A DNA stretch of 64,000 nt from Paenibacillus riograndensis SBR5 (GTDB lineage: Bacteria > Bacillota > Bacilli > Paenibacillales > Paenibacillaceae), in the NCBI RefSeq assembly GCF_000981585.1, contig NZ_LN831776.1:7259216-7323215 (forward strand), in the 5' to 3' direction. Shown in pieces: positions 1-64,000 of this stretch. Under the pieces are notes generated by a model, which saw only the letters and a program-made list of their open reading frames with translations, ran no database searches and was not told the DNA's origin. Each line of letters begins with the position of its first letter. Position 1 is the first letter of the stretch. A program made the position numbers and the translations under genes.

Positions 1-413
1 ACCGTCGTAGGCTGAATGACTTCCACGAGCAGCTTATCCGGCAGCGGGTTATTATCTTCATCAAAGCCTTCGAGCAGCTCGGCGGCATCCGGCCCCATAT
101 CCTCGCGGAATTCCTTCAGCCCCTGCTCCTTGGAGACGAACTCCACCTTGCTGACCTCCGGCATGCTGCCGATCTCATTCTCCAGCGTTTCACGCATCTT
201 CTGGTCGGTATTCAGTGCCAGATGCACGTTGATCTGCACCTGGCTGTCCGCCTTGTCGGCGATAGCGTTGACATTAAGCACAAGCAATATAAAGACACCA
301 AGCACGAATAGGGAGACGACAATGGAAGTGATGGAAGCCACCGACATCCAGCCGTTGCGGAATACGTTTTTGAAGCCTTCCCGCACATGCCGCAAGAAGG
401 TTTTAAAACTCAT
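1..413 (-). CDS. ftsX: Cell division protein FtsX, N-terminal part (cut by window edge)
   Basis: The reading frame begins at the ATG complementary to 411-413 and runs off the left edge, so only about 137 residues are visible. They show a short basic cytoplasmic start (MSFKTFLRHVREGFKNVF), a hydrophobic membrane segment at about residues 22-46 and the start of an acidic extracellular domain, the layout of FtsX. FtsX is the permease-like partner of FtsE; in Bacillus the pair controls the cell-wall hydrolase CwlO. The start overlaps the end of ftsE by 11 bp, so the two are co-transcribed and probably translationally coupled. Confidence 0.93.
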   Translation of the reverse strand, partial: MSFKTFLRHVREGFKNVFRNGWMSVASITSIVVSLFVLGVFILLVLNVNAIADKADSQVQINVHLALNTDQKMRETLENEIGSMPEVSKVEFVSKEQGLKEFREDMGPDAAELLEGFDEDNNPLPDKLLVEVIQPTT

Positions 414-1113
414 AACCATATTCCCCTCTCACTTGGTCTCTGACGATATTTCCGTTCTCGATAGCCAGGACCCGCTTGCGCATTTTGTTGACGATATCCC
501 TGTTGTGAGTCGCCATTACAATGGTTGTCCCGCGAAAATTAATTTCGTCCAGCAGCTGCATGATTCCCCACGAGGTTTCAGGGTCCAGGTTGCCGGTAGG
601 CTCGTCCGCAATGATGACAGAAGGGTTATTGACAATTGCCCGGGCGATTGCAATCCGCTGCTGCTCCCCGCCGGACAGCTGAGAGGGCTCACGGTTTGCC
701 TTGCTGCGCAGGCCCACTAATTCGAGCACTTCAGGAACACGTTTCTTGATCACTTTCTTCGGAGCCTCAATGACCTCCATCGCAAACGCGACATTCTCAT
801 AGGCCGTGAGCTTCGGCAGCAGGCGGAAATCCTGGAAGATCACCCCGATATTGCGGCGGACATAGGGAATCTTGCGCGGCTTCAGCTTGCCTATATTGAA
901 CCCGCCTACCGAAATTTGTCCTTTGGTTGGCATTTCTTCTCTATAAATTAATTTCATGAACGTTGATTTACCGGCGCCGGACGGTCCGACGACATAGACG
1001 AATTCATTGCGGTCAATCTTGACGGATACGCCCTGGAGCGCATGGGTTCCATTCGGATAGGTCTTCCACACATCCTGCATTTCAATCACTTCATCACTTC
1101 CCGATTCTGACAT
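403..1113 (-). CDS. ftsE: Cell division ATP-binding protein FtsE
   Basis: ABC-transporter ATPase of about 236 residues. It has Walker A GPSGAGKST, the ABC signature LSGGEQQR and Walker B VIIADEPTGNLDPET followed by a switch histidine (MATHNRD). The opening VIEMQDVWKTYPNG is typical of FtsE rather than a nutrient transporter. It works with FtsX at the membrane, where ATP hydrolysis gates peptidoglycan hydrolases. The start is uncertain: ATG at 1113 is used here, a TTG lies 12 bp upstream (1125), and a GTG just before IEMQDV is also possible; none has a strong Shine-Dalgarno sequence. It overlaps ftsX. Confidence 0.95.
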   Translation of the reverse strand: MSESGSDEVIEMQDVWKTYPNGTHALQGVSVKIDRNEFVYVVGPSGAGKSTFMKLIYREEMPTKGQISVGGFNIGKLKPRKIPYVRRNIGVIFQDFRLLPKLTAYENVAFAMEVIEAPKKVIKKRVPEVLELVGLRSKANREPSQLSGGEQQRIAIARAIVNNPSVIIADEPTGNLDPETSWGIMQLLDEINFRGTTIVMATHNRDIVNKMRKRVLAIENGNIVRDQVRGEYGYEF

Positions 1114-1420
1114 ATTCCGCAGCAAACCGCGGAAGTTTCCATAAACTGCATGAATACCGCAGGCGTATCTATTGTAACAAATCCGTAACTGCTTGAGTAC
1201 CCGAAAGTTTTACCGATATCGCACATATACATAAAAAGCATCTTAAAAACCGGACAAAAACCTCGGTACCGCCACTAGATCTGCATTCTGCAAATTCAGA
1301 AACAACCGGGCTGCTACCGGTTCTATCTATTTATATCGGCTGCAAAAGCCATTCAATAAGTCTAGTATTCCTGGCCTGCGCCCCATCCGCGCAAATCCGC
1401 CCAACTGAAGGAGATCTTTC
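1114..1420. other. Intergenic region between ftsE and the VanW gene
   Basis: Divergent promoter region with no convincing gene. On the minus strand an extended -10 element (TGTTACAAT; TACAAT complementary to 1171-1176) lies about 60 bp upstream of ftsE and is a candidate ftsE promoter, although no good -35 is visible. A short inverted repeat (AACCGG/ACCGGTT) near 1303-1322 has no T-run and is not called as a terminator. Confidence 0.4.
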
Positions 1421-2845
1421 ATGAAAAAAATCCATGCCGCCCTCATTGCCCTGATCGGCCTGATTCTGGCCGGCTCCCTTGTAGCCGGAGGACTTCATTT
1501 ATATGGCAGCCAGCAGACACTCCCCCCAAAAACCCTTGTTGCCGGCTGGGACGTCGGGGGTATGGAAATAGCTGACGTTCGTGCGGGACTAGCCACCAGA
1601 TTGCAGGCGCTGGGGGCGGTTCCTTTGGTGCTGAAAGCAGAGCCTAACACCCGGCTCACGGTTACGCTGCGGCAGGCAGGCATGACGTATGAGGCAGAGA
1701 AATTTCTGCAGGGACTGAATACGCTCACCGAAGGCGGACTGCTGGAACGGGTGCGCGCGCGCTGGAGTTTTCCCCGCAGCTGGGAGCTCGGGGTACATCT
1801 GGATCTGGCACAGCTGCAGAAAAGTCTGAGTCCAGACTGGGAAAAGGAAACCTTTGGCGTCCCCGTTGACGCTGTACGGCGCATCACCGCAGATGACCGT
1901 GTGGTATACACGCCTGAGAAGACCACCTATGAGGTAGACTGGCGTGCATTGGAGCTTATCCTGCAGGCAGCAGTCCCCCTGTCACTCCACAATGCCGACA
2001 GCCTTAAGGGCAAACAGATCATGCTTGAAGTTCCGCTCAGCATCCGGCAGCCGGAGGTCACGCTGAAAATCCTGAAAGAGCAGGGCATCGAGCGGAAAAT
2101 TTCGCAGTTCAGCACCTCCCTCGGAGCAAGCGGCCCCGGACGCACTTTTAATATCCAGGCTGCCGCCGAAGCTGTCAACGGCACCCTTCTGCCTCCGGGC
2201 GCAGTCTTCGATTACGGCAAGGCCATCCAGAAAGCCCAGGCTGACACCGGCTTCCGGGAAGCACCGGTGATCGTCAACGGCAGGCTGCAGCCCGGGGTGG
2301 GCGGAGGGATCTGCCAGGTATCCAGCACGCTGTATAACGCCGCCCTGCGTTCAGGGCTCGAAATCGTGGAGCGGCGCAACCATTCCCTGCCGGTTAACTA
2401 TCTGCCCAAAGGACAGGATGCTACCTTTTCTGAAGGCAACATCAACTTCCGCTTCCGCAACAACACCGGCAAATCTCTGATTATCCATGCCGCCGTCCAA
2501 GGCCGCACCTTAACCGTGAAGCTGTTCGGCACGTTCCCGAAGAACGTCACCTTCCTGGTCCAGTCCCGGACGGTGGAGCTGCTTGCACCCGCCGACAAAT
2601 ATGTAAGCGATCCTTCACTCCCGCGCGGAGGCACACGGGTGATCCAGAACGGAAGAACCGGCTATATCGTTGAAACCTACATCACCCGGCTCGTTGACGG
2701 CAAAGCCGTGGAGAAGAAGCTGCTCTCCCGGGACACCTATTACGCACAAAAACGCATCATCGCCATCAACCGGGGCGGCATGGGCAAGTCCATCCAGCCT
2801 GATTCCCGCAGGCAGCCTCTGGTGGAGGATGGGGTGCGGGGGTGA
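1421..2845 (+). CDS. VanW family protein, membrane-anchored
   Basis: A 474-residue protein starting at an ATG 7 bp after GAAGGAGA. Residues 1-30 form an uncleaved signal or membrane anchor. The middle (about 40-230) resembles the peptidoglycan-binding-like region that usually precedes VanW. Residues about 230-370 are the VanW domain, with GRTFNI, PPGAVFDYG, GVGGGICQVSSTLYNAAL and RNHSLPV. The tail (about 375-450) looks like a G5-type domain. VanW was named from vancomycin-resistance clusters but its reaction is unknown; proteins of this build are thought to act at the cell wall. Nothing nearby suggests glycopeptide resistance. It stands alone and is followed by a strong terminator. Confidence 0.9.
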   Translation: MKKIHAALIALIGLILAGSLVAGGLHLYGSQQTLPPKTLVAGWDVGGMEIADVRAGLATRLQALGAVPLVLKAEPNTRLTVTLRQAGMTYEAEKFLQGLNTLTEGGLLERVRARWSFPRSWELGVHLDLAQLQKSLSPDWEKETFGVPVDAVRRITADDRVVYTPEKTTYEVDWRALELILQAAVPLSLHNADSLKGKQIMLEVPLSIRQPEVTLKILKEQGIERKISQFSTSLGASGPGRTFNIQAAAEAVNGTLLPPGAVFDYGKAIQKAQADTGFREAPVIVNGRLQPGVGGGICQVSSTLYNAALRSGLEIVERRNHSLPVNYLPKGQDATFSEGNINFRFRNNTGKSLIIHAAVQGRTLTVKLFGTFPKNVTFLVQSRTVELLAPADKYVSDPSLPRGGTRVIQNGRTGYIVETYITRLVDGKAVEKKLLSRDTYYAQKRIIAINRGGMGKSIQPDSRRQPLVEDGVRG

Positions 2846-2901
2846 TTGCAGCCAATACGCCTGGCGGCTTCCAGTCAGTATGCTCTACCCTGCATCTCAT
2901 C

Positions 2902-2941
2902 AAAAAGGCGGTCAGGACAATCATAGTCCTGCCGCCTTTTT
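2902..2941 (+). terminator. Rho-independent terminator after the VanW gene
   Basis: The arms AAAAAGGCGG-T-CAGGAC and GTCCTGCCGCCTTTTT pair around a 7-nt loop, with one bulged T. The hairpin is preceded by A-residues and followed by T-residues, so it may work in both directions, but the only gene pointing into it is the VanW gene. Confidence 0.85.
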
Positions 2942-3068
2942 GCCATAAAGATTAACTGGGCAGGAGCTTCCCTCCCCTGCTTTACATTGCGCTTACCTCG
3001 GTAACATATGCTCTTTACGATGGAGTGGTATCCTTGAGGCAGAATTGGAATAGAAAGGATGAACTGCT

Positions 3069-3476
3069 ATGAGCTTAATTGCTTCCAATCCATTATCCGC
3101 CTTGCTCCGCAGCGCCCCAGCCGTCCCCGCTGCCTATACCTGCCGTGAAACCCTCCGCGTGATGTTCCAGCACCCCGAAGCCAAATGCCTCGTTGTCTGC
3201 AATCCAGACCATACGCCGGTTGGTCTCTTGATGTGTGAACGCTTTTTCCTCAAGGTTACCGGACGTTCGGGTATGGAGCTGTTCTACCGGGAATCCGTAA
3301 CCAGGCTCATGAACCGCAAACCGCTGGCTGTTGACATCTCTACCCCGCCGGAACACGTTCTGATATCAGCCTTGGAACGCCCTGAAGCGATGAGGAACGA
3401 CTGCATTATCGTTACGGAGGAAGGAGCTTTTGCCGGTGTGGTGTATGTTTCTGACCTGACACAGGAGCAGCATTAA
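3069..3476 (+). CDS. CBS-domain protein
   Basis: A 135-residue soluble protein with GAAAGGATG ahead of the ATG. The sequence fits a pair of CBS motifs: an N-terminal half with KCLVVCNPDHTPVGLLMCERF and a C-terminal half with NDCIIVTEEGAFAGVVYV; both contain the typical 'v.d..g...G.v....' pattern. CBS pairs bind adenosine nucleotides and usually regulate a partner domain, but here there is no fused enzyme. The gene lies alone between the VanW gene and a convergent secreted-protein gene, so context says little about its role. The family assignment is by pattern only. Confidence 0.7.
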   Translation: MSLIASNPLSALLRSAPAVPAAYTCRETLRVMFQHPEAKCLVVCNPDHTPVGLLMCERFFLKVTGRSGMELFYRESVTRLMNRKPLAVDISTPPEHVLISALERPEAMRNDCIIVTEEGAFAGVVYVSDLTQEQH

Positions 3477-3616
3477 CTCCCCTCCCAAGTGCATACCCAG
3501 TGAAGCTCTGTACATCCCCTTTGCCTTCCTCACCGGCTCCCCTTTGCCATCCACTCAGTCTGCCCGGACCCGGCTGCTGCTTTTCCGCTTCTCCATCCCT
3601 CCTGCCAGCCCCGCTA

Positions 3617-4210
3617 TTAAAACAGCGTATCCGGAGACATGTCAATTCTCCAATATCCGCTCACTTTCTTCAGCTTCACCACTACGCTTTGGTTCATCCC
3701 TTGATCCGGCACACTTAACTCAAAAACAGCAGCGGTCGCAGTCTTCGAAACCATACGTGCTGTCGCCTTATCATACTGCATTGAGTTGCCTATATCGGTG
3801 TTCACTTGTGCCATTCTTCCGTTCTGCTCCAAAAACTGTGTCTGCACATAAAACGCAGCGGCATTGTGCGTGTAGGCGCGTTTGACGTAATTCATCAGCT
3901 GCTGCTTGCTCCCAATATCACTGGAGAGATAACGGTACTCCGTCCCTTTATATTGAAACGTTTCCGGTTGGAACGTCACGCCCCCGCGACTGGTATATGT
4001 ATACAGCTTTTTGGCGTGAACCAGGAGCGGGATCACACTTTTCACCGTCAGATTGTTAATCGTTGCCGGACCTTCCTTGCCCGGTGCGGATACCGCTACC
4101 GCCTTTACACCTTCAACTCCAAAAGCTGGCGTAGCCGCGAACGCTCCGCTCCCCGCCGATACCAGACCCAGTGAAAGAGCGATTGAGCTGAGCAGCACTT
4201 TTTTGTTCAT
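3617..4210 (-). CDS. Secreted IseA-like protein (probable DL-endopeptidase inhibitor)
   Basis: A 197-residue protein with a clear signal peptide (MNKKVLLSSIALSLGLVSAGSG, cleavage near AFA-AT) and a good AAGGAGGA ribosome binding site. The mature part carries KGTEYRYLSSDIGSKQQLMNYV, an acidic/aromatic middle and a C-terminal VVVKLKKVSGYWRIDM. These resemble IseA (YoeB) of B. subtilis, a secreted protein that binds and inhibits cell-separating DL-endopeptidases. Family membership is inferred from remembered pattern. In Bacillus iseA is WalR-repressed, but no clear WalR box was seen here. It could instead be another small NTF2-like secreted protein. Confidence 0.6.
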   Translation of the reverse strand: MNKKVLLSSIALSLGLVSAGSGAFAATPAFGVEGVKAVAVSAPGKEGPATINNLTVKSVIPLLVHAKKLYTYTSRGGVTFQPETFQYKGTEYRYLSSDIGSKQQLMNYVKRAYTHNAAAFYVQTQFLEQNGRMAQVNTDIGNSMQYDKATARMVSKTATAAVFELSVPDQGMNQSVVVKLKKVSGYWRIDMSPDTLF

Positions 4211-4415
4211 TATCAGTTCCTCCTTATAGTTGTGCGATAAGTACTCTATACCTTACTGCAGCTTTTAAGCTAAAATACCCAATTCCCTATAGGGTCAAAA
4301 CAAGATTACGGCAGAAAAAAATAATAAAGCTCCGCCTCCCCACACATCGCGAAAAAAATATGACGGACATTCTGTTTTCTTTCAGCTTGCCTGCGGTTCT
4401 TTTTTATTGACAAAT

Positions 4416-4458
4416 TGTAATCATGTAGTTACATTTATAATGTAAACAAACGATTACA
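4416..4458 (+). promoter_or_regulatory. Tandem operators TGTAA-N8-TTACA flanking a -10 element
   Basis: Two exact inverted repeats of the form TGTAA-N8-TTACA lie at 4416-4433 and 4441-4458, their starts 25 bp apart. A TATAAT (4436-4441) sits between them, and TTGACA is present at 4407-4412, although its 23-bp spacing is long. The XRE gene starts 22 bp downstream. The arrangement is what an autorepressor would need; binding is inferred. Confidence 0.65.
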
Positions 4459-4479
4459 TTGAGTAAGGAGTTCGTTACG

Positions 4480-4683
4480 TTGATAAAAAACAGAATTAAA
4501 GTATTAAGGGCCGAACGTGATTGGACACAAGCAGATTTAGCTGAAAAAGTCGGCATTTCCAGACAAGCAGTTATTTCGATTGAAAAGTACAAATATACCC
4601 CATCTTTGGAATTGGCTTTTAATATTGCAAAGGCTTTTGGAGTTTCAATTAATGATGTATTTGAACAGGAGGAAGAAAAATGA
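4480..4683 (+). CDS. Small XRE-family transcriptional regulator
   Basis: A helix-turn-helix protein of 67 residues (IKNRIKVLRAERDWTQADLAEKVGISRQAV...). TTG at 4480 is preferred as start because AAGGAG (4465-4470) lies 9 bp upstream; the in-frame TTG at 4459 lies upstream of that site. Residues about 5-60 form the five-helix Cro/CI fold and no other domain is present. The stop overlaps the next gene in an ATGA arrangement, so the two are translationally coupled. Two palindromes just upstream suggest autoregulation. Such small XRE regulators often control a co-encoded membrane protein. Confidence 0.88.
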   Translation: MIKNRIKVLRAERDWTQADLAEKVGISRQAVISIEKYKYTPSLELAFNIAKAFGVSINDVFEQEEEK

Positions 4684-4997
4684 TGGATCAGGCATTTATG
4701 TTAATTATATTAATTATTGTGGGGGCTGCTACATTATATTTATATGTCTACAAAGCAAAAAAACAAGTAGAATATAAAAATGATGAGCGTTGGCAAAGCA
4801 TCCAAAATAAAACACATCAGATATCTTCACGATACAATGACTTTTTAATGCTTCTGCTTGCAACCGTGATGATTATTTCATTGTTTGTTGACATTACGCT
4901 TAGCTTAGATCGCGCTCTATTGTTTGCTTTTCTTGCAATATCCTTTCGTAATGTAGTGGATTTAGTTACACTAAAATTCTTTGATACCAGACTGTAG
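4680..4997 (+). CDS. Small membrane protein coupled to the XRE regulator
   Basis: A 105-residue protein whose ATG overlaps the stop of the XRE gene. Hydrophobic segments at about residues 4-22, 54-71 and 75-92 predict two or three membrane spans, with a charged loop (KKQVEYKNDERWQSIQNKTHQ) between the first two. I do not recognise the family beyond this architecture. Pairs of an XRE repressor and a small membrane protein are common in Firmicutes genomes. A stress-sensing or toxin-like role is possible but not shown. Confidence 0.75.
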   Translation: MMDQAFMLIILIIVGAATLYLYVYKAKKQVEYKNDERWQSIQNKTHQISSRYNDFLMLLLATVMIISLFVDITLSLDRALLFAFLAISFRNVVDLVTLKFFDTRL

Positions 4998-5089
4998 AAT
5001 CCTTTCGAGTAATAATTCGAGAGACTTCTACAATATATATCTATTTTGTGCTGTGCTATTATTGGGCTGAATAGAAAGGAGAGAATAAA

Positions 5090-5875
5090 ATGGCTTTGAT
5101 CGAATGCAAATTTTATTCGGATGTACTGGGACTGAGCACCTCCATGACGGTGATTCTGCCGCAGCAGACCACCACCCAGATTGGCATGAGCAATGTTACT
5201 AAAGGAGAGCTGCACCCGACACTCTATTTGCTGCATGGCCTGTCAGATGACGACTCGATCTGGCTCCGACGTACTTCTATTGAGCGCTATGTCGCGCAAA
5301 TGGGGATTGCGGTGGTGATGCCGCAGGTGCACCGGAGCTTTTATACGGACATGGCCGAGGGAGGCCGGTATTGGACCTTTATCAGTGAAGAGCTGCCCGC
5401 GCTCGCCCGTTCATTCTTCCCCCTGTCCCCCAAACGCGAGGATACCTTTGTCGCCGGGCTTTCGATGGGCGGCTATGGGGCGGTCAAGCTGGGCCTGCGC
5501 AAGCCTGACACTTTTGCGGCGGCGGCAAGTCTGTCGGGAGCGCTGGATATGGCGCATCATTTCATGAACCCCGAGGACCCTGCCAGGAAGTCCCCAGAGT
5601 ACGAGCGGGTTTTTGGTAAACAGAGCATTGAAAACACTCCTGATGATCTGCTATATCTGCTAAAAGAGGTAGACCGCTCCAAGGGGCCCAAACCGCTGCT
5701 CTACCAGTGCTGCGGAACGGAGGATTTCCTCTATGAGAACAACCAAACCTTCCGCAAGGCCTGTGCCAAGACATCGCTGTCCTTAACCTACGAGGAAGGT
5801 CCGGGCGAACATGAATGGGGTTATTGGGATACCAAAATCCGTGATGTGCTGGCCTGGCTGCCGCTAGAAAAATAA
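5090..5875 (+). CDS. Alpha/beta-hydrolase esterase (tributyrin esterase / EstA-like)
   Basis: A 261-residue cytoplasmic esterase of the esterase-D/PHB-depolymerase-like group, with AAAGGAGAG ahead of the ATG. The nucleophile elbow is GLSMGGYGA (Ser near residue 124). The acid is probably Asp in [10 protein letters not shown] and the base His in GEHEWGYWD. An oxyanion-type [13 protein letters not shown] lies near residue 45. No signal peptide is present. It probably hydrolyses short-chain acyl or acetyl esters; S-formylglutathione hydrolase activity is an alternative but no formaldehyde genes are nearby. It is monocistronic. Confidence 0.88.
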
Positions 5876-5885
5876 GGGCAGGTTT

Positions 5886-6029
5886 AGCCTGAGGTGTACG
5901 CACCGCAAGTCTAAGGTGGACGCGCAGCTAGCTAAGATGAATGTGAAAGCACAACAAGTTAAGGTGGACGCGGAGCTAGCTAAGGTGGCGCACGACAAGC
6001 TAAGTCCTGATAGAACTTAGCTTGTCGTG
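5886..6029. repeat. Degenerate ~24-bp tandem repeat ending in a 15-bp perfect hairpin
   Basis: Two units at 5912-5936 and 5960-5984 (TAAGGTGGACGCG...CTAGCTAAG) match at 24 of 25 positions, with weaker copies before, between and after them. The last unit runs into a hairpin whose arms CACGACAAGCTAAGT (5991-6005) and ACTTAGCTTGTCGTG (6015-6029) are perfectly complementary around 9 nt. There is no T-run, so the hairpin is not a classical terminator, although it does follow the esterase gene. Confidence 0.8.
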
Positions 6030-6145
6030 GAACCTCTCATTTCCTCAAATTGCCCGCTTACGCAGAATTCAAAGGTAGGTACTTTTGGTGCCAAGCAGTT
6101 TATGTAAGAGAGTACCTGTCTTCTTGGCGCTTCTTTAGCTGCTTA

Positions 6146-6327
6146 GGTGGAAAAAGTATCATTAATTGGCTTGAGCATCAAGCAGCTCGGCTGGTTAAGT
6201 GGAAAAAGTATCCCTATTTCAGCACATTTCGCTCCGGATATGGGAATATCGCAGAATTAAGTTCCCTTATTCCACTTAATCCTCGGGAATGTTGATTTCT
6301 GAGGAATTTAAGTTTCCTTTTTCCACT
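6146..6327. repeat. Intergenic element with direct and inverted GTGGAAAAAG motifs
   Basis: GTGGAAAAAGTATC occurs at 6147-6160 and again at 6199-6212. The opposite strand carries related motifs at the far end (TTCCCTTATTCCACTT near 6261-6276 and TTTCCTTTTTCCACT at 6313-6327). The whole thus has inverted ends and an internal duplication and encodes nothing convincing. It looks like a non-autonomous intergenic repeat; its copy number elsewhere cannot be judged from this window. Confidence 0.65.
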
Positions 6328-6387
6328 CCAGGGCTTCCGACAACGGCAGTTCTGCCGTAGTTTCCGGACAGATTTTCTATATCATAA

Positions 6388-6436
6388 AAAAAACTGTCCT
6401 CCCCACATCCGGTGATGCGGTGAAAGACAGTTTTTT
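6388..6436 (-). terminator. Terminator downstream of argH (bidirectional)
   Basis: AAAAAACTGTC (6388-6398) and GACAGTTTTTT (6426-6436) form a stem; the intervening bases can extend the hairpin. On the minus strand it ends in a T-run and closes the arginine cluster. Confidence 0.75.
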
Positions 6437-6533
6437 GTTCATTTCGGCAATCTATCCAGCCGTATATCCAGCAATCTATTCAGAATCTATCCAGCAATCT
6501 GATCAGCAGTCTATTGTAGCCAATCGGCCTATT

Positions 6534-7949
6534 TTACCGGATAGTATTTACGTGCTGCGCAATCCACTCACTAGCCTCATTCAAGGCTGCCTCTGCCCGT
6601 TCAATCGCGGCCTTCACTTGCACCGTAGCCGTACCGCCATAGACGTTGCGGGCGTTCACCACAGCCTCCGGCTGCAGCACAGCGTAGATCTGCTCGTCAA
6701 ACAGCGGGGAGAACTGCTTGAACTCCTCCAGCGTCAGATCCAGCAGGAATTTGCCCTCGTTAATGCAGTACAGCACCGTCTTGCCGATGACCTCATGCGC
6801 CTGGCGGAAAGGCAGACCTTTGCCTACCAGGAAGTCAGCGATATCAGTCGCGTTGGAGAAGTCAGTATTGACGGCTTCCCGCATCCGGCCTTTGTTCACC
6901 TTCATCGTGGAGATCATTGGCGCGAACAGCTGCAGCGCTCCTGTCAGAGTGGCTACGGTGTCGAACATGCCTTCCTTGTCTTCCTGCATGTCTTTGTTGT
7001 ATGCCAGCGGCAGGGACTTGAGCACCGTCAGCAGGCCGATCAGGTTGCCGTAGACACGGCCCGTTTTGCCCCGCACCAGCTCCGGCACATCCGGGTTCTT
7101 CTTCTGCGGCATAATGCTGCTGCCTGTGCAGAAGGCATCGTCCAGCTCCACGAAGCTGAACTCCGTGCTGCTCCACAGCACCAGTTCTTCACTCAGCCGG
7201 GAGAGGTGGGTCATCACCAGTGCCGCGTTGGCCAGAAATTCGACGATGAAATCCCGGTCGCTGACTGCATCCAGACTGTTCTCATAGACACCGTCGAACC
7301 CGAGCTGTTCCGCTACGAAATGACGGTCAATCGGGAAGGTGGTCCCCGCAAGCGCGCCTGCTCCCAGCGGCAGCACATTGATCCGCTTGTAGCTGTCCGT
7401 CAGACGCTCCGCATCGCGGCGGAACATGGACACGTAAGCCAGCAGGTGATGAGCGAACAGGATCGGCTGGGCACGCTGCAGATGCGTGTAGCCCGGCACG
7501 ATCGTATCCACGTTGTCTTTGGCTTGACCGATCAGCGCTTCCTGCAGCTCATGCAGCAGAGCTACCAGTTCGACCACCCGATTGCGCAAGTACAGGTGCA
7601 TGTCCGTAGCCACCTGGTCGTTGCGGCTGCGTCCGGTGTGCAGCTTGCCGCCGACCGGGCCGATCTCCTCGATCAGATTCTTTTCGATATTCATATGGAT
7701 ATCTTCATCTGCCACGGAAAAAACAATCTCCCCCGCACGGACCTTGCCGAGTACCTTGTTCAGTCCATTCTTGATCGTCTCTACATCTTCCTGCGGCAGG
7801 ATGCCGCATTTGCCCAGCATAGTGACATGAGCCAGACTGCCCTGCACATCCTCTTCAGCAAGTACCTTATCGAACCCGATGGAGGCCGTATATTCCTCCA
7901 CCAGTTTGTTCGTTCCTTTGGTAAAACGTCCGCCCCACAGCTTGCTCAC
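6534..7949 (-). CDS. argH: Argininosuccinate lyase
   Basis: A 471-residue member of the fumarase/aspartase superfamily that cleaves argininosuccinate to arginine and fumarate, the last step of arginine synthesis. The family signature [12 protein letters not shown] is present near residue 280 with its mobile catalytic serine. The N-terminal [26 protein letters not shown] and [11 protein letters not shown] are the other conserved regions. Length is as expected. It lies 80 bp downstream of argG on the same strand and is followed by a terminator, so it ends the argGH unit. Confidence 0.97.
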
Positions 7950-8029
7950 CTGTTGTATCCTCCTTTATTGACGCTAGAAGGGCCGCCCCTGTCCTGACGG
8001 GAGGAACGGCCTTCAGCGGTCTGGTTATG

Positions 8030-9265
8030 TTATTTGTTCGATTCTGCTACGCCCGCCGAAACCTTCAGACGCAGGGCATTCAGGCGGATAAAGCCTGTTG
8101 CATCCCCTTGATCATAGGCCTGGGTCGGGTCTGCTTCCATAGTAGCAATCTCCGGATTGTACAGGCTGACCGGTGACTTTACGCCGGCTCCGATAATGTT
8201 GCCTTTGTACAGCTTGACGCGCACGGTGCCGGTAACATTCTTCTGGCTTTCCTTCACCAGCGCCTGCAGCGCAAGGCGTTCAGGCGCGAACCAGAAGCCG
8301 TTGTACACGAGTGTGCTGTAGCGGGTAATCAGGCTGTCGCGCAGGTTCATCACTTCGCGGTCCATCGTGATGGACTCCATTTTGCGGTGGGCGGTGAACA
8401 GGATGGTTCCGCCTGGCGTTTCGTACACGCCGCGGCTCTTCATGCCGACAAAACGGTTCTCCACCATATCCACGCGTCCAATGCCGTGCTTGCCGCCCAG
8501 CTCATTCAACTTCTCCATGACCTGCAGTGGAGATAGCGGCTCGCCATTCAGTGCGACACAATCTCCCTTGAGGAATTCCAGCTCCAGGTATTCCGGCTGA
8601 TCCGGGGCATCCTCCGGCGCGTTGCTGAGGAGGAACATTCCCTTGTTCTCCGGTGCGCTTGGATCGAACCACGGATCTTCCAGCACGCCGCTCTCGTAGC
8701 TAATGTGCAGCAGGTTGCGGTCCATGGAATACGGCTTGGCCGCCGAGGCCTGAACCGGAATGCCGTTCGCTTCCGCATAGGCGATCATTTCCGCCCGGCC
8801 GGGGAACTGGCTGCGGAACTCTTCGAGCCGCCAAGGCGCAATCACCTTGATGCTTGGCGACAAGGCCGCCGCATTCAGTTCGAAGCGCACCTGGTCATTT
8901 CCTTTGCCGGTTGCGCCGTGGGCAATCGCCGTTGCGCCTTCCGCGATGGCGATGTCCACCATACGCTTTGCAATCAGCGGACGGGCGATGCTTGTGCCGA
9001 GCAGGTATTGGCCTTCATACAAAGCGCCCGATTGGAACATCGGGTAGATGAAGTCGCTCGCGAATTCGTCACGGAGATCATCGATGTAGACCTTCGACGC
9101 GCCGGTTGCGAGGGCTTTTTCCTCAAGGCCGTTCAGCTCTTCCTTTTGGCCGATATCGGCTGTAAAAGCAATAATCTCCGCATCATAGGTTTCTTTCAGC
9201 CATTTCAGGATGACCGAGGTATCCAGCCCGCCGGAGTAGGCGAGTACGATTTTTTCTTTTGGCAT
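8030..9265 (-). CDS. argG: Argininosuccinate synthase
   Basis: A 411-residue enzyme that joins citrulline and aspartate using ATP. The start is the ATG at 9265 ([18 protein letters not shown]), preceded by GAAAGGAAG; the frame stays open far upstream but that part is a translated repeat element. The P-loop of N-type ATP pyrophosphatases, AYSGGLDTS, is at residues 9-17. [10 protein letters not shown] and EFRSQFPGR are further conserved motifs. A 365-bp gap holding a folded repeat separates it from argF, so argGH may have its own promoter. Confidence 0.97.
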
Positions 9266-9337
9266 GGGGGTGCGACTTCCTTTCGTGTGGGGATATAGGA
9301 TGAACCCAGACAGGCGTGCAGATTCCGGTGCCCGGAC

Positions 9338-9471
9338 GCAGCTGCGTGAAATGTTTGGACTTCCGGCCGCTGTTGTCTCCAGATGTTTCTGATTATACCG
9401 CTTTGCGGATAACATCCGGAGACAAAGGCGGACGCATTCGCTCCTACAGTTCCAAACTTTCACTCCGCTGC
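9338..9471. repeat. Structured intergenic element, copy 1 (argF-argG gap)
   Basis: Nested inverted repeats fold 134 bp into one long hairpin: GCAGC (9338-9342) with GCTGC (9467-9471), GTGAAA (9346-9351) with TTTCAC (9458-9463), GTTTGGA with TCCAAAC, CCGC (9367-9370) with GCGG (9428-9431), and TGTCTCC-a-GATGTT (9374-9387) with AACATC-c-GGAGACA (9411-9424). An apical CCGC-ttt-GCGG tops it. Copies 2 and 3 share the loop sequences but have different paired arms. It is upstream of argG on the minus strand, within its likely leader. Confidence 0.85.
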
Positions 9472-9630
9472 TATGCACCGGAATCTAACGCTCAATACTA
9501 AGTTCAACCTATATAGTGTTTTATATAATATAAGACCAAGCAAGAGCCTTGCCTGATTTGCATGACCAATCCTGATTTACTCCAGATCGCTGAATACTCT
9601 TAGCTATAGCTTAGCCCGTGAATACGGTCC

Positions 9631-10599
9631 TTAGCCCATCAATGCCGCCATCAACGCTTTCTGCGCATGCAGGCGGTTTTCGGCCTGGTCGAAGATGACC
9701 GAATTCGGGCCGTCGATCACGCCGGTGCTGACCTCTTCCTCACGGTGAGCCGGCAGGCAGTGCAGGAACAGGTAGTCGCTCTTCGCGCCTTTGACCAGCT
9801 CCTCGTTGACCTGATAATCCTTGAACGCGGCCTCACGCGCGAGCTGCTCGGCTTCAAAGCCCATGCTCGCCCAGACATCTGTGTAGATTACATCGGCGTC
9901 CTGTACGGCTTCCTGCGGGCTGCGGGTAACCACGATTAACGCTCCGGTTTCCTTGGCAATCTCACGCGCCTCCGCAACAACAGCCGCATCCGGCTCATAG
10001 CCCTCCGGTCCGGCAACCGAGACATGCACGCCCAGCTTGGCACCGCCGATCAGCAGGGAATGCGCCATGTTGTTGCCATCGCCGATGTAGGCCAGCTTCA
10101 GGCCCTTCAGCTTGCCTTTATGCTCGTAGACGGTCTGGTAATCAGCCAGCACCTGGCACGGATGGGCCAGATCGCTCAGTCCGTTGATGACGGGCACCGA
10201 AGCATAACGGGCCAGATCCTCTACTTTGTCATGGCCGAAGGTGCGGATCATAATGCCGTCCAGATAACGGGACATGACCTGCGCCGTATCGCCGACGGTT
10301 TCGCCGCGTCCGAGCTGAATGTCATTTTTGCTCAGGAACAGCGCATGGCCGCCGAGCTGGTACATGCCCACTTCGAATGACACGCGTGTGCGGGTCGAGG
10401 ATTTTTCAAAAATAAGCCCAATCGTCTTGCCCTTCAGCGGCTGATAGACCTCCCCGCTTTTTTGCTTCCGCTTCAGCTCAATCGCCAAATCAATCAAATA
10501 CGTGATTTCCTCCGGGCTGTAGTCGTTCAGCTCCAGCAAATCACGGCCTTTGAGCTGCTGCGCGATTTGTTGTGCACCGCTTTTCACTTCCTGGCTCAT
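9631..10599 (-). CDS. argF: Ornithine carbamoyltransferase
   Basis: A 322-residue enzyme that makes citrulline from ornithine and carbamoyl phosphate. ATG at 10599 is chosen because GGGAGG lies 7 bp upstream and its first bases overlap the argD stop as ATGA. SSTRTRVSFE binds carbamoyl phosphate, HPCQVLADYQT and DVWASMG are conserved, and HCLPAHREEEV carries the catalytic Cys-Leu-Pro motif. Length is normal for an anabolic trimeric OTC. Coupled translation with argD is expected. Confidence 0.97.
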   Translation of the reverse strand: MSQEVKSGAQQIAQQLKGRDLLELNDYSPEEITYLIDLAIELKRKQKSGEVYQPLKGKTIGLIFEKSSTRTRVSFEVGMYQLGGHALFLSKNDIQLGRGETVGDTAQVMSRYLDGIMIRTFGHDKVEDLARYASVPVINGLSDLAHPCQVLADYQTVYEHKGKLKGLKLAYIGDGNNMAHSLLIGGAKLGVHVSVAGPEGYEPDAAVVAEAREIAKETGALIVVTRSPQEAVQDADVIYTDVWASMGFEAEQLAREAAFKDYQVNEELVKGAKSDYLFLHCLPAHREEEVSTGVIDGPNSVIFDQAENRLHAQKALMAALMG

Positions 10600-11882
10600 G
10601 AACCTGCCTCCCACTTTCCATTGTTAGCATAAGTATGAATGAGTTCCGAAAGGATGTCCACCGCCTGGTGGATCTCATCGGCGCTTACGTACAGGTTAGG
10701 CAGCAGCCGAATGACGTTGGGGCCGGCCTGCACGAACAGCAGCCCGCGCTTTTGTCCGGCCAGCACGATATCACCTACCGGTGCCGCGCACTCGATGCCA
10801 ATGAGCAGGCCTTTGCCGCGGATCTCCTTCACAAACGGCGTATCCGCCAGCTTGTCTCCGAGCAGTCCCTTCAGGTATTCTCCCATGTCGGCAGCACGCT
10901 GCGCCAAATTATCTTCCAGCATCGTTTCGATCGTCGCTTCCATTACCGCTGCGGCCAGCGGCGTTCCGCCGAAGGTGGACGCATGGCTGCCTGGACTGAA
11001 CGCCTCACGCAGGTATCCCTTGCCCAGCATGACACCTGCCGGGAAGCCGCTGGCCACCCCTTTGGCCAAGGTGAAGATATCCGGCTCAATGCCGTAATGC
11101 TGATGTGCAAACAGCTTGCCCGTACGTCCCATGCCGGTCTGCACTTCATCCACGATCAGCAGTAAGCCATGCTCTTTGCACAGCTCAACCACCGCATCCA
11201 GGAATTCCTGCTGCACCTCCAGCACGCCGCCTTCAGCGAGGACCATCTCCAGCATAATTGCTGCGGTGTTCCCGGAGATTGCAGCCTTCAGCGCCGAGAG
11301 ATCGTGCAGCGGCACAGTCTTGAAGCCTGCCGGAAGCGGCAGGAAGCCTTCTTTTACCTTTTGCTGTCCGGTAGCCGTCAGTGTGGCCAGAGTACGTCCA
11401 TGGAAGGACTGCTCGAACGTAATCACTTCATAGCGGCCCGTTCCCTTCACCTTCTGGTGATAACGGCGCGCCAGCTTGATCGCTGCCTCATTCGCTTCCG
11501 CCCCGCTGTTGCAAAAGAACACCTGATCTGCACAGCTGTTCGCTGTAAGCAGCGCAGCCACCCGGTCCTGTCCAGGAATGTGGAACAGGTTCGAGACATG
11601 CCACAGCGTATCAATCTGCGCCTTCAGCTTCGCGCCAACCTTCTCCGGTGCGTGTCCCAGACTCGTTACGGCCAGGCCGCACATAAAGTCCAGGTACTTG
11701 TTGCCCTGATCATCCCACACCCAGCTGCCCTTACCCTTAACCAGACTGATGTCGTATCTGGCATAGGACGGGAATACCGCACCCAGCTTGGCAGGAGCAG
11801 CCTCCTGAACCCCTGTTTCTGCTGAACGGTCCTGCGGTGCCCCTGTCAAAGAATCTTTGTCCGCTTGCGTAAGCTCACTCAT
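10596..11882 (-). CDS. argD: Acetylornithine aminotransferase
   Basis: A class-III PLP-dependent transaminase of 428 residues that converts N-acetylglutamate semialdehyde to N-acetylornithine. Key motifs are FCNSGAEANEAAIKLAR, FHGRTLATLTATGQ, VDEVQTGMGRTG and the PLP lysine in TLAKGVASGFPAG. The N-terminus is about 30 residues longer than usual and hydrophilic. GGGAGAG precedes the ATG. It overlaps argF by 4 bp. A 267-bp gap with structured repeat copy 2 separates it from argB. Confidence 0.95.
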   Translation of the reverse strand: MSELTQADKDSLTGAPQDRSAETGVQEAAPAKLGAVFPSYARYDISLVKGKGSWVWDDQGNKYLDFMCGLAVTSLGHAPEKVGAKLKAQIDTLWHVSNLFHIPGQDRVAALLTANSCADQVFFCNSGAEANEAAIKLARRYHQKVKGTGRYEVITFEQSFHGRTLATLTATGQQKVKEGFLPLPAGFKTVPLHDLSALKAAISGNTAAIMLEMVLAEGGVLEVQQEFLDAVVELCKEHGLLLIVDEVQTGMGRTGKLFAHQHYGIEPDIFTLAKGVASGFPAGVMLGKGYLREAFSPGSHASTFGGTPLAAAVMEATIETMLEDNLAQRAADMGEYLKGLLGDKLADTPFVKEIRGKGLLIGIECAAPVGDIVLAGQKRGLLFVQAGPNVIRLLPNLYVSADEIHQAVDILSELIHTYANNGKWEAGS

Positions 11883-11966
11883 TCTTAGTCACTCTCCCAC
11901 CATGCTGCTTCCGGCATTCCCGTCAGCGCTTGTTATTATATAAGTTGAACTTTAGTTTTACATTGT

Positions 11967-12119
11967 GGGGTATGGTCGTAACTACGGGGAATGTTTGGAC
12001 TTCCAGCCGCTGTTGTCCCCAGATTTCTTGATTGAACCGCCTTTTGCGGTTGAAATCCGGTGACAAAGGCGGACGCATTCGCTCTTCCAGTTCCAAACTT
12101 CCCCTCCGCACTTCTACCC
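11967..12119. repeat. Structured intergenic element, copy 2 (argB-argD gap)
   Basis: Same architecture as the copy near 9.4 kb, with different paired bases: GGGTA (11968-11972) with TACCC (12115-12119), GGGGAA (11986-11991) with TTCCCC (12099-12104), GTTTGGA with TCCAAAC, CCGC (12007-12010) with GCGG (12069-12072), TGTCCCC-a-GATTTC (12014-12027) with GAAATC-c-GGTGACA (12052-12065, one mismatch), and an apical ACCGC/GCGGT. The loop sequences GACTTCC and ACGCATTCGCTC are shared with the other copies. Confidence 0.85.
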
Positions 12120-12149
12120 TTTTATGAATTTTTTAGTTCATCTTATTAG

Positions 12150-12968
12150 TTATGAACGAATAATCCGTGTTCCCAGTTTTTCCCCCTGCAGCACCCGGCT
12201 AAGCACCCGGGGCTCCTTGCCGTCAACAATGACGACTTCGGACACACTGCCCTGGATGCAGTCGATCGCGGCACGCACTTTTGGAATCATCCCGCCATAG
12301 ATTTCGCCATTTTTGATTAAGTCTTCGATCTGCCCTACCGTCACAGACGGAAGCACGGTTTTGCGTCCGTCCAGGGTGCGCATAATGCCCGGCACATCCG
12401 TGACCACAATCATTTGGGGCGACCCGATAAAAGAAGCCACCGCACCCGCCGCCGTATCCGCATTAATATTGTAGCGCTGGCCCCCGGCATCTACGCCGAT
12501 CGGCGCGATCACAGGGATATAGCCCATCGCCAGAACACCCGCCACAATTTCTGCATTGACCTCAGTCACTTCACCGACCAGCCCCACTTCACCGCTATTG
12601 GCAACCAGCCGGGCCGTAATCAGCCGCCCATCCACACCGGATAAGCCGAGCGCCTGCCCTCCACTGCCTTGAATCCTTCGGACAATCGCCTTGTTGATGC
12701 TTCCCGCCAGCGTCATTTCCACCACATCCAGCACTTCCTCGGTCGTCACCCGCAAGCCGTTCACAAAGCTGCTCTCAATGCCAAGCTTCTCCAGATTGCC
12801 GGAAATCGCCGGTCCGCCGCCATGCACAATAACAGGCTGGGCACCGCTCAGCTGCAGCTCCCGCAAATCGTCAAAAAATGAATCCGGAAGCGCCGCCAGC
12901 GTACTGCCGCCACATTTCATAACGAACAGTCCGCCAGCCTTATGGTTCTCAACAGGTTCAAAAGTCAT
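12150..12968 (-). CDS. argB: Acetylglutamate kinase
   Basis: A 272-residue amino-acid kinase that phosphorylates N-acetylglutamate, the second step of the pathway. The N-terminal region has FVMKCGGS (phosphate-binding), followed by VIVHGGGPAIS, VTTEEVLDVVEMTLAG and NINADTAAGAVA in typical order. GGGAGGG lies about 10 bp before the ATG. The 14-residue N-terminal extension before FVMKCGG is unremarkable. It lies 40 bp after argJ and is part of the argCJB run. Confidence 0.96.
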   Translation of the reverse strand: MTFEPVENHKAGGLFVMKCGGSTLAALPDSFFDDLRELQLSGAQPVIVHGGGPAISGNLEKLGIESSFVNGLRVTTEEVLDVVEMTLAGSINKAIVRRIQGSGGQALGLSGVDGRLITARLVANSGEVGLVGEVTEVNAEIVAGVLAMGYIPVIAPIGVDAGGQRYNINADTAAGAVASFIGSPQMIVVTDVPGIMRTLDGRKTVLPSVTVGQIEDLIKNGEIYGGMIPKVRAAIDCIQGSVSEVVIVDGKEPRVLSRVLQGEKLGTRIIRS

Positions 12969-13008
12969 AGTATCGGTACCCTCCCAGTAAGCTCAGCCCA
13001 GCCGTCAA

Positions 13009-14241
13009 TCAGGTACGGTATGCGGCATTAATGCGCACATAATCATACGTCAGATCGCAGCCCCAGGCGGTAGCCTTGCCTTCTCCGTCAGCTAAAGCTA
13101 CGGTAATCCGCACGGTATCGCTTTTTTGCAAATAATGCAGAGCCTGCTCTTCATCAAAAGCTACCGGACGCGACTGTCTGAGCACCTCAATCCCGCCAAG
13201 TGAGATATCTACCCGTTCCGGGGATACCGGCACTCCTGCGCGTCCTACCGCCGCAATAATTCTGCCCCAGTTGGCATCCGCACCAAAAATCGCCGATTTC
13301 ACAAGACTGGAGCCGACCACTGTCTTGGCAATCGCCGCCGCAGCCTCATCATGCACTGCACCGTCAATCTGCACTTCAATCAGCTTCGTCGCTCCTTCGC
13401 CGTCACGGGCAATCGCCATAGCCAGACTCTTGCAGACATGTGTGAACGCAGCGGCAAAAGCATCCCAGTCCGCATGCAGCCGCGTCAGCTTTTCATTCCC
13501 GGCCAGCCCGCTAGCCATCGTCACCAGCATGTCATTGGTGCTTGTATCTCCATCTACCGTAATCATATTAAAAGTGGTGTTGGTCGCAGTACGCAGCAGA
13601 CTGAGCAGATCCTCGCCGTCAATCACAGCATCCGTGGTCATGAAGCCCAGCATGGTCGCCATATTGGGATGAATCATCCCCGAACCTTTGGCAGCTCCGG
13701 CGATGGTAACTTCCACTTCACCGACCTTTACTGTGACGCAGCATTCTTTTTTGACCAGATCTGTTGTTAAAATAGCCTGGCAGAACTCTTCCGCCCCGGC
13801 GGCTCCTCCATCCAGCTTCTCCGGCAGTCCGGCAATGCCGCTGCGCACACGGTCCATCTTCAGCAGTTCGCCGATTACACCGGTAGAAGCAACCGCGACG
13901 TCCAATTCATTCACCCCAAGCTCACGGGCAGCGGCCGCACGCATTTCATAAGCATCGGCTTCACCTTGTTCACCGGTACAGGCATTGGCATTCCCGCTGT
14001 TCACGATAACCGCCTGCAGCGTCGCGTTCGCCAGACTCTCCCGCGTCACCTTCAGCGGTGCAGCCTGGAATACATTCGTTGTATAGACCGCAGCCGCTGT
14101 CGCAGGCACCTCGCAGAGAATCGCCGCCAGGTCGTTGCGCTCTGTTTTTTTGAGTCCGCAGTGCAGCCCGCCAGCCGTAAACCCCTTAGGGGTTGTGACA
14201 CTTCCGCCCTCAACGACGGTAAAAACCTGTTTCTCACTCAT
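13009..14241 (-). CDS. argJ: Bifunctional ornithine acetyltransferase / N-acetylglutamate synthase
   Basis: A 410-residue ArgJ that transfers the acetyl group from N-acetylornithine to glutamate and so recycles it. Typical motifs are PKGFTAGGLHCGLKK, VNSGNANACTG, DGDTSTNDM and KGSGMIHPNMATMLGF; the Thr of MATMLGF is the self-cleavage site that yields alpha and beta chains and becomes the nucleophile. No Shine-Dalgarno sequence is visible ahead of the ATG 21 bp after argC, so reinitiation from argC is likely. Presence of argJ and absence of argA/argE here indicate the cyclic pathway. Confidence 0.96.
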   Translation of the reverse strand: MSEKQVFTVVEGGSVTTPKGFTAGGLHCGLKKTERNDLAAILCEVPATAAAVYTTNVFQAAPLKVTRESLANATLQAVIVNSGNANACTGEQGEADAYEMRAAAARELGVNELDVAVASTGVIGELLKMDRVRSGIAGLPEKLDGGAAGAEEFCQAILTTDLVKKECCVTVKVGEVEVTIAGAAKGSGMIHPNMATMLGFMTTDAVIDGEDLLSLLRTATNTTFNMITVDGDTSTNDMLVTMASGLAGNEKLTRLHADWDAFAAAFTHVCKSLAMAIARDGEGATKLIEVQIDGAVHDEAAAAIAKTVVGSSLVKSAIFGADANWGRIIAAVGRAGVPVSPERVDISLGGIEVLRQSRPVAFDEEQALHYLQKSDTVRITVALADGEGKATAWGCDLTYDYVRINAAYRT

Positions 14242-14262
14242 TATAGTGTTGACCGCTGAAGC

Positions 14263-15318
14263 TTAAGGATACACAGGTGTGTAACCAAGACCGCGGGTTT
14301 CCTCCCATCCCATCATCAAATTCAGGTTCTGAATCGCTTGCCCGGCTGCGCCTTTAACAATATTGTCAATGACGGATACAACCGTTACCCGTCCTGTACG
14401 GGCATCCGTGGCAAAACCGATATCACAATAATTGGAGCCGCTGACCTCTTTGGTGGCTGGAAGCACACCCGCATCACGAACCCGCACATAAGGGCGTCCT
14501 GCATAATACTTACGGTATAAGTCCACAAAATCCTGCTCGCTGTACCCGCCACTCATCCCGGCATACATCGTGCTCATAATTCCCCGGGTCATTGGCACCA
14601 GATGCGTAGTGAACGTCACCGTCACCTTTTCTCCCGCGATCTCCGTCAGGGTCTGCTCAATCTCGGGAATGTGCTGATGCTTGTTGACCTTGTAGGTTTT
14701 GAAATTCTCGTTGATCTCGGCAAAATGGACCGTTAGACTCGTTCCCCGCCCTGCGCCGGATACACCTGATTTGGCATCGATAATAATGCTGTCAGGTTTA
14801 ATCCAGCCAGCCTGCAGCGCCGGAACCAGGCCCAACAGGGTAGCTGTCGGATAACAGCCCGGATTCGAGACAAAATCCACTCCAGCCGCACGCTCCCCGA
14901 ACACCTCGCATAATCCGTATACAGCCTGCTGCAGATACGCTTCAGGCGGAGCCGGATGCTTATACCACTGCTCATACTCCGCGCCGTCCTTCAGCCGGAA
15001 GTCACCGGACAGATCAACCACCTTCAGTCCTGCCTCCAGCAGCTGCGGCACCAGCTTGGCACTTACCCCCGAAGGCGTTGCAGTGAACACCACATCTGCC
15101 CTCCCGGCGATCTCCGCCGCGTCCACTCCATCCAGATTGCGCTGCACAATCCCCGTTAAATGCGGAAAACCCTCCTCAATAGGCGCACCGGCGCTTGAAG
15201 AGGAAATCACCGAAGTAATCTCTATATCAGGGTGGCCCTGCAGCAGCCTGATCAGCTCCACGCCCCCATATCCCGTTGATCCCACAATTGCCGCTCTCAG
15301 CTTATCAGTCACTGTCAT
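14263..15318 (-). CDS. argC: N-acetyl-gamma-glutamyl-phosphate reductase
   Basis: A 351-residue NADPH-dependent reductase, third step of the pathway and first gene of the operon. The start is ATG 15318, with AGGAAG 5 bp upstream; the longer open frame is not used. GSTGYGGVELIRLL is the nucleotide-binding loop near the N-terminus, and VSNPGCYPTAT contains the catalytic cysteine. The upstream region carries a promoter with ARG-box-like operators, in line with control by an ArgR/AhrC arginine repressor. Confidence 0.96.
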   Translation of the reverse strand: MTVTDKLRAAIVGSTGYGGVELIRLLQGHPDIEITSVISSSSAGAPIEEGFPHLTGIVQRNLDGVDAAEIAGRADVVFTATPSGVSAKLVPQLLEAGLKVVDLSGDFRLKDGAEYEQWYKHPAPPEAYLQQAVYGLCEVFGERAAGVDFVSNPGCYPTATLLGLVPALQAGWIKPDSIIIDAKSGVSGAGRGTSLTVHFAEINENFKTYKVNKHQHIPEIEQTLTEIAGEKVTVTFTTHLVPMTRGIMSTMYAGMSGGYSEQDFVDLYRKYYAGRPYVRVRDAGVLPATKEVSGSNYCDIGFATDARTGRVTVVSVIDNIVKGAAGQAIQNLNLMMGWEETRGLGYTPVYP

Positions 15319-15335
15319 CCCCGCTTCCTGCTTTT

Positions 15336-15401
15336 CATGAATAAATGAATACCGCTCTTGGAAATATGTATTATTATACGACTGAATTAATATAAATACA
15401 A
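15336..15401 (-). promoter_or_regulatory. argC promoter with two ARG-box-like operators
   Basis: Read on the minus strand, TTGTAT (complement of 15396-15401) and TATAAT (complement of 15373-15378) are separated by 17 bp. An ARG-box-like TGAATTAATATAAATA (15383-15398, + strand) lies in the spacer. A second, CATGAATAAATGAAT (15336-15350), lies in the leader and resembles the AhrC box form CATGAATAAAAATTCA. Repression by arginine-bound ArgR is inferred. Confidence 0.6.
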
Positions 15402-15448
15402 CATGTAACGTCAAGTTTATTCTGCACAGATCCCCGAAGCATTTCGCC

Positions 15449-15481
15449 AAAAAAAGAAGCAGCCCCCTAAGGAGACTGCAC
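15449..15481 (-). terminator. Terminator overlapping the end of the yitT-like gene
   Basis: On the minus strand GCAGTCTCC-ttag-GGGGGCTGC is followed by TTCTTTTTTT. The stem includes the last codons and stop of the upstream YitT-family gene, so it separates that gene from argC. Confidence 0.75.
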
Positions 15482-16360
15482 CTCTCTTTTGAACCCTTCA
15501 CCCAGCACCTCATGCGCCTCCGTGATAATCACAAACGCCCCCGGATCCACAGAACGCACTAACGCTTTCAGCCGGGTGATCTCATTTTGCCCTACTACCA
15601 CCATAAGCACCGTACGGCTATCCCCGGTATACCCGCCTTGCGCGTTCAGCTTGGTCAACCCACGGTCCAAATCGTTCAAGATCGCCTGTGAAATCTCTTC
15701 CGTCTGGTCGGAAATGATATACGCTACCTTGGTTGTGCTGAAGCCCACCTCCAGCGCGTTGATCACCTTACCTGTTACAAACAAGCCGATCAAGGCATAC
15801 ATCGCTTGTTCCATGCCCAGTACAAAAGCAGCCAGCGTAATTACCGTACCATCCAGCAGCACGACAGACAGCGAGAAGCTGAACCCCGTAATCTTCTGAA
15901 TGATCTGCGCCAAAATGGACAGTCCCCCCGTAGACCCGCGCCCGCGGAATACCAGCCCAAGCCCAAGCCCCACACCAATCCCTCCGTAAATGGAGGCAAG
16001 CAGCGGATTTGTGGTCGGAACCGGCCCATCCTTCGTCAGAAAAATAAACAGCGGCAGCACAAAGCTGCCCAGCAGCGAACGCAGGCCATATTGCTTGCCG
16101 AGGATTACCACCCCCAGGATAAAGAGCGGAATATTCAGCGCCCACTGGGTGAACGCCGGTTCAGCTCCCAGCCAGGCCTCCGCGAGTACGGACAAGCCGG
16201 ACACCCCTCCGGAAGCGATTCTGTTCGGCAGGAAAAACAGATTGAAAGCCAGAGCCGTAATCAGCGAGCCCAGCAGAATCAGCAGAATATCCACCGTATG
16301 GCGCAAGGGCCCATTGAGTGGAATTAACGGGGGTTTATTGCGTGAATTCATTTTTTGCAT
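15467..16360 (-). CDS. YitT family membrane protein (DUF161/DUF2179)
   Basis: About 297 residues from ATG 16360, which has AAGGAG 12 bp upstream. Five or six hydrophobic segments (for example DILLILLGSLITALAFNLFFLP) fill the first 210 residues with the YitT hallmark ASGGVSGLS, then GRGSTGGLSILAQI. The C-terminal ~80 residues form the soluble DUF2179 domain (VAYIISDQTEEISQAI, GGYTGDSRTVLMVVV). The molecular function is not established. It is transcribed alone between prfB and argC. Confidence 0.92.
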   Translation of the reverse strand: MQKMNSRNKPPLIPLNGPLRHTVDILLILLGSLITALAFNLFFLPNRIASGGVSGLSVLAEAWLGAEPAFTQWALNIPLFILGVVILGKQYGLRSLLGSFVLPLFIFLTKDGPVPTTNPLLASIYGGIGVGLGLGLVFRGRGSTGGLSILAQIIQKITGFSFSLSVVLLDGTVITLAAFVLGMEQAMYALIGLFVTGKVINALEVGFSTTKVAYIISDQTEEISQAILNDLDRGLTKLNAQGGYTGDSRTVLMVVVGQNEITRLKALVRSVDPGAFVIITEAHEVLGEGFKREVQSP

Positions 16361-16414
16361 GCCGGTTGTTTTCTCCTTAACATTATACTTAAAGCATAGA
16401 CTTCCTAATCTTCT

Positions 16415-16452
16415 CAAAAAAATTCCTACACCTCCGAAGACGCGTAGGAATT
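16415..16452 (-). terminator. Terminator of prfB
   Basis: AATTCCTAC (16421-16429) pairs with GTAGGAATT (16444-16452); on the minus strand the stem is followed by TTTTTTT. It lies 13 bp past the prfB stop. Confidence 0.85.
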
Positions 16453-16464
16453 ATCATGATGCCC

Positions 16465-17578
16465 TTATTCAGCTTCCGTCTTAATCTGGCTGCGCAAATA
16501 TCCATCGATAAAAGCGTCCAGATCGCCGTCCATCACTGCTCCGACATTTCCGGTTTCCACGGAAGTACGGTGATCCTTTACCATACTATAGGGATGGAAT
16601 ACATAGGAGCGGATCTGGCTGCCCCAGGCAATATCCGATTGTTCTCCTCGGATTTCATCAAGCTGCTGCTGCTGCTCCTGCAGCTTGCGCTCATACAGCT
16701 TGGAACGCAGCATCTTCATCGCCTGTTCCCGGTTCTTGATCTGCGACCGCTCATTCTGGCAGGTGACCACCACGCCGGTGGGCAGGTGAGTGATACGCAC
16801 CGCAGAGTCGGTTGTATTAATATGCTGACCGCCCGCGCCGCTGGCACGGTACGTATCAATCTTCAGGTCCTCCGTACGGATTTCCACCTCGACATCATCC
16901 GTAATCTCAGGCACCACATCGCAGGATACGAAGGAGGTATGCCGCCGGCCTGATGCATCGAACGGGGAGATACGCACCAGCCGGTGCACCCCTTTTTCCG
17001 CCTTCAGATAGCCATAGACATTGTAGCCTTTGATCAGCAGAGTAACACTCTTGATCCCGGCTTCGTCCCCCGGTAAATAATCCAGGACTTCTACCTTGAA
17101 GCCGCGTTTCTCCGCCCAGCGGGTGTACATGCGCAGCAGCATTTGGCCCCAGTCCTGGGACTCCGTTCCGCCAGCGCCGGGATGCAGCTCCAGAATCGCA
17201 TTGAGCTTGTCATACGGCTGGTTGAGCAGCAGCTGCAGCTCGAATTCATCGACCTTGCCGCCTACACTGCGGATGGTCTCGGCAACTTCTGCCGCCAGCT
17301 CCGCATCGCCTTCCTCATCTGCCAGCTCTACCATCATCGCTGCATCGTCATATTCCTGCTGCAGCTTCTCGTACTGATCCACGGATGATTTCACCGCATT
17401 CATCTCGGCAATTACACCTTGCGCTTTTTCGGGATCATCCCAGAACCCGGGTGCTGCCATCTTTTCTTCGAAGTTCGCGATCATTTCCTGCTTGAGATCT
17501 AAGTCAAAGAGACCCCCTAAGGTCAGTTAGTTTCTTGCCTATTTCACGCAGGTCCTGCTTAACATTAGCATCGATCAT
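16465..17578 (-). CDS. prfB: Peptide chain release factor 2, with programmed +1 frameshift
   Basis: RF2 recognises UGA and UAA. The first frame starts at ATG 17578 and reads 24 codons to an in-frame TGA (17506-17504) in the context CTT-TGA-C. The SD-like AGGGGG (complement of 17513-17518) sits just upstream, the usual autoregulatory frameshift signal. After the +1 shift the frame continues from 17505, giving about 370 residues. SPF (RISPFDASG), which recognises the stop codon, and the catalytic GGQ ([11 protein letters not shown]) are present. Naive gene calls would start at an internal ATG and lose the N-terminus. It is downstream of secA, as in Bacillus. Confidence 0.96.
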
Positions 17579-17691
17579 GTGGAGTCACTTCACCTTTCAA
17601 AATAAAATGATTGCGCCGGGGCGGCTTATTGGACATAAAGAGGGGGAATAAAAGGCCATCTGAGAATCCCGGAACTTCAAATACTTCATAA

Positions 17692-17844
17692 GGTGATGGC
17701 CGTAACTGCGGGGAATGTTTGGACTTCCGGCCGCTGTTATGATTGAATTTCCTGATCTAAGCCGCTGGACGCGGTAGAAATTCAATCATAAAGGCGGACG
17801 CGTTCGCTCCTCCAGTTCCAAACTTCCCCTCCGTTACTTTCACC
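17692..17844. repeat. Structured intergenic element, copy 3 (secA-prfB gap)
   Basis: Third copy of the folded element. Paired arms are GGTGA (17692-17696) with TCACC (17840-17844), GTAAC (17702-17706) with GTTAC (17833-17837), GGGGAA with TTCCCC, GTTTGGA with TCCAAAC, CCGC (17731-17734) with GCGG (17794-17797), and TATGATTGAATTTC (17738-17751) with GAAATTCAATCATA (17777-17790), a perfect 14-bp stem unrelated in sequence to the arms of copies 1 and 2. The loop sequences GGACTTCCGG and ACGCGTTCGCTCC are conserved. Confidence 0.87.
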
Positions 17845-17908
17845 ATATTTTTTATATTCAAGTTCCAATCCTTCTCTGCTTGAATCATTCACCCAAGTCT
17901 TAATGCCC

Positions 17909-17962
17909 AAAAAAGCGGCCGGGCCGCAAACGGGGAATCCCCCGGGCCCAGCCGCTTTTTAT
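17909..17962 (-). terminator. Terminator of secA
   Basis: On the minus strand AAAAAGCGGCTGGGCC and GGCCCGGCCGCTTTTTT flank a GC-rich centre and form a long stem ending in a T-run. It is about 75 bp after the secA stop. Confidence 0.8.
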
Positions 17963-18035
17963 TGTCATTATAACCTTCGGACTCTGGAACAAGTCCCAAA
18001 GTGCAAAATCCCTAAACTCAATCGGCCTGCTGCGC

Positions 18036-20543
18036 TTAAGCGTTCTGGCCGTGGCAGTTCTTGTACTTCTTGCCGCTGCCGCAAGGGCAAGGATCGTTGC
18101 GGCCAATCGCAGCCTGAACATGTACCGGCTGCTTCTCGGCAGGCTCGCCATTGGTGGAAATTTTGTTCTCTTCCACTACGGATTGACGTTCCTGGTTGGT
18201 TTCAATATGCGCCTTCATAATATAGGTCGCAACTTCTTCCTGAATGGTGGCAGTCATGGCATTGAACATTTCAAAGCCTTCAAATTGATATTCGCGGAGC
18301 GGGTCAGTACCGCCATACGCACGCAGGTGAATCCCTTGACGAAGCTGATCCATCGCATCAATATGATCCATCCATTTGCTGTCTACGGAGCGGAGCACGA
18401 TAACCTTCTCGAATTCACGCACCAGCTCAGAGCCAAGGCGTTCTTCACGGGCTGCGTATTTCTCCAGCACAAGGTTAAAGATGTATTCGATGAGCTCCTC
18501 AACTTCCTTGCCCCACAGATCGTCCCGGGTCAACTGGCCTTCCTCCAAAAGCTTGCTGTTCACATAATCAGCAACCTCCTGCAGCTCCCAGTTCTCCGGA
18601 ATGTCGTCACTGCAATGTGCATTAACGATACGGTCAATAACCGGCTTGATCATTTCAACCACAATATCCTTGATATTGTCAGACTCCAGAATCTCGCGGC
18701 GCTGCTTGTAGATAATCTCACGCTGCTGATTCATGACGTCATCATATTGAAGGACGACTTTACGGATGTCGAAGTTGTTGCCTTCGACACGTTTTTGGGC
18801 GGACTCTACAGCACGCGTAATCATGCGGCTCTCAATCGGCTGATCCTCTTCAAAACCAAGACGGTCCATCATGTTCAGCACGTTATCTGCACCAAAACGC
18901 TTCATCAGTTCATCGCCGAGCGACAGGTAGAACTGGGTGGAACCCGGATCGCCTTGACGTCCCGCGCGTCCGCGCAGCTGGTTGTCAATCCGGCGCGATT
19001 CATGGCGTTCTGTACCAATAATATGCAGACCGCCCAGATCCGTCACACCTTCACCCAATACGATATCCGTACCGCGTCCCGCCATATTCGTAGCAATGGT
19101 TACTGTTCCCGGCTGGCCGGCATGCGAGATAATCTCTGCTTCTGCCGCATGATGCTTCGCATTCAGCACCTGGTGTCTGACACCTTTGCGTTTTAGCATC
19201 TCGGATACACGTTCCGAATTTTCAATGGATACGGTACCTACCAGTACAGGCTGATTCTTCTTGTGGCGCTCCACAATTTCCTCTACAACCGCGTTAAACT
19301 TGCCGTTTTCACTTTTGTACACAACGTCCGGCATATCCACACGCTGATTCGGCTTATTGGTTGGCACCTGCAGGACTTCCAGACCATAGATCTTCTTGAA
19401 CTCTTCTTCTTCAGTCTTCGCGGTACCCGTCATGCCGCCCAGCTTGCGGTACATCCGGAAGTAGTTCTGGAATGTAATCGTGGCCAGGGTCATGCTCTCA
19501 TTCTGCACCTGAATTTCTTCCTTGGCTTCAATCGCCTGGTGCAATCCATCACTGTAGCGGCGCCCAGCCATCAACCGGCCGGTAAATTCATCGACAATAA
19601 CAACCTCGTCCTCATTCACTACGTAGTCAACGTCGCGGCGCATAATGACGTTCGCCTTGAGCGCTTGAACAATGTGATGATTCAGGGTTACATTGCTGTG
19701 GTCATACAGGTTTTCAACGCCAAAAGCGCGTTCTGCCGTAGCCACACCCTTTTCAGTCAAAGCTACGGATTTCACCTTAATATCAACCGTATAATCTTCT
19801 TCAGCAGTAAGTCTCTTCACGAAACGGTCTGCTGCATAGTACAGCTCCGTGGATTTCTCGGCTTGCCCGGAGATAATAAGAGGAGTCCGCGCTTCATCAA
19901 TCAGAATGGAGTCAACTTCATCAATAATACAGAAATAGAGCGGACGCTGAACCATCTGCTCCTTATAGAGCACCATGTTGTCGCGCAGATAGTCAAAACC
20001 GAATTCATTATTAGTGCCATACGTAATATCGCAGGCATAAGCTTCTTGTTTATCAGCATGGTCCATGCCGTTCAGGTTCACCCCAACCGTCATGCCCAGG
20101 AAGTTATAGATTTGTCCCATCTGCGCGCTGTCCCGCTGAGCCAGATAGTCATTGACTGTTACGACATGCACACCTTTGCCAAGCAATGCGTTCAGGTAGA
20201 CTGGCAGAGTACCTACCAGCGTCTTGCCTTCACCTGTCTTCATCTCGGAGATCCGGCCTTCATGCAGCGCCATGCCTCCAACCAATTGAACGTCAAAATG
20301 CCGCATGCCCAGCGTCCGTTTGGAAGCTTCGCGTACGGTTGCAAATGCCTCGGGAAGAAGTTCTTCCAAGGTTTCGCCCTTCTCAATCCGGGCACGGAAT
20401 TCAGCAGTCTTGGCTCTCAATTCTTCATCGGAAAGCGATACAAAATCGGGCTCCAACCCATTAATTACATCGACCGTCTTCATAAGACGTTTGACATCAC
20501 GTTCGTTGGTGTCGCCGAATATTTTTTTTACAAGTCCTAGCAT
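18036..20543 (-). CDS. secA: Protein translocase subunit SecA
   Basis: The 835-residue preprotein translocase ATPase that drives export through Sec[23 protein letters not shown] carries Walker A and [17 protein letters not shown] carries the DEAD-type motif. [16 protein letters not shown] and [13 protein letters not shown] are helicase motifs of the second nucleotide-binding fold. The C-terminus [19 protein letters not shown] is the SEC-C zinc motif that binds SecB or ribosomes. GAAAGGGG precedes the ATG. It lies between hpf and prfB, the conserved Bacillales order. Confidence 0.98.
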
Positions 20544-20862
20544 GGTTAACCCCTTTCATGCAACACAGATGGTGGAACCGAGCCCATCCTCACTAAATAT
20601 TGAAAGGGCCATATAAGATTTCGATTCCGCTGCTTCATAAATTGTAACAGTTTGTAAGACAAGCCGCAATACAAGCAGCTCCAACCTTATTTTTCAAGTG
20701 AGCCCTCTTCAGCCAAAGTGCCGCTAAATTGTCATACTCACATCATATATATACGAACAAGAGCCCTATTCGCTTAAGGCGAATAGGGGCTCGGTTAATT
20801 TTCTGCGTGAGTTTGAAGCAAACCGCCTATCCCAAGTCCCGGCCGGGCTTCATGCACCAGAC
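20544..20862. other. secA upstream region with a hairpin after hpf
   Basis: No gene is visible in this 319-bp gap. GAGCC-CTATTCGC (20761-20773) and GCGAATAGGGGCTC (20779-20792) form a hairpin with one bulge, probably the terminator of hpf although no strong T-run follows on the minus strand. The remainder presumably holds the secA promoter, but no clear -35/-10 pair was identified. Confidence 0.5.
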
Positions 20863-21420
20863 CTAGTCTTGTTCAATCAGACCATATTTGCCGTCATTGC
20901 GTTTGTAAACAACGCTGACTTCAGAAGTGTCGATGTTGGAAAACACGAAGAAATTATGTCCAACCATGTTCATTTGCAGGATCGCTTCTTCTACGTCCAT
21001 CGGCTTCAAGGTGAAGCGCTTGTTCCGCACAACCTCCAAATCATCGTAATCCTGTTCCTCCACAGCAACGCTGCTTGGTGCGCCTTCCACAAAGAGTGTT
21101 TTCAGGCTTCCTTCCTGGCGGAATTTACGATTAAGCTTGGTCTTGTGCTTGCGGATTTGGCGTTCCAGCTTGTCCACCACGGCATCGATGGATGCGTACA
21201 TATCGTCGCTGCGGTCTTCCGCACGAAGCGTTACACCTGCCAGCGGGATTGTTACTTCCACCGTATGAAGGCCGCGAACGACGCCAAGCGTCACATATCC
21301 TTCTGAGGTAGGGGGTGCATCGAAATACTTCTCAAGTCTGCTGAGCTTCTTATCAACATAATCTCTCAAAGCGTCGGTCACTTCAATTTGTTGACCTCGA
21401 ATGCTGAATTGCATGGGCAC
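20863..21420 (-). CDS. hpf: Ribosome hibernation promoting factor, long form
   Basis: A 185-residue long-type HPF. Residues 1-100 are the S30AE/YfiA ribosome-binding domain (SIRGQQIEVTDALRDYVDKK, ending in a basic HKTKLNRKF). A linker precedes the C-terminal dimerisation domain (NKRFTLKPMDVEEAILQMNMVGHNFFVF). It joins 70S ribosomes into inactive 100S dimers in stationary phase. In B. subtilis the orthologue yvyD sits between fliT and secA, the same place as here except for the 30-kb insertion on its upstream side. Confidence 0.96.
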   Translation of the reverse strand: MPMQFSIRGQQIEVTDALRDYVDKKLSRLEKYFDAPPTSEGYVTLGVVRGLHTVEVTIPLAGVTLRAEDRSDDMYASIDAVVDKLERQIRKHKTKLNRKFRQEGSLKTLFVEGAPSSVAVEEQDYDDLEVVRNKRFTLKPMDVEEAILQMNMVGHNFFVFSNIDTSEVSVVYKRNDGKYGLIEQD

Positions 21421-21552
21421 TCCTCCTTTGTTTACATTGCCATTATACCAAATTGTCAGGGCTAAGTAAAAAACAAATCATGACAGCCTTTACATTCACC
21501 TAACAAAAGGTGTAACTGTATACCGGAGCTGAAGAAACGGATGTTTCTGCCC

Positions 21553-21597
21553 GCAAAAAAACCCGGAAAGAGCTGCAAGCAGCCCCTTCCGGACATA
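21553..21597 (-). terminator. Terminator of the SLH-protein gene
   Basis: On the minus strand TCCGGAAGGGGCTGC and GCAGCTCTTTCCGG pair around TT, followed by GTTTTTTTG. It lies downstream of the surface-protein gene and upstream of hpf. Confidence 0.8.
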
Positions 21598-21669
21598 AGT
21601 TCAAGCTATTTAACTTTACTGCCAAAAAGTGTTGGGCTTCAAGTCTTCTCTCCAAGCATAATCAGAAAA

Positions 21670-23112
21670 TTATTTCGTATGAATCCGTATGACTTCAACA
21701 GAGGACCATGTAGTGCCATGTCCGCTAACCAAGTAAACCTTGTAGCCGGTAGCCGCTGTAAGACCGCTTAGTGTATGAGTGTGACCTACACCAGGCTGCG
21801 CGGAAATGGTGCCTTTTAATGCAGAGGACAACAGTGTCCCGGCACTATCCTTGCCTTCTGCCACTTGAGTGGCTGTAGGGGCTGCCGCATTATCCTTCAG
21901 CACAACATATCTGACCTCTTGAGCTGTTCCGCCTGCTGTGCCGTATTTGACATACACATCAGCCGTCACAGTACCGATATTCCCCGGCTGTGCCACAACA
22001 ATGGCATTCGCACCAGCCGGTGCGGTTTTCAACCGGACAGTGGCTACAGAAGACCAGTTGCCGTAGCTGTCTGCAACCGTGACATAAGTAGCGTATTCCG
22101 TATCAGCCTTAAGTCCATACACCGTGAAGGACACAGTAGTACCTGCGGTAGTCGCTTGGGTTCCATGATGAACGCCTGCCGTTCCGGCAGCAATTTGTCC
22201 TTCCTTCACCTGCTGCGCGCTTGGTGCAGTTACGTTAATGGCATATGGCGCAACTACGTAATACACAGCACCCGTTACATTAGGCGTCAAGTAGACGTCT
22301 GCAGTCACAGAGCCAACGTGTCCATACGCAGCGTTGGTTACTGTCGGTGTAATGAAACCGCCACCGCCACCACCGCCGCCGGAACCGCCACCAGATCCTC
22401 CACCCGGAGCCTTGGTTGGTGCCGGTGTTGGGCTAGTTGTTGGAGCCGGTGAAGTTGTTGGCTTAGGAGTAGGAGTTGGAGCTGGGGTTACACCAGGAGC
22501 CGCAGGCTTTTGAGCCACCGAATTGCTGATAATGCCAACTGCCTCTGCCCGGGTTAATGCCCTCTTGGGACCGAAAGTCCCATCCGGATAACCGTTGATG
22601 ACTTTCTTGTCGGCGGCTGCCGCAATAGCTCCACGGCTCCAGGCCGCAAACTGGCTGCTGTCCTTGAACTTGGCAGTAGTCGCCTTAGTGTTCAGCTTCA
22701 AAATCTTGGCTGCAATAACAGCAGCCTCTTGCCGTGTAAGCGAAGCGTTGGGACGGAAGGTATTGTTCTCATACCCGCCGATGTATCCGGCTTTTACCGC
22801 TTTGGCAACTTCACTGTAATACCAGTTCGATTTCTTGAGGTCCTTGAAGCTGATTGTTGCCGTATCGGTATAACCGAACAGGCGGTTAACCAAAGCCACA
22901 TACTCTGCACGTGTAATGGCTTTATTGGGTTTGACCGTACCGTCCTGGTACCCTCCCAGATAACCTTTATTCAGCCAGTCCTGCAATTGCTTTTGTGCCC
23001 AGTGCCCTTGAATATCCTTGGGTACCGGCGCGGCTGATACACTGCCGAGTGAACCTAACATCATGCCGATTCCCAGCAGTCCGGTCAGAAGACCACGCCA
23101 CTTCTTTTTCAT
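21670..23112 (-). CDS. S-layer-homology surface protein with two Fn3-like domains
   Basis: About 480 residues from ATG 23112; the ATG 12 bp earlier abuts AGGAGG and cannot use it. A signal peptide (KKKWRGLLTGLLGIGMMLGSL, cleavage at VSA-AP) precedes three SLH motifs (IQGHWAQKQL..., FKDLKKSNWYYSEVAKAV..., FKDSSQFAAWSRGAI...), with GGYQDG, GGYENN and NGYPDG, which bind pyruvylated wall polymer. A Pro/Thr linker and a Gly/Ser run (about 205-255) lead to two fibronectin-like repeats (AYGHVGSVTADVYL, QPGNIGTVTADVYV). No catalytic domain is seen. A decayed copy of its 5' end lies at 24.3-24.6 kb. Confidence 0.9.
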   Translation of the reverse strand: MKKKWRGLLTGLLGIGMMLGSLGSVSAAPVPKDIQGHWAQKQLQDWLNKGYLGGYQDGTVKPNKAITRAEYVALVNRLFGYTDTATISFKDLKKSNWYYSEVAKAVKAGYIGGYENNTFRPNASLTRQEAAVIAAKILKLNTKATTAKFKDSSQFAAWSRGAIAAAADKKVINGYPDGTFGPKRALTRAEAVGIISNSVAQKPAAPGVTPAPTPTPKPTTSPAPTTSPTPAPTKAPGGGSGGGSGGGGGGGGFITPTVTNAAYGHVGSVTADVYLTPNVTGAVYYVVAPYAINVTAPSAQQVKEGQIAAGTAGVHHGTQATTAGTTVSFTVYGLKADTEYATYVTVADSYGNWSSVATVRLKTAPAGANAIVVAQPGNIGTVTADVYVKYGTAGGTAQEVRYVVLKDNAAAPTATQVAEGKDSAGTLLSSALKGTISAQPGVGHTHTLSGLTAATGYKVYLVSGHGTTWSSVEVIRIHTK

Positions 23113-23390
23113 TTTGCTGTTCATCCTCCTAGAGTAAAGTGTATTGTGCGTCGAGGCAAGACAAAAAGCTCAACGTATTCTTTTACCCAGATAATGTGAA
23201 AAAGTTGCGATTCATGAAAAATTTTATAGAAATACAAAAAATAAACAATGAATGTTTCCAAAGATCAGACAGTTCCCATAAAACATATACCTCTTAATCC
23301 AGTTTGTTCCATTGCCGATATATATCTATAGGGTTACAGAATCTGTACTCTCTTCTTATTCGTTCAAAAATATTCAGGAGGTATAACTTT

Positions 23391-24263
23391 ATGAAAATTA
23401 CATCTCAAATCCCGTACCAGACCCTTACTAACAGTACTCCGCGGCTTGATACAGCAGCCCAAAAATCCGGTGCTCAGTGGCACAAAGCAGGTTCGTCCAG
23501 TGTCATTACCTATGACCAGGTCGAAATCAGTGAGACAGGCCGACAGCTGGCAGCTGATGCCATTCAGTCACATCCAGCAAAATATTATGGAACAACAGAA
23601 ATCAACGAAGCTCTGACCCACGCTCTGGAAGGAGAGCCGACAGAAGTTGTTGATGCTGTATACGGCATTATACAATCCAACTTTATCGTAGATGGAAACG
23701 TAAATGACGAGGAGAAACGGAAAGCACTGCTCGAAATGGGACTTTCACAGTCCAAATATATTGCAGAAAATTATATGGAAGGTGAGCAGGCGGACAAGTT
23801 CCTAAAGACAATGAATACAATTGCAGCTGTCGCTTCTACCCGGTCTACCGATCCGGTAACAGGTGACATCAGTTATAAATTGCCGTCAAGCCGTCCGGTA
23901 GGTGCTCCAGAGGATTATATAAATCCTTCCGAATTAATGAAACAAGCTGACCCGGAAACGTACAGCCGATTTAAGAACGACATTTTCCACGGAGGCAATG
24001 GACTGGATATACTTCTTGATTTCGTGAAAAAAGTTCCCCAGCATCCGGAGTGGGCAGAGAAATTCAAGGAACAAACTGCACGGAATGATCAACTACTAAA
24101 CAATACACATATTCAGAACCGGTTCGACACTGCAGACACCAGCTCTGCTGCGGCATTTCTGGAGAGCATGCAAAGTATTTTGGCTGATTCATCTCTGAAG
24201 GATGATGCTTATCTTCAAAATATGCATGGATTCTATAAAACCCTCGGCATCGTTAAATCATGA
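23391..24263 (+). CDS. Protein of unknown function (290 aa)
   Basis: The start is ATG 23391, 8 bp after AGGAGG; the open frame upstream of it is not used. The protein is soluble, charged, largely helical by composition and without signal peptide. Near residue 45 the segment YDQVEISETGRQLAAD resembles the 'VEIS.eA..L' phrase of FlgM-like and other flagellar accessory proteins, but nothing else supports such a role. I do not recognise a family. It is one of few plus-strand genes here and stands opposite the SLH gene, sharing a divergent promoter region. Confidence 0.7.
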   Translation: MKITSQIPYQTLTNSTPRLDTAAQKSGAQWHKAGSSSVITYDQVEISETGRQLAADAIQSHPAKYYGTTEINEALTHALEGEPTEVVDAVYGIIQSNFIVDGNVNDEEKRKALLEMGLSQSKYIAENYMEGEQADKFLKTMNTIAAVASTRSTDPVTGDISYKLPSSRPVGAPEDYINPSELMKQADPETYSRFKNDIFHGGNGLDILLDFVKKVPQHPEWAEKFKEQTARNDQLLNNTHIQNRFDTADTSSAAAFLESMQSILADSSLKDDAYLQNMHGFYKTLGIVKS

Positions 24264-24308
24264 GATGGGGGAAACGACAAGCGAAAAATTAAATACATCC
24301 TTGTCAAA

Positions 24309-24475
24309 AGTCTTATTCAGCCACCCCTGCAACTGTTGTCTCTGCGCCCAGTGTCCCTGATTATCCTCGGGCGCAGGGGTGCAGAGACACTGTCCACAGA
24401 CCCGAACAGCATGCTCGCCTCCAGTATTCCTGTCATAATTCCACGCCATTTCCTTGTCATTCTGCTTTTAATCTT
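24309..24475 (-). pseudogene. Frameshifted remnant of a second SLH-protein gene
   Basis: In one minus frame SRMTRKWRGIMTGILEASM...VDSVSA matches the signal peptide of the intact SLH gene (KMKKKWRGLLTGLLGIGMM...SVSA). In another frame APEDNQGHWAQRQQLQGWLN matches its first SLH motif (VPKDIQGHWAQKQLQDWLN). Only about the first 50 codons remain, with a frameshift between signal peptide and motif. Similarity continues upstream to about 24610 (GTACGCCGAGGCA... compared with GTGCGTCGAGGCA... at 23148), so the duplication included the promoter region. Confidence 0.8.
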
Positions 24476-24704
24476 CCTGAGTGTTTGATGGGCATAGGCA
24501 TGTTGTATCACTCCAAGCACCTTTCCCGTTCAAAAGCCATACGACTAAGCAAAAAAAAGTACGCCGAGGCATGATAGAACGCCCAACGTTTCATTACCCA
24601 AATATTAGGACTTTTTAACGTTTTCCCGTAAAATAATTTTACACAATGACTGATTTTAGTTTAAATTCGCCACAATTGAGTTGACTTTTTTTGTAAAAAA
24701 GCCA

Positions 24705-24739
24705 TAAAAAAGACCCTGGAGAAAATCTCCAGGATCTAT
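24705..24739 (-). terminator. Terminator of the cold shock gene
   Basis: On the minus strand GATCCTGGAGA-tt-TTCTCCAGGGTC is followed by TTTTTTATG, a compact hairpin with a T-run 60 bp after the csp stop. Confidence 0.9.
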
Positions 24740-24799
24740 GCTAGCGTTGTCTCAATTGCTAACCATCTACCATATATGTAGGTCGGCTGCGCCGGATGA

Positions 24800-24997
24800 T
24801 TATAATTTGATGACGTTAGCTGCTTGTGGTCCGCGTGCACCTTCAACGATGTCGAACTCCACGGATTGGCCTTCATCCAATGTTTTGAAACCATCAGTTT
24901 GAATCGCGGAGAAGTGTACGAATACGTCGCCACCGTCGGCAGTTTCGATGAAACCATAACCTTTTTCTGCGTTAAACCATTTAACTTTACCTTCCAT
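24800..24997 (-). CDS. Cold shock protein (CspA/CspB family)
   Basis: A 65-residue single OB-fold RNA/ssDNA-binding protein. RNP1 (KGYGFIET) and RNP2 (DVFVHFSAI) are both complete. It acts as an RNA chaperone. The in-frame extension upstream is not needed; the ATG at 24997 gives exactly the family length. An AT-rich region upstream (25000-25250) may contain a long 5' leader typical of csp genes, but its structure was not resolved. It separates the SLH region from the glycan island. Confidence 0.95.
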
Positions 24998-25249
24998 TGA
25001 CTAAACATTCCCTTCGTCATCAGATGAACGTGAGTCTTGCTCACAACTCGACTATACCACCGCTGCTTCTCCATTGTCAATTGGAAAAGAAAATGTTTAC
25101 TTTCAATAAATTACCACCTAAATATTAACTTATTTTTTTCAACATTATTCTACAAAAGACTCTTATCAAAAGGACGTGTGGGTTGTCGTTTAAGAGTGTT
25201 TAACCAGAAGGATTACTTATGAAACATAAAAATATCAATCCATACAATT

Positions 25250-26311
25250 TCAATCAAATAATTTTAATCTTTCAATAGAAGGAGCGTAATCGAAGCCTTT
25301 TGCATATAGATATTGCTGCTTTGCTTTACCTGTATCACCAATCACCTCATAATACACACCGAGATTATGATGTGCAGCAAAGCTACCGGTTCCTATAACG
25401 CTTCCCTCTTGTCCCGTCTCACCTATCTCTAGTGCTCTTAAGTAAAATCGTTCGATATACGGAATCAGGTCACTATATTGATCAGGATCGCTAAGGATGA
25501 GCTCAAGAAGAAAAAGGGCAGAGACAAAATAAAAATCCGCAGACTCACTGAGAAAATCCTGCTCCGCTTCAACTATGGCCAGTCCCTCATCCAAGTGACC
25601 TGAAGCAATGATCGCATACAAAAAATTGACGATAAGACTCGGAGCATATCCTTCTTTATGAGTGATTTTACTATATGCCTGTTTCAATGAAGCATACGTT
25701 TTATCATGTTCGTCTATTCCACGATATTCCTTGGCAATTTGATAGTAGTAATATGGGTCTTGGGGATTCTCCTCAATTACCTGCAAGAGTATTGGAATAT
25801 TTCTGTCTGACTTCTTTTTTTCAAAGTAACCATCATGCTGAATCTCTACATCCACTCTCACTCTGGGCAGGTCAGATACTATCTGTTCATGAATTTTCCC
25901 GGAATATCGGCAACTGGATGGGAAAAGACGTGAGATGTAGCTTTGCTCAAAGCTCACTCCATCTTTCGACATAAATTTATCTATTCTTTTTATTTGGCCT
26001 ACGGCAGGAGAATGAGTAATAAAGCTATAAATTTCATCTGCACACTCGTTAGAAATGTATTCATCAGCGTCCAGTACCAGGCTCCACTCGCTGGTCGCCT
26101 GCTCCAAAGCAAAATTGCGGGCAGCCGCGAAGTCGTTGGTCCACTCGTATTCGAATATCTTAGCATGGAATTCGGAAGCTATCTGTTTGGTAGTATCAGT
26201 AGAACCAGTGTCTACTATAACTATTTCATCAACGAGCTTAAAGGCACTGTCCAGACAACGTCTTAAGGTACCTTCCTCATTTTTTACAATCATAACTAGG
26301 GAAAGTTTCAT
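25250..26311 (-). CDS. Family 2 glycosyltransferase with C-terminal TPR region
   Basis: 353 residues from ATG 26311 (the ATG at 26320 lies inside the AGGATGG site). The GT-A domain begins MKLSLVMIVKNEEGTLRRCL, has IVDTGSTDTTKQIA and the metal-binding LVLDADEYIS. Residues about 190-350 are helical repeats (PYYYYQIAKEYRGIDEHDKTY, AHHNLGVYYEVIGD). The build matches protein-modifying transferases of the SunS type and the gene at 50567. It is the last intact gene of the island; a decayed GT2 lies just upstream. Confidence 0.88.
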   Translation of the reverse strand: MKLSLVMIVKNEEGTLRRCLDSAFKLVDEIVIVDTGSTDTTKQIASEFHAKIFEYEWTNDFAAARNFALEQATSEWSLVLDADEYISNECADEIYSFITHSPAVGQIKRIDKFMSKDGVSFEQSYISRLFPSSCRYSGKIHEQIVSDLPRVRVDVEIQHDGYFEKKKSDRNIPILLQVIEENPQDPYYYYQIAKEYRGIDEHDKTYASLKQAYSKITHKEGYAPSLIVNFLYAIIASGHLDEGLAIVEAEQDFLSESADFYFVSALFLLELILSDPDQYSDLIPYIERFYLRALEIGETGQEGSVIGTGSFAAHHNLGVYYEVIGDTGKAKQQYLYAKGFDYAPSIERLKLFD

Positions 26312-26399
26312 CTTAACCATCCTAAAAAGTCTAATTTTGAAATATCAGAGATTACACAAAATTCTTAAGAAAGTAATAGATAGTTCGCCCTTATATGCT

Positions 26400-26669
26400 A
26401 TTTTCTGATTTATTAAACGCATCAGAAGTAATGTGCCTGCCGCACAGCAGCCTGCGTTTAATTGATCGACAATAACAACCTCACACCCCCGAGCATGAAG
26501 TTTCGGCCCGTATTCGGAGATTACCTCACGAGTGCCATCGTTAGAGCCATCATTGACGAGGATAGCTCAAGGTTATCACTTACCTGGGCAATTACGCTTT
26601 CCAGCATTGCCCCTGATGTTTTCACTTTGTTGTCACGTGGTACAACCATGCTCACTTTACTCTGTATTG
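26400..26669 (-). pseudogene. Remnant of a family 2 glycosyltransferase
   Basis: Minus-strand frames give KVSMVVPRDNKVKTSGAML followed by ESVIAQVSDNLEL, then after a frameshift near 26560 ILVNDGSNDGTREVISEYG and CEVVIVDQLNAG. This is the N-terminal third of a GT2 domain, with damage in the first strand (normally VPVYN) and no remaining catalytic core. It begins within a few bases of the preceding LicD gene's stop, so it was once its operon partner. Confidence 0.8.
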
Positions 26670-27823
26670 TTTAAACACCTTGTATATTTTAAGCCGTCAA
26701 TAAAAAAGTAGTAATCGGATATATTCATTTCCTCAAGCTGCTTGGCTATTTCTTTATGATAGATGCTTGCAATAATGAGCCGTGAGTTCTCATCCATTAA
26801 CACAGGCAATTCGGAAGGAGAACGCACGGGTACACCATATGCTAAACTCCCCCATGCGGCCTTACGGTTATCAAAAGCGCAAACTACATTCAACCCATTG
26901 CTGTAACGCTCCAACCAAATCCGCAGGCTATCACCAGCACCGAAGATGTACACCTTTTTATTTTCAATACCGCATAGCATGTCTGTATAGGTACGAACGT
27001 ACTCTTTGTAAGACCGGCCCAAATCCACAATACTATGATCCCGGTGCTTTGGTTTGCGATCTTTCGCATCCGGCTCGTATAGTCCGCCAGGATAAGATGC
27101 AATTAGCGTTTCCTTATAGCCGACAGGCACTGGAATTTTCAAATCTTCAAAGTCCATTTCAACACTTTCCGAAAACCACTTCTTGTCATATACCCTTCTG
27201 CCATGCTCGCCCATTACAACGGGGATAGAGTAATATAACTGGTTAGAATACTTTGAGCAGAAGCGTTCATACCGCTCTGCAAAAAAGTCGTATTGTCCCG
27301 ATATTCCGCCGGCACCATAACAAAATCCCTCTTTACTTTCGGAGATCTCAGGCCCCTCGCATTCATCAAGGGCAGCCGAAGCGTACATTTGAATTTGTAT
27401 CTTCAATGCAGTTTCCTGAACGCGCCTTGCAGCATCGCCGCCGGGCATATCGTCTAGAGGAAGGATGTCGATATAGGCCCCCATGTGACCACCTCGCGTA
27501 TACCCATTAGGAAAGTTCGAGAGGACCGTCGTATCGCTTCGCTGCAGCCTTATATAATGGGGAGCGGCGGCAGGATCATTTTGCGGTGTCTGCAGGAAAT
27601 AGGGTTCACTAAACCAATGCTGCGAAAGCCGGAGACGATCATATTCCTTACGCGGTAAGGCAATATCAATATCGTCATCCCAAGGGATAAATCCTTTATG
27701 ACGTACCGCGCCGAGAAGAGTTCCAAACATGGCGAACCAGGTTAGCTCTTCACGCTTTGCGACCCTTGTAAATTCTTTTAGAATATCAAGCTCTACAGTC
27801 TGTAACTCATTTAGTTTGTTCAC
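26657..27823 (-). CDS. LicD-family phosphotransferase with C-terminal Rossmann-like domain
   Basis: 388 residues. The N-terminal ~250 residues are LicD: FAMFGTLLGAVRHKGFIPW then DDDIDIALPRKEYDRL, the nucleotidyltransferase-fold acidic motif. LicD proteins transfer phosphocholine or other phospho-groups from CDP-activated donors to glycans. From about residue 285 the sequence KVYIFGAGDSLRIWLERY...VVCAFDNRKAAWGSLAYGVPV resembles a small nucleotide-binding Rossmann fold also present in other proteins of this island. The substrate is unknown. Confidence 0.88.
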   Translation of the reverse strand: MNKLNELQTVELDILKEFTRVAKREELTWFAMFGTLLGAVRHKGFIPWDDDIDIALPRKEYDRLRLSQHWFSEPYFLQTPQNDPAAAPHYIRLQRSDTTVLSNFPNGYTRGGHMGAYIDILPLDDMPGGDAARRVQETALKIQIQMYASAALDECEGPEISESKEGFCYGAGGISGQYDFFAERYERFCSKYSNQLYYSIPVVMGEHGRRVYDKKWFSESVEMDFEDLKIPVPVGYKETLIASYPGGLYEPDAKDRKPKHRDHSIVDLGRSYKEYVRTYTDMLCGIENKKVYIFGAGDSLRIWLERYSNGLNVVCAFDNRKAAWGSLAYGVPVRSPSELPVLMDENSRLIIASIYHKEIAKQLEEMNISDYYFFIDGLKYTRCLNNTE

Positions 27824-28900
27824 CGATTAATTCTCCCAAGGTATATAAGGTATGGATACTTTCCTGATCAATTAAAACGTCACAGTTGCTGGCCAATAGT
27901 GTCTCTTCAATAATCCCATTATTATAAAGAGCTTTGTCGATAACAGCTGTCACGTTGACTTCGCAATCGTTAAACACGCGCTTCAACGGTTTCCCGCACA
28001 AGCCAAGTCCATAAATAGCCGAGCAATATCAGGTGAGGCATTTTCTCAAAAATATTCCTGATCAATAAAGATTAGCTCATCATTTTCTTTATTATAAAAA
28101 CAATTCGCCGGAACCAGCTCCCAAAAGCATTTGCTGGTCTTAGCAGCCTTTATGATCGTTTCTCGAATACGGTCAAACTGGGAAACCATCTCATTGACAT
28201 CAAATGTTCCATCCGAAAGTTTCTCGGCCCAACAGTCCCAAAACGTTGGCAAATTCTACCTCAGCATGACCAGCGAATCTTCTTCCATTTTCATTGAAAT
28301 GACATTTACACCTAAGACAACAGGCTCCTCGTGATTTCTCAAGATTCTCAGCAGACCCGCCTTGCCATCAGGATGAAGCGGCCTCTTATGCACCGTACCG
28401 TCACTGCGGACCGTATGGCAAACGTTTGGCGGGCTCACGATACTTCGTGATCGCTGGTTGATCTACGACGCAAGGCGGATCATCTGCACACACCCGCGCT
28501 TCCACAAAGTATGCATCGCACATAAACTCAAATGCTCTGCTGGGAATAACCTCACGCAAAAGGGAGCGTTCGTCGAAGTGGCAGAGATAGTTGTATGAAT
28601 ATACCTCCCGTGTAAAATAATGATCGACCAACAGGTAAAACCACTTTTGTCCTTCAAAGCCCGCAAGCCTTTATCGAGTTTGCAGTTCCGCCTTACTCGG
28701 GAGCGGGTGTTCTCCACTACCCAACAGCGTATCATAGGGCAATCCCGTGTTCGCGGCTCGTTTTCCTGCCCAGTATCTCAATTCAAAAATGATTCTCATA
28801 CAATAGGAGTAAGGGTCCGTGAGTACCTTCTTTTTAAGTTACCAAAGCCTCGACTGAGAAGTCCTTTGGATCCATAACAATCTCTGTAGTCAATCCGATC
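27807..28900 (-). pseudogene. Decayed gene related to the methyltransferase-like protein at 33948-36365
   Basis: Several minus-strand frames hold pieces in order that match the intact protein: RSDGTVHKRPLHPDGKAGLL / VISMKMEEDSLVM (28256-28438) against NNGTVEKCPMYKEGMKGLG / VISFRFEDNRLIM, and VPANCFYNKENDELIFIDQEYF (28046-28130) against IPVNCFFDNGQFLFFDQEF. An upstream piece near 28401-28631 and a 64-codon frame ending inside the LicD start (27807-28001) are probably parts of the same wreck. At least three frameshifts or stops separate them. No start remains. Confidence 0.72.
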
Positions 28901-29025
28901 TTCAAAGGGATGCCAGCAGAAAACAGAATCTTTCCATGGAGAGTTTTCATATTATGCTCTTAATGTATCGTTTAACATGGCCTCCCCCTCCCGGCCCATT
29001 CTCTTACATTCTAAGTTGTAGTAAC

Positions 29026-29871
29026 CTAAGAGTTTTTAACGATTACCACGCTTGATGTGTCACCAATAGAAATTGGCATTAAGGCGTTATTTTGACAAAA
29101 CTCGTCAACCGCTTGCTTGACACCTTTAAATCGAATCGAGAAATAGTCGTGAATTAACAATATCCCGCCAGTTGCAAGTTTTGGATAGAAAAAATCCAAA
29201 CCCGACAAGGTAGGTTTATATAAATCAAAGTCCAGATTTACAAAAACGAAGGTATCTTCAATTCCTGCTGTAGTTTCTGGAAAATAGCCCTTCTTAATGA
29301 CCACCTTTTCTGGAATAGGCATAGACTTCATTACAGCATCAGCGGATGTGAGTCCACCGAATGTGCCAGCTAGTGAGTTTGAAAAACCGTTAGTCAGTTC
29401 CATACCTATATCACGTTGGTCAAATCCTTCAAAGGTATCAAATAGATATAAAGTTTTATCGTAGAACGTTTCATTAATCACTTTGGCAAAAGAACCGCTT
29501 AAAACGCCACATTCAGCGCACGAACCTGTAATTTCTCTATCTCTAAGTATTTCTGCTTGAGATTTTAGAAAAGCAATACGAGCTTTGTATGAGAGAGATA
29601 CTAGACTATCATCTATTTTGCTTTCATTTACACCCATTGAAATAAGTCGCTGGCTTAACAATTCGATATCCATAATTGTGCCAATATAAACTTTATCATA
29701 ATTAAGCGTTACAATATCACTGGGAGCGATAACTGGTACCCCATTTATTGTTCTACCATGCAAGTTCGAATCGTTGTCAATAAAAGCTATACAACTTACA
29801 CCTTTTTTTTGAATTTGCTCAAATATAGACTTTCCAGTAGTACCAGCACCATATATAATCGCTTTTTCCAC
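29026..29871 (-). CDS. TylF/MycF-like methyltransferase with N-terminal Rossmann-like domain
   Basis: 281 residues. Residues 1-85 (KAIIYGAGTTGKSIFEQI ... AFIDNDSNLHGRTINGVPVI) form the small nucleotide-binding domain recurring in this island. Residues about 95-280 resemble the metal-dependent TylF/MycF sugar O-methyltransferases: AECGVLSGSFAKVI (SAM loop), LYLFDTFEGF, VFVNLDFDLYKPT (metal ligands) and GGILLIHDYFS. It probably O-methylates a glycan residue. It lies 17 bp downstream of the LicD gene at 29889 and ends in a gap before the decayed gene. Confidence 0.85.
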   Translation of the reverse strand: MEKAIIYGAGTTGKSIFEQIQKKGVSCIAFIDNDSNLHGRTINGVPVIAPSDIVTLNYDKVYIGTIMDIELLSQRLISMGVNESKIDDSLVSLSYKARIAFLKSQAEILRDREITGSCAECGVLSGSFAKVINETFYDKTLYLFDTFEGFDQRDIGMELTNGFSNSLAGTFGGLTSADAVMKSMPIPEKVVIKKGYFPETTAGIEDTFVFVNLDFDLYKPTLSGLDFFYPKLATGGILLIHDYFSIRFKGVKQAVDEFCQNNALMPISIGDTSSVVIVKNS

Positions 29872-29888
29872 GTTGTCCCCACTCCTTC

Positions 29889-30734
29889 TTAATCCAAAAG
29901 TTTATAATAAGAAACAGGATGTGATTTTCTTTCACTTTCCGGAGGAGTTGTTAGATAAGCACCGAACTTATGCTTTAAGTATGCGTCGGCACTCTCCGCC
30001 CCCAATAAATCCAAATCCTCAAATTTGTAATCAACTGTTTTTTCATACCACTCACGTCTGCCCTCACTTACATTATCTCGTGCAGGAAAAGTTAATACTC
30101 TTACGCGCTGATATTTTTTGCGGTTACTTTTTCCAGCAAAATGCTGCAAATGATTTGATACCATTCCAAGCGGTATTAGGCTAAGCAGTGAGAACACGTA
30201 GCGCAACATTGGATTTTTATCCGTTTTCTTGCCAACTTCTGACCATAAAATTTTCCGGATTATCGTACAGTGAAGATTATGCATCTTCTCGGCCAATTTC
30301 CCGTCAGGGACACTGTCGAAAGGGAAAATATCGATAAATATCCCGGAGTCGTAAGGCAGATGAGCCTGACCTTCCCTAAGGAAATAAGTGTTCTTTCGTC
30401 TAATTTTCCCATATCCCCAACGATAACCGGGGGTTGCCCTCATATCTTGAAAGTAAAATCGCTCATGGTCTAAATCTGTTTCGCACACCTTGCGGAACTT
30501 CTCGTATTCTTCCCGAAGTAGACCAATATCCGCATCATCGTCCCACGGTATGTAGCCTTTATGACGGATTGCGCCAAGCATGGTACCACCGATCATAGCA
30601 TAATTGATGTGATGTAAGCGGCAGATCCGATCCACTTCCGCTAACATTTCAACCTGAATGAGTTGAACGGCTCTTAAGTCCTCCGGAGAAAGCGGGCCTT
30701 TTTTCGCATTATTAGGTTGTATTTCAATTCCCAT
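29889..30734 (-). CDS. LicD-family protein
   Basis: About 281 residues from ATG 30734 (a TTG nine codons upstream is possible). It begins EIQPNNAKKGPLSPEDLRAVQL and contains AMIGGTMLGAIRHKGYIPW then DDDADIGLLREEYEKF, the LicD acidic motif. The C-terminal part YKFEDLDLLGAESADAYLKHKFG is also characteristic. Unlike the LicD at 26657 it has no added Rossmann-like domain. It overlaps the GDPD gene by 11 bp, so the two are coupled. A small LicD remnant of this same subtype lies near 49.8 kb. Confidence 0.9.
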   Translation of the reverse strand: MGIEIQPNNAKKGPLSPEDLRAVQLIQVEMLAEVDRICRLHHINYAMIGGTMLGAIRHKGYIPWDDDADIGLLREEYEKFRKVCETDLDHERFYFQDMRATPGYRWGYGKIRRKNTYFLREGQAHLPYDSGIFIDIFPFDSVPDGKLAEKMHNLHCTIIRKILWSEVGKKTDKNPMLRYVFSLLSLIPLGMVSNHLQHFAGKSNRKKYQRVRVLTFPARDNVSEGRREWYEKTVDYKFEDLDLLGAESADAYLKHKFGAYLTTPPESERKSHPVSYYKLLD

Positions 30735-31452
30735 CTGCCAAAACACCCTTCGCCCAGTCAATTCTGTTAACCATCACCGCGTCTACACCGAGATCCCTTG
30801 CAAGGCTTAGATCATCATCGTTCGTTACCGTCCAAGGGCGTATCAATATGCCCCGTTTGCGACAATCTTCCGCGAGTGATGGATAGCGCAGCATATGAAT
30901 GCTAGGATGTAGCGCTTCAGCTCCAACCTTTTCGCATTGCTCCCCAGTGACCAATATTTCCCCGCCGCATAGCAGCGCAGTTTTGGATGACGGTTCAAGC
31001 AGCTTTATTTTCTGAACAGAATAGTGGTTAAATGACGACCATATAATCCTGTCGCAGATCCCGTACTTTTCTACTAATTTTAACGCAATAGGTTCAATCC
31101 CATCATAATAGATGACACCTGTTTTCAACTCTATATTGATAGTCAATCCTGTCGGTTTCAATAATTCCAATACTTCTGCTAGCGTTGGCACTTCCATAAA
31201 GAACGGCTCAGTGCGACCGCTTTTATTGAAATTGAGCTTTTTTATTTCAGAAAGGGTAAAGTCCTTTACCCACCCTTGTCCATTGCTCGTTCGGTCAACA
31301 GTTTCGTCGTGGATGACGACGATCTCTCTGTCCTTGGTAAGCTGAATGTCAAGCTCTACTCCGTCAGCACCCATTTGGGCTCCCATTTGAAAACCAACAA
31401 GCGTATTCTCCGGCGCGGAAGAATAGGCCCCGCGATGACCCCATATTTTCAT
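30724..31452 (-). CDS. Glycerophosphodiester phosphodiesterase
   Basis: 242 residues from ATG 31452, 8 bp after GGGCGGAG and overlapping the stop of the preceding gene (TAATG). The GDPD signature is complete: IWGHRGAYSSAPENT, GADGVELDIQLTKD and VVIHDETVDRTSNG, with the HRG histidine, the E-x-D pair and the second histidine. No signal peptide, so it is cytoplasmic. It hydrolyses glycerophosphodiesters to glycerol-3-phosphate plus alcohol. A degraded second GDPD lies at 44869-45128, so GDPD genes have been duplicated or shuffled in the island. Confidence 0.93.
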   Translation of the reverse strand: MKIWGHRGAYSSAPENTLVGFQMGAQMGADGVELDIQLTKDREIVVIHDETVDRTSNGQGWVKDFTLSEIKKLNFNKSGRTEPFFMEVPTLAEVLELLKPTGLTINIELKTGVIYYDGIEPIALKLVEKYGICDRIIWSSFNHYSVQKIKLLEPSSKTALLCGGEILVTGEQCEKVGAEALHPSIHMLRYPSLAEDCRKRGILIRPWTVTNDDDLSLARDLGVDAVMVNRIDWAKGVLADGN

Positions 31453-32771
31453 TAAAGCCACTCCGCCCTTCCATGTGTAACGATCTTATCTTTACCCGCG
31501 CCAAATCTCACAAAACGAATCTGTCTCTGCTCTGTGTTAACGAGCATAATATCAAATGCTTCTTGCGACGGTTCCCCGAGTTTTCGATCAGGGGTGATAA
31601 AGCCTTCCGGCTTATATTCCGTAAATGCTTCACACTTGGAATTCACTATGGATATAATAGGAAAGCTTTCTTCATTGTCCAAAAAATCTGCATGGTTATG
31701 ACCATTTATATAGGCAAGTATTTTTCCGGCATGATTGTTCAACAACCCCATCAACTCGTTTTCGCCACGTATTTCCTTTGCCCAATACTGTAAGCGGCTA
31801 ATAGACGTTAAGTGGGAAAAGATCACAATTTGCCAATCATCAGGCGTGTTTTCTAGTTTCTTATTTAGCCACTGGATGCACGCTGCGTTGTATCCATAAC
31901 GCAAAGCCTCGTCCGGATCGAAGGAATCTAGGAATATAAACCGCAGTTTGTGGGCTTCAAAATCAATGGAATATCTCGGTTCATTTCTGCCTAAATAAAG
32001 CTCGCATTGTTCTTTTAAGGAAAACCGATCTGGATTATTCCTGAAATAGTTGGTATCATGATTGCCAAGCACCGTCCATACAGGTATTTCACACTTTTTC
32101 AAGTCTCCAAGAACCTGTTCTACATAATAACGGCTTACGTCACGCGTTATCATGCCATCAGTGAAATCGCCGAGATGAATAATCCCATCAAACCCCAATT
32201 CATCATGAAGTTGTTGAATGGATACAGACGTGTCATCCCATGTTCCGTTTACTGTATAATGTGTATCGGTCAACAACGCAAAGGAAAGTTCATTTTTTTC
32301 CCGTATATCCATAACACGCTTCGAGACCCGCTCTATTTCTTTTCTGAGCCACGGCTTCATTTCAGGCAGGGGAGTTGCATTTTTTTCAAAAGAAAGAATA
32401 TCATTGATATCCTCAAAACCTTCAAATTCTGTTCCATTCATTTTCCTTAGACATACACGAAAGTAAACACACTCCGTAAACATATAATCGTCTTGCCTGT
32501 AACTGTTGCCGCTCAAATCCTGCCGGTAAACCGTCCAGCTTTCGTCTGGAGCATAGTTATAGGTGTAAATCCAAGAATTTTCCACCTCCGCCGCGTAGGT
32601 TGCAACGTTGAACTTATACTCCGAATCCATAAGCCGCAGTAAATCGCCAGGTTGTGCCAAATAAAAAAATGGGGTGCTTAGCATCTCAGGATGTCCCAGC
32701 TCTTGCAGGCCATCACCTGCGCGTATTTTCATCCCTGCAAGACCCGTTAATGATAGCTTCAAGCGTTCCAC
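31452..32771 (-). CDS. Calcineurin-like metallophosphoesterase
   Basis: 439 residues. The C-terminal two-thirds is a metallophosphoesterase with all motifs: LLTDTHYT (D-x-H), HLGDFTDG (GD-xx-D), VLGNHDTNYF (GNHD), IFSHLTS and YINGHNHADF (GH-x-H). The N-terminal ~150 residues (LFYLAQPGDLLRL, WTVYRQDLSGNSYRQDDYMF) form an extra beta-rich region I cannot assign. No signal peptide. It probably hydrolyses a phosphodiester or phosphomonoester and is coupled to the GDPD downstream. Confidence 0.87.
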   Translation of the reverse strand: MERLKLSLTGLAGMKIRAGDGLQELGHPEMLSTPFFYLAQPGDLLRLMDSEYKFNVATYAAEVENSWIYTYNYAPDESWTVYRQDLSGNSYRQDDYMFTECVYFRVCLRKMNGTEFEGFEDINDILSFEKNATPLPEMKPWLRKEIERVSKRVMDIREKNELSFALLTDTHYTVNGTWDDTSVSIQQLHDELGFDGIIHLGDFTDGMITRDVSRYYVEQVLGDLKKCEIPVWTVLGNHDTNYFRNNPDRFSLKEQCELYLGRNEPRYSIDFEAHKLRFIFLDSFDPDEALRYGYNAACIQWLNKKLENTPDDWQIVIFSHLTSISRLQYWAKEIRGENELMGLLNNHAGKILAYINGHNHADFLDNEESFPIISIVNSKCEAFTEYKPEGFITPDRKLGEPSQEAFDIMLVNTEQRQIRFVRFGAGKDKIVTHGRAEWL

Positions 32772-32778
32772 TCCTCAA

Positions 32779-33900
32779 TTACATTTCATAACGATTATCT
32801 TTTGCTTCTTTCAGCTCTTTTCTTGCTGCATCCAGGGAGTTTCTGACGATTTGCCACATATCGTAATATTTGTATTCAGCCAGCCTGCCGCCGAAAATGA
32901 CGTTTTCTTCTCCTTCAGCAAGCTCTTTGTAACTTAAATAACGCGCGCTGTTCTTTAGATCATTAACCGGATAATAGGGTTCATCTCCGTTTTCATACTC
33001 TTTTGAATACTCGCGCGTAACTACGGTTTTAGGCTGAGTGCCAAATTCAAAGTGTTTATGCTCGATAATGCGGGTAAACGGTGTTTCCTTATCCGTATAA
33101 TTTACAACAGCGTTACCTTGGAAATTGGGTTGATCAAGGATTTCCGAGTCAAAACGCAGTGTACGGTACTCTAGCGGACCGAACTGATAATTAAAGAACT
33201 CATCAAGCATTCCTGTGTAAATAGTCTTTGTGGCAATGTGATCAAAGTAGTCTCTTTGTGCAAAATAATCCGTATTCAGTCTAACCTCGCTGCCTTCAAG
33301 CAACTTTTTAATGATCCCCGTATACCCTCCGACAGGTATTCCTTGATACTGGTCGTTAAAATAATTATTATCCCAAGTGAAACGAACGGGCAGGCGCTTA
33401 ATAATAAACGCAGGCAAGTCCTTGCAGTCACGCCCCCATTGTTTTTCTGTATAGCCTTTGATCAGTTTTTCGTAAATATCGCGTCCGACCAATGAAAGAG
33501 CTTGTTCTTCAAGGTTTTGTGGCTCTTCACATTTCAAGCGTTGCGTCTCTATAATCTTTTCTGCTTCTGTCGGATCGGAAACTCCCCACAACCGATAAAA
33601 TGTATTCATATTAAAAGGCAGATTGTATATCTCGCCATTAAAATTTGCTATTGGCGAATTGGTATAACGATTGAACGTCGCAAAACGATTAACATACTCC
33701 CATACTTCTTTATCGTTGGTGTGGAAAATATGCGCACCGTATTTGTGCACATTAATCCCTTCCACTTGTTCCGTATAAATATTTCCTCCGATATGGTCAC
33801 GCTTATCTATTACTAAGCAAGTTTTATTACACTTCATGGCTTCATGTGCAAATATTGCACCATAGGGCCCTGCACCGACAATCAAGTAATCGTACTTCAT
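32779..33900 (-). CDS. glf: UDP-galactopyranose mutase
   Basis: A 373-residue FAD enzyme converting UDP-galactopyranose to UDP-galactofuranose. YLIVGAGPYGAIFAHEA is the FAD-binding loop, and RDHIGGNIYTE, KYGAHIFHTND, GYTEKQWGRD and GRLAEYKYYDM are the family blocks. Length is typical of bacterial Glf. It implies that the island's glycan contains galactofuranose. It is in the same run as the metallophosphoesterase (7-bp gap). Confidence 0.96.
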   Translation of the reverse strand: MKYDYLIVGAGPYGAIFAHEAMKCNKTCLVIDKRDHIGGNIYTEQVEGINVHKYGAHIFHTNDKEVWEYVNRFATFNRYTNSPIANFNGEIYNLPFNMNTFYRLWGVSDPTEAEKIIETQRLKCEEPQNLEEQALSLVGRDIYEKLIKGYTEKQWGRDCKDLPAFIIKRLPVRFTWDNNYFNDQYQGIPVGGYTGIIKKLLEGSEVRLNTDYFAQRDYFDHIATKTIYTGMLDEFFNYQFGPLEYRTLRFDSEILDQPNFQGNAVVNYTDKETPFTRIIEHKHFEFGTQPKTVVTREYSKEYENGDEPYYPVNDLKNSARYLSYKELAEGEENVIFGGRLAEYKYYDMWQIVRNSLDAARKELKEAKDNRYEM

Positions 33901-33947
33901 GAATACAACACCGCCTTTTTAAACAGGTAGATATTTCCCTTGCAATT

Positions 33948-36365
33948 CTAGATTAAGGTCTTGTTAATCATTTGTTGAAGCTTGGTAGAACTGGTGCTTT
34001 CTGTATAGGGTATAAACTCCATATTCGAACCCAATGTCTGCAATTGCTTTTGTAGCCAATACCATTCTTGTTCGTGGTCGGTGCCAGAAAAATGACAATC
34101 ATAGCGAAGTTGCTTCCATGCTTCCAGCTTGTTCGTATTATGGAAGTCCACTGCAATTGCCCGATCCACATATTTAATCTGCTGTACAATCGCCAAGCGC
34201 TCTTCAAATGAGATAAACGGCCTTTTTCTCTTATCATGCTCAGCCAGTTCGTCAGTCAAAACGCCGGCAATCAAATACTCACATTGTTCCTTGCTCTTAC
34301 GAAGAATGTTCAAATGTCCGATATGGAAAAGATCAAACACTCCTGTCACATAACCAATATTGTATTTCCCATTTGAATGGGGAATAATCTCAACATTTCC
34401 CAACATTTCATCAAATGCTCGTTGATAGATGCGGTAATCCTTGATGCCCATTCTCTCAAGCTGTCTAGCAATCTCGTCATAAGCAGCATTACAAATAATT
34501 ACTCTGTACTGCCCTGGAGTCAGTTCCTGAAGAACCTGTGGACTCTTGATAAGAAACCCGAGCTTTTCTGTATTCCACTTGGTCTCATCATTATCAACAA
34601 TGAAAGCAGGCGGATAACTGGCTGCATATTTTTTGAGATAGTGGTCCATCATCCGTCCGGCACCAAAAAGCACTATTAATTTCCCTTCAGCTCCATCAAC
34701 TGCAGCAAATGTTCGTTCCGGTATATTCACATGGATTTGTTGAGGCTTTTTGTCCATAAGCAATAACCTTCCATTTCGCATTATGTTTTTGGGGTCAGTT
34801 GATACCCATTTATAAAATTGTTTGTACATTTCACGCTGCCGAAGCTGGTCTTGAAACCGGCTTTCTTCCTGCAAAAAAACGGGCCATAAATCTGTAAGAC
34901 CATAGCGCTCCTGCATTTCATGGCGTGGCACGTAATGCTCTGTGTGAGGAGCAAACCAATATATATCATTAATCGCACGAAACATAATGTATTTGGCGGG
35001 ATAGTTCTCTTTTACAAATTCTTGGTCAAAAAATAGAAACTGTCCATTATCAAAAAAACAATTCACTGGTATCATTTCCAGATAAGCTTTAGACAGAATC
35101 GGTCCCCATTCGGCATTCGGATCTAATTCAGCTAGCACATTTTTATCCGCTGGCATATGTTCTGAAGATTGTAAAATGTATTTATAGAGTTCATCCAAAT
35201 ATCTGATAAAGCCGTCCGTATCATAAGTTACCAATTCTCGTAAGTAAACTGATAAGGTAGGCGCTAGAATTCGCGGCATAATAAGCCGGTTATCTTCGAA
35301 TCTGAATGAAATAACCGGAATATCATGAGATTCCAAATCAATTAGGTTCTTGCAAAGCCGCCCTAGTCCCTTCATCCCTTCTTTGTACATCGGACATTTT
35401 TCGACTGTCCCATTGTTATGGATGGATGTTGAAAAACATTCCTCTCTGTTCCTTTCGCTTGATACAGCTGCATACACTACAGAGCTCAAGTCTGCATTAC
35501 TACATTCAGCAAGCAAGGAATTAGCAAAGAACTGAAGTAGGCCATTAGCAATCAATGGACCGTATAGATTACGCGAGTCTATAACAAGGCTATCCTGCTT
35601 AACTTGATAAGGCCGAAGCCTCTCGCTAAGCTCTTCTCCAGGTGGAAATTCATCCGTATAAACCAACTGCGGCAGCAAGTGATCTGGAAACGGATAGTAA
35701 AGCTTTATGTTTAATAACCCTACTTGCTTCAATACATCTAGTAGTTCCGGTTTACTTAAAGAAGGCATTAACGCTCCCGTAGGATAATTATTCAGACCAT
35801 CAAAGGGAATCCCTGTCGAAAGATCGGGGGTTCCACACAGATACTGAACACCCAGTCGATTAGATACAGCAAACAATAATTTCCCATCTTCTGCAAGCAG
35901 AGATTTAACTTGGCGTAATAAGGAGATATAGCCTTGTCCAGCGAATATAGGTTCCCGAGAATCCGGGCCTACAATCATTACAATATAGTCAAAAGCACTA
36001 TCAGACGGCAACACAGAATTATCCCCACATAAAACCTGAAGCTCTGATTTTTCACTCCAGCGTGTTCTGATGCATTTAGCTCGATATGCATCTGCCTCCA
36101 AGACAGTTACTGAGCTGCACCGATCACATAGCATACCGGTATGAGCGCCGAAACCACCGCCAAGCTGAAGTAGGGACGAATTACTACGAAATGGGTACCA
36201 ACTCAAGAGTCCAGCTGGTTGATCACTTAAATGATAAAAGACTTGCCAACGATGATCCCGCGTTATTACGTTGCTAAAATCTCCGGTTGGATTTGAAAGT
36301 ATATAATTTCCTATTTCGGCATCTAATTGGGATGCCGGATTTACTGAATAACCGGAAGCAGTCAT
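33948..36365 (-). CDS. Three-part fusion: methyltransferase-like, Rossmann-like and cytidylyltransferase domains
   Basis: 805 residues. Residues about 55-230 resemble a class-I methyltransferase (LLQLGGGFGAHTGMLCDRC, FDYIVMIVGPDS, LLAEDGKLLFAVSNR). A middle region (about 300-540) contains IPVNCFFDNGQFLFFDQEF, conserved in related proteins but unassigned. Residues about 565-650 form the island's recurrent Rossmann-like domain (KLIVLFGAGRMMDHYLKKY). Residues about 670-800 are a TagD-like cytidylyltransferase: YVTGVFDLFHIGHLNILRKS with HIGH, and TESTSSTKL. The last domain probably makes a CDP-activated polyol or amine. A decayed relative lies at 27807-28900. Confidence 0.85.
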   Translation of the reverse strand: MTASGYSVNPASQLDAEIGNYILSNPTGDFSNVITRDHRWQVFYHLSDQPAGLLSWYPFRSNSSLLQLGGGFGAHTGMLCDRCSSVTVLEADAYRAKCIRTRWSEKSELQVLCGDNSVLPSDSAFDYIVMIVGPDSREPIFAGQGYISLLRQVKSLLAEDGKLLFAVSNRLGVQYLCGTPDLSTGIPFDGLNNYPTGALMPSLSKPELLDVLKQVGLLNIKLYYPFPDHLLPQLVYTDEFPPGEELSERLRPYQVKQDSLVIDSRNLYGPLIANGLLQFFANSLLAECSNADLSSVVYAAVSSERNREECFSTSIHNNGTVEKCPMYKEGMKGLGRLCKNLIDLESHDIPVISFRFEDNRLIMPRILAPTLSVYLRELVTYDTDGFIRYLDELYKYILQSSEHMPADKNVLAELDPNAEWGPILSKAYLEMIPVNCFFDNGQFLFFDQEFVKENYPAKYIMFRAINDIYWFAPHTEHYVPRHEMQERYGLTDLWPVFLQEESRFQDQLRQREMYKQFYKWVSTDPKNIMRNGRLLLMDKKPQQIHVNIPERTFAAVDGAEGKLIVLFGAGRMMDHYLKKYAASYPPAFIVDNDETKWNTEKLGFLIKSPQVLQELTPGQYRVIICNAAYDEIARQLERMGIKDYRIYQRAFDEMLGNVEIIPHSNGKYNIGYVTGVFDLFHIGHLNILRKSKEQCEYLIAGVLTDELAEHDKRKRPFISFEERLAIVQQIKYVDRAIAVDFHNTNKLEAWKQLRYDCHFSGTDHEQEWYWLQKQLQTLGSNMEFIPYTESTSSTKLQQMINKTLI

Positions 36366-36401
36366 CCTTTGCCCTCGCTTTCCTTCTAAGGTCCAGCAAG
36401 T

Positions 36402-37775
36402 TTAATGCTTATTCAGAAACCGACTGGTAGAAATGATAGGATTTAATGGAAGATAGTAAATCCCAATATTATTTGGTGAGATATTCATACTGGTTAATTG
36501 TGCTGATATATCCATGCTATTTGCACGGTTTGCAATTAAGTAGTAAGCATGCGGGTAGGCAGCGACGGCTTCTTGCGGTGAAAGCACTTCATTCCCCAAA
36601 CATAGACTTCCCCACTTGTTGCTATCATTATCACAAAAACATGTGATGTTGGAAATTCCATTCATACCCATGAAAAAATTCGCGAACATTCCGATTTTCC
36701 CGCATCCGAATATAACCACCTGTTTTGGGGAAGCCATTTGTGATAGAAAATCGAAGTATGACCTGAACTCGGCTTCTGCCTTCTCACGAATATAATGCTC
36801 AAAACGTTCCAGATCCTCGAGAAACATTCTCAGATTCATCCAAACATCAATCGAAAAATCTTCTTGTACAAGATAGCCGTCATGATAACTGTTCTTTAAC
36901 AGCTTCCAAAAATCCCAAACTATGGTATGTGTATTTGGGTTATCATAAAAAACTGCTCTTAGAAGCGAATTCAAACAGATGGTCGCAACTGCCCGACTGA
37001 CAGTTCTTATACGTGCATGGTCTTCAGGAAAGAAATTCATTACCCAATCCACGATATACTGGCTTTCTTGCAGATCATATTGAAAACCTTTGGGACTGTT
37101 CATGGAAGAACCGGCATTATCCCTTCGATAATGATAAAACGTGGAAGGAATAAAGATTCCCTTTTCAACTAATAATGCTACTTGATAACGAAACCCGGCG
37201 TCCTGATAAGCTGCACCTTGAGTTTCATTCAGACGTATATTATACTTTTGAATGAATTGACGTTTATAGATTCCATTCCACATAAATGTATCAATAGGGA
37301 CCAATCGATTAGTATAATCAGTATGCGAAACCCGCTTGACACTGGTTGAGGAAGAACCAAATAGCTTATACTCTAAAGTCTGGCGACCTTTGGGAACATC
37401 TGCAAAAAAGAAAAAGTCGGATTTTACAAAATCAGCATCATTTTTTATCGCTACATCATACAATGTTTGAAACATCTCAGGCTCTATATAATCATCGGTT
37501 TCTACGATTCCCAAATATTTACCTTTAGCAACATCAAATCCCCAATTCACCTGGTATCCATAACTTTTTCGATCTGAATCTAAAATGCGGATGCGGCTGT
37601 CACGAGTGGCGTATTCCTGCAGTATTTCCCGTGTGCCATCAGTAGACCCAGCATCAACACAAATGATTTCAATATCTTGTAGCGTCTGTGCTACAACACT
37701 ATCCATGCATTCTTTTATATATGTCGCAATATTAAGTGAAGGCATTATAATTGACACTTTCGGCATGAATGACAC
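36402..37775 (-). CDS. Family 2 glycosyltransferase with C-terminal Rossmann-like domain
   Basis: 457 residues. The GT-A domain (about 5-220) has VSIIMPSLNIATYIKECM, CVDAGSTDGTREIL and the metal site GIVETDDYIE. A helical region follows. Residues about 345-440 (QVVIFGCGKIGMFANFF ... CFCDNDSNKWGSLCLGNEV) form the nucleotide-binding accessory domain shared across the island. A close architectural relative is at 38851. The acceptor is unknown. Confidence 0.88.
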   Translation of the reverse strand: MSFMPKVSIIMPSLNIATYIKECMDSVVAQTLQDIEIICVDAGSTDGTREILQEYATRDSRIRILDSDRKSYGYQVNWGFDVAKGKYLGIVETDDYIEPEMFQTLYDVAIKNDADFVKSDFFFFADVPKGRQTLEYKLFGSSSTSVKRVSHTDYTNRLVPIDTFMWNGIYKRQFIQKYNIRLNETQGAAYQDAGFRYQVALLVEKGIFIPSTFYHYRRDNAGSSMNSPKGFQYDLQESQYIVDWVMNFFPEDHARIRTVSRAVATICLNSLLRAVFYDNPNTHTIVWDFWKLLKNSYHDGYLVQEDFSIDVWMNLRMFLEDLERFEHYIREKAEAEFRSYFDFLSQMASPKQVVIFGCGKIGMFANFFMGMNGISNITCFCDNDSNKWGSLCLGNEVLSPQEAVAAYPHAYYLIANRANSMDISAQLTSMNISPNNIGIYYLPLNPIISTSRFLNKH

Positions 37776-37820
37776 CCCCTATTTTAATCATGTGTCTCAA
37801 AATCCCTCTCAAAATTCCGC

Positions 37821-38834
37821 TCACATTTTTGTACAAATAAACACTGCATCTCCCAATATAAACCCATTCTTATTTATTTCAGCTTGATTCAATATATCTG
37901 TATTTTTGTATCTCTTCACATCAAATCCATACTTTCCAAAACGCGCCTCTATGTCTCGTCCATAAAGTCTTTCATGATCCGATTGTCCATAATATAAGGT
38001 TTTGTCTGCATTCGTAACAATATCATCTTCCTCATAAGTATCCTCTTCCCAGCAGATAGGAACCGTAATGATAAGACTGCCTCCTGGTTTCAGACATCTT
38101 TTAATCTCATATAAGGCCTTATTCTCATTTTTGATATGTTCCATAACATGATTACAAATAATCCAGTCAAAATAGTTATTCTTAAATTGCAAATTTGTGA
38201 TATCCGCTACAACATCGGCTCTGCCTTCCATTAAATCTGCTGTAATATACTCGTATCCTCTTTTACGGAATTCCTCAGTCAGTTTCATTTCTGGTGCAAA
38301 ATGCAGTATACTTGAATTAACATCAAAAATATTAGTATACTTTTTCAATATATAGTACACATATCTCAACCTGTCTGTACTTCCGCATACCGGACAAATT
38401 CCGTTTCTTAATCCTGCACCAATTACAGACTTTTGTTCAAAAAGATCATTTTTCTCTCCAGTGAGCAACCATCCGAATACATAGTTACCACACAAACCAC
38501 ATTTCGGCAAAATCCTGTTCTGCCTATTGCTTTCATCCACAAAAATTTTATTGAATTCGTTCAAAGATATTATTTTATTTCCCGCCAGACCAGCAAGAGT
38601 CAACTCTTTAAAAACATCTTCAAAATGCTTATCTAAAGTGACTAAAACATAGTCAAATTCCAATCCAAAAACTTCATCAATATTCCGGAATAAGGACTTA
38701 TTCTCTTCCTCTAGTGTAACCATCGACTCAATATTTCTATCTGTTATACCAACCATTTCAATATTATCCATTTTATTTAAATTATTAAATAATTTCCTGC
38801 CCCGGGAGCCACAACCATATAATAATATTTTCAT
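37821..38834 (-). CDS. Class-I methyltransferase with N-terminal Rossmann-like domain
   Basis: 337 residues. Residues 1-90 (MKILLYGCGSRGRKLFNNL ... GITDRNIESM) are the recurrent accessory fold. Residues about 112-146 carry two CxxC pairs (CGLCGN and CPVCGS), a likely zinc knuckle. The C-terminal half is a methyltransferase-11 type domain: ILHFAPEMKLTEEF, FDWIICNHVMEHI and CLKPGGSLIITVP. It sits in the AT-rich part of the island, 16 bp from the next glycosyltransferase gene. Confidence 0.86.
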   Translation of the reverse strand: MKILLYGCGSRGRKLFNNLNKMDNIEMVGITDRNIESMVTLEEENKSLFRNIDEVFGLEFDYVLVTLDKHFEDVFKELTLAGLAGNKIISLNEFNKIFVDESNRQNRILPKCGLCGNYVFGWLLTGEKNDLFEQKSVIGAGLRNGICPVCGSTDRLRYVYYILKKYTNIFDVNSSILHFAPEMKLTEEFRKRGYEYITADLMEGRADVVADITNLQFKNNYFDWIICNHVMEHIKNENKALYEIKRCLKPGGSLIITVPICWEEDTYEEDDIVTNADKTLYYGQSDHERLYGRDIEARFGKYGFDVKRYKNTDILNQAEINKNGFILGDAVFICTKM

Positions 38835-38850
38835 TTTTTTCTCCTATAAA

Positions 38851-40152
38851 TTATAGTGTAATATCCTGAATCCTCATCCAATTCGTATATCCACGTTCCA
38901 CCATTTTTTTCATAATGTCAGCCTGATACTTTTCCTGTGTGGCCAGAATAAATAATGTATTTGATTCAAAATCAATATCTTGAATTTCTTTCAAACAAAT
39001 CCTATCTATTACTTCCTCTTTCCCTTTCAAATCAGAAACAACGATTCCTGATAACTTTTCTAAATATCCATAATTCCTTATAATACTCAAAATACGCCTC
39101 CCATTCCAACCTCCACCATATATGGCTATGTTTTCGGCCCCCTCAATTTGCTTAATTGAGTTATTTCCAAAGAGAAAGTATTTCTCAATATAACTCTCTG
39201 AATTTTCAAGCAACACATTTAAGCGAATTTGTTCAGCCCGAGAAAGTTTATCAGCGTCAAATTCTTTTTGTTCAATTGCAGTTAAAAATTCATTTCTGAA
39301 TCGTTTCGCGAATATTTGATAAAATTCTTTAGAAATTCGCATCATATCATTTTCATGTATTTTAAATAACATTTCCCATTGGAACTGAAGCAATATATCC
39401 GTATTTTTCCCGTGGTTTCTAATATACGATCGGATAAACTCATATTCATCATTTGTACAAAATATTTTTTGGGGATTATATACCGAAGAAGATTCATTAT
39501 CTCTTCTGACAAAATAATAAGGTGTATTTAAAAACAATGCTTTTTGTGAATTTATCATTACCTGATACCAAAAACCATTATCCTGATATGACGCGCCTGG
39601 TGTCTCATTATGGCATATGCAATTTTGTTTTATAAATTTCCGTTTATATATTCCTGCCCATGTTACTACATAATTATTAAGAACTCTTATATCTTCCTCA
39701 TAATTAACAAGCTTGTTATACATGTCTTTATCTGATTTTCTTTCAAATAACGGATGCATAATAAACTTTCTGCTACTGCCATCACCATAAAACTTATGAA
39801 AATCCGCCTTTACAAAATCTGCACCCTTAATTTTTGCCTGCTCATAAAGATGCAGATACATATTTACATCTATATAATCATCCGCTTCTACAACGCCAAT
39901 ATATTCCCCTTGTGCCATATCGAAACCAATATTAACAGACTTACCATATCCCGAATTTTCCTTATGCACTACCTTCACTCTTAAGTCCTTTTTAGCATAT
40001 GAGTCCAATATTTCCGCAGTGGCATCATTAGAACCATCATTTATACATATAACTTCTATATCGAATAGAGATTGGTTTAATATGCTTTGCATACATTCTT
40101 TTAAATATTTTTCCCCATTGTAAACCGGAACGATCACCGATACTTTGCACAT
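38851..40152 (-). CDS. Family 2 glycosyltransferase with C-terminal Rossmann-like domain
   Basis: 433 residues. MCKVSVIVPVYNGEKYLKE, CINDGSNDATAEIL and GVVEADDYIDV define the GT-A domain (about 1-220). From about residue 340 IAIYGGGWNGRRILSIIRNY ... GIVVSDLKGKEEVIDRICL is the accessory domain. Its layout and the ETPGASYQDNGFWYQV segment parallel the gene at 36402 (ETQGAAYQDAGFRYQV), so the two are paralogues, though this copy is much more AT-rich. Confidence 0.88.
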   Translation of the reverse strand: MCKVSVIVPVYNGEKYLKECMQSILNQSLFDIEVICINDGSNDATAEILDSYAKKDLRVKVVHKENSGYGKSVNIGFDMAQGEYIGVVEADDYIDVNMYLHLYEQAKIKGADFVKADFHKFYGDGSSRKFIMHPLFERKSDKDMYNKLVNYEEDIRVLNNYVVTWAGIYKRKFIKQNCICHNETPGASYQDNGFWYQVMINSQKALFLNTPYYFVRRDNESSSVYNPQKIFCTNDEYEFIRSYIRNHGKNTDILLQFQWEMLFKIHENDMMRISKEFYQIFAKRFRNEFLTAIEQKEFDADKLSRAEQIRLNVLLENSESYIEKYFLFGNNSIKQIEGAENIAIYGGGWNGRRILSIIRNYGYLEKLSGIVVSDLKGKEEVIDRICLKEIQDIDFESNTLFILATQEKYQADIMKKMVERGYTNWMRIQDITL

Positions 40153-40174
40153 GATAAAGTCCTCTTCCAGTTAT

Positions 40175-41368
40175 TTATTCTGTACTCATAATAAACTCTT
40201 CTAATAAAAAGATTTCTCCCGTACACTTTGGCCGCAACATACTTTTTATCTCAGAAGCACCATCAATAACTGCAATTATTACCACTTCAATATCAAAGCA
40301 ATCTGCACTAGATGTTTCCACTGGCAAACCATGGAACTGATCTACTTCCCTATCAATACTAAATACAATATGAACAGATATATCCTTTAGATCCCTATAA
40401 AGCAATTCCCCCCATTTTCCCAGGCCATAGATAGCTATATTCTTATTTTCAATTTTTTTATACATTTTGTTTTTATCTTTAAGTTGCCATTTATACAATA
40501 AATCAAATTGTCTCTGTTTATTTTGAGTGCTAACAATGGCTTTCTCCAGTATATTTGCCATTCCAGAAAAATTATCAGTATAAAGTTCTTTAACCTTTTG
40601 TACAATGTACTCTGCTTTGTCACTTGTGCTATTAATTATCTGAGAAATAAGATCTACATCTCTAAAATAAGCCTTATATTTCCCTATCATATGAAAAATG
40701 GCATCTACAAATTTTTTATCATCTTTCGAGATACTATTTTCCTGTAAAATATTAGTGTTTAACACTTCATTTATACATACTCCATTGAGCCCATAAACAA
40801 CTACCAATCTGAAGAATAATTCCCAGTCTTGAAGTCTTGGCATCGTTTCGTCAAACCTGCCAACTGAATTAAAGGATGCTTTTGTAATAAGTACAGTGCT
40901 TGTATCTACAACATTTTTATATAAAAGTATTGTTTTAAGTTCTTCCGGTGAATATGCTTTTTGGGGGACTATATTTATAAATCCCTCATTAATTACTTCT
41001 TCTTTTGAATACACAAAAGCAGTATTTAAACTAGAAACATTTAACACATCAAACTGTTTCTGCAGCTTATCCTGATACCACTGATTATCACTATCTAAAA
41101 ATGCAAGATATTCCCCATTTGCAAGTGCTGCTCCTTGGTTTCTGCATGCATTGGCACCTTTGTTTAATGCATTACTTATAAATTGAATTCTTGAATCTTT
41201 ATTAATATATTTACTTACCACTTCTATTGTATTATCTGTGGAGGCATCATCAACAATAAACAATTCCCAGTTTAAATAAGTTTGATTAATCACACTATCA
41301 ATTGCTTTTTCGATAACATTTCCTCTATTATAGGTAGGCATTACAATTGAAATTAATTCTGTCTCCAT
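40175..41368 (-). CDS. Family 2 glycosyltransferase with C-terminal Rossmann-like domain
   Basis: 397 residues. LISIVMPTYNRGNVIEKAI, IVDDASTDNTIEVV and LAFLDSDNQWYQDKL define the GT-A fold. Residues about 300-395 (NIAIYGLGKWGELLYRDL ... FSIDREVDQFHGLPV) are the accessory domain. It belongs to a different GT2 subgroup from the 36402/38851 pair (N-R-G rather than N-x-EKY). Strongly AT-rich codon use. Confidence 0.87.
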   Translation of the reverse strand: METELISIVMPTYNRGNVIEKAIDSVINQTYLNWELFIVDDASTDNTIEVVSKYINKDSRIQFISNALNKGANACRNQGAALANGEYLAFLDSDNQWYQDKLQKQFDVLNVSSLNTAFVYSKEEVINEGFINIVPQKAYSPEELKTILLYKNVVDTSTVLITKASFNSVGRFDETMPRLQDWELFFRLVVVYGLNGVCINEVLNTNILQENSISKDDKKFVDAIFHMIGKYKAYFRDVDLISQIINSTSDKAEYIVQKVKELYTDNFSGMANILEKAIVSTQNKQRQFDLLYKWQLKDKNKMYKKIENKNIAIYGLGKWGELLYRDLKDISVHIVFSIDREVDQFHGLPVETSSADCFDIEVVIIAVIDGASEIKSMLRPKCTGEIFLLEEFIMSTE

Positions 41369-41412
41369 ATTTCATCTCCATGACCCTCTCCAAATTTTCA
41401 CTATAAATCTGC

Positions 41413-42666
41413 TTAGTACGAATCCCAATTATATACATTATTCATTGGCAGCTGCTTTTCTTTTAAATTCCCAAAAATCTCTTCCTGATATTGCTTTGTG
41501 ACGGCTATAATTACAAATGTATCGTTATCAAATTCTATTTCATTTAAACGATATACCGGAATGTCTTCGATTACTGGCTCATTTCCAATCATATCAGTAA
41601 CAATAATTGCGTCTACCATTACGTCAATATAATTCATGAAATGAAGGCAATTCACGCCAAGTAAACCGGCTCCATATATATAAATCTTTTTATAATTCCG
41701 ACACATTTTTTTGAATTCGAATGACCTGTCATCAAATTGGTCCAATTCATATATATACCGAAGACCTAATGACTTCTGAAGTCTTTCAAACGCTTTAGAT
41801 AATACTGTTTGAAAGTATCCCAATCTTTCTTCTGCATAACGGTCTGTCATAACCCATTTACTTTTATATCCGTTATCGCTAGCAACATATTCCAAAATCC
41901 GCTCAACCGCATGACTTAATGTTCCATCAGCCGCTAATGGTTCAGCATCAAAATCCTCATATTTCCACTCATGTTCAAGAAGCTTTCTTAAAGCATCAAC
42001 CCTTGCCCAATATACTGTTCCTAAAGCCATAGGAGATATTTCTTTACTTATATCGCACTGCAAGTTCAAACATTTCGCCAATTTTATTGTGTTTTTATAG
42101 TTTTGATGCCAATTCTTCTCATATGGAAAAGGCATATGCTCACCAAGTGGGAATGGCGGAAGCAGCAATCCTAACTGTGGATTTATATCAAAATAGGTAA
42201 GTACGTTGCAAATATACGTTGTGCTTCCCAACATATTTTCCCACTGACTATATATCCATTTATCCATATCAGATTTCATCGAGGGATATTTTTCCCTCTT
42301 GTCGTGTAAAAAGCAAATATACTCATAATTCAGAATTTCTTTGCGACAAGCAACCAAAAAAGAACTTATATCTCTGCCACGATTGTTTTTCTGTATAATT
42401 ATACAATTCCCTCTATTCATAGAAAGAGCCTCAATTTTCCTGCTTAATTCATTATTAGAGGTTGTAAAATAAATCCTAATCTCTCGAGGAATATTATCGA
42501 TATATTTTTTATATTTATCAAAAGTATCAGAATAATGCAGGTGGATAACCACCGCTATCTTTTTACATAAAATCTTACTGTCATAACCATCTATTAAATA
42601 TTCACTTGGAAGAATAGAATTTAACTCCCCCAAATTTTCTTCCAAATTCTCATATACGCTGTTCAT
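41413..42666 (-). CDS. RgpF-like rhamnan synthesis protein with C-terminal Rossmann-like domain
   Basis: 417 residues. Residues about 30-300 resemble the RgpF family found in rhamnose-glucose polysaccharide clusters: KIAVVIHLHYSDTFDKYKKY, IQKNNRGRDISSFLVACR, YICFLHDKREKY and MALGTVYWARVDALRKLL. From about 320 IYIYGAGLLGVNCLHFMNYI ... IIVTDMIGNEPVIEDIPVY is the island's accessory domain. RgpF is thought to be a glycosyltransferase in polysaccharide synthesis. No dTDP-rhamnose genes are in the window. Confidence 0.84.
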   Translation of the reverse strand: MNSVYENLEENLGELNSILPSEYLIDGYDSKILCKKIAVVIHLHYSDTFDKYKKYIDNIPREIRIYFTTSNNELSRKIEALSMNRGNCIIIQKNNRGRDISSFLVACRKEILNYEYICFLHDKREKYPSMKSDMDKWIYSQWENMLGSTTYICNVLTYFDINPQLGLLLPPFPLGEHMPFPYEKNWHQNYKNTIKLAKCLNLQCDISKEISPMALGTVYWARVDALRKLLEHEWKYEDFDAEPLAADGTLSHAVERILEYVASDNGYKSKWVMTDRYAEERLGYFQTVLSKAFERLQKSLGLRYIYELDQFDDRSFEFKKMCRNYKKIYIYGAGLLGVNCLHFMNYIDVMVDAIIVTDMIGNEPVIEDIPVYRLNEIEFDNDTFVIIAVTKQYQEEIFGNLKEKQLPMNNVYNWDSY

Positions 42667-42741
42667 AGAACTCTCCTTATTTTATTACAATAATTGAACT
42701 ATTTGGCGGACTCCTCTTTATACATAATTGATCTTACTCTA

Positions 42742-44847
42742 TTAAATTTTCCCGACAATCTTATATGCGCCATTAAACCACTCATATGTTGATAAATCTG
42801 GCAATAAACCACTTTCAATAGCACTTTTTTCTATAAGTCCTAAAATACTGTCTGTAAATTCTCCATCATTTTTTTCGGGTATGCTTCCAGAGAAAAAATC
42901 TATAAATTCAGCACAGAATTTAAAAATGTCTTCTTGTATTTTGACCATAAACTGTTTCCCTTCAATTGTCCTGTCCTCAGGGAAGAAAATTTTATTCTCT
43001 TTCGTAATTTTCATAAGACAAGGTTCAGGAGAAGAAATAATATATTCTAAAAGAGAATATACCTTAAAAACATTATAATTTTTTTCATAATGATTATTTG
43101 CTTTATATAAACTAAAATAATCTATTTCATTTCTTCTCGAAATTCCACTAATAGATTTATGCAAGTAAACACCGTATAATTTTTTATCTAAAATCCGTTC
43201 TAAATTATCCTGTCCTGTTCCTTTAGAAAAAAAATCAAAGAGTATAACTTCTCTATCAAAGCAAATATTTTGATTGTCTAAATATGATTGATAATCCATA
43301 CGCTCTTGTTGTGCTTCTTTAATAATTATATCTGCATTAACATTAACATTTTCAGCAATAGACACATCTGGATTGATTTCATATCCATCATGACAAAAAA
43401 TATTAGTAAATAATTCTTGTACACTTCCTTTAAATTCCTCTATCATAGGCAACAAATCCTGAATATCTCTCATAGCAGGGATAGATGCTGCTCTTCCAGA
43501 TGTATAGATATATTTTCCTTTTGGTAAATCATTCAGTTTTTGCTTTTGACATATCATCTGATATATTTTTATTGGTAAATATCCATCTCTGGCAACGAAT
43601 AGAATATCGCTAGCTTTCTGTTCCTGCACCCTTTGAATTACCCATAACAAATAATTAAGTATTGTCGGAGCTATTAAATTGCTAAGGGTATTAAGTGTAT
43701 TAATTTGATACTTCCCCTTTGTACCATACAACGCAAATGGACTATTAAATAGTCTGCTGATCATCAATCCTAAATAGCACCTATGATACAATTTGTCGGA
43801 ACCGTCCATTATTTTATAATAGGAACTATGATTTATCATCTCATAAGCTTTCATTATTTTAAACGTGGAGATCCCAAGGCTTTCAGCAGCAAGAATATCA
43901 GCTTTTTCGTCATCGCCGATATGTAAAATTTTTTTAGAATCTTCAAGAAGCAATAATTCTTTAAACAAGCCCTCTTGTTTAGTTTTTCGATATTCACAGG
44001 ATATAAACAATTTTTCATATCCCAAAATCCCATTTTCTTTTAACAATGCTTCCATTTCTGTGATTGGCAAATACATATCTGATATGATATATACTTTTTT
44101 ATTATTATTTATCGCATAATGAAAAGCTTCTATTATATCATCTCTTGGTATAATTAGTTGATGTTCTTTCTGAATCTCCATTTGCATAAGCTCTTGACAA
44201 ACCCCTCTGTCAAGAGCATAATTCACTCTGATTGAATCATATATCTCACTCAATTTTGGATACATTAAGCGCATTAATTCCTGTTCTGTTTCCTGTCTTA
44301 CATCAGAAAAAACAAAACCTAAATTTCTATCCTTAAATTCATAATCCAATAATAAAAAAAGATCTTTTGGATACAGTATTTTACGCATAATAAGAGTGTC
44401 AAATATATCAAATGATATTACATCGTATTTATCAATTTCATCCAGCAAACTTTGTTTTTGAAATAAATAGTATTGATCATTTAACTCTTGAAAATCTTCT
44501 TCTACGTATATTTTTTCTCCAGTAATTGAAAAAGCAGGAATGTTGTTATTTTCCACATATTCTGCGATACGTCTATAGATTATCTGATGTACCGAAGGCC
44601 TCGCTATAATTACTATTAAATCTACGTAATTTTCTTTTAACTCGTTAACACGAAAAACTGGATATCCCCAAAGCTTTTCACCTGCTTTTTCTGCATCCAT
44701 TAAGCCGACAAAATTATACTGATCTCCTAATTCATCTAATATTGCCTTGGTATGCTTACCAATCCCATATAAAACAATTCTCTTATCCTTGCTTTTTATA
44801 AAATTCGTATTAAATGTTTCTACAACATACTTCCATTCGATCTGCAT
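42742..44847 (-). CDS. HAD-like hydrolase fusion with N-terminal Rossmann-like domain
   Basis: 701 residues. Residues about 20-110 (RIVLYGIGKHTKAILDEL ... VGLMDAEKAGEKLWGYPVF) are the accessory fold. Residues about 135-335 are a HAD-type phosphatase region: VISFDIFDTLIMRK (motif I, D-x-D), YIISDMYLP (motif II) and ILHIGDDEKADILAAESLG (acidic motif). The remaining ~360 residues have FVARDGYLPIKIY and VILFDFFSKGTGQDN and no assigned function; HAD proteins of this size occur in polysaccharide clusters. Very AT-rich. Confidence 0.82.
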   Translation of the reverse strand: MQIEWKYVVETFNTNFIKSKDKRIVLYGIGKHTKAILDELGDQYNFVGLMDAEKAGEKLWGYPVFRVNELKENYVDLIVIIARPSVHQIIYRRIAEYVENNNIPAFSITGEKIYVEEDFQELNDQYYLFQKQSLLDEIDKYDVISFDIFDTLIMRKILYPKDLFLLLDYEFKDRNLGFVFSDVRQETEQELMRLMYPKLSEIYDSIRVNYALDRGVCQELMQMEIQKEHQLIIPRDDIIEAFHYAINNNKKVYIISDMYLPITEMEALLKENGILGYEKLFISCEYRKTKQEGLFKELLLLEDSKKILHIGDDEKADILAAESLGISTFKIMKAYEMINHSSYYKIMDGSDKLYHRCYLGLMISRLFNSPFALYGTKGKYQINTLNTLSNLIAPTILNYLLWVIQRVQEQKASDILFVARDGYLPIKIYQMICQKQKLNDLPKGKYIYTSGRAASIPAMRDIQDLLPMIEEFKGSVQELFTNIFCHDGYEINPDVSIAENVNVNADIIIKEAQQERMDYQSYLDNQNICFDREVILFDFFSKGTGQDNLERILDKKLYGVYLHKSISGISRRNEIDYFSLYKANNHYEKNYNVFKVYSLLEYIISSPEPCLMKITKENKIFFPEDRTIEGKQFMVKIQEDIFKFCAEFIDFFSGSIPEKNDGEFTDSILGLIEKSAIESGLLPDLSTYEWFNGAYKIVGKI

Positions 44848-44868
44848 GACAACATCCTCCTTGCATAT

Positions 44869-45128
44869 TACAGAGATATTCTTTCAAAGCTTCCGTTAGC
44901 CATGTCAATTTTCATTTTTTTAAACTCTGACAACGAATAACTGCAAATCTCGCTGCCGCCGTCTGTGGTGCGGAACAACCTTTTCATCAAACTAGGCGAC
45001 CATCTTTTGTAAGCAGAATATCAAGTTCAATACCTGTCAAACCATCAATTCCTGCAGCCTTACCAAAAGAAAGAAGTTTATTCTCAGGATACATCTGACT
45101 ACATCCTCTATGCGCCCATATTTTGATA
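44869..45128 (-). pseudogene. Truncated, broken glycerophosphodiester phosphodiesterase
   Basis: The minus strand encodes IKIWAHRGCSQMYPENKLLS then GIDGLTGIELDILLTKDGRLV and a stop; in a shifted frame RTTDGGSEICSYSLSEFKKM follows. These match the start of GDPD (HRG, ELD-x-x-LTKD, then DRTTDG) with the VIHDE segment lost. Only about 80 codons remain. The intact paralogue is at 30724-31452. Confidence 0.82.
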
Positions 45129-46460
45129 CTATCTGTTCTCCTGTAAGAACCTTTCCATAATCTCCGCTATTGCAATTGAATCTTTGCTTGTCAGCTTGAA
45201 TTCACTTTCGGTATTGCCGTTTATCATAGAAAGAAAATCATTGATCTCATATCTTAATCCGTCACCAAGAAACCTGTCGGAGTATTTTTCAACATCGTTT
45301 TGATTTTCGTAGTGAACCTCAAAATAGGTTGTTTTCCACCATGGTGAATCCACTTTAATATATCCTTTAGTTCCTGATATGATAAGCTGGCCCTCAGATT
45401 TTACTCCAAGACCGCAAGTAGCAGTCCCAAGACCGTTGGGATATCTGAAATATGCCTTTGTGAAAATATCAAGTCCATTTTTATCTTTTATTAAGTCAAA
45501 CCGTATATCTTCATACTCAGTGCCAAAGATCTTAATAATAGGAAGAATTGTGTAGCTTCCAAGCTCAGTGAAGCTGCCGCCGAATTTTAAATCAGTCAGT
45601 TCACGGCTTGCAGGATTTTCAAGTTTCGTAAAGCAAGCCTCAACATTACGTATACTGCCAATCATTCCGCTACATGCGATTCCCATCAGCTTGCTGAAAC
45701 CTGGGCAATAAGCTGTTTTAATTCCTTCAAAAAGCACCAAATTATGCTCCTTTGCATATCCGAAAAGCTCTTCTGCCTGTGTTTTTTCCAAAACCATAGG
45801 TTTTTCACAGAGAACATGCTTTCCATGCTCAAGCGACATTTTGATGTACTTGTAATGCGTTTCGTGCGGTGACGCAATGTAAACCGCATCAACCGCAGCA
45901 AAGAAATCTCCAATATCGGTATAGGGATTAATCTGCCATTTCTCGGCAAACCTTATGGCGCTTTCTGCATTCGGATTATATATGCCCTGTGTATTTATAC
46001 CGCTAACAAGCTTCACTTCCGGTATAAACCTCTCCGCAATACGTCCTGTTCCGATAATTCCAATTCTCTGAATATGCTTATTTTTAATGCGAAGCATTGT
46101 GCTGGAAATATCCTTAGTTCTTTCAAGATATACAACCTTACAATAATCGTTAAGGTAATCAAACTGACCGGTCCAGTCTGAACCGACAGTAAAAATATCA
46201 ATTTGATATTTTTTAATATCTCGGAATTTCTGTCCCTGTGACTCTTCAATAATAATTTCATCGGCAAAACCAGTTTTTCGAACATTTTCAACTCGAGTCA
46301 TCAATGAATCTATTACATTAAGTTTTCCTCTAGTCTGGTCATATCCCTCGGTGGTAACTCCAACAATAAGATAATCGCCAAGTTCTTTGGCTCTTTGAAG
46401 CAGTCTGTAATGACCTTCATGGAACAAATCGAATGTACCGTATGTTATTACTTTAGTCAT
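45129..46460 (-). CDS. Fusion of cytidylyltransferase and Gfo/Idh/MocA oxidoreductase
   Basis: 443 residues. Residues 1-130 are a glycerol-3-phosphate-type cytidylyltransferase: VITYGTFDLFHEGHYRLLQR (with HEGH), TVGSDWTGQFDYL and the closing RTKDISSTMLR. Residues about 135-443 are a Gfo/Idh/MocA dehydrogenase: RIGIIGTGRIAERFIPEV, AVYIASPHETHYKYI, HGKHVLCEKPMVLEKTQAEEL and an extended beta-sheet C-domain. Together they could oxidise or reduce a sugar or polyol and make a CDP-activated product. Both halves look intact. The oxidoreductase half has a decayed relative at 49.4-49.7 kb. Confidence 0.87.
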   Translation of the reverse strand: MTKVITYGTFDLFHEGHYRLLQRAKELGDYLIVGVTTEGYDQTRGKLNVIDSLMTRVENVRKTGFADEIIIEESQGQKFRDIKKYQIDIFTVGSDWTGQFDYLNDYCKVVYLERTKDISSTMLRIKNKHIQRIGIIGTGRIAERFIPEVKLVSGINTQGIYNPNAESAIRFAEKWQINPYTDIGDFFAAVDAVYIASPHETHYKYIKMSLEHGKHVLCEKPMVLEKTQAEELFGYAKEHNLVLFEGIKTAYCPGFSKLMGIACSGMIGSIRNVEACFTKLENPASRELTDLKFGGSFTELGSYTILPIIKIFGTEYEDIRFDLIKDKNGLDIFTKAYFRYPNGLGTATCGLGVKSEGQLIISGTKGYIKVDSPWWKTTYFEVHYENQNDVEKYSDRFLGDGLRYEINDFLSMINGNTESEFKLTSKDSIAIAEIMERFLQENR

Positions 46461-46472
46461 ACAGATAGCCCC

Positions 46473-49004
46473 CTAATTTTCATTCAGATGCCCTCTTATA
46501 AATTTATGGACCTTTTCACCGCATGTTCCGTCATTATTAGCAGCAATTTCTCCATAAGCCGCAATCTGATTTTCCTTATTAAAGGCATTTCCCGTGATAT
46601 TTTCCTCAAGGAAATCAGAGAGTGTATTAAACGCACTTTCTTCGCAGCAATACTGCAACCATTCGGAATTCTTTTTATACCCCGGCTCGTTTGCCTTTAA
46701 CTCATTGACGTTAAATTCAATATTGATTTCTTCATATTTACTGTTTTCCAAATCAACATTGTATAGCTTTCTGTCGTAAAGTGAAAATATATTATAAGAT
46801 TTATTATCTTCATCTGCCGGATTAACGAACCAGCTCTTACACCATGAAGAATAATATCCGTTCTTTATATTATCCGAAATATCAAACGGGGGTTGCCATT
46901 CACTAGCTTCACCTGTAATTCTATTAAGCTTAATGAACATATTCGACCAGTATGGAGCTAAATAGACATAGTCTCCATAAAAAGCAGGATAGCTAAAAGG
47001 CCGTTCCATACATTCAAAGCCAAAATTAATATGTCTGCATTTCAGATTGTCAGGAAAATTTGAATATTCATGGACTTCACCACTTTCAGAATTCCAGCAT
47101 GTAACAATAGTTCCCGAAAAAGGCATAGACCATAAATTACTACCGTCAGAATTCAACGTCATACAGCCTCCGGCATTATTTCCGCCTGTGGTCAGTACCT
47201 GTTCTTTTCCACTTTCGGCTTCAATTGCCAACACACGGTTATCTATAGGAGAGGCAATAAACAGATATTCGTTCTGAACACAATATCCGCCCACTAGACG
47301 TTCACCATTTCTCATGCCGATTATAACATCGAGATTAGCTTCGAAATATCTGATTTCTTCATTTACGGTATTGTATCTAACTATAGCGGGATAATAAAGT
47401 GGTATCAGGAAAATGTATTTCCCGCAGCTTACTGCTCCTGCAAATGAGCCAGGACGTTCAATATGCTTTTTCAACCTGATACGTTTGCTAATTTGGTTCT
47501 CTACAAGAACGACTATATCCTGTGCACTTCTTGGGCAGATGTATGTTTTATTCCCAACCGTAAGCGCATATAAATAATAATCTCCATAAGCATGATCGGA
47601 CAAATCGCACAGGTACTGGTACTTATAATTGTTATCCGGAGAATAATAGAGTTTATTCCCGCGTGTGATCAACCATTTATCATCAGAGTACAAATTGAAT
47701 CCTCTAGTAATCATTTCGCCGCGCCAGTCGTCTTCAACAGGTTCCGTATTAATATTATTATCCAAAATAAATATCGGCTTTCCTGCAATACCGAAAAGAG
47801 AAACAACAGAAGTACCCGAATCACCAATGTAAGCGTCACAAAGCGCGATGGTATTTGCAACATCTGGTGTGTCATCATAAATGCCGATATCATTTTCAAT
47901 GAAAAATCTTTTTATTTTAGAATAAATCTGTTGAAATTCCGGTCTCATGGAATCAAGTGTAGATTCAAGCAATGGATGCGGTCTCCACAGCAGGCACACA
48001 TCGTCATGGGCCGCAAATACACTAAATACATATTGCATTTTTTTCAAAAACACTTGAGTATTACTCAATAAACCGTTTATACTTGTGTTGTAAAAATAAA
48101 CCTTTTTACCTGTCATTTTTGCTTTCCAAGCAGCAGGCGGCTCTGGCGGATTATTGCATATTCTCACAACCCTATCAAACTTTGGTGAACCCAATGGAAG
48201 TAGTTTTTTTGAAAAGCTCGAATCAAAAAATCCACGATATTTCTCCGCTTGTGTAATAATATAATCTGCATGATAATATGCAGAACAACTCTTTTGCCCC
48301 TCACTCATACCACCGGAAGTAGAATAATAAGGAATATAAACCAGCGTATCTGTATACTTTTTTAATTCATGGGAGTAAAACCTCGGATCAACAGAAGTAA
48401 CTGTGTTGTAGATGTCATACGGATTATGAATATAGATAACATCCGGTCTGCGAATACTTATGTCGTAGGATTCATAATGAGTAACCGGAACATAATCAGG
48501 CAGATCTCCGCCCTCATAATGAAATTCACCGAATGAACCATCAGGTTTTCGGTCGTAGTATGGTATAGGTACAACATAAGCATCGCATTGTGCATCTTCG
48601 TTTGCTGCCATCCATACGCTTTCAAGCGAGTCCCACATTGAAGCCTTATAAGGGAAAAATACAACCTCGATTTTTTTGGGCTTGAGCTCATTTCTAATGC
48701 TGTTTTCAATCATCCTAAGTTCTTTTTTTAGTTGCTTAATGAAGCTCACATGGATGGTTTCAATTTCCATGGCAATATTATAGAGGCTCGTGTGGTATTC
48801 GGTTAACAATTCAACCGTTCGTGTATCTTCGCCTTCAAAATTCTCTATAAACTCACCCATATGAATCGCCGCATCTTGGCAGTCTCTCAATAGGTTGATT
48901 ACAGTCGGGATATTATTTTTGGAAAATTGCCGATTGATTTCATCAGTCGCCTCATACAGTGTTGTTACTAATTTCTGAATTTGTTCTTGTTGGTGCTTCC
49001 TCAT
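46473..49004 (-). CDS. TagF-like glycerophosphotransferase fused to a beta-propeller-like C-terminus
   Basis: 843 residues from ATG 49004 (CGGGAG 4 bp upstream); the first gene of the island. Residues 1-110 are helical. Residues about 115-440 resemble CDP-glycerol:glycerophosphotransferases: VVFFPYKASMWDSLESVW, PDVIYIHNPYDIYNTV, LLPLGSPKFDRV, CLLWRPHPLLESTLD and AYIGDSGTSVVSLFGIAGKP. From about 440 a repeat-rich beta region (YYLYALTVGNKTYICPRSAQ, AGAVSCGKYIFLIPLYYPAI, VGGYCVQNEYLFIASP, YPAFYGDYVYLAPYW) suggests a propeller that may bind glycan. No membrane segment is seen. Confidence 0.82.
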   Translation of the reverse strand: MRKHQQEQIQKLVTTLYEATDEINRQFSKNNIPTVINLLRDCQDAAIHMGEFIENFEGEDTRTVELLTEYHTSLYNIAMEIETIHVSFIKQLKKELRMIENSIRNELKPKKIEVVFFPYKASMWDSLESVWMAANEDAQCDAYVVPIPYYDRKPDGSFGEFHYEGGDLPDYVPVTHYESYDISIRRPDVIYIHNPYDIYNTVTSVDPRFYSHELKKYTDTLVYIPYYSTSGGMSEGQKSCSAYYHADYIITQAEKYRGFFDSSFSKKLLPLGSPKFDRVVRICNNPPEPPAAWKAKMTGKKVYFYNTSINGLLSNTQVFLKKMQYVFSVFAAHDDVCLLWRPHPLLESTLDSMRPEFQQIYSKIKRFFIENDIGIYDDTPDVANTIALCDAYIGDSGTSVVSLFGIAGKPIFILDNNINTEPVEDDWRGEMITRGFNLYSDDKWLITRGNKLYYSPDNNYKYQYLCDLSDHAYGDYYLYALTVGNKTYICPRSAQDIVVLVENQISKRIRLKKHIERPGSFAGAVSCGKYIFLIPLYYPAIVRYNTVNEEIRYFEANLDVIIGMRNGERLVGGYCVQNEYLFIASPIDNRVLAIEAESGKEQVLTTGGNNAGGCMTLNSDGSNLWSMPFSGTIVTCWNSESGEVHEYSNFPDNLKCRHINFGFECMERPFSYPAFYGDYVYLAPYWSNMFIKLNRITGEASEWQPPFDISDNIKNGYYSSWCKSWFVNPADEDNKSYNIFSLYDRKLYNVDLENSKYEEINIEFNVNELKANEPGYKKNSEWLQYCCEESAFNTLSDFLEENITGNAFNKENQIAAYGEIAANNDGTCGEKVHKFIRGHLNEN

Positions 49005-49310
49005 CAAACTCCCGCCCCTGTATGAATGTAATATTTCTATGTCATACTCTAGTACCTCGGATATATACATAAAGTTTACTATTATATGGCTTATATCGGT
49101 TACAAGCTTCTATTAATGAAGTGTCAGGGGAAAATTGCCGATTCAGAGCATTTTGGAGGACGGTGAACGGTATGCGCCCTGCGTTTGGCCCTTTCTTTAC
49201 TCTAACAGAACGAATGATAGTTCTCGCATCACCCCTTAAACGATGAGTTCTTCCTTGCTCATATCATCCTTACATCCACAATCTTCCGTATCTATTTTTC
49301 TAGTATGCCT
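49005..49310. other. Upstream region of the glycan island
   Basis: On the minus strand ACCGATAT (complement of 49093-49100) matches 7 of 8 bases of the sigma-D -10 GCCGATAT, but the bases 15 bp upstream (TCAT) are a poor -35. A TATAAT (complement of 49080-49085) overlaps the area without a well-spaced -35. Either could drive the first island gene. No gene is visible. Confidence 0.35.
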
Positions 49311-49312
49311 AA

Positions 49313-49432
49313 GGAAAGCGTACATTTACAGCAGAGTTCAAGGAACAGATGGTAAAGCTATATGTGAATGGAAAATCAAGAACGAGCATTGTGCGGAAAT
49401 ACGATATGAATGAGTCGGCCATAAGATCATAG
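49313..49432 (+). pseudogene. Remnant of an IS3-family transposase orfA
   Basis: A plus-strand frame reads GKRTFTAEFKEQMVKLYVNG then KSRTSIVRKYDMNESAIRS and a stop. This is the N-terminal helix-turn-helix of IS3/IS150-type OrfA (RRTYTxEFKxxAVxL...). No start codon, second reading frame or terminal repeats were found nearby. It is evidence that insertion sequences took part in shaping this island edge. Confidence 0.75.
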
Positions 49433-49700
49433 GCATATCTTAAAGCTGTCTTAATAGCTTCCAACAAGACAAGTCCCTTATTCTTAGCTAACTGGTAAAG
49501 CTTATCAGCCTGGGCAGTCTGCAGGACCAGAGTTTCTCACATGAAACATACTTGCCCTGTTCCAATGCTTTTCGTAAAATTTCAATTCGAACTGTTCTGC
49601 ATACTTTCTGGCACTGTCAACACGGTTGTAAACCTCCTCAAAATTGGATCCGCTTACATATTTGACTTATGGTACAAACCGCACCGCAATTCTTCCACAC
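49433..49700 (-). pseudogene. Remnant of a Gfo/Idh/MocA oxidoreductase
   Basis: Minus-strand frames give VYNRVDSARKYAEQFELKFY, then EQGKYVSCEK, then after frameshifts LVLQTAQADKLYQLAKNKG and LVLLEAIKTALRYA. This matches the intact protein at 45129 (EHGKHVLCEK...LEKTQAEELFGYAKEHNLVLFEGIKTAYCPG). Only the middle of the N-terminal domain survives, in at least three frames. Confidence 0.75.
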
Positions 49701-49721
49701 CCGATAACTTTGAGCCTGAAT

Positions 49722-49955
49722 ACTATAATCCTGGAGGAAACTCAAGATATTCTCCAAATTTAAAAGTTATATAACCATCGTAATCCTTGGCAGCCGGGAA
49801 GTAATGACCCTAAAAATCTATGTCTGCCAGGTCTACGTACCACTTTCTGTAATAACCGTAGTATCCATTATTCGGAGTAGGGAAGGTTAAAATGCTGTAT
49901 CAGTTGCATCTGCCTTAGGTCTTCAGGAGGCATTGCTCTATACTCCATCACCATA
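49722..49955 (-). pseudogene. Internally deleted LicD remnant
   Basis: It begins with an ATG after GAGGT (MVMEYRAMPPEDLRQMQLIQ), like the start of the LicD at 29889 (PLSPEDLRAVQLIQ). It then jumps, after stops, to WYVDLADIDF, HYFPAAKDYDGYITFKFGEYL and EFPP, like the LicD C-terminal YKFEDLDLLGAESADAYLKHKFGAYL. The catalytic centre is missing, so the gene lost roughly 200 internal codons and then decayed. Confidence 0.72.
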
Positions 49956-49959
49956 GTTT

Positions 49960-50520
49960 TACCTCACTTCTATTTAAACACCATATTATCACCCAGATAT
50001 TATTTTCGACAATCATTTCAGTATATAAATTCGACATAAAAATACAAAAACCTTATATTTATGATTAATCGTTACATTCAACTAAATCCCCCTAACGGAT
50101 GAATAAGGCTGCTCACCTGGAGTTGGGCCTAACACTTTTAGTTTCCAACTCGGCTATCGTAGGATAAGTCTGGTGTAAAAATTGTTTTCCGACACCAATG
50201 GGCGATCGGTCGATCCTGATGGTGACGATAAATACTAGCCTTGAAAGGAATTCGATCTAAGTATGGAGAAAGTCAATGACTTTATGAATTGGTACGATAA
50301 TCAGCAGTCCAGCACAGAAACGGTATCCTATGCAATTAATAAACATGCCAACAACCCGTCAGGCACATGCCTGGTGGGTTGTTTTATATATGCTCTAAAC
50401 TCAAATCCCTCCCGGATGAACCGGACTCCTGCTATCTTGAATAGAGTCTGGGGATAGTCCCATTTCTAGCTCTTCCTCCTTCCATGGCTCCTAGTAGATC
50501 CCATTTATGTTTGTTATCCT
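49960..50520. other. Non-coding or decayed stretch between island and flagellar genes
   Basis: A frame from ATG 50263 with AAAGGA upstream would encode MEKVNDFMNWYDNQQSSTET and onward for 64 residues, but a strong hairpin (AACAACCC..CAGGC / GCCTG..GGGTTGTT, 50350-50382, followed by TT) lies inside it, so it is probably the tail of a lost gene with its terminator. Nothing else is recognisable. Confidence 0.4.
50350..50385 (+). terminator. Orphan terminator-like hairpin
   Basis: AACAACCC-gt-CAGGC-acat-GCCTG-gt-GGGTTGTT with a short T-run on the plus strand. There is no intact plus-strand gene upstream; it probably survives from a lost one. Confidence 0.6.
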
Positions 50521-50524
50521 ATCA

Positions 50525-50552
50525 AAAAAGACGCATCCACTGGATACGTCTT
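50525..50552 (-). terminator. Terminator of the flagellar glycosyltransferase gene
   Basis: On the minus strand AAGACGTATCC-agt-GGATGCGTCTT is followed by TTTTGA. It marks the end of the flagellar transcription unit. Confidence 0.85.
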
Positions 50553-50566
50553 AGAGTAATATTATA

Positions 50567-52537
50567 CTAAGCTTTTTTTGCATTATTAAAAAAGTTATGA
50601 ACAAATGAAATACCACCATACTCGGGGAATTGCAAGTTAAACTTATCTATAAAGTATTGCTTTTGTTCCCTAGCTGCATGCTGTATTAATAAGTAATATA
50701 AATGTTTGGCTTTAGGCTGCTTATCTATCGCTTCATTAAGGAACTCAACGGCATCAGAGTAGTAGCCTTGATTCGCATGATATAACCCAAGGTTTACTAG
50801 ACTATTAAAATCCAGCTCCTTCTGGGACAATAATATACTATAGTAATTCATGGCCATGTCGGTTAAGTTTAAGGTGTAAAAATAATTCGCCAGTTGGTTA
50901 ATTATACCAGGTGATTTGCAAAGCTGAATAAATTGATCAAATTTCTCAAACTCTTTGATTAGAAATAGCTGCTTGCTAACTAAAAACAATGAACTGGAAT
51001 AATGTTTTAATAATCCTTCTTCCACAGATGAATTTTCAAAAAACAGCTTCTCCACAATTGAAGTCAACTGAGTGATATCATCATGATCCAAGATTCGCGT
51101 GATTTCATGAAGTCTTTGAAGGGAATTCCACTTAAGAGCACCCACAACCATCTGCACCCAAATCTGAAGTTTCCAATCCACGTCATTATTCACTTCAGGA
51201 ATTGGAAGGGACATCCATTCTTCTTTTTTATCTGTTAAAATTACATAGCGAAACTGATCCAGAATATTAATATTATCCAACGTAGTCAGGTATTTCTCGT
51301 AATAATTAACCAACTCAGCCTGACCTAATACCAGCGATATTTTAAATAAAAGATTACATTCTGCTTCATTTCTCACATCATATATTTTATCTAGAAATCC
51401 TATTATTGCAGCAGGTTCTTCATTCTGACACAGCCATTCCACCAATTTTAATAACACTTTTGGATTTCTGTTATTTTTATTCAAGAGCTTGGACAACCAA
51501 TATATAGCCTGCTGATTATCATTTAAACGAAAATAAATATCTACGAGCTGCTGCACCGGTGTCTCGAAACTGTACATCGGATCAACAAGCCAAATCTCTT
51601 GATTTCTTTTTGCTCTTTGTTCTGCGGTGTTAATTGCCTGTAAGTAAGATGCTATTGCATCGTCAAAAAAACCCAAGGTCTCAAAATGAACTCCCTTAAT
51701 GGTATGATATTCTGAAAAATCCTTATATTTATATAATTCTTTTTCAGTCCAGCGCCATGAGGAGTCCAAGCGACCATTCTTAAAGTACAAGCTTATAAGT
51801 CCCATCAAACAATGCGAGTACCATGCCTCTTTAGCCGTTGCACCTTTTGCTGCGCGTTCATAACATTGAAGCGCCTCCTCATCCTCCTTTCCAAAGCGAT
51901 ATTGGTTACCAAGTGTAAACCAATCGTACGCGCTCAGTTTGTTAGCCTTCTTCATTTCATTAAAGATCGACATGTTCCGTTCATGCTTGCTCTTTTCTGT
52001 TACGCGTTGAATCTGATACCCTGTATGATAAATCTCAAGAGAAATTTTTTTATGCAATAACTTCTCTTTACCGCCCCTTGTTAATTGTTCGTGAATAGGA
52101 CGTTCAAAGTGTATTCCTTTAAAGTTTGGAAACAGACGTGTTACTGGGGCTGTCGTCATTTCCTCCTGATAATCTTTTTCCCCGGTAAAATTAATGACTG
52201 GCAGTGTATAGGCAAGTTGGGCCTGCGGCTTCTCCTTTTGGAGAAATTCGATCCATTTCGAATGATCATTTGAACCCAAATATTCATCCGCATCAAGTAC
52301 TAAAATCCACTTTCCAGCAGCATGACGAAGCGATTCATTTCGGGCAGCAGCAAAATCATTGGACCATACGTAATCATAGATCTTTGCACCGAAGTTTTCC
52401 GCAATCTGTTTGGTTCTATCAGTTGATCCGGTATCAACGATAATAATCTCGTCAGCAATTCCTTTCACACTTTCCAAGCAGCGTGACAAAAGAGCTTCTT
52501 CATCCTTCACGATCATACAAACACTAAGTTGCGTCAT
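50567..52537 (-). CDS. Family 2 glycosyltransferase with long TPR tail, probable flagellin glycosyltransferase
   Basis: 656 residues. The GT-A domain (about 1-230) begins MTQLSVCMIVKDEEALLSRC and has IVDTGSTDRTKQIA and LVLDADEYLG. The rest is helical repeats of TPR type (WFTLGNQYRFGKEDEEALQC, SLVNLGLYHANQGYYSDAV). SunS- and OGT-like transferases that modify proteins have this build. It lies 21 bp after the fliT-like gene and before the terminator, so it is transcribed with flaG-fliD-fliS. This position points to flagellin as acceptor. The shorter relative at 25250 is at the far end of the island. Confidence 0.87.
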   Translation of the reverse strand: MTQLSVCMIVKDEEALLSRCLESVKGIADEIIIVDTGSTDRTKQIAENFGAKIYDYVWSNDFAAARNESLRHAAGKWILVLDADEYLGSNDHSKWIEFLQKEKPQAQLAYTLPVINFTGEKDYQEEMTTAPVTRLFPNFKGIHFERPIHEQLTRGGKEKLLHKKISLEIYHTGYQIQRVTEKSKHERNMSIFNEMKKANKLSAYDWFTLGNQYRFGKEDEEALQCYERAAKGATAKEAWYSHCLMGLISLYFKNGRLDSSWRWTEKELYKYKDFSEYHTIKGVHFETLGFFDDAIASYLQAINTAEQRAKRNQEIWLVDPMYSFETPVQQLVDIYFRLNDNQQAIYWLSKLLNKNNRNPKVLLKLVEWLCQNEEPAAIIGFLDKIYDVRNEAECNLLFKISLVLGQAELVNYYEKYLTTLDNINILDQFRYVILTDKKEEWMSLPIPEVNNDVDWKLQIWVQMVVGALKWNSLQRLHEITRILDHDDITQLTSIVEKLFFENSSVEEGLLKHYSSSLFLVSKQLFLIKEFEKFDQFIQLCKSPGIINQLANYFYTLNLTDMAMNYYSILLSQKELDFNSLVNLGLYHANQGYYSDAVEFLNEAIDKQPKAKHLYYLLIQHAAREQKQYFIDKFNLQFPEYGGISFVHNFFNNAKKA

Positions 52538-52558
52538 AAAAATAATCAGCCCTTTAAG

Positions 52559-52897
52559 TTAATTCTTTTGGTCAAAAAACAAACTATTTGCTGCGTACTG
52601 TGAGGTATATGCATTTTTTTGAACTTTAATGGCCCCTTGTTTTTCCAACCAGTCGCTGGCATTCTGTCTATAGTACTCCATCTTGGAAAGAATTATCTTA
52701 TCAAATTCACTTAATTTCCGCAACCGGAGCTTATATTCAGTTGTAAGCAACCCTTTTTGAGATTCAATTGAAAAAACAAGCTGCTCTCTTTGTTCAGAGA
52801 AGGCAGCAAGTTGTTCATACCCTATTTGATCAATTGAGCGAACGATCTCTGCAGTCAGCAATTCCAACTCATTGATATACTTCCCCAGCGTACTCAT
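52559..52897 (-). CDS. fliT: FliT-like flagellar chaperone
   Basis: A 112-residue, highly charged, helical protein with no membrane segment. Its position directly after fliS (4-bp ATGA overlap), small size and helical character match FliT, the chaperone that binds the FliD cap protein. Sequence conservation of FliT is low, so position is the main argument. Confidence 0.72.
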   Translation of the reverse strand: MSTLGKYINELELLTAEIVRSIDQIGYEQLAAFSEQREQLVFSIESQKGLLTTEYKLRLRKLSEFDKIILSKMEYYRQNASDWLEKQGAIKVQKNAYTSQYAANSLFFDQKN

Positions 52898-53283
52898 TGG
52901 GCTTGTTCCGCAGTTGAATTCACTAATTTACTGGCTTCATACCATGCTTCACGTAATTCCATCATATACTCAAGCACCTCAGTGGCGGGTTTCTTATCTT
53001 TCTTGAGATTTGACTGAATTAATTGAAAAATCATATATTCATAGACTTGATACAAACTTTTGGAAACGGGATAATCATGGTTTAGCGCTGCTATTAGCTC
53101 ATTAATTACTGCCTGGGCTTTACATAAATTCGTATTAGCTTTTTCGTAATTTTTCTCGTCAATACCGGAGGTTCCCATGCGAATAAATCGAATGGCACCA
53201 TCATAAAGCATCAACAGAAGTTGCGCCGGAGATGCTGTCTGTAATTGAGTCTGTTGATATTTTTGATAGGGTGAAGTAATCAA
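52894..53283 (-). CDS. fliS: Flagellin export chaperone FliS
   Basis: 129 residues. SPYQKYQQTQLQTASPAQLL and LMLYDGAIRFI are the hallmark N-terminal motifs; the four-helix remainder (NYEKANTNLCKAQAVINELI, AALNHDYPVSKSLYQVYEYM) is typical. It binds the flagellin C-terminus and prevents polymerisation in the cytoplasm, and in Bacillus also binds FliW indirectly through flagellin release. It lies 20 bp after fliD. Confidence 0.95.
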   Translation of the reverse strand: MITSPYQKYQQTQLQTASPAQLLLMLYDGAIRFIRMGTSGIDEKNYEKANTNLCKAQAVINELIAALNHDYPVSKSLYQVYEYMIFQLIQSNLKKDKKPATEVLEYMMELREAWYEASKLVNSTAEQAQ

Positions 53284-53303
53284 AGAAACTCCTCCTTGTT
53301 GGA

Positions 53304-54752
53304 TTAAGATAACATACTCGTCAAACTTGAAGAAGTGCTGTTATACTTGTTCATAGCGGTTTCCATAGCAGTAAACTGTTTATAATACTGAGTTTCCTTC
53401 ATAGTAAGCCTTTTATTTAAATCTTCAATTTTCCTTTCAAAATCCCTTAATTGATCGCCCATTTGACTGGATACCATAAAAGCAGTGGTTAAATCACTAC
53501 TCACCTGCGAAGTCCCTGCTTTTTCATACATAGACGATAGAGCAACATTATCGATTTTTTTCAGACGGTTAAACAGACCATCTTTAGAAGTAAAATCTGT
53601 TTTAGTTGAATAGTCGGTTTGTCCAAATAGAGCAGAGACTTTCTCAGGATCAGCATCCAGAGCAGCACGTAACTTTTTTTCGTCCAGAACCAGTTTTCCA
53701 TTTTCACTGTATTTCCCTGTTGTAATACCTATTTGTGTCATATTAATTTTGGATCCATCTGGAAGCACAACATCCGTTATCATAGCCGATCTCATGTCAC
53801 TGAGTGATTTGTCAATAATGGAGTCATTTCTGAGCATACCACTTTTTGCTTTGGTCTCCCATAGTTTGATCTCATCCTCTTTCATATCTGCCTTTTGCTC
53901 TGTGCTTAAAGGCAAAAATTTCCTGAAACGTTCCTCAGAGGTTTTTTGGTTAAGAGTGGCTATTGTCGCGTTATAAGATTCCACAAAGGATTTAATCGTT
54001 TCGACCATCTTATCTACGTCCTGGGATACTTGGATCTGAGATGTTTCTCCAGCAGGTGTAGCGCCCTTCAAGGAGATGTCCACACCATTGATCGTGAAGT
54101 TATTGGATGACTGCTTTGTGGTTAACCCATTAATCTCAACAACAGCGTCCATCCCTTTGTTGACCGTAGTCATTCCAAGACTAGTTAGCAAATCACCTGA
54201 TAATGTTATATTCTTTTCCCCTGTCTCCCTATTGGTAAAAGACATTTTACCAGAAGCAGTGTCATACACCGCAGTAACACCCGTATTTTTATCGTTATTG
54301 ATTTTCTTGACAAGTGAATCAATGGTTTCATCAGCCGAAAAATTAATTGTTGCTGTACCAATGGTAATACTACCCGCTCCATTAGAGTAAACCTCGGATA
54401 TTTTCGTTGCATTAGCTACCCCGTTAGTGGATACGACGGAAGAAGCCGTTGCCAGATTGGAAACCTTAATATTCAAAACTGAGTTGGTTGCCGCCCCGGT
54501 AGCTGTAGCAGTTACGTTGGAAGCTCCTGTAACAGTAGCTTTTTTAGAGTTAATAGAATCGGTTCTACCAAAGGTAGTGAGTTTGTCGTTAAAACCAACC
54601 AAGGTCGTACTTATTGTACGGTAACCTTCTCTTTTCCACTCCAACTGCTGTTTTTGCTGATTCAGCTTATCCAAAGGAACTCTGGCTGCCGTCATTAATT
54701 TTTTTACCATTGAATCAATATCCATACCTGATGCCAATCCGCCAATTCTCAT
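53304..54752 (-). CDS. fliD: Flagellar hook-associated protein 2 (filament cap)
   Basis: 482 residues. The start MRIGGLASGMDIDSMVKKLM and the following RVPLDKLNQQKQQLEWKREG are the conserved FliD N-terminus. A heptad-like C-terminus (LRDFERKIEDLNKRLTMKET...YKQFTAMETAMNKYNS) pairs with it. FliD forms the cap under which flagellin subunits polymerise. The middle is the variable D2/D3 region. Confidence 0.95.
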   Translation of the reverse strand: MRIGGLASGMDIDSMVKKLMTAARVPLDKLNQQKQQLEWKREGYRTISTTLVGFNDKLTTFGRTDSINSKKATVTGASNVTATATGAATNSVLNIKVSNLATASSVVSTNGVANATKISEVYSNGAGSITIGTATINFSADETIDSLVKKINNDKNTGVTAVYDTASGKMSFTNRETGEKNITLSGDLLTSLGMTTVNKGMDAVVEINGLTTKQSSNNFTINGVDISLKGATPAGETSQIQVSQDVDKMVETIKSFVESYNATIATLNQKTSEERFRKFLPLSTEQKADMKEDEIKLWETKAKSGMLRNDSIIDKSLSDMRSAMITDVVLPDGSKINMTQIGITTGKYSENGKLVLDEKKLRAALDADPEKVSALFGQTDYSTKTDFTSKDGLFNRLKKIDNVALSSMYEKAGTSQVSSDLTTAFMVSSQMGDQLRDFERKIEDLNKRLTMKETQYYKQFTAMETAMNKYNSTSSSLTSMLS

Positions 54753-54767
54753 ATTAACCTCCTGATT

Positions 54768-55127
54768 TTATGCCTTTTCGTCCACAATTAGTCCGCTTAA
54801 CTCCATCATATTTGCAGCTACATCTAGTAACTTTTCTGGTGGAATTTCCCGTATTAAATCACCTGTTTGCTTATCAAACACCTTAACCATTATGGAATGT
54901 GTCTGTTCATGAATAGATATTTTAAATGTTTTCTCCGGTCCTTGCACTGCCCGAATTGCCTTCTCTAACTGTTGAATCAGTTGATCTCTTTCAACAGGCA
55001 AACTTGCTGTCTCTATAGCCAGTTCACTGCTTTTTAATGAGGTATCATTTTCACTGCCGCCCTTCGTTGGAAACACAACTCCCTGTACTGCAGCAGGAGT
55101 ATTACTGGGTACGATTTTGTTGCTCAA
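54768..55127 (-). CDS. flaG: FlaG family protein
   Basis: 119 residues from TTG 55127, which has GGGGAGG 7 bp upstream; the ATG ten codons earlier has no ribosome binding site. The C-terminal half FKISIHEQTHSIMVKVFDKQ, TGDLIREIPPEKLLDVAANM is the FlaG/YvyC domain. It affects filament length in several bacteria. The first gene of the flaG-fliD-fliS-fliT-GT unit; its N-terminal third is low-complexity and polar. Confidence 0.88.
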   Translation of the reverse strand: MSNKIVPSNTPAAVQGVVFPTKGGSENDTSLKSSELAIETASLPVERDQLIQQLEKAIRAVQGPEKTFKISIHEQTHSIMVKVFDKQTGDLIREIPPEKLLDVAANMMELSGLIVDEKA

Positions 55128-55187
55128 AGAATATACCTCCCCACATGTATTGAGCATCCATCTAGTAATTCAAGTTCGTTACTTTAT

Positions 55188-55220
55188 ATATCGGATTATA
55201 AGAAGTGAATATGTAGTCGG
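55188..55220 (-). promoter_or_regulatory. Candidate sigma-D promoter of flaG-fliD-fliS
   Basis: The minus strand reads TCCGATAT (complement of 55188-55195), 7 of 8 bases of the sigma-D -10. The base group 15 bp upstream is ACAT, a weak match to TAAA, so confidence is limited. Position, 60 bp upstream of the flaG start, is suitable. Confidence 0.45.
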
Positions 55221-55229
55221 AGAGTATAA

Positions 55230-55265
55230 GAAAAAAAGAAAAGAGGCCTTGAAATTCAAGGCCTC
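55230..55265 (-). terminator. Terminator of hag
   Basis: GAGGCCTTGAA and TTCAAGGCCTC (55243-55265) form an 11-bp perfect stem with a minimal loop, followed on the minus strand by TTTTCTTTTTTT. It separates the abundant flagellin message from flaG. Confidence 0.92.
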
Positions 55266-55285
55266 TTCCCAAAAAACTATGAAGA

Positions 55286-56056
55286 TTAACGAAGTACAGA
55301 CAGGATACCTTGTGGAGCGGAGTTTGCTTGTGCCAACATAGATTGCGAAGCTTGCAGCAAGATGTTGTTCTTGGACAGAGCAACCATTTCCTTAGCCATA
55401 TCTGTATCACGAATACGGGATTCTGCAGCAGACAAGTTCTCTACAGTAGTACCAATATTGTTGGACGTGTATTCTAGACGGTTTTGCACAGCCCCCAGTT
55501 TAGCACGTTCAGAGGAAACACTCTTGATTGCTACTTCTACATTAGCAAGAGATGTAGCCGAACTCAAATTTCTGAAGTCGGTTGTTGTGATACTACCAAT
55601 CGCAATAGTACTTGTAGCTTTATCATTGACAGTAATATTTGCACCCGCTGTGATGCTGATACCGTTAAAGGTAGTTTTCGTCATGATTTCGTCGATTTGA
55701 TCACCCAATTGATCCAACTCTTTATCAATGTTAGCTTTATCGTTCGTGCTGTAAGTTCCGCTTGCTTTTTGAACATTCAGTTCCTTCATACGAGTCAGCA
55801 TCGAGGATACTTCGTTCATTGCACCTTCAGCTGTTTGTACGAACGAGATACCGTCTTGAGCATTACGTTGTGCTTGCTCGAGACCACGGATTTGACCGCG
55901 CATCGATTCGGAGATGGACAAACCAGCTGCATCGTCAGCTGCACGGTTGATGCGCAGACCGGAAGACAATTTCTCCATGTTTTTGCTTGTAGCAGTTGTG
56001 TTCAGACCCATGTTACGGTGTGTGTTTAATGCCGGAATATTATGATTGATAATCAT
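55286..56056 (-). CDS. hag: Flagellin
   Basis: 256 residues, a short flagellin. MIINHNIPALNTHRNMGLNT and GLRINRAADDAAGLSISESM form the N-terminal D0/D1 helices; ESRIRDTDMAKEMVALSKNN and ILLQASQSMLAQANSAPQGI the C-terminal ones. The central part is only about 60 residues, so it lacks D2/D3 domains; Ser/Thr-rich stretches there (KATSTIAIGSITTTDF) are candidate glycosylation sites. The leader has a sigma-D promoter and CsrA-site-like elements. Confidence 0.97.
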   Translation of the reverse strand: MIINHNIPALNTHRNMGLNTTATSKNMEKLSSGLRINRAADDAAGLSISESMRGQIRGLEQAQRNAQDGISFVQTAEGAMNEVSSMLTRMKELNVQKASGTYSTNDKANIDKELDQLGDQIDEIMTKTTFNGISITAGANITVNDKATSTIAIGSITTTDFRNLSSATSLANVEVAIKSVSSERAKLGAVQNRLEYTSNNIGTTVENLSAAESRIRDTDMAKEMVALSKNNILLQASQSMLAQANSAPQGILSVLR

Positions 56057-56063
56057 TTGATAT

Positions 56064-56101
56064 TTCCTCCCTGAAATTATATTGTTCCCACATCCATGTG
56101 G
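56064..56101 (-). promoter_or_regulatory. Two CsrA-site-like elements in the hag leader
   Basis: On the minus strand the hairpin CCACA-TGGA-TGTGG (56088-56101) presents GGA in its loop and contains ACATGGATGT, one base off the CsrA consensus core ACARGGAUGU. A second GGA-bearing site, CAGGGAGGAA (56064-56073), overlaps the Shine-Dalgarno sequence. This is the arrangement by which CsrA represses hag translation in B. subtilis. Confidence 0.75.
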
Positions 56102-56151
56102 TTAGCGTCTTCACAGGTCGGCCGCCCTGAAGAATTACCGCTCTAAAGTAT

Positions 56152-56178
56152 ATATCGACCTTCTACTTGATATTGTTA
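56152..56178 (-). promoter_or_regulatory. Sigma-D promoter of hag
   Basis: The minus strand reads TAAC-N15-GTCGATAT, against the sigma-D consensus TAAA-N15-GCCGATAT. -35 is the complement of 56175-56178 and -10 of 56152-56159. It is about 95 bp upstream of the start, leaving room for the CsrA-bound leader. Confidence 0.8.
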
Positions 56179-56256
56179 ATAGTAGACTTCATATTTTTTC
56201 TTGAATTCAAAACTTTTTTTCTTGAAACCTATGCATAATTTATTGAGTCCTAAGTC

Positions 56257-56490
56257 TCACTTTTTTTCACCGTTCATCCCCAGCATCGCCTTTTGAATAG
56301 CCTCAAGATCCAAAACAGCACTCTGATTGTTTTGCTGAATGGCATCAAAGATCTCTTTCCGATAAATATCAATATCCTTTGGTGCTGAGATTCCAATCTT
56401 TACGACATCTCCCTCAACAGCAAGGACGGTAACCACAATATCATTCTGAATCACAATGGATTCACCCTTTTTCCGGCTTAGAACCAGCAT
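56257..56490 (-). CDS. csrA: Carbon storage regulator CsrA
   Basis: 77 residues. [20 protein letters not shown] and [20 protein letters not shown] are the complete CsrA fold. It is an RNA-binding dimer that represses hag translation by covering its ribosome binding site. Its ATG overlaps the fliW stop by one base. The C-terminal tail beyond residue 55 ([18 protein letters not shown]) is the extended type found in bacteria with FliW, where FliW antagonises CsrA. Confidence 0.96.
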
Positions 56491-56939
56491 CAGGAATCAC
56501 CGCCTTCATCAGTCTTTGGGGAATCTGTCCATAAGGGATGTTTGGTTGTGTACGTAGTGTTCTGAAGCACAATTTGTTTGCCTTTACGGTCTACTGTGTT
56601 AAAAATGAGTGGAGCCAGCAGATTGACCGATACCTTCGAACGATCACTGTGCCAGGTGACTATACAGCGTACAGAAACTTGTTTCTCATCCTTCACTCCT
56701 AGCTCGTGAATGGTATCCTCCGGCAGAATAAATTCATAATCCGGAACAAAATCAAATGGATTAACTGTAATGAAGGTTACCTCCGGCTGGTCTGCTGCAC
56801 TCAGCAAACTAAATATATCATTGTGTTCCTTCAGTGAAAATTCTTTTAACTGTTCGAATCCGGGCAAGCCTTTAGAAAAGAAATATGCCGGTGCATTGGT
56901 TTCTAAAGTGATCTCTTGAGGTACACGATCTTGGGTCAT
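56490..56939 (-). CDS. fliW: Flagellar assembly factor FliW
   Basis: 149 residues from ATG 56939, 9 bp after AGGAGG; the longer frame starts upstream of this site. [20 protein letters not shown] and [20 protein letters not shown] are typical FliW blocks. FliW binds either free flagellin or CsrA, so low flagellin releases CsrA inhibition of hag. It is separated from flgL by a terminator and coupled to csrA. The yviE gene found here in B. subtilis is absent. Confidence 0.95.
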
Positions 56940-56966
56940 TTGTCTCATCCTCCTAGGAATACTAGC

Positions 56967-56999
56967 AAAAGAAGCTATGGACTTCGTGTCCATAGCTTC
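56967..56999 (-). terminator. Terminator between flgL and fliW
   Basis: GAAGCTATGGAC (56971-56982) and GTCCATAGCTTC (56988-56999) form a perfect 12-bp stem with loop TTCGT; on the minus strand TTTTGC follows. It splits the flgM-flgN-flgK-flgL unit from fliW-csrA. Confidence 0.85.
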
Positions 57000-57025
57000 T
57001 CATTTCGATTTCAAAGAATCAAGGC

Positions 57026-57934
57026 TTATCTCATAAAATCCATCAACGAGGGCTGCAATATCGAAGCAGAGGACTTTAGAGCAGCTTCATAAATAGTCTG
57101 TGCTGTGGTAGATTTAATCATTACTTCAGCAATATCCGCATCTTCAATCTTAGCCTGCAGCGTCGTCAGATTCAAATCCCGTTCATTCAAACGGCCCTGC
57201 ACCAGTTCAACACGGTTAGTGCGGGCGCCTACTTCAGATAGCGCTGCTTGCATTTTAGTAGACCTGGATTCAATTTTGCCAGCTTGCGCTGCAATACCTG
57301 TGTAGTTTTCACTACCTAATGCCGAAATCAGATCATCCATTACTTTATAGATATTATCACTGTCTGTGGATGCACCAAAAAATTCACTGCCCGTTGTGTT
57401 CACCTGAAATGTCGACTGATCTCCAATCGCGTATTTCACTGCTCCGGAATCTGTATCAATCTGAGCGAAGTTGGTAACCGTGCCTGATAACTCATATGGA
57501 GGTTTGTCAAAATTTTGCCCATTAAAAATATATTTCCCTCTAATTTGGGCATTTCCAATATTACCCAACTGGTCTTTGAGTTGTTCCACTTCCAGTTTGA
57601 TTGCATCCAACCCGGACTTCGGGACGGTTGAACTTGAAGCCTGAACAGTCAGTTCCTTTAGACGTTTCATTACATCTGTGGCCTGCTGCATTGTGCTGTC
57701 GGTGAAATCTAGCCAGCTAACAGCAGCATCAGCATTTGTCTGAAACTGCTCATTGGAAGCTAGTTCTGCTCTATAACGCAGTGAATAGGTCACACCCACC
57801 GGGTTATCAGAGGGCTTATTGATTTTACGTCCGGTGGAGGCCTGATCGGCCAAGTCACTTCTAACACTGTTATTTCTGTTCAGATTACTGAGCGTCTGCA
57901 TGCTCATCATCCCTTGGGTCACCCGAATAGACAT
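57026..57934 (-). CDS. flgL: Flagellar hook-associated protein 3
   Basis: 302 residues. SIRVTQGMMSMQTLSNLNRN and GRKINKPSDNPVGVTYSLRY are the flagellin-like N-terminus; ERDLNLTTLQAKIEDADIAE the matching C-terminus. FlgL joins hook-side FlgK to the filament. A GGAGG-rich ribosome binding site follows flgK by a few bases, so both are translated from one message. Confidence 0.95.
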   Translation of the reverse strand: MSIRVTQGMMSMQTLSNLNRNNSVRSDLADQASTGRKINKPSDNPVGVTYSLRYRAELASNEQFQTNADAAVSWLDFTDSTMQQATDVMKRLKELTVQASSSTVPKSGLDAIKLEVEQLKDQLGNIGNAQIRGKYIFNGQNFDKPPYELSGTVTNFAQIDTDSGAVKYAIGDQSTFQVNTTGSEFFGASTDSDNIYKVMDDLISALGSENYTGIAAQAGKIESRSTKMQAALSEVGARTNRVELVQGRLNERDLNLTTLQAKIEDADIAEVMIKSTTAQTIYEAALKSSASILQPSLMDFMR

Positions 57935-57955
57935 TCATATACCTCCCTCCATAGA

Positions 57956-59536
57956 TTAGAGACCTACGCGTCCTGTTCCGTTAATTAGTTTATTTAGAAG
58001 CTCGTCAAATGTGGTCATAAATCTGGAAGCTGCGCTGTAAGCATGCTGAAATTTAATCAGATCAGTCATTTCCTCATCCAGTGATACACCACTAACTGAA
58101 GCTCTGTTCAATTCCACTTGCTCTGTCAGCTGTTCGGCATTTTTCGCCTGGCGTTCGGCTTCCTGCGTCTGAACACCTAGTTGTCCTACTATAGAGGCGA
58201 AATAATCATCCATGGTGCCTGGTGCGGACAAGGCAGATCCAAAATCAAATTTGGCTGTCTTAAGCCCTGCCATAATCAGGGCCATATCGTTATTTCCGAT
58301 AACAACCTTCTCGTTGGTGGTGCCAACTCCGGTGACACGCATGGAAGTGGAGATTTTGTTAGGGTCAGCTGCAATTAACGGATTGAGCGTAATATTGCCC
58401 GCTGTAATTGCTCCGCTATCCTTGGTAGTGAAGAGTGCTAGTCCTTTCTCCGGTGTTGCGCCGCTAACAGTGTAACCCAATTGCAGCAATCCATTAATTC
58501 CTTTGACGGTTACTTTGGTGTCCGCTGTTATGGTCCGGTTATTATTCGCATTCGAATATGTAACAGGTGTGCCATTGGCTCCGGTATTTAGGACAGTTCC
58601 TTCCGGTAAAACTGTTCCGGCAGGCAAAGTAATTTCGATGTCGCCATTAGCAAGTGTATTGGCAAGTTGGTTCATCTGATTCTTATAATCGGTTACGTAT
58701 TTATCTCGGGACATAAACATACCATAGACTTCTCCGCCGGTAAGTGTCCCTCCGTCGTATGCGGCCTTTAGTCCATCCGCCGTTACTGCGGTTACCTGAT
58801 CACCAGTCACAACCAATTGACCGCTCAAAGTCACTTGGTAGCCGTCACTGAGCTGGGTAACCTGAACATTGGCCAGCTTGGAGAGCTTGTCGATGGCCAA
58901 GTCCCGTTGGTCCCGGAGATCGTTAGGATTATCCCCCAGGCCTTCCAGCTTAGTAATGTTGTTATTAAGATCTGCTACTGTCTGTAATAGCGAGTTGATC
59001 TCTGTAGTTTTTAGAGAAATATTGCTGGTCAGGTCAGTGGTCAAAGCATCCAATTGCGTGCTGACTTGATTCATAGCATCTGTAAGCGCCTTTGTTGTTT
59101 CTTTGACGATTTTGCGGTTGGTAATATTCTCGGGATCCTGACTCAAGTCAGACCAGGCATTCCAGAAATTATCCAGAACCTTGCGGATACCGGTATCTGA
59201 GGGTTCATTCACAATAGATTCAAGCTTCTTCAAGGTGTCGAATCTGACATCCCAGCTGCCTGAATTTGAGCTTTCATTGCGGTATTGGTCATCCAGAAAA
59301 CTCTGTCTCACCCGTTCAATCGACGTGAAATCGACCCCAGTGCCCATTTGTCCGGCTGCTGTAGAGCGCAAGAAACCATAGGCTTCCATAGGAAGAGAGG
59401 CTTGCATCTTCACGACTTGTCTTGAATATCCTTCTGTATTGACATTAGCAATGTTATGTCCTGCCGTGTTTAGTGCAGCCGTCTGGGTGTTCAGGCTTCG
59501 CTTGGCGGTTTCTATACTATGGAATGTTGAGGTCAT
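57956..59536 (-). CDS. flgK: Flagellar hook-associated protein 1
   Basis: 526 residues. The N-terminus TSTFHSIETAKRSLNTQTAA and NTAGHNIANVNTEGYSRQVV carry the rod/hook family ANVNT-x-GYSRQ motif. The C-terminus SGVSLDEEMTDLIKFQHAYS, AASRFMTTFDELLNKLING is the hook-type ending. It is the first junction protein between hook and filament. Length is normal. Confidence 0.96.
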   Translation of the reverse strand: MTSTFHSIETAKRSLNTQTAALNTAGHNIANVNTEGYSRQVVKMQASLPMEAYGFLRSTAAGQMGTGVDFTSIERVRQSFLDDQYRNESSNSGSWDVRFDTLKKLESIVNEPSDTGIRKVLDNFWNAWSDLSQDPENITNRKIVKETTKALTDAMNQVSTQLDALTTDLTSNISLKTTEINSLLQTVADLNNNITKLEGLGDNPNDLRDQRDLAIDKLSKLANVQVTQLSDGYQVTLSGQLVVTGDQVTAVTADGLKAAYDGGTLTGGEVYGMFMSRDKYVTDYKNQMNQLANTLANGDIEITLPAGTVLPEGTVLNTGANGTPVTYSNANNNRTITADTKVTVKGINGLLQLGYTVSGATPEKGLALFTTKDSGAITAGNITLNPLIAADPNKISTSMRVTGVGTTNEKVVIGNNDMALIMAGLKTAKFDFGSALSAPGTMDDYFASIVGQLGVQTQEAERQAKNAEQLTEQVELNRASVSGVSLDEEMTDLIKFQHAYSAASRFMTTFDELLNKLINGTGRVGL

Positions 59537-59553
59537 TTTTTACTCCTCCAAAA

Positions 59554-60066
59554 TTAGGCCCGAGAATCAAAAAGTCCGGAGCGTTGCACTCCAGCTGTTT
59601 TTCCCGCCGGGTGATGATAAGTAGCTTCTGTCTCAGAATAATAAGACATGCTTTCAATAGAAAAGTCTATATAGGAGAGCGCCTGTTCAAGAAGCTGTTG
59701 ATTCAGCGTATTAGCTTCCTTCAGCCGCTGCAATGTGCCGGATAGCTTACGCTGCATATGGAATAACTGCTGTTTCTCTTCAGGGTCAAATACAAGCCTG
59801 GACAACTCAGTCAGGTTCAAATTCAGGTTGGAACGTATCCCCACTCCCTGCAAAAAGGCATATGCCGCTTGCATACGTTCTTCCTCCAACTGCTCGATCA
59901 GCTTCATGTGTTTAGACTCTTTATTAAGAAGTTGAATAAGATAATCTACTTGATTTGTCTTAATAGCGTCTTTCTTAACAGCGGCTAGATCCAGCATTTG
60001 CAAATGCGCTTCGTCCAGCCGCTCGAGTACTTCCAGCAAGGTTGTCAATGTCATGGATGGATTCAC
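59554..60066 (-). CDS. flgN: FlgN-like flagellar chaperone
   Basis: 170 residues, a helical, charged protein (LTTLLEVLERLDEAHLQMLD, LAAVKKDAIKTNQVDYLIQL) with the FlgN pattern near residues 20-110 and a variable tail. FlgN binds and protects FlgK and FlgL before export, which fits its place between flgM and flgK. Its start follows the flgM stop directly (no gap), which suggests coupling. Confidence 0.87.
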   Translation of the reverse strand: MNPSMTLTTLLEVLERLDEAHLQMLDLAAVKKDAIKTNQVDYLIQLLNKESKHMKLIEQLEEERMQAAYAFLQGVGIRSNLNLNLTELSRLVFDPEEKQQLFHMQRKLSGTLQRLKEANTLNQQLLEQALSYIDFSIESMSYYSETEATYHHPAGKTAGVQRSGLFDSRA

Positions 60067-60354
60067 CTAATTCTCGGAGGATTGCTTAAAGTAGGGGGCG
60101 AGTGAGGCTGCGAGTTTGGCTGCGTCAACTTGGTAGGTACCTGCGGAAACTTGCTGTTTCAAGCTTTCTATTCTGCTGGCGCGTTCAGCGTCAACTTCCC
60201 CGCTCTTCTGTGCCTGCAGCAGCTTTATCGCTTCATCAGAGATCGAAACCTCATCCTTGCGTGTGCTTTTCTTCAGTTGTTCCTGTCTTTGCGTTTCCGC
60301 GTTGCGTTGATACGGGTTAATCGCATTAATACGTCCGGTCTCGTTAATTTTCAT
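60067..60354 (-). CDS. flgM: Anti-sigma-D factor FlgM
   Basis: 95 residues from ATG 60354, after GGAAGGTGG; the upstream in-frame extension overlaps the promoter and terminator and is not used. KINETGRINAINPYQRN and DEVSISDEAIKLLQAQ, then IESLKQQVSAGTYQVDAAKL are typical of Gram-positive FlgM. It holds sigma-D until the hook is finished and FlgM is removed. A sigma-D promoter precedes the gene. Confidence 0.93.
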   Translation of the reverse strand: MKINETGRINAINPYQRNAETQRQEQLKKSTRKDEVSISDEAIKLLQAQKSGEVDAERASRIESLKQQVSAGTYQVDAAKLAASLAPYFKQSSEN

Positions 60355-60377
60355 AACTTCCACCTTCCTTCTGGTAT

Positions 60378-60411
60378 AAAAAAGCCGATAATCTTTACTA
60401 AGTTTATCGGC
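60378..60411 (-). terminator. Terminator between yvyF and flgM, overlapping a sigma-D -10
   Basis: On the minus strand GCCGATAA (complement of 60404-60411), a 12-nt loop and TTATCGGC (complement of 60384-60391) are followed by TTTTTTAT. The 5' arm is identical to the -10 element of the flgM promoter, so a message starting at that promoter would lack the arm and not fold into the terminator. Confidence 0.75.
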
Positions 60412-60431
60412 CATCTTTGAAACATTTTTTA
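60404..60431 (-). promoter_or_regulatory. Sigma-D promoter of flgM
   Basis: The minus strand reads TAAA-N16-GCCGATAA, -35 at the complement of 60428-60431 and -10 at the complement of 60404-60411; the consensus is TAAA-N15-GCCGATAT. It would drive flgM-flgN-flgK-flgL independently of the com genes. Confidence 0.7.
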
Positions 60432-60460
60432 TAGCTGCAAGCGTTTTTTTACAGATTTAA

Positions 60461-60868
60461 TTATTCGCGGAGCTTGTCTACGGCCCGATATGCGCCTTCC
60501 CCTAGCTTTTTAGGGGTATCGGTTGGAGCAATTTCTTTGGCTGCATTCGAAAGATCTTTACGCAACCGGCTGCGGCAGCTGTCACACATATGGCCTTCCC
60601 GGATCAAGGTTCCGCAGACTTCACACGGATACATCATATTCGGCGCATTCGCTATAGAAATCCGGCCTTCACGAATAAAACGGGTGATTTCCTTAATCGG
60701 AATCTCCGTTGCATCGGACAGTTCCTGAATGTTGGTGCCTCTGTTTTCACGCAAATAATTTACACAGATTTCATATTGATGCTCCAAATCCTTAACACAA
60801 GGCTGGCACAGCTCCATGATGTTTTTGACGTATAACCGGCCGCACCGCGGGCAATTATCCAGATTCAT
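60461..60868 (-). CDS. yvyF: YvyF-like flagellar-operon zinc-finger protein
   Basis: 135 residues from ATG 60868. CPRCGRLYVKNIMELCQPCV and CEVCGTLIREGHMCDSCRSR are two four-cysteine zinc knuckles; between them IQELSDATEIPIKEITRFIR and EGRISIANAPNM form a helix-turn-helix-like part. This is the TIGR03826-type protein at the head of the flgM operon in Bacillus. Its exact role is unresolved. A nine-codon longer start at 60895 is possible. Confidence 0.87.
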   Translation of the reverse strand: MNLDNCPRCGRLYVKNIMELCQPCVKDLEHQYEICVNYLRENRGTNIQELSDATEIPIKEITRFIREGRISIANAPNMMYPCEVCGTLIREGHMCDSCRSRLRKDLSNAAKEIAPTDTPKKLGEGAYRAVDKLRE

Positions 60869-60961
60869 TTTCAGCAGCGGCTCCCTTCCATACATTTTGT
60901 GCTGCGTATAAATATCTTATGCTCCTAGATTACATGATTGCTGAGGCTTCGTCTATGATTA

Positions 60962-60988
60962 GTATCGGTTATATATACGTTATGTTTA
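60962..60988 (-). promoter_or_regulatory. Candidate sigma-D promoter upstream of yvyF
   Basis: The minus strand reads TAAA-N15-ACCGATAC; -35 complements 60985-60988, -10 complements 60962-60969. The spacing and -35 are exact and the -10 matches at 6 of 8 positions. Confidence 0.5.
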
Positions 60989-61037
60989 TATCAGTTTTAC
61001 AAAAATATACTAAATACCTATGGAGAATACTCTTGAT

Positions 61038-61901
61038 TTAAGATCGGGCCCAGGTCAAGCTGTAGATTTCCGCAGAACAGCCAAAGCTGCCGGCCAATCC
61101 TGCAATGGTTTCCGCACAGGCACGGATCGTACTTCCTGTCGTGTAGATATCATCGACAATAATGATCTGCAAAGGCAGAGCCCCTCTCCCTTGTCCGGAT
61201 ACTTCAAGCCAATGGGCAAACTGTGAGTCAACTGCCGGGTCCGGATTGACTGCAAAAGCATGCTTCATATCCGCCAGCCGTTCGGCCCGGCTTTTGAAGC
61301 TCTGTTTGCCGGTATGATGGGTGCGGACCAGCAGCGGCAGCTGCGGAACCCCTCTGCGCCGGGACAAGACGTCCGCAAGCCGCTCCGCCTGATTGAATCC
61401 GCGTTCAGCAAGCCGGGAATCACTGACGGGAACCGGAACCAGCAGATCGGCTTGCCATAAGCGGGTGCGTTTGCTTTTGAACGCAGGAATTAATGGATGT
61501 CGTTGCTTAGAACCTCCATCGCGCGGCATCTGCCCCCGTTCTGCTTGGAGGATCGTATAGGCCTGATCCAGCATCAGACCAAGCAAGGGGCCCAGCCGCT
61601 CATTGCCGCGATATTTATACTGCCCCAGGATTTCACGCATACCACTGGTGTAGGCCACTGCACTGCGGTTGCAGACAATGGGAACCGGGTCGCTGCTGCG
61701 GCTGCAATCGGGACAACCTACATGGCGGCCGCACTTGGGGCAACGCGGATGGCGGATCCAGGGGATTGAAGTTTGACAGCTCTTGCAGACTCCCGGAAGC
61801 TCTGAGGAAATCCCACTTTTTTTACCGCAGATGAGGCAGTCCGAAGCGGACGGAGCCAGCAAAGACTGGGTTATCTTCAACCATCTACTCATTAAGTTCA
61901 T
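61038..61901 (-). CDS. comFC: Competence protein ComFC
   Basis: 287 residues. The N-terminus has zinc pairs (CLICGKKSG, CKSCQ, CPKCGRHVGCPDC) and the C-terminus the phosphoribosyltransferase loop QIIIVDDIYTTGSTIRACAE. DLLVPVPVSDSRLAERGFNQ is the family's signature. It is needed for DNA uptake in competent Bacillus, its reaction is not settled. Its ATG overlaps the comFA stop. ComFB, which lies between FA and FC in B. subtilis, is absent. Confidence 0.93.
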   Translation of the reverse strand: MNLMSRWLKITQSLLAPSASDCLICGKKSGISSELPGVCKSCQTSIPWIRHPRCPKCGRHVGCPDCSRSSDPVPIVCNRSAVAYTSGMREILGQYKYRGNERLGPLLGLMLDQAYTILQAERGQMPRDGGSKQRHPLIPAFKSKRTRLWQADLLVPVPVSDSRLAERGFNQAERLADVLSRRRGVPQLPLLVRTHHTGKQSFKSRAERLADMKHAFAVNPDPAVDSQFAHWLEVSGQGRGALPLQIIIVDDIYTTGSTIRACAETIAGLAGSFGCSAEIYSLTWARS

Positions 61902-63937
61902 CTTCTTTCTTCCTTATCTAAGTACCCCTGTCTCCGGGCAATCGTATTCATAGTCCGGATTTGCGCGACCGCGCCCCGTTGTGATTTTGTCCATTGCGGA
62001 GAAAGAAAAACAACGGTTCCTGCAGGATCTTCTTTGGAGCGCCCGGCTCTTCCGGCCATCTGCACCAGTGAAGCTTCGTCAAAGAGGCTGCTGTCCGCAT
62101 CCAGAATCAACACATCGCTGCGGGGAACGGTAACTCCCCTTTCAAGTATGGTGGTGGTGACGAGAAGCGAGATTGAACGGCTGCGGAAAGCCGCAACCTT
62201 CTCCGTTCTTGCCGGGTCCTGTGATGAGGTGCCCTCCATGGCGGCTCCGGAAAAGCTCTGGCGGAGAAGGGCCAACAATCTTTCAATGTGGGCTATCCGC
62301 GACACAAAGAGAAAGATTTGGGCCTCACGGGCGAAGGATTTGCGAAGTGCCTGCAGCAGCTTTGCGGGCAAAGCCCCACGCTGCAAGGATATCTGGAGCG
62401 GAGGCACTTCCAAATGCTGCGGCACCGGCAATGGATGCCCGTGGAAGCGGACAGGCACCCTGGCATGCGGCAGCTTGCCGGAACGGGCCAAACGCTGCAG
62501 CTCTTCCGGCGGTGTAGCCGACAGATAGATGAATGATCCGCCCGGTTTGCAGGCATGCTCCGCCGCAAATGCCAGCATGGGATCATTATGATAAGGATAG
62601 GCGTCAAGCTCGTCGATGATGACGAGGTCAAAGCTCTGGTGGAAGCGCAGCAGCTGATGAGTGGTGGCCAGGGTCAGCTGGCCAGGGATCCAGCGGTCTG
62701 CGCTGCCGCCATACAGCACGGCGAGTGTCTCCGCCGGGAATGCCCGTGCGAGCCGCGGCGCCAGCTCCAGCACGACGTCGCGCCGCGGCGTTGCGACGAG
62801 TGCGCGGCCTCCGGCGGCGAGCACCGCCTCCAGGAGCGGGAACGTGATCTCCGTTTTCCCCGCTCCCGTAACGGCCCAGAGCAGGAACCGCTCTGGGCTG
62901 GATGCGGCGGAGCGCTGCCGCGGCTCCGCCAGGAACCCCAGCGCAGCGCCGGCGGCTCCCGCCTGCGCTGCGCTTAGCCCCCACCGGCGTGCCGCCACGG
63001 TGGGGGAACCCCCGGCCGTGCACTGCACGGCCGGAGAGGACGCGCTGCGCAGCAGCAGCGCGCAAGCCCGGCTGCGCCCGAGTGCGAGGCAGGCCTCGCA
63101 ATAGGCGCAGCCCGCAAGGCCGCACGCGGCGCAGGCCGTGCGGCCCGTGGCAGCGCTGCCGCAGCGCAGGCAGCGCTGCTCCGCGCGGCGGGCGGTGGCC
63201 GCGCCGCGCCGGGGCAGGCGCAGCTGCGGCAGGCGGAGCGCCGCAGCGTGCAAGAAGCGGCCAGCGAGGGCAGGAAGCCGGCCACCGCCTGCGCTGCGAA
63301 GCGCAGGCGTTTTACCCACAGCGGCCTCCAATCTCAGCCGCCCCTGCAGTTGGGCAAGCTGAGCTGCTGCACGCCACTGTCCCGCCAGTCCGGGAAGCCG
63401 TTCCGCAAGGAGTGCTTCCACTTCAGGCTCCAGCAGCGAGCGTCCCTCCAGCACTTTCACCATTAGTTCTGCTGCAGCTCCAAGATCCAGGTTTCTTCCG
63501 CCTGCTACAGCGTCTATCGCCAGTCTGTACTTTTCTGCCTCCATATACGCCTTCCTATGTTGTACAGCGGTAACCTCCGCTGCATTAACCAACGTACAGA
63601 CAGAAACCTCTTGATATAATCTCTCCTCGCACCAGCTTCCACCTGCATCCCGTTCTCCGGCGATCTCTCCCTTAAGAACCTCTGTCATATATTTCCTCCA
63701 GTCTTCTACCTGCCATTGCCGCCCGGCTCGGGTTGAACTCCAGCTCTCTCTCAGCTTCACAGCCCAACCCAGGGGAAGCGCGGAAGAGAGAATCACCAGC
63801 TTGTCCGCAGTCCTGGTATTCCAGCCCTCCCGTTTTTCTCCTGTCCCGCTCCACCATAATCTGTCTACATCCATGTCGAGTGAAACCCGAATCTCCCATT
63901 CCCCACTAAGCTCTACTGCGTATACTGCTGCCTGCAA
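61898..63937 (-). CDS. comFA: DNA translocase/helicase ComFA
   Basis: About 679 residues from TTG 63937, exactly 8 bp after AGGAGG (63946-63951 complement); the GTG three codons earlier overlaps that site. A zinc cluster (CLRCGSAATGRTACAACGLA, GCAYCEAC) is at about 260-300. The helicase core follows: Walker A WAVTGAGKTEITFPLLEAV, DEAD-type IIDELDAYP, SAT as YLSATPPEEL, and motif VI QMAGRAGRS. It is thought to pull single-stranded DNA into the cell during transformation. Codons 200-420 are extremely GC- and Ala/Arg-rich. Confidence 0.93.
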   Translation of the reverse strand: MQAAVYAVELSGEWEIRVSLDMDVDRLWWSGTGEKREGWNTRTADKLVILSSALPLGWAVKLRESWSSTRAGRQWQVEDWRKYMTEVLKGEIAGERDAGGSWCEERLYQEVSVCTLVNAAEVTAVQHRKAYMEAEKYRLAIDAVAGGRNLDLGAAAELMVKVLEGRSLLEPEVEALLAERLPGLAGQWRAAAQLAQLQGRLRLEAAVGKTPALRSAGGGRLPALAGRFLHAAALRLPQLRLPRRGAATARRAEQRCLRCGSAATGRTACAACGLAGCAYCEACLALGRSRACALLLRSASSPAVQCTAGGSPTVAARRWGLSAAQAGAAGAALGFLAEPRQRSAASSPERFLLWAVTGAGKTEITFPLLEAVLAAGGRALVATPRRDVVLELAPRLARAFPAETLAVLYGGSADRWIPGQLTLATTHQLLRFHQSFDLVIIDELDAYPYHNDPMLAFAAEHACKPGGSFIYLSATPPEELQRLARSGKLPHARVPVRFHGHPLPVPQHLEVPPLQISLQRGALPAKLLQALRKSFAREAQIFLFVSRIAHIERLLALLRQSFSGAAMEGTSSQDPARTEKVAAFRSRSISLLVTTTILERGVTVPRSDVLILDADSSLFDEASLVQMAGRAGRSKEDPAGTVVFLSPQWTKSQRGAVAQIRTMNTIARRQGYLDKEERR

Positions 63938-64000
63938 TCGTTCCACCTCCTAAAATTTTGCTATCCTAATTTCTTTGAATCAGCTTGGGCAAACCAGCAC

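Follow-up and report, generated by a model that had tools for sequence, protein, structure and literature searches.

The RUP elements of Streptococcus pneumoniae, with their partner IS630-Spn1, are the closest known counterpart of the repeat family described here. In the excerpts of PMC3049150 that describe it, RUP is short, folded and present in high copy number, and its ends resemble those of a resident IS630-family element. The same excerpts give RUP a length of 107 bp and place 60.9% of its copies on the leading strand, a bias said to mirror that of coding sequences, whereas the present elements are ~210 bp long and 86% of those in this genome share a polarity that is independent of the flanking genes (PMC3049150). 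A conserved asymmetric core, massive covariation and an order-wide spread further separate the family from RUP as described in those excerpts. RUP insertion duplicates a TA dinucleotide. Correia/NEMIS, ERIC and Nezha have TA targets as well, and their ends and sequences appear to differ from those of the present family. IS200/IS605 elements rely on an HUH transposase that acts on single-stranded DNA, with neither terminal inverted repeats (TIRs) nor target duplication; the present family, in contrast, has TIRs, a TA duplication and a DDE transposase as partner. We rejected membership in the IS200/IS605-type or REP/RAYT groups because TA is duplicated and the partner is an IS630/DDE element.

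Other systems share single traits with the family. IS200/IS605 and Tn7 TnsE have an orientation set by replication, through the lagging-strand template or clamp contact, so fork-linked orientation is known for other transposons (excerpts of PMC5371812). Correia/NEMIS, ERIC and Nezha are likewise folded bacterial MITEs (excerpts of PMC3049150); they live in different hosts. BOX and SPRITE of S. pneumoniae are folded interspersed repeats that are often clustered or nested (excerpts of PMC3049150 and PMC10969869). In the former source the TIRs of BOX are likened to ISSpn2 and 60.8 and 63.3% of BOX and SPRITE copies lie on the leading strand.

We analysed a window of 64,000 nucleotides from Paenibacillus riograndensis SBR5 (NZ_LN831776.1, positions 7,259,216 to 7,323,215) that holds three copies, W1 to W3. 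It is highly probable, in our judgement, that a joint explanation applies: an IS630-type MITE with a fork-tied orientation, in which pairing is kept by selection and by module exchange.

Three copies in the window

The first-pass annotation had placed the three copies correctly. The extents it gave were too short, the true length being ~210 bp:

9293..9514, + strand: W1, full extent in the argG-argF spacer, with core 9338-9471 (nhmmer and TIR alignment); ends GATATAGGATGAAC / AAGTTCAACCTATATAG, a diverged TIR
9354..9435, + strand: W1, conserved motifs around the variable inner hairpin, TTTGGACTTCCGGCCGCTGTT from 9354 and AAAGGCGGACGC at 9424-9435
11939..12146, + strand: W2, full extent in the argD-argB spacer, with core 11978-12112
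11937-11938 and 12147-12148: TA flanking W2
11939..11952, + strand: W2, left TIR TATAAGTTGAACTT, near-identical to the terminus of the host's own IS630
12130..12146, + strand: W2, right TIR, diverged
11994..12076, + strand: W2, conserved motifs and inner hairpin, AAAGGCGGACGC at 12065-12076
about 17671..17866, + strand: W3, full extent in the spacer that separates prfB from the secA terminator, with core 17702-17837 (nhmmer)
17718..17801, + strand: W3, conserved motifs and inner hairpin, AAAGGCGGACGC at 17790-17801

The common segments TGTTTGGACTTCC and AAAGGCGGACGC each have three exact matches within the window, all at W1 to W3. As first proposed, the outer stem reads GTGAAA/TTTCAC in copy 1 and GGGGAA/TTCCCC in copies 2 and 3, and the inner stem of each copy has its own partner strand. 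The full outer stem spans 13 bp and contains a single bulged T (copy 1: GTGAAA-T-GTTTGGA/TCCAAAC-TTTCAC). A TGT/AAG internal loop had also been described; these letters do recur, and what they form is no loop but a conserved T.G and G.A step with a T-A pair after it. Folding z-scores of the window copies range from -3.8 to -7.6 (both strands).

Each copy lies upstream of a gene and is co-directional with minus-strand transcription. W3 has degenerate ends and lies ~100 bp upstream of prfB; the ORF of at least 80 aa that spans W1 extends argG upstream. The single orientation between minus-strand genes that was first noted holds in the window, but genome-wide the orientation tracks the replication fork and not the genes.

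Ends, IS630 partner and spread

The host genome contains 110 exact matches to the two-motif pattern and 0 to the reversed pattern used as a control, so the family exceeds chance. At least 113 copies score above 100 bits (nhmmer); they come from 96 stretches picked from the listed matches, four control stretches and the window, and are not independent of one another. A first look had given 181 candidates, of which 40 were scored. The element is short (~214 bp by HMM), non-coding and multicopy, and 99 of the 113 copies extend from TIR to TIR (HMM extent). Full-length host copies have ~17-bp inverted ends of the CTATATAAGTTGAACTT type. The host also carries three IS630 copies, assigned to that family by NCBIfam, that are identical over about 1170 bp and end in CTATATAAGTTGAACTAAAG..CTTTAGTTCAAACTATATAG; the CTATATAAGTTGAACT-type ends are thus common to the full-length elements and to a matching autonomous element. 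In a repeat that serves as target, all 42 exact uninterrupted copies read CCAAC-TA-GCACC, with a single TA, while interrupted copies read CCAAC-TATATAA..TTATATA-GCACC. This TA duplication is also seen at the W2 empty sites, most clearly in L239. An AT-rich body, a typical and non-strict trait of MITEs according to excerpts of a review (PMC10969869), is missing: core GC is mostly ~50%, and 0.41-0.57 in strong core matches. Because of the TIR-type ends, the TA duplication and the IS630 copies with the same ends, the family members look like non-autonomous transposons (MITEs). The IS630 transposase would bind the element ends in trans, then cut the element and paste it into intergenic TA sites.

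Among 25 named IS630 relatives examined (of 80 fetched), 13 have TGAAC at both detected ends. At E<=1e-8, a relative of the transposase half turned up in no more than 3 of 12 element-bearing genomes, each of them from the genus of the host, and in 0 of 4 from other genera, so most of these genomes show no mobiliser of this kind at that threshold and may have lost it. A single transposase that mobilises all family members is unsupported, given a matching transposase in 3/12 genomes only. The end motif was recognised in 1 of 27 copies taken with flanks from six other genera (L201), and other copies have inverted arms without the motif. Relatives of the host IS630 are present in named Paenibacillus records.

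A covariance-model search, as the first-pass annotation had proposed, returned many matches: 241 of 296 genomes of the order, in 34 of 48 genera, with 55 genomes lacking a match under stricter filters. In a phylum-wide draw 5 of 299 genomes matched, all in the host's own family and the host included. Matches per genome range from 9 to 114 (six genomes). Rfam gave 0 matches in the window at the gathering score and none overlapping the copies even at E<=5, and we found no description of the family in the CC-licensed PMC literature. A structured repeat this common across an order thus matches no Rfam entry and did not turn up in that literature. Within the reach of these searches, three features are new: the asymmetric core with its conserved sequence, how widely it occurs, and the polarity.

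The evidence of insertion is comparative. At the W2 site, 3 of 18 relatives are filled (close relatives L236-L238) and 3 have short empty junctions (L239, L240, L241); 2 carry remnants, 8 have diverged spacers without a clear element and 2 were not read. Since sites are empty in relatives, the W2 (argB-argD) copy is, on this comparison, a recent insertion. The W1 (argF-argG) and W3 (secA-prfB) copies are, by the same kind of comparison, old. The W1 element is present in 30 of 30 fetched argG-argF loci (own genome and 29 relatives), these loci having ranked highest in a BLAST search whose query contained the element; across 100 genomes, own included, the BLAST alignment reaches the element core in 44 and otherwise only about argG. 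The W3 element occupies the same junction in 17 of 18 relatives, found with a query outside the element in genomes that had been picked because they resemble the host at W1. Many relatives have kept the old copies in front of argG and prfB, which have probably been domesticated.

Pairing and covariation of the stems

The stretch between the ends forms a single long, imperfect hairpin, whose asymmetric core is conserved (CGRYCGCTGTT opposite AAAGGCGRACGC..CGCTYCT) while its stems are almost free in sequence. In alignment A3, whose loci L171-L229 are the best model match per genome and so favour well-paired copies, 96.8% of 3153 cells are paired and 29 of 34 pairs show double changes; slid control structures pair in 33-59%. 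At a single orthologous site double changes occur at 20 of 34 pairs. None of 500 shuffles reached either result, so the arms do covary statistically. Inner arms favour their own partner over swapped arms in 94% of 98 host copies and in 28 of 28 W1-site copies, and outer arms do so in 86% of host copies.

The first-pass annotation had read this pattern as a sign that the fold, and not the sequence, is under selection. Pairing is indeed strongly kept, but the core motifs are conserved in sequence too, stem modules differ between copies, and G.U/A.C intermediates are rare. Whole inner-stem modules at the W3 site differ between close relatives (L267 and L268 versus the window). Module differences and rare intermediates fit copy-to-copy conversion or template switching as well, and such exchange may contribute to the covariation besides selection. 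At its extreme, the covariation would be a mere by-product of DNA homogenisation, by quasi-palindrome template switching or gene conversion, with the fold under no selection. Template switching is a documented source of compensatory changes (excerpts of PMC8794818), and A3 holds 470 double-change cells against 14 one-sided changes that keep the pair. However, most copies retain the bulged T and the T.G/G.A mismatches uncorrected, nearly all modules pair, and the outer arms at W1 still prefer their own partner (82% of 28 copies). We consider homogenisation without selection possible though not probable. On the preferred reading, stem complementarity would be maintained in two ways, through selection for the hairpin and through stem modules being exchanged among the many copies. 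Covariation is standard evidence for RNA structure, so a family whose covariation may come about at the DNA level is a useful warning case; the same system bears on what share of stem covariation comes from selection and what share from template switching or gene conversion.

A structured RNA made from the minus strand, for example an mRNA-leader stabiliser or attenuator, could have spread with the mobile repeat and come under RNA selection at argG, prfB and similar genes. The position of all three window copies upstream of co-directional genes agrees with this, as does the retention of W1 and W3 in relatives. The minus strand of the element also folds more stably in 93% (DNA) and 96% (RNA) of 141 copies, and wobble-type cells in A3 lean to it (A.C 50 versus G.T 16 of 3093 counted), as they do in the 30 W1-locus rows (18 versus 0), a set that counts in two nested copies and three further ones from the loci concerned. 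Yet G.U is scarce in either sense, and in ordinary RNA stems it is not this rare. A second count, over six inner pairs in host and W1-site copies, leans instead to the plus strand (G.T 22, A.C 10 and other mismatches 50 of 690); mutation bias confounds both counts, and the A.C excess equally fits a leading-strand C-to-T bias. Rfam offers no match, and the flanking genes do not set the genome-wide orientation, as they would for a cis-regulatory RNA. We regard a structured RNA as unlikely. Among the three options first put forward, the non-autonomous mobile repeat gains from the TIRs, the TA duplication, the empty sites and the resident IS630, and the plain structured RNA is weakened because orientation tracks replication rather than transcription.

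Orientation and the replication fork

At the contig start we recognised dnaA, dnaN, gyrB and gyrA and presume that the origin lies there; the contig start was taken as origin throughout, a placement checked for G000 only. GC skew reverses at 4.0-4.5 Mb. Relative to this axis, 97 of the 113 host copies (86%) point against fork movement. By crude ORF calls, the ratio of copies against and with the fork is 54:6 beside leading-strand genes, 11:2 beside lagging-strand genes, 15:4 at convergent and 16:4 at divergent gene pairs. Transcription was rejected as the cause of orientation, since the polarity persists beside lagging-strand genes. In the host genome the strand predicted to fold more stably is on the lagging-strand template.

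Polarity varied among genomes. A first set of tests comprised six of ten genomes (all except G059, G066, G081 and G087) and used the matches listed only; a second set comprised two of six genomes, with the best 55 of 114 and the best 55 of 83 matches. Among the matches listed, polarity stayed within the shuffle maximum in G008, G026, G046, G054 and G055, and G245 had none (36/55, null mean 35).

The polarity could reflect a host chromosome element, that is, a DNA hairpin or protein site for replication, repair or segregation whose orientation is under selection and whose IS630 ends are a secondary means of dispersal. Fork polarity regardless of genes, occurrence in most genomes of the order, retention of W3, a core that stays constant while the stems vary freely, and almost strict, DNA-like Watson-Crick pairing would all suit such a site. 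Against it stand the wide range of copy number, the 55 order genomes without a match, G245, and the close relatives that lack W2; moreover, we know of no protein that binds the element. This reading seems to us quite unlikely. Very doubtful, too, is a combined version in which the core is a replication-polar hairpin site used by the order's chromosomes (a protein-bound lagging-template hairpin or a fork-associated signal) and is spread and renewed by IS630; if true, a mobile element would supply an orientation-coded chromosome element.

For the IS630-type MITE, insertion would be coupled to the passing fork, for example via the beta clamp or the single-stranded lagging template, and the polarity was perhaps sharpened later through loss of wrong-way copies. 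Older copies are polar in 20 of 21 cases and the youngest class in 65 of 78 (p=0.15, not significant); loss with age thus shows a trend only, and the age data fit both insertion bias and selection. Some genomes hold over 100 copies, and the family is a natural system for how transposon orientation couples to the replication fork. The three IS630 copies themselves are oriented along fork movement, unlike most of the elements, provided that the ends have been matched correctly (n=3).

Window copies and the host-genome family

The first-pass annotation had placed three copies of a folded intergenic element in the window, and all three were found at those sites. Their neighbours were taken from ORF calls:

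W1, 9293..9514: between genes we take to be argF and argG
W2, 11939..12146: between genes we take to be argB and argD
W3, about 17671..17866: between genes we take to be secA and prfB

By ORF reading, each copy lies upstream of a minus-strand gene. Two conserved words matched exactly at W1–W3 and nowhere else in the window, and each strand of each copy folded better than all 200 shuffles. Rfam contained no family matching W1–W3. The argG frame (8030–9478) stays open upstream across W1 to a GTG at 9478, giving 482 aa, and ArgG could receive a wrong automatic extension in annotation.

Alignment of the best own-genome copies showed that the element reaches from CTATATAAGTTGAACTT to AAGTTCAACTTATATAG, about 210 bp. 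The exact two-motif pattern occurs at 110 places in the 7.9-Mb genome (reversed control, 0). Copies were collected from 96 stretches fetched around listed hits, four control stretches and the window; 113 of them scored above 100 bits. The ends vary by subfamily (AAGTTGAACTT, GAGTGAACTT, AAACTGAACTT and others), the two ends of one copy often matching each other, and 14 copies, W3 included, have incomplete ends by HMM extent. In some copies of several species, an extra hairpin module of the GAAAGCTTTCC..GGAAAGC type replaces the AAAGG strand (loci L018, L020, L022, L149, L153, L237, L238, L274 and L276); at locus L201, from another genus, a comparable hairpin lies a little further downstream.

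A probable IS630 MITE and its insertion sites

The element most probably belongs to a known class of folded mobile repeats, the IS630 MITEs. A Pfam DDE_3 search of the host genome gave five matches, three of which are identical IS630-family copies. Pairwise comparison set their boundaries at CTATATAAGTTGAACTAAAG and CTTTAGTTCAAACTATATAG, ends of the same type as those of the small element. The two ORFs of this IS630 scored 97.7 bits (just under) and 142.1 bits (over) against the NCBIfam IS630 model, whose cut-off is 100. We fetched 80 IS630 relatives from named genomes and examined the ends of 25, from Paenibacillus, Cohnella, Neobacillus, Priestia, Halalkalibacterium and Lysinibacillus: TGAAC stood at both detected ends in 13, and the rest were similar or not resolved. 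The same transposase half was detected in only 3 of 12 tested element-bearing genomes. Passages of PMC3049150 pair RUP with IS630-Spn1; given the same-type ends and the IS630 identity, the element therefore stands in the same relation to its resident IS630.

Several copies sit within another repeat and interrupt it. All 42 exact matches to the uninterrupted target carry a single TA where the element goes in, so insertion duplicates TA. We searched the W2 site in 18 relatives. It was filled in three (L236–L238), a short empty junction in three (L239, reading CGCTTGTTATTAGTTATG, L240 and L241), apparently a decayed insertion in two (L242, L243) and a diverged spacer without clear element in eight; in two (G037, G038) both flanks were not read. 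Two W1 orthologues (L158, L159) seem to hold a complete second element nested in their inner part, at or near a TA. Tandem duplicates, spaced about 200–270 bp, occur in other genomes:

Genome G126, contig C1: 3242992/3243190 and 817898/818100
Genome G245, contig C1: 869964/870169
Genome G059, contig C1: 6156603/6156874

Stem covariation and retention in relatives

The proposal that the arms change while remaining complementary held: among 93 distinct copies, 29 of 34 pairs showed double changes and 96.8% of 3153 cells were paired. No shuffle attained any of five covariation measures, slid partners paired at 33–59%, and the arms of one copy paired better together than with another copy's arms. 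At the secA–prfB site alone, double changes affected 20 of 34 pairs in 17 orthologues (0/500 shuffles). A simple RNA explanation of this pairing is disfavoured by the rarity of wobble intermediates: leaving out the conserved T.G pair, we counted 2980 Watson-Crick, 16 G.T, 50 A.C and 47 other cells, and a smaller count of six inner pairs gave 608, 22, 10 and 50. The bulge and the T.G/G.A step persist, which argues that recognition, not pairing alone, is conserved.

At W3, the closest relative (L266) keeps the window's inner stem; in L267 and L268 this stem is wholly unlike it, and the neighbouring coding DNA is 93–97% identical. Exchange between copies or template switching (see passages of PMC8794818) would give such a whole-stem difference.

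With a query outside the element, W3 was found in 17 of 18 relatives. Its core averaged 83% identity to the window over 13 of these 17; the neighbouring 100-base stretches averaged 64 and 70%, and random pairs 51%. At W1, alignments extended into the core for 44 of 100 genomes of the genus, the host counted, and each of the 30 loci fetched, one from the host and 29 from relatives, carried the element. We found no description of such long retention at some loci in the literature searched.

We searched genomes of the order with a covariance model, as the first-pass annotation had proposed; the model was built from 32 copies, and 241 of 296 genomes, in 34 of 48 genera, gave hits to the family. 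A phylum-wide draw gave 5 of 299 genomes, all from the host's own family, the host among them. Six closed genomes of other genera had 114, 83, 43, 23, 22 and 9 matches. In 27 copies read from other genera, outer and inner stem sequences were almost wholly different, and most kept words like CGRYCGCTGTT and AAAGGCGRACGCT..CGCTYCT. In the literature searched we found no account of an asymmetric core that stays conserved across an order within stems that vary freely.

Orientation relative to the replication fork

We set the origin at the contig start, where we recognised by eye what we take to be dnaA, dnaN, gyrB and gyrA; GC skew changes sign at 4.0–4.5 Mb. The element's plus strand opposed fork movement in 97 of 113 copies (98 with the terminus guessed at 3.975 Mb). 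By crude ORF calls, the against:with ratio was 54:6 at leading-strand genes, 11:2 at lagging-strand genes, 15:4 between convergent and 16:4 between divergent genes, with one copy unassigned. Among copies having a near twin (at least 0.92 identity) 65/78 opposed the fork, as did 12/14 at 0.88–0.92 and 20/21 of the older ones, a difference that was not significant among the 113 host-genome copies (p=0.15).

In other closed genomes, we scored listed hits with the contig start taken as origin. Judged by these counts against shuffles, polarity is clear in the host genome and in G126 (48/55; shuffle maximum 42) and lies just beyond the shuffles in G040 (28/34; best fit 29, shuffle maximum 28). It is not established in G055 (17/20), G008 (16/20), G026 (13/16), G046 (11/15) or G054 (25/43; best fit and shuffle maximum both 33), and is not seen in G245 (36/55; null mean 35).

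The minus strand, which is the lagging-strand template in the favoured orientation, folded better in 93% (DNA parameters) and 96% (RNA parameters) of 141 copies. Passages of a review (PMC5371812) document fork-set orientation for Tn7 and IS608 and state the same of several IS families. BOX, RUP and SPRITE reach only 61–63%, described in PMC3049150 as mirroring coding bias. We found no description, in the literature searched, of strong fork polarity independent of genes, as in this genome.

In each of the three host IS630 copies (L231, L232, L233) the transposase gene runs with the fork, on the + strand at 3.6 Mb and on the − strand at 5.2 and 5.5 Mb; if left ends correspond, the orientation of this small sample (n=3) is the reverse of that of most elements. 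Another long intergenic repeat of the host genome, containing TTTTTCCAACTAGCACCTGCGAAGAA, is completely polar: all 20 copies up to 4.05 Mb share one strand, and all 22 from 4.24 Mb onward lie on the other. This repeat is a MITE insertion target and, by crude ORF calls, lies between convergent genes in about 6 of 10 fetched copies (L161–L170). A possible relative occupies about 6180–6430 of the window, and short tandem arrays of 21-bp and 12-bp units lie downstream of argH at 5949–6004 and 6447–6514.
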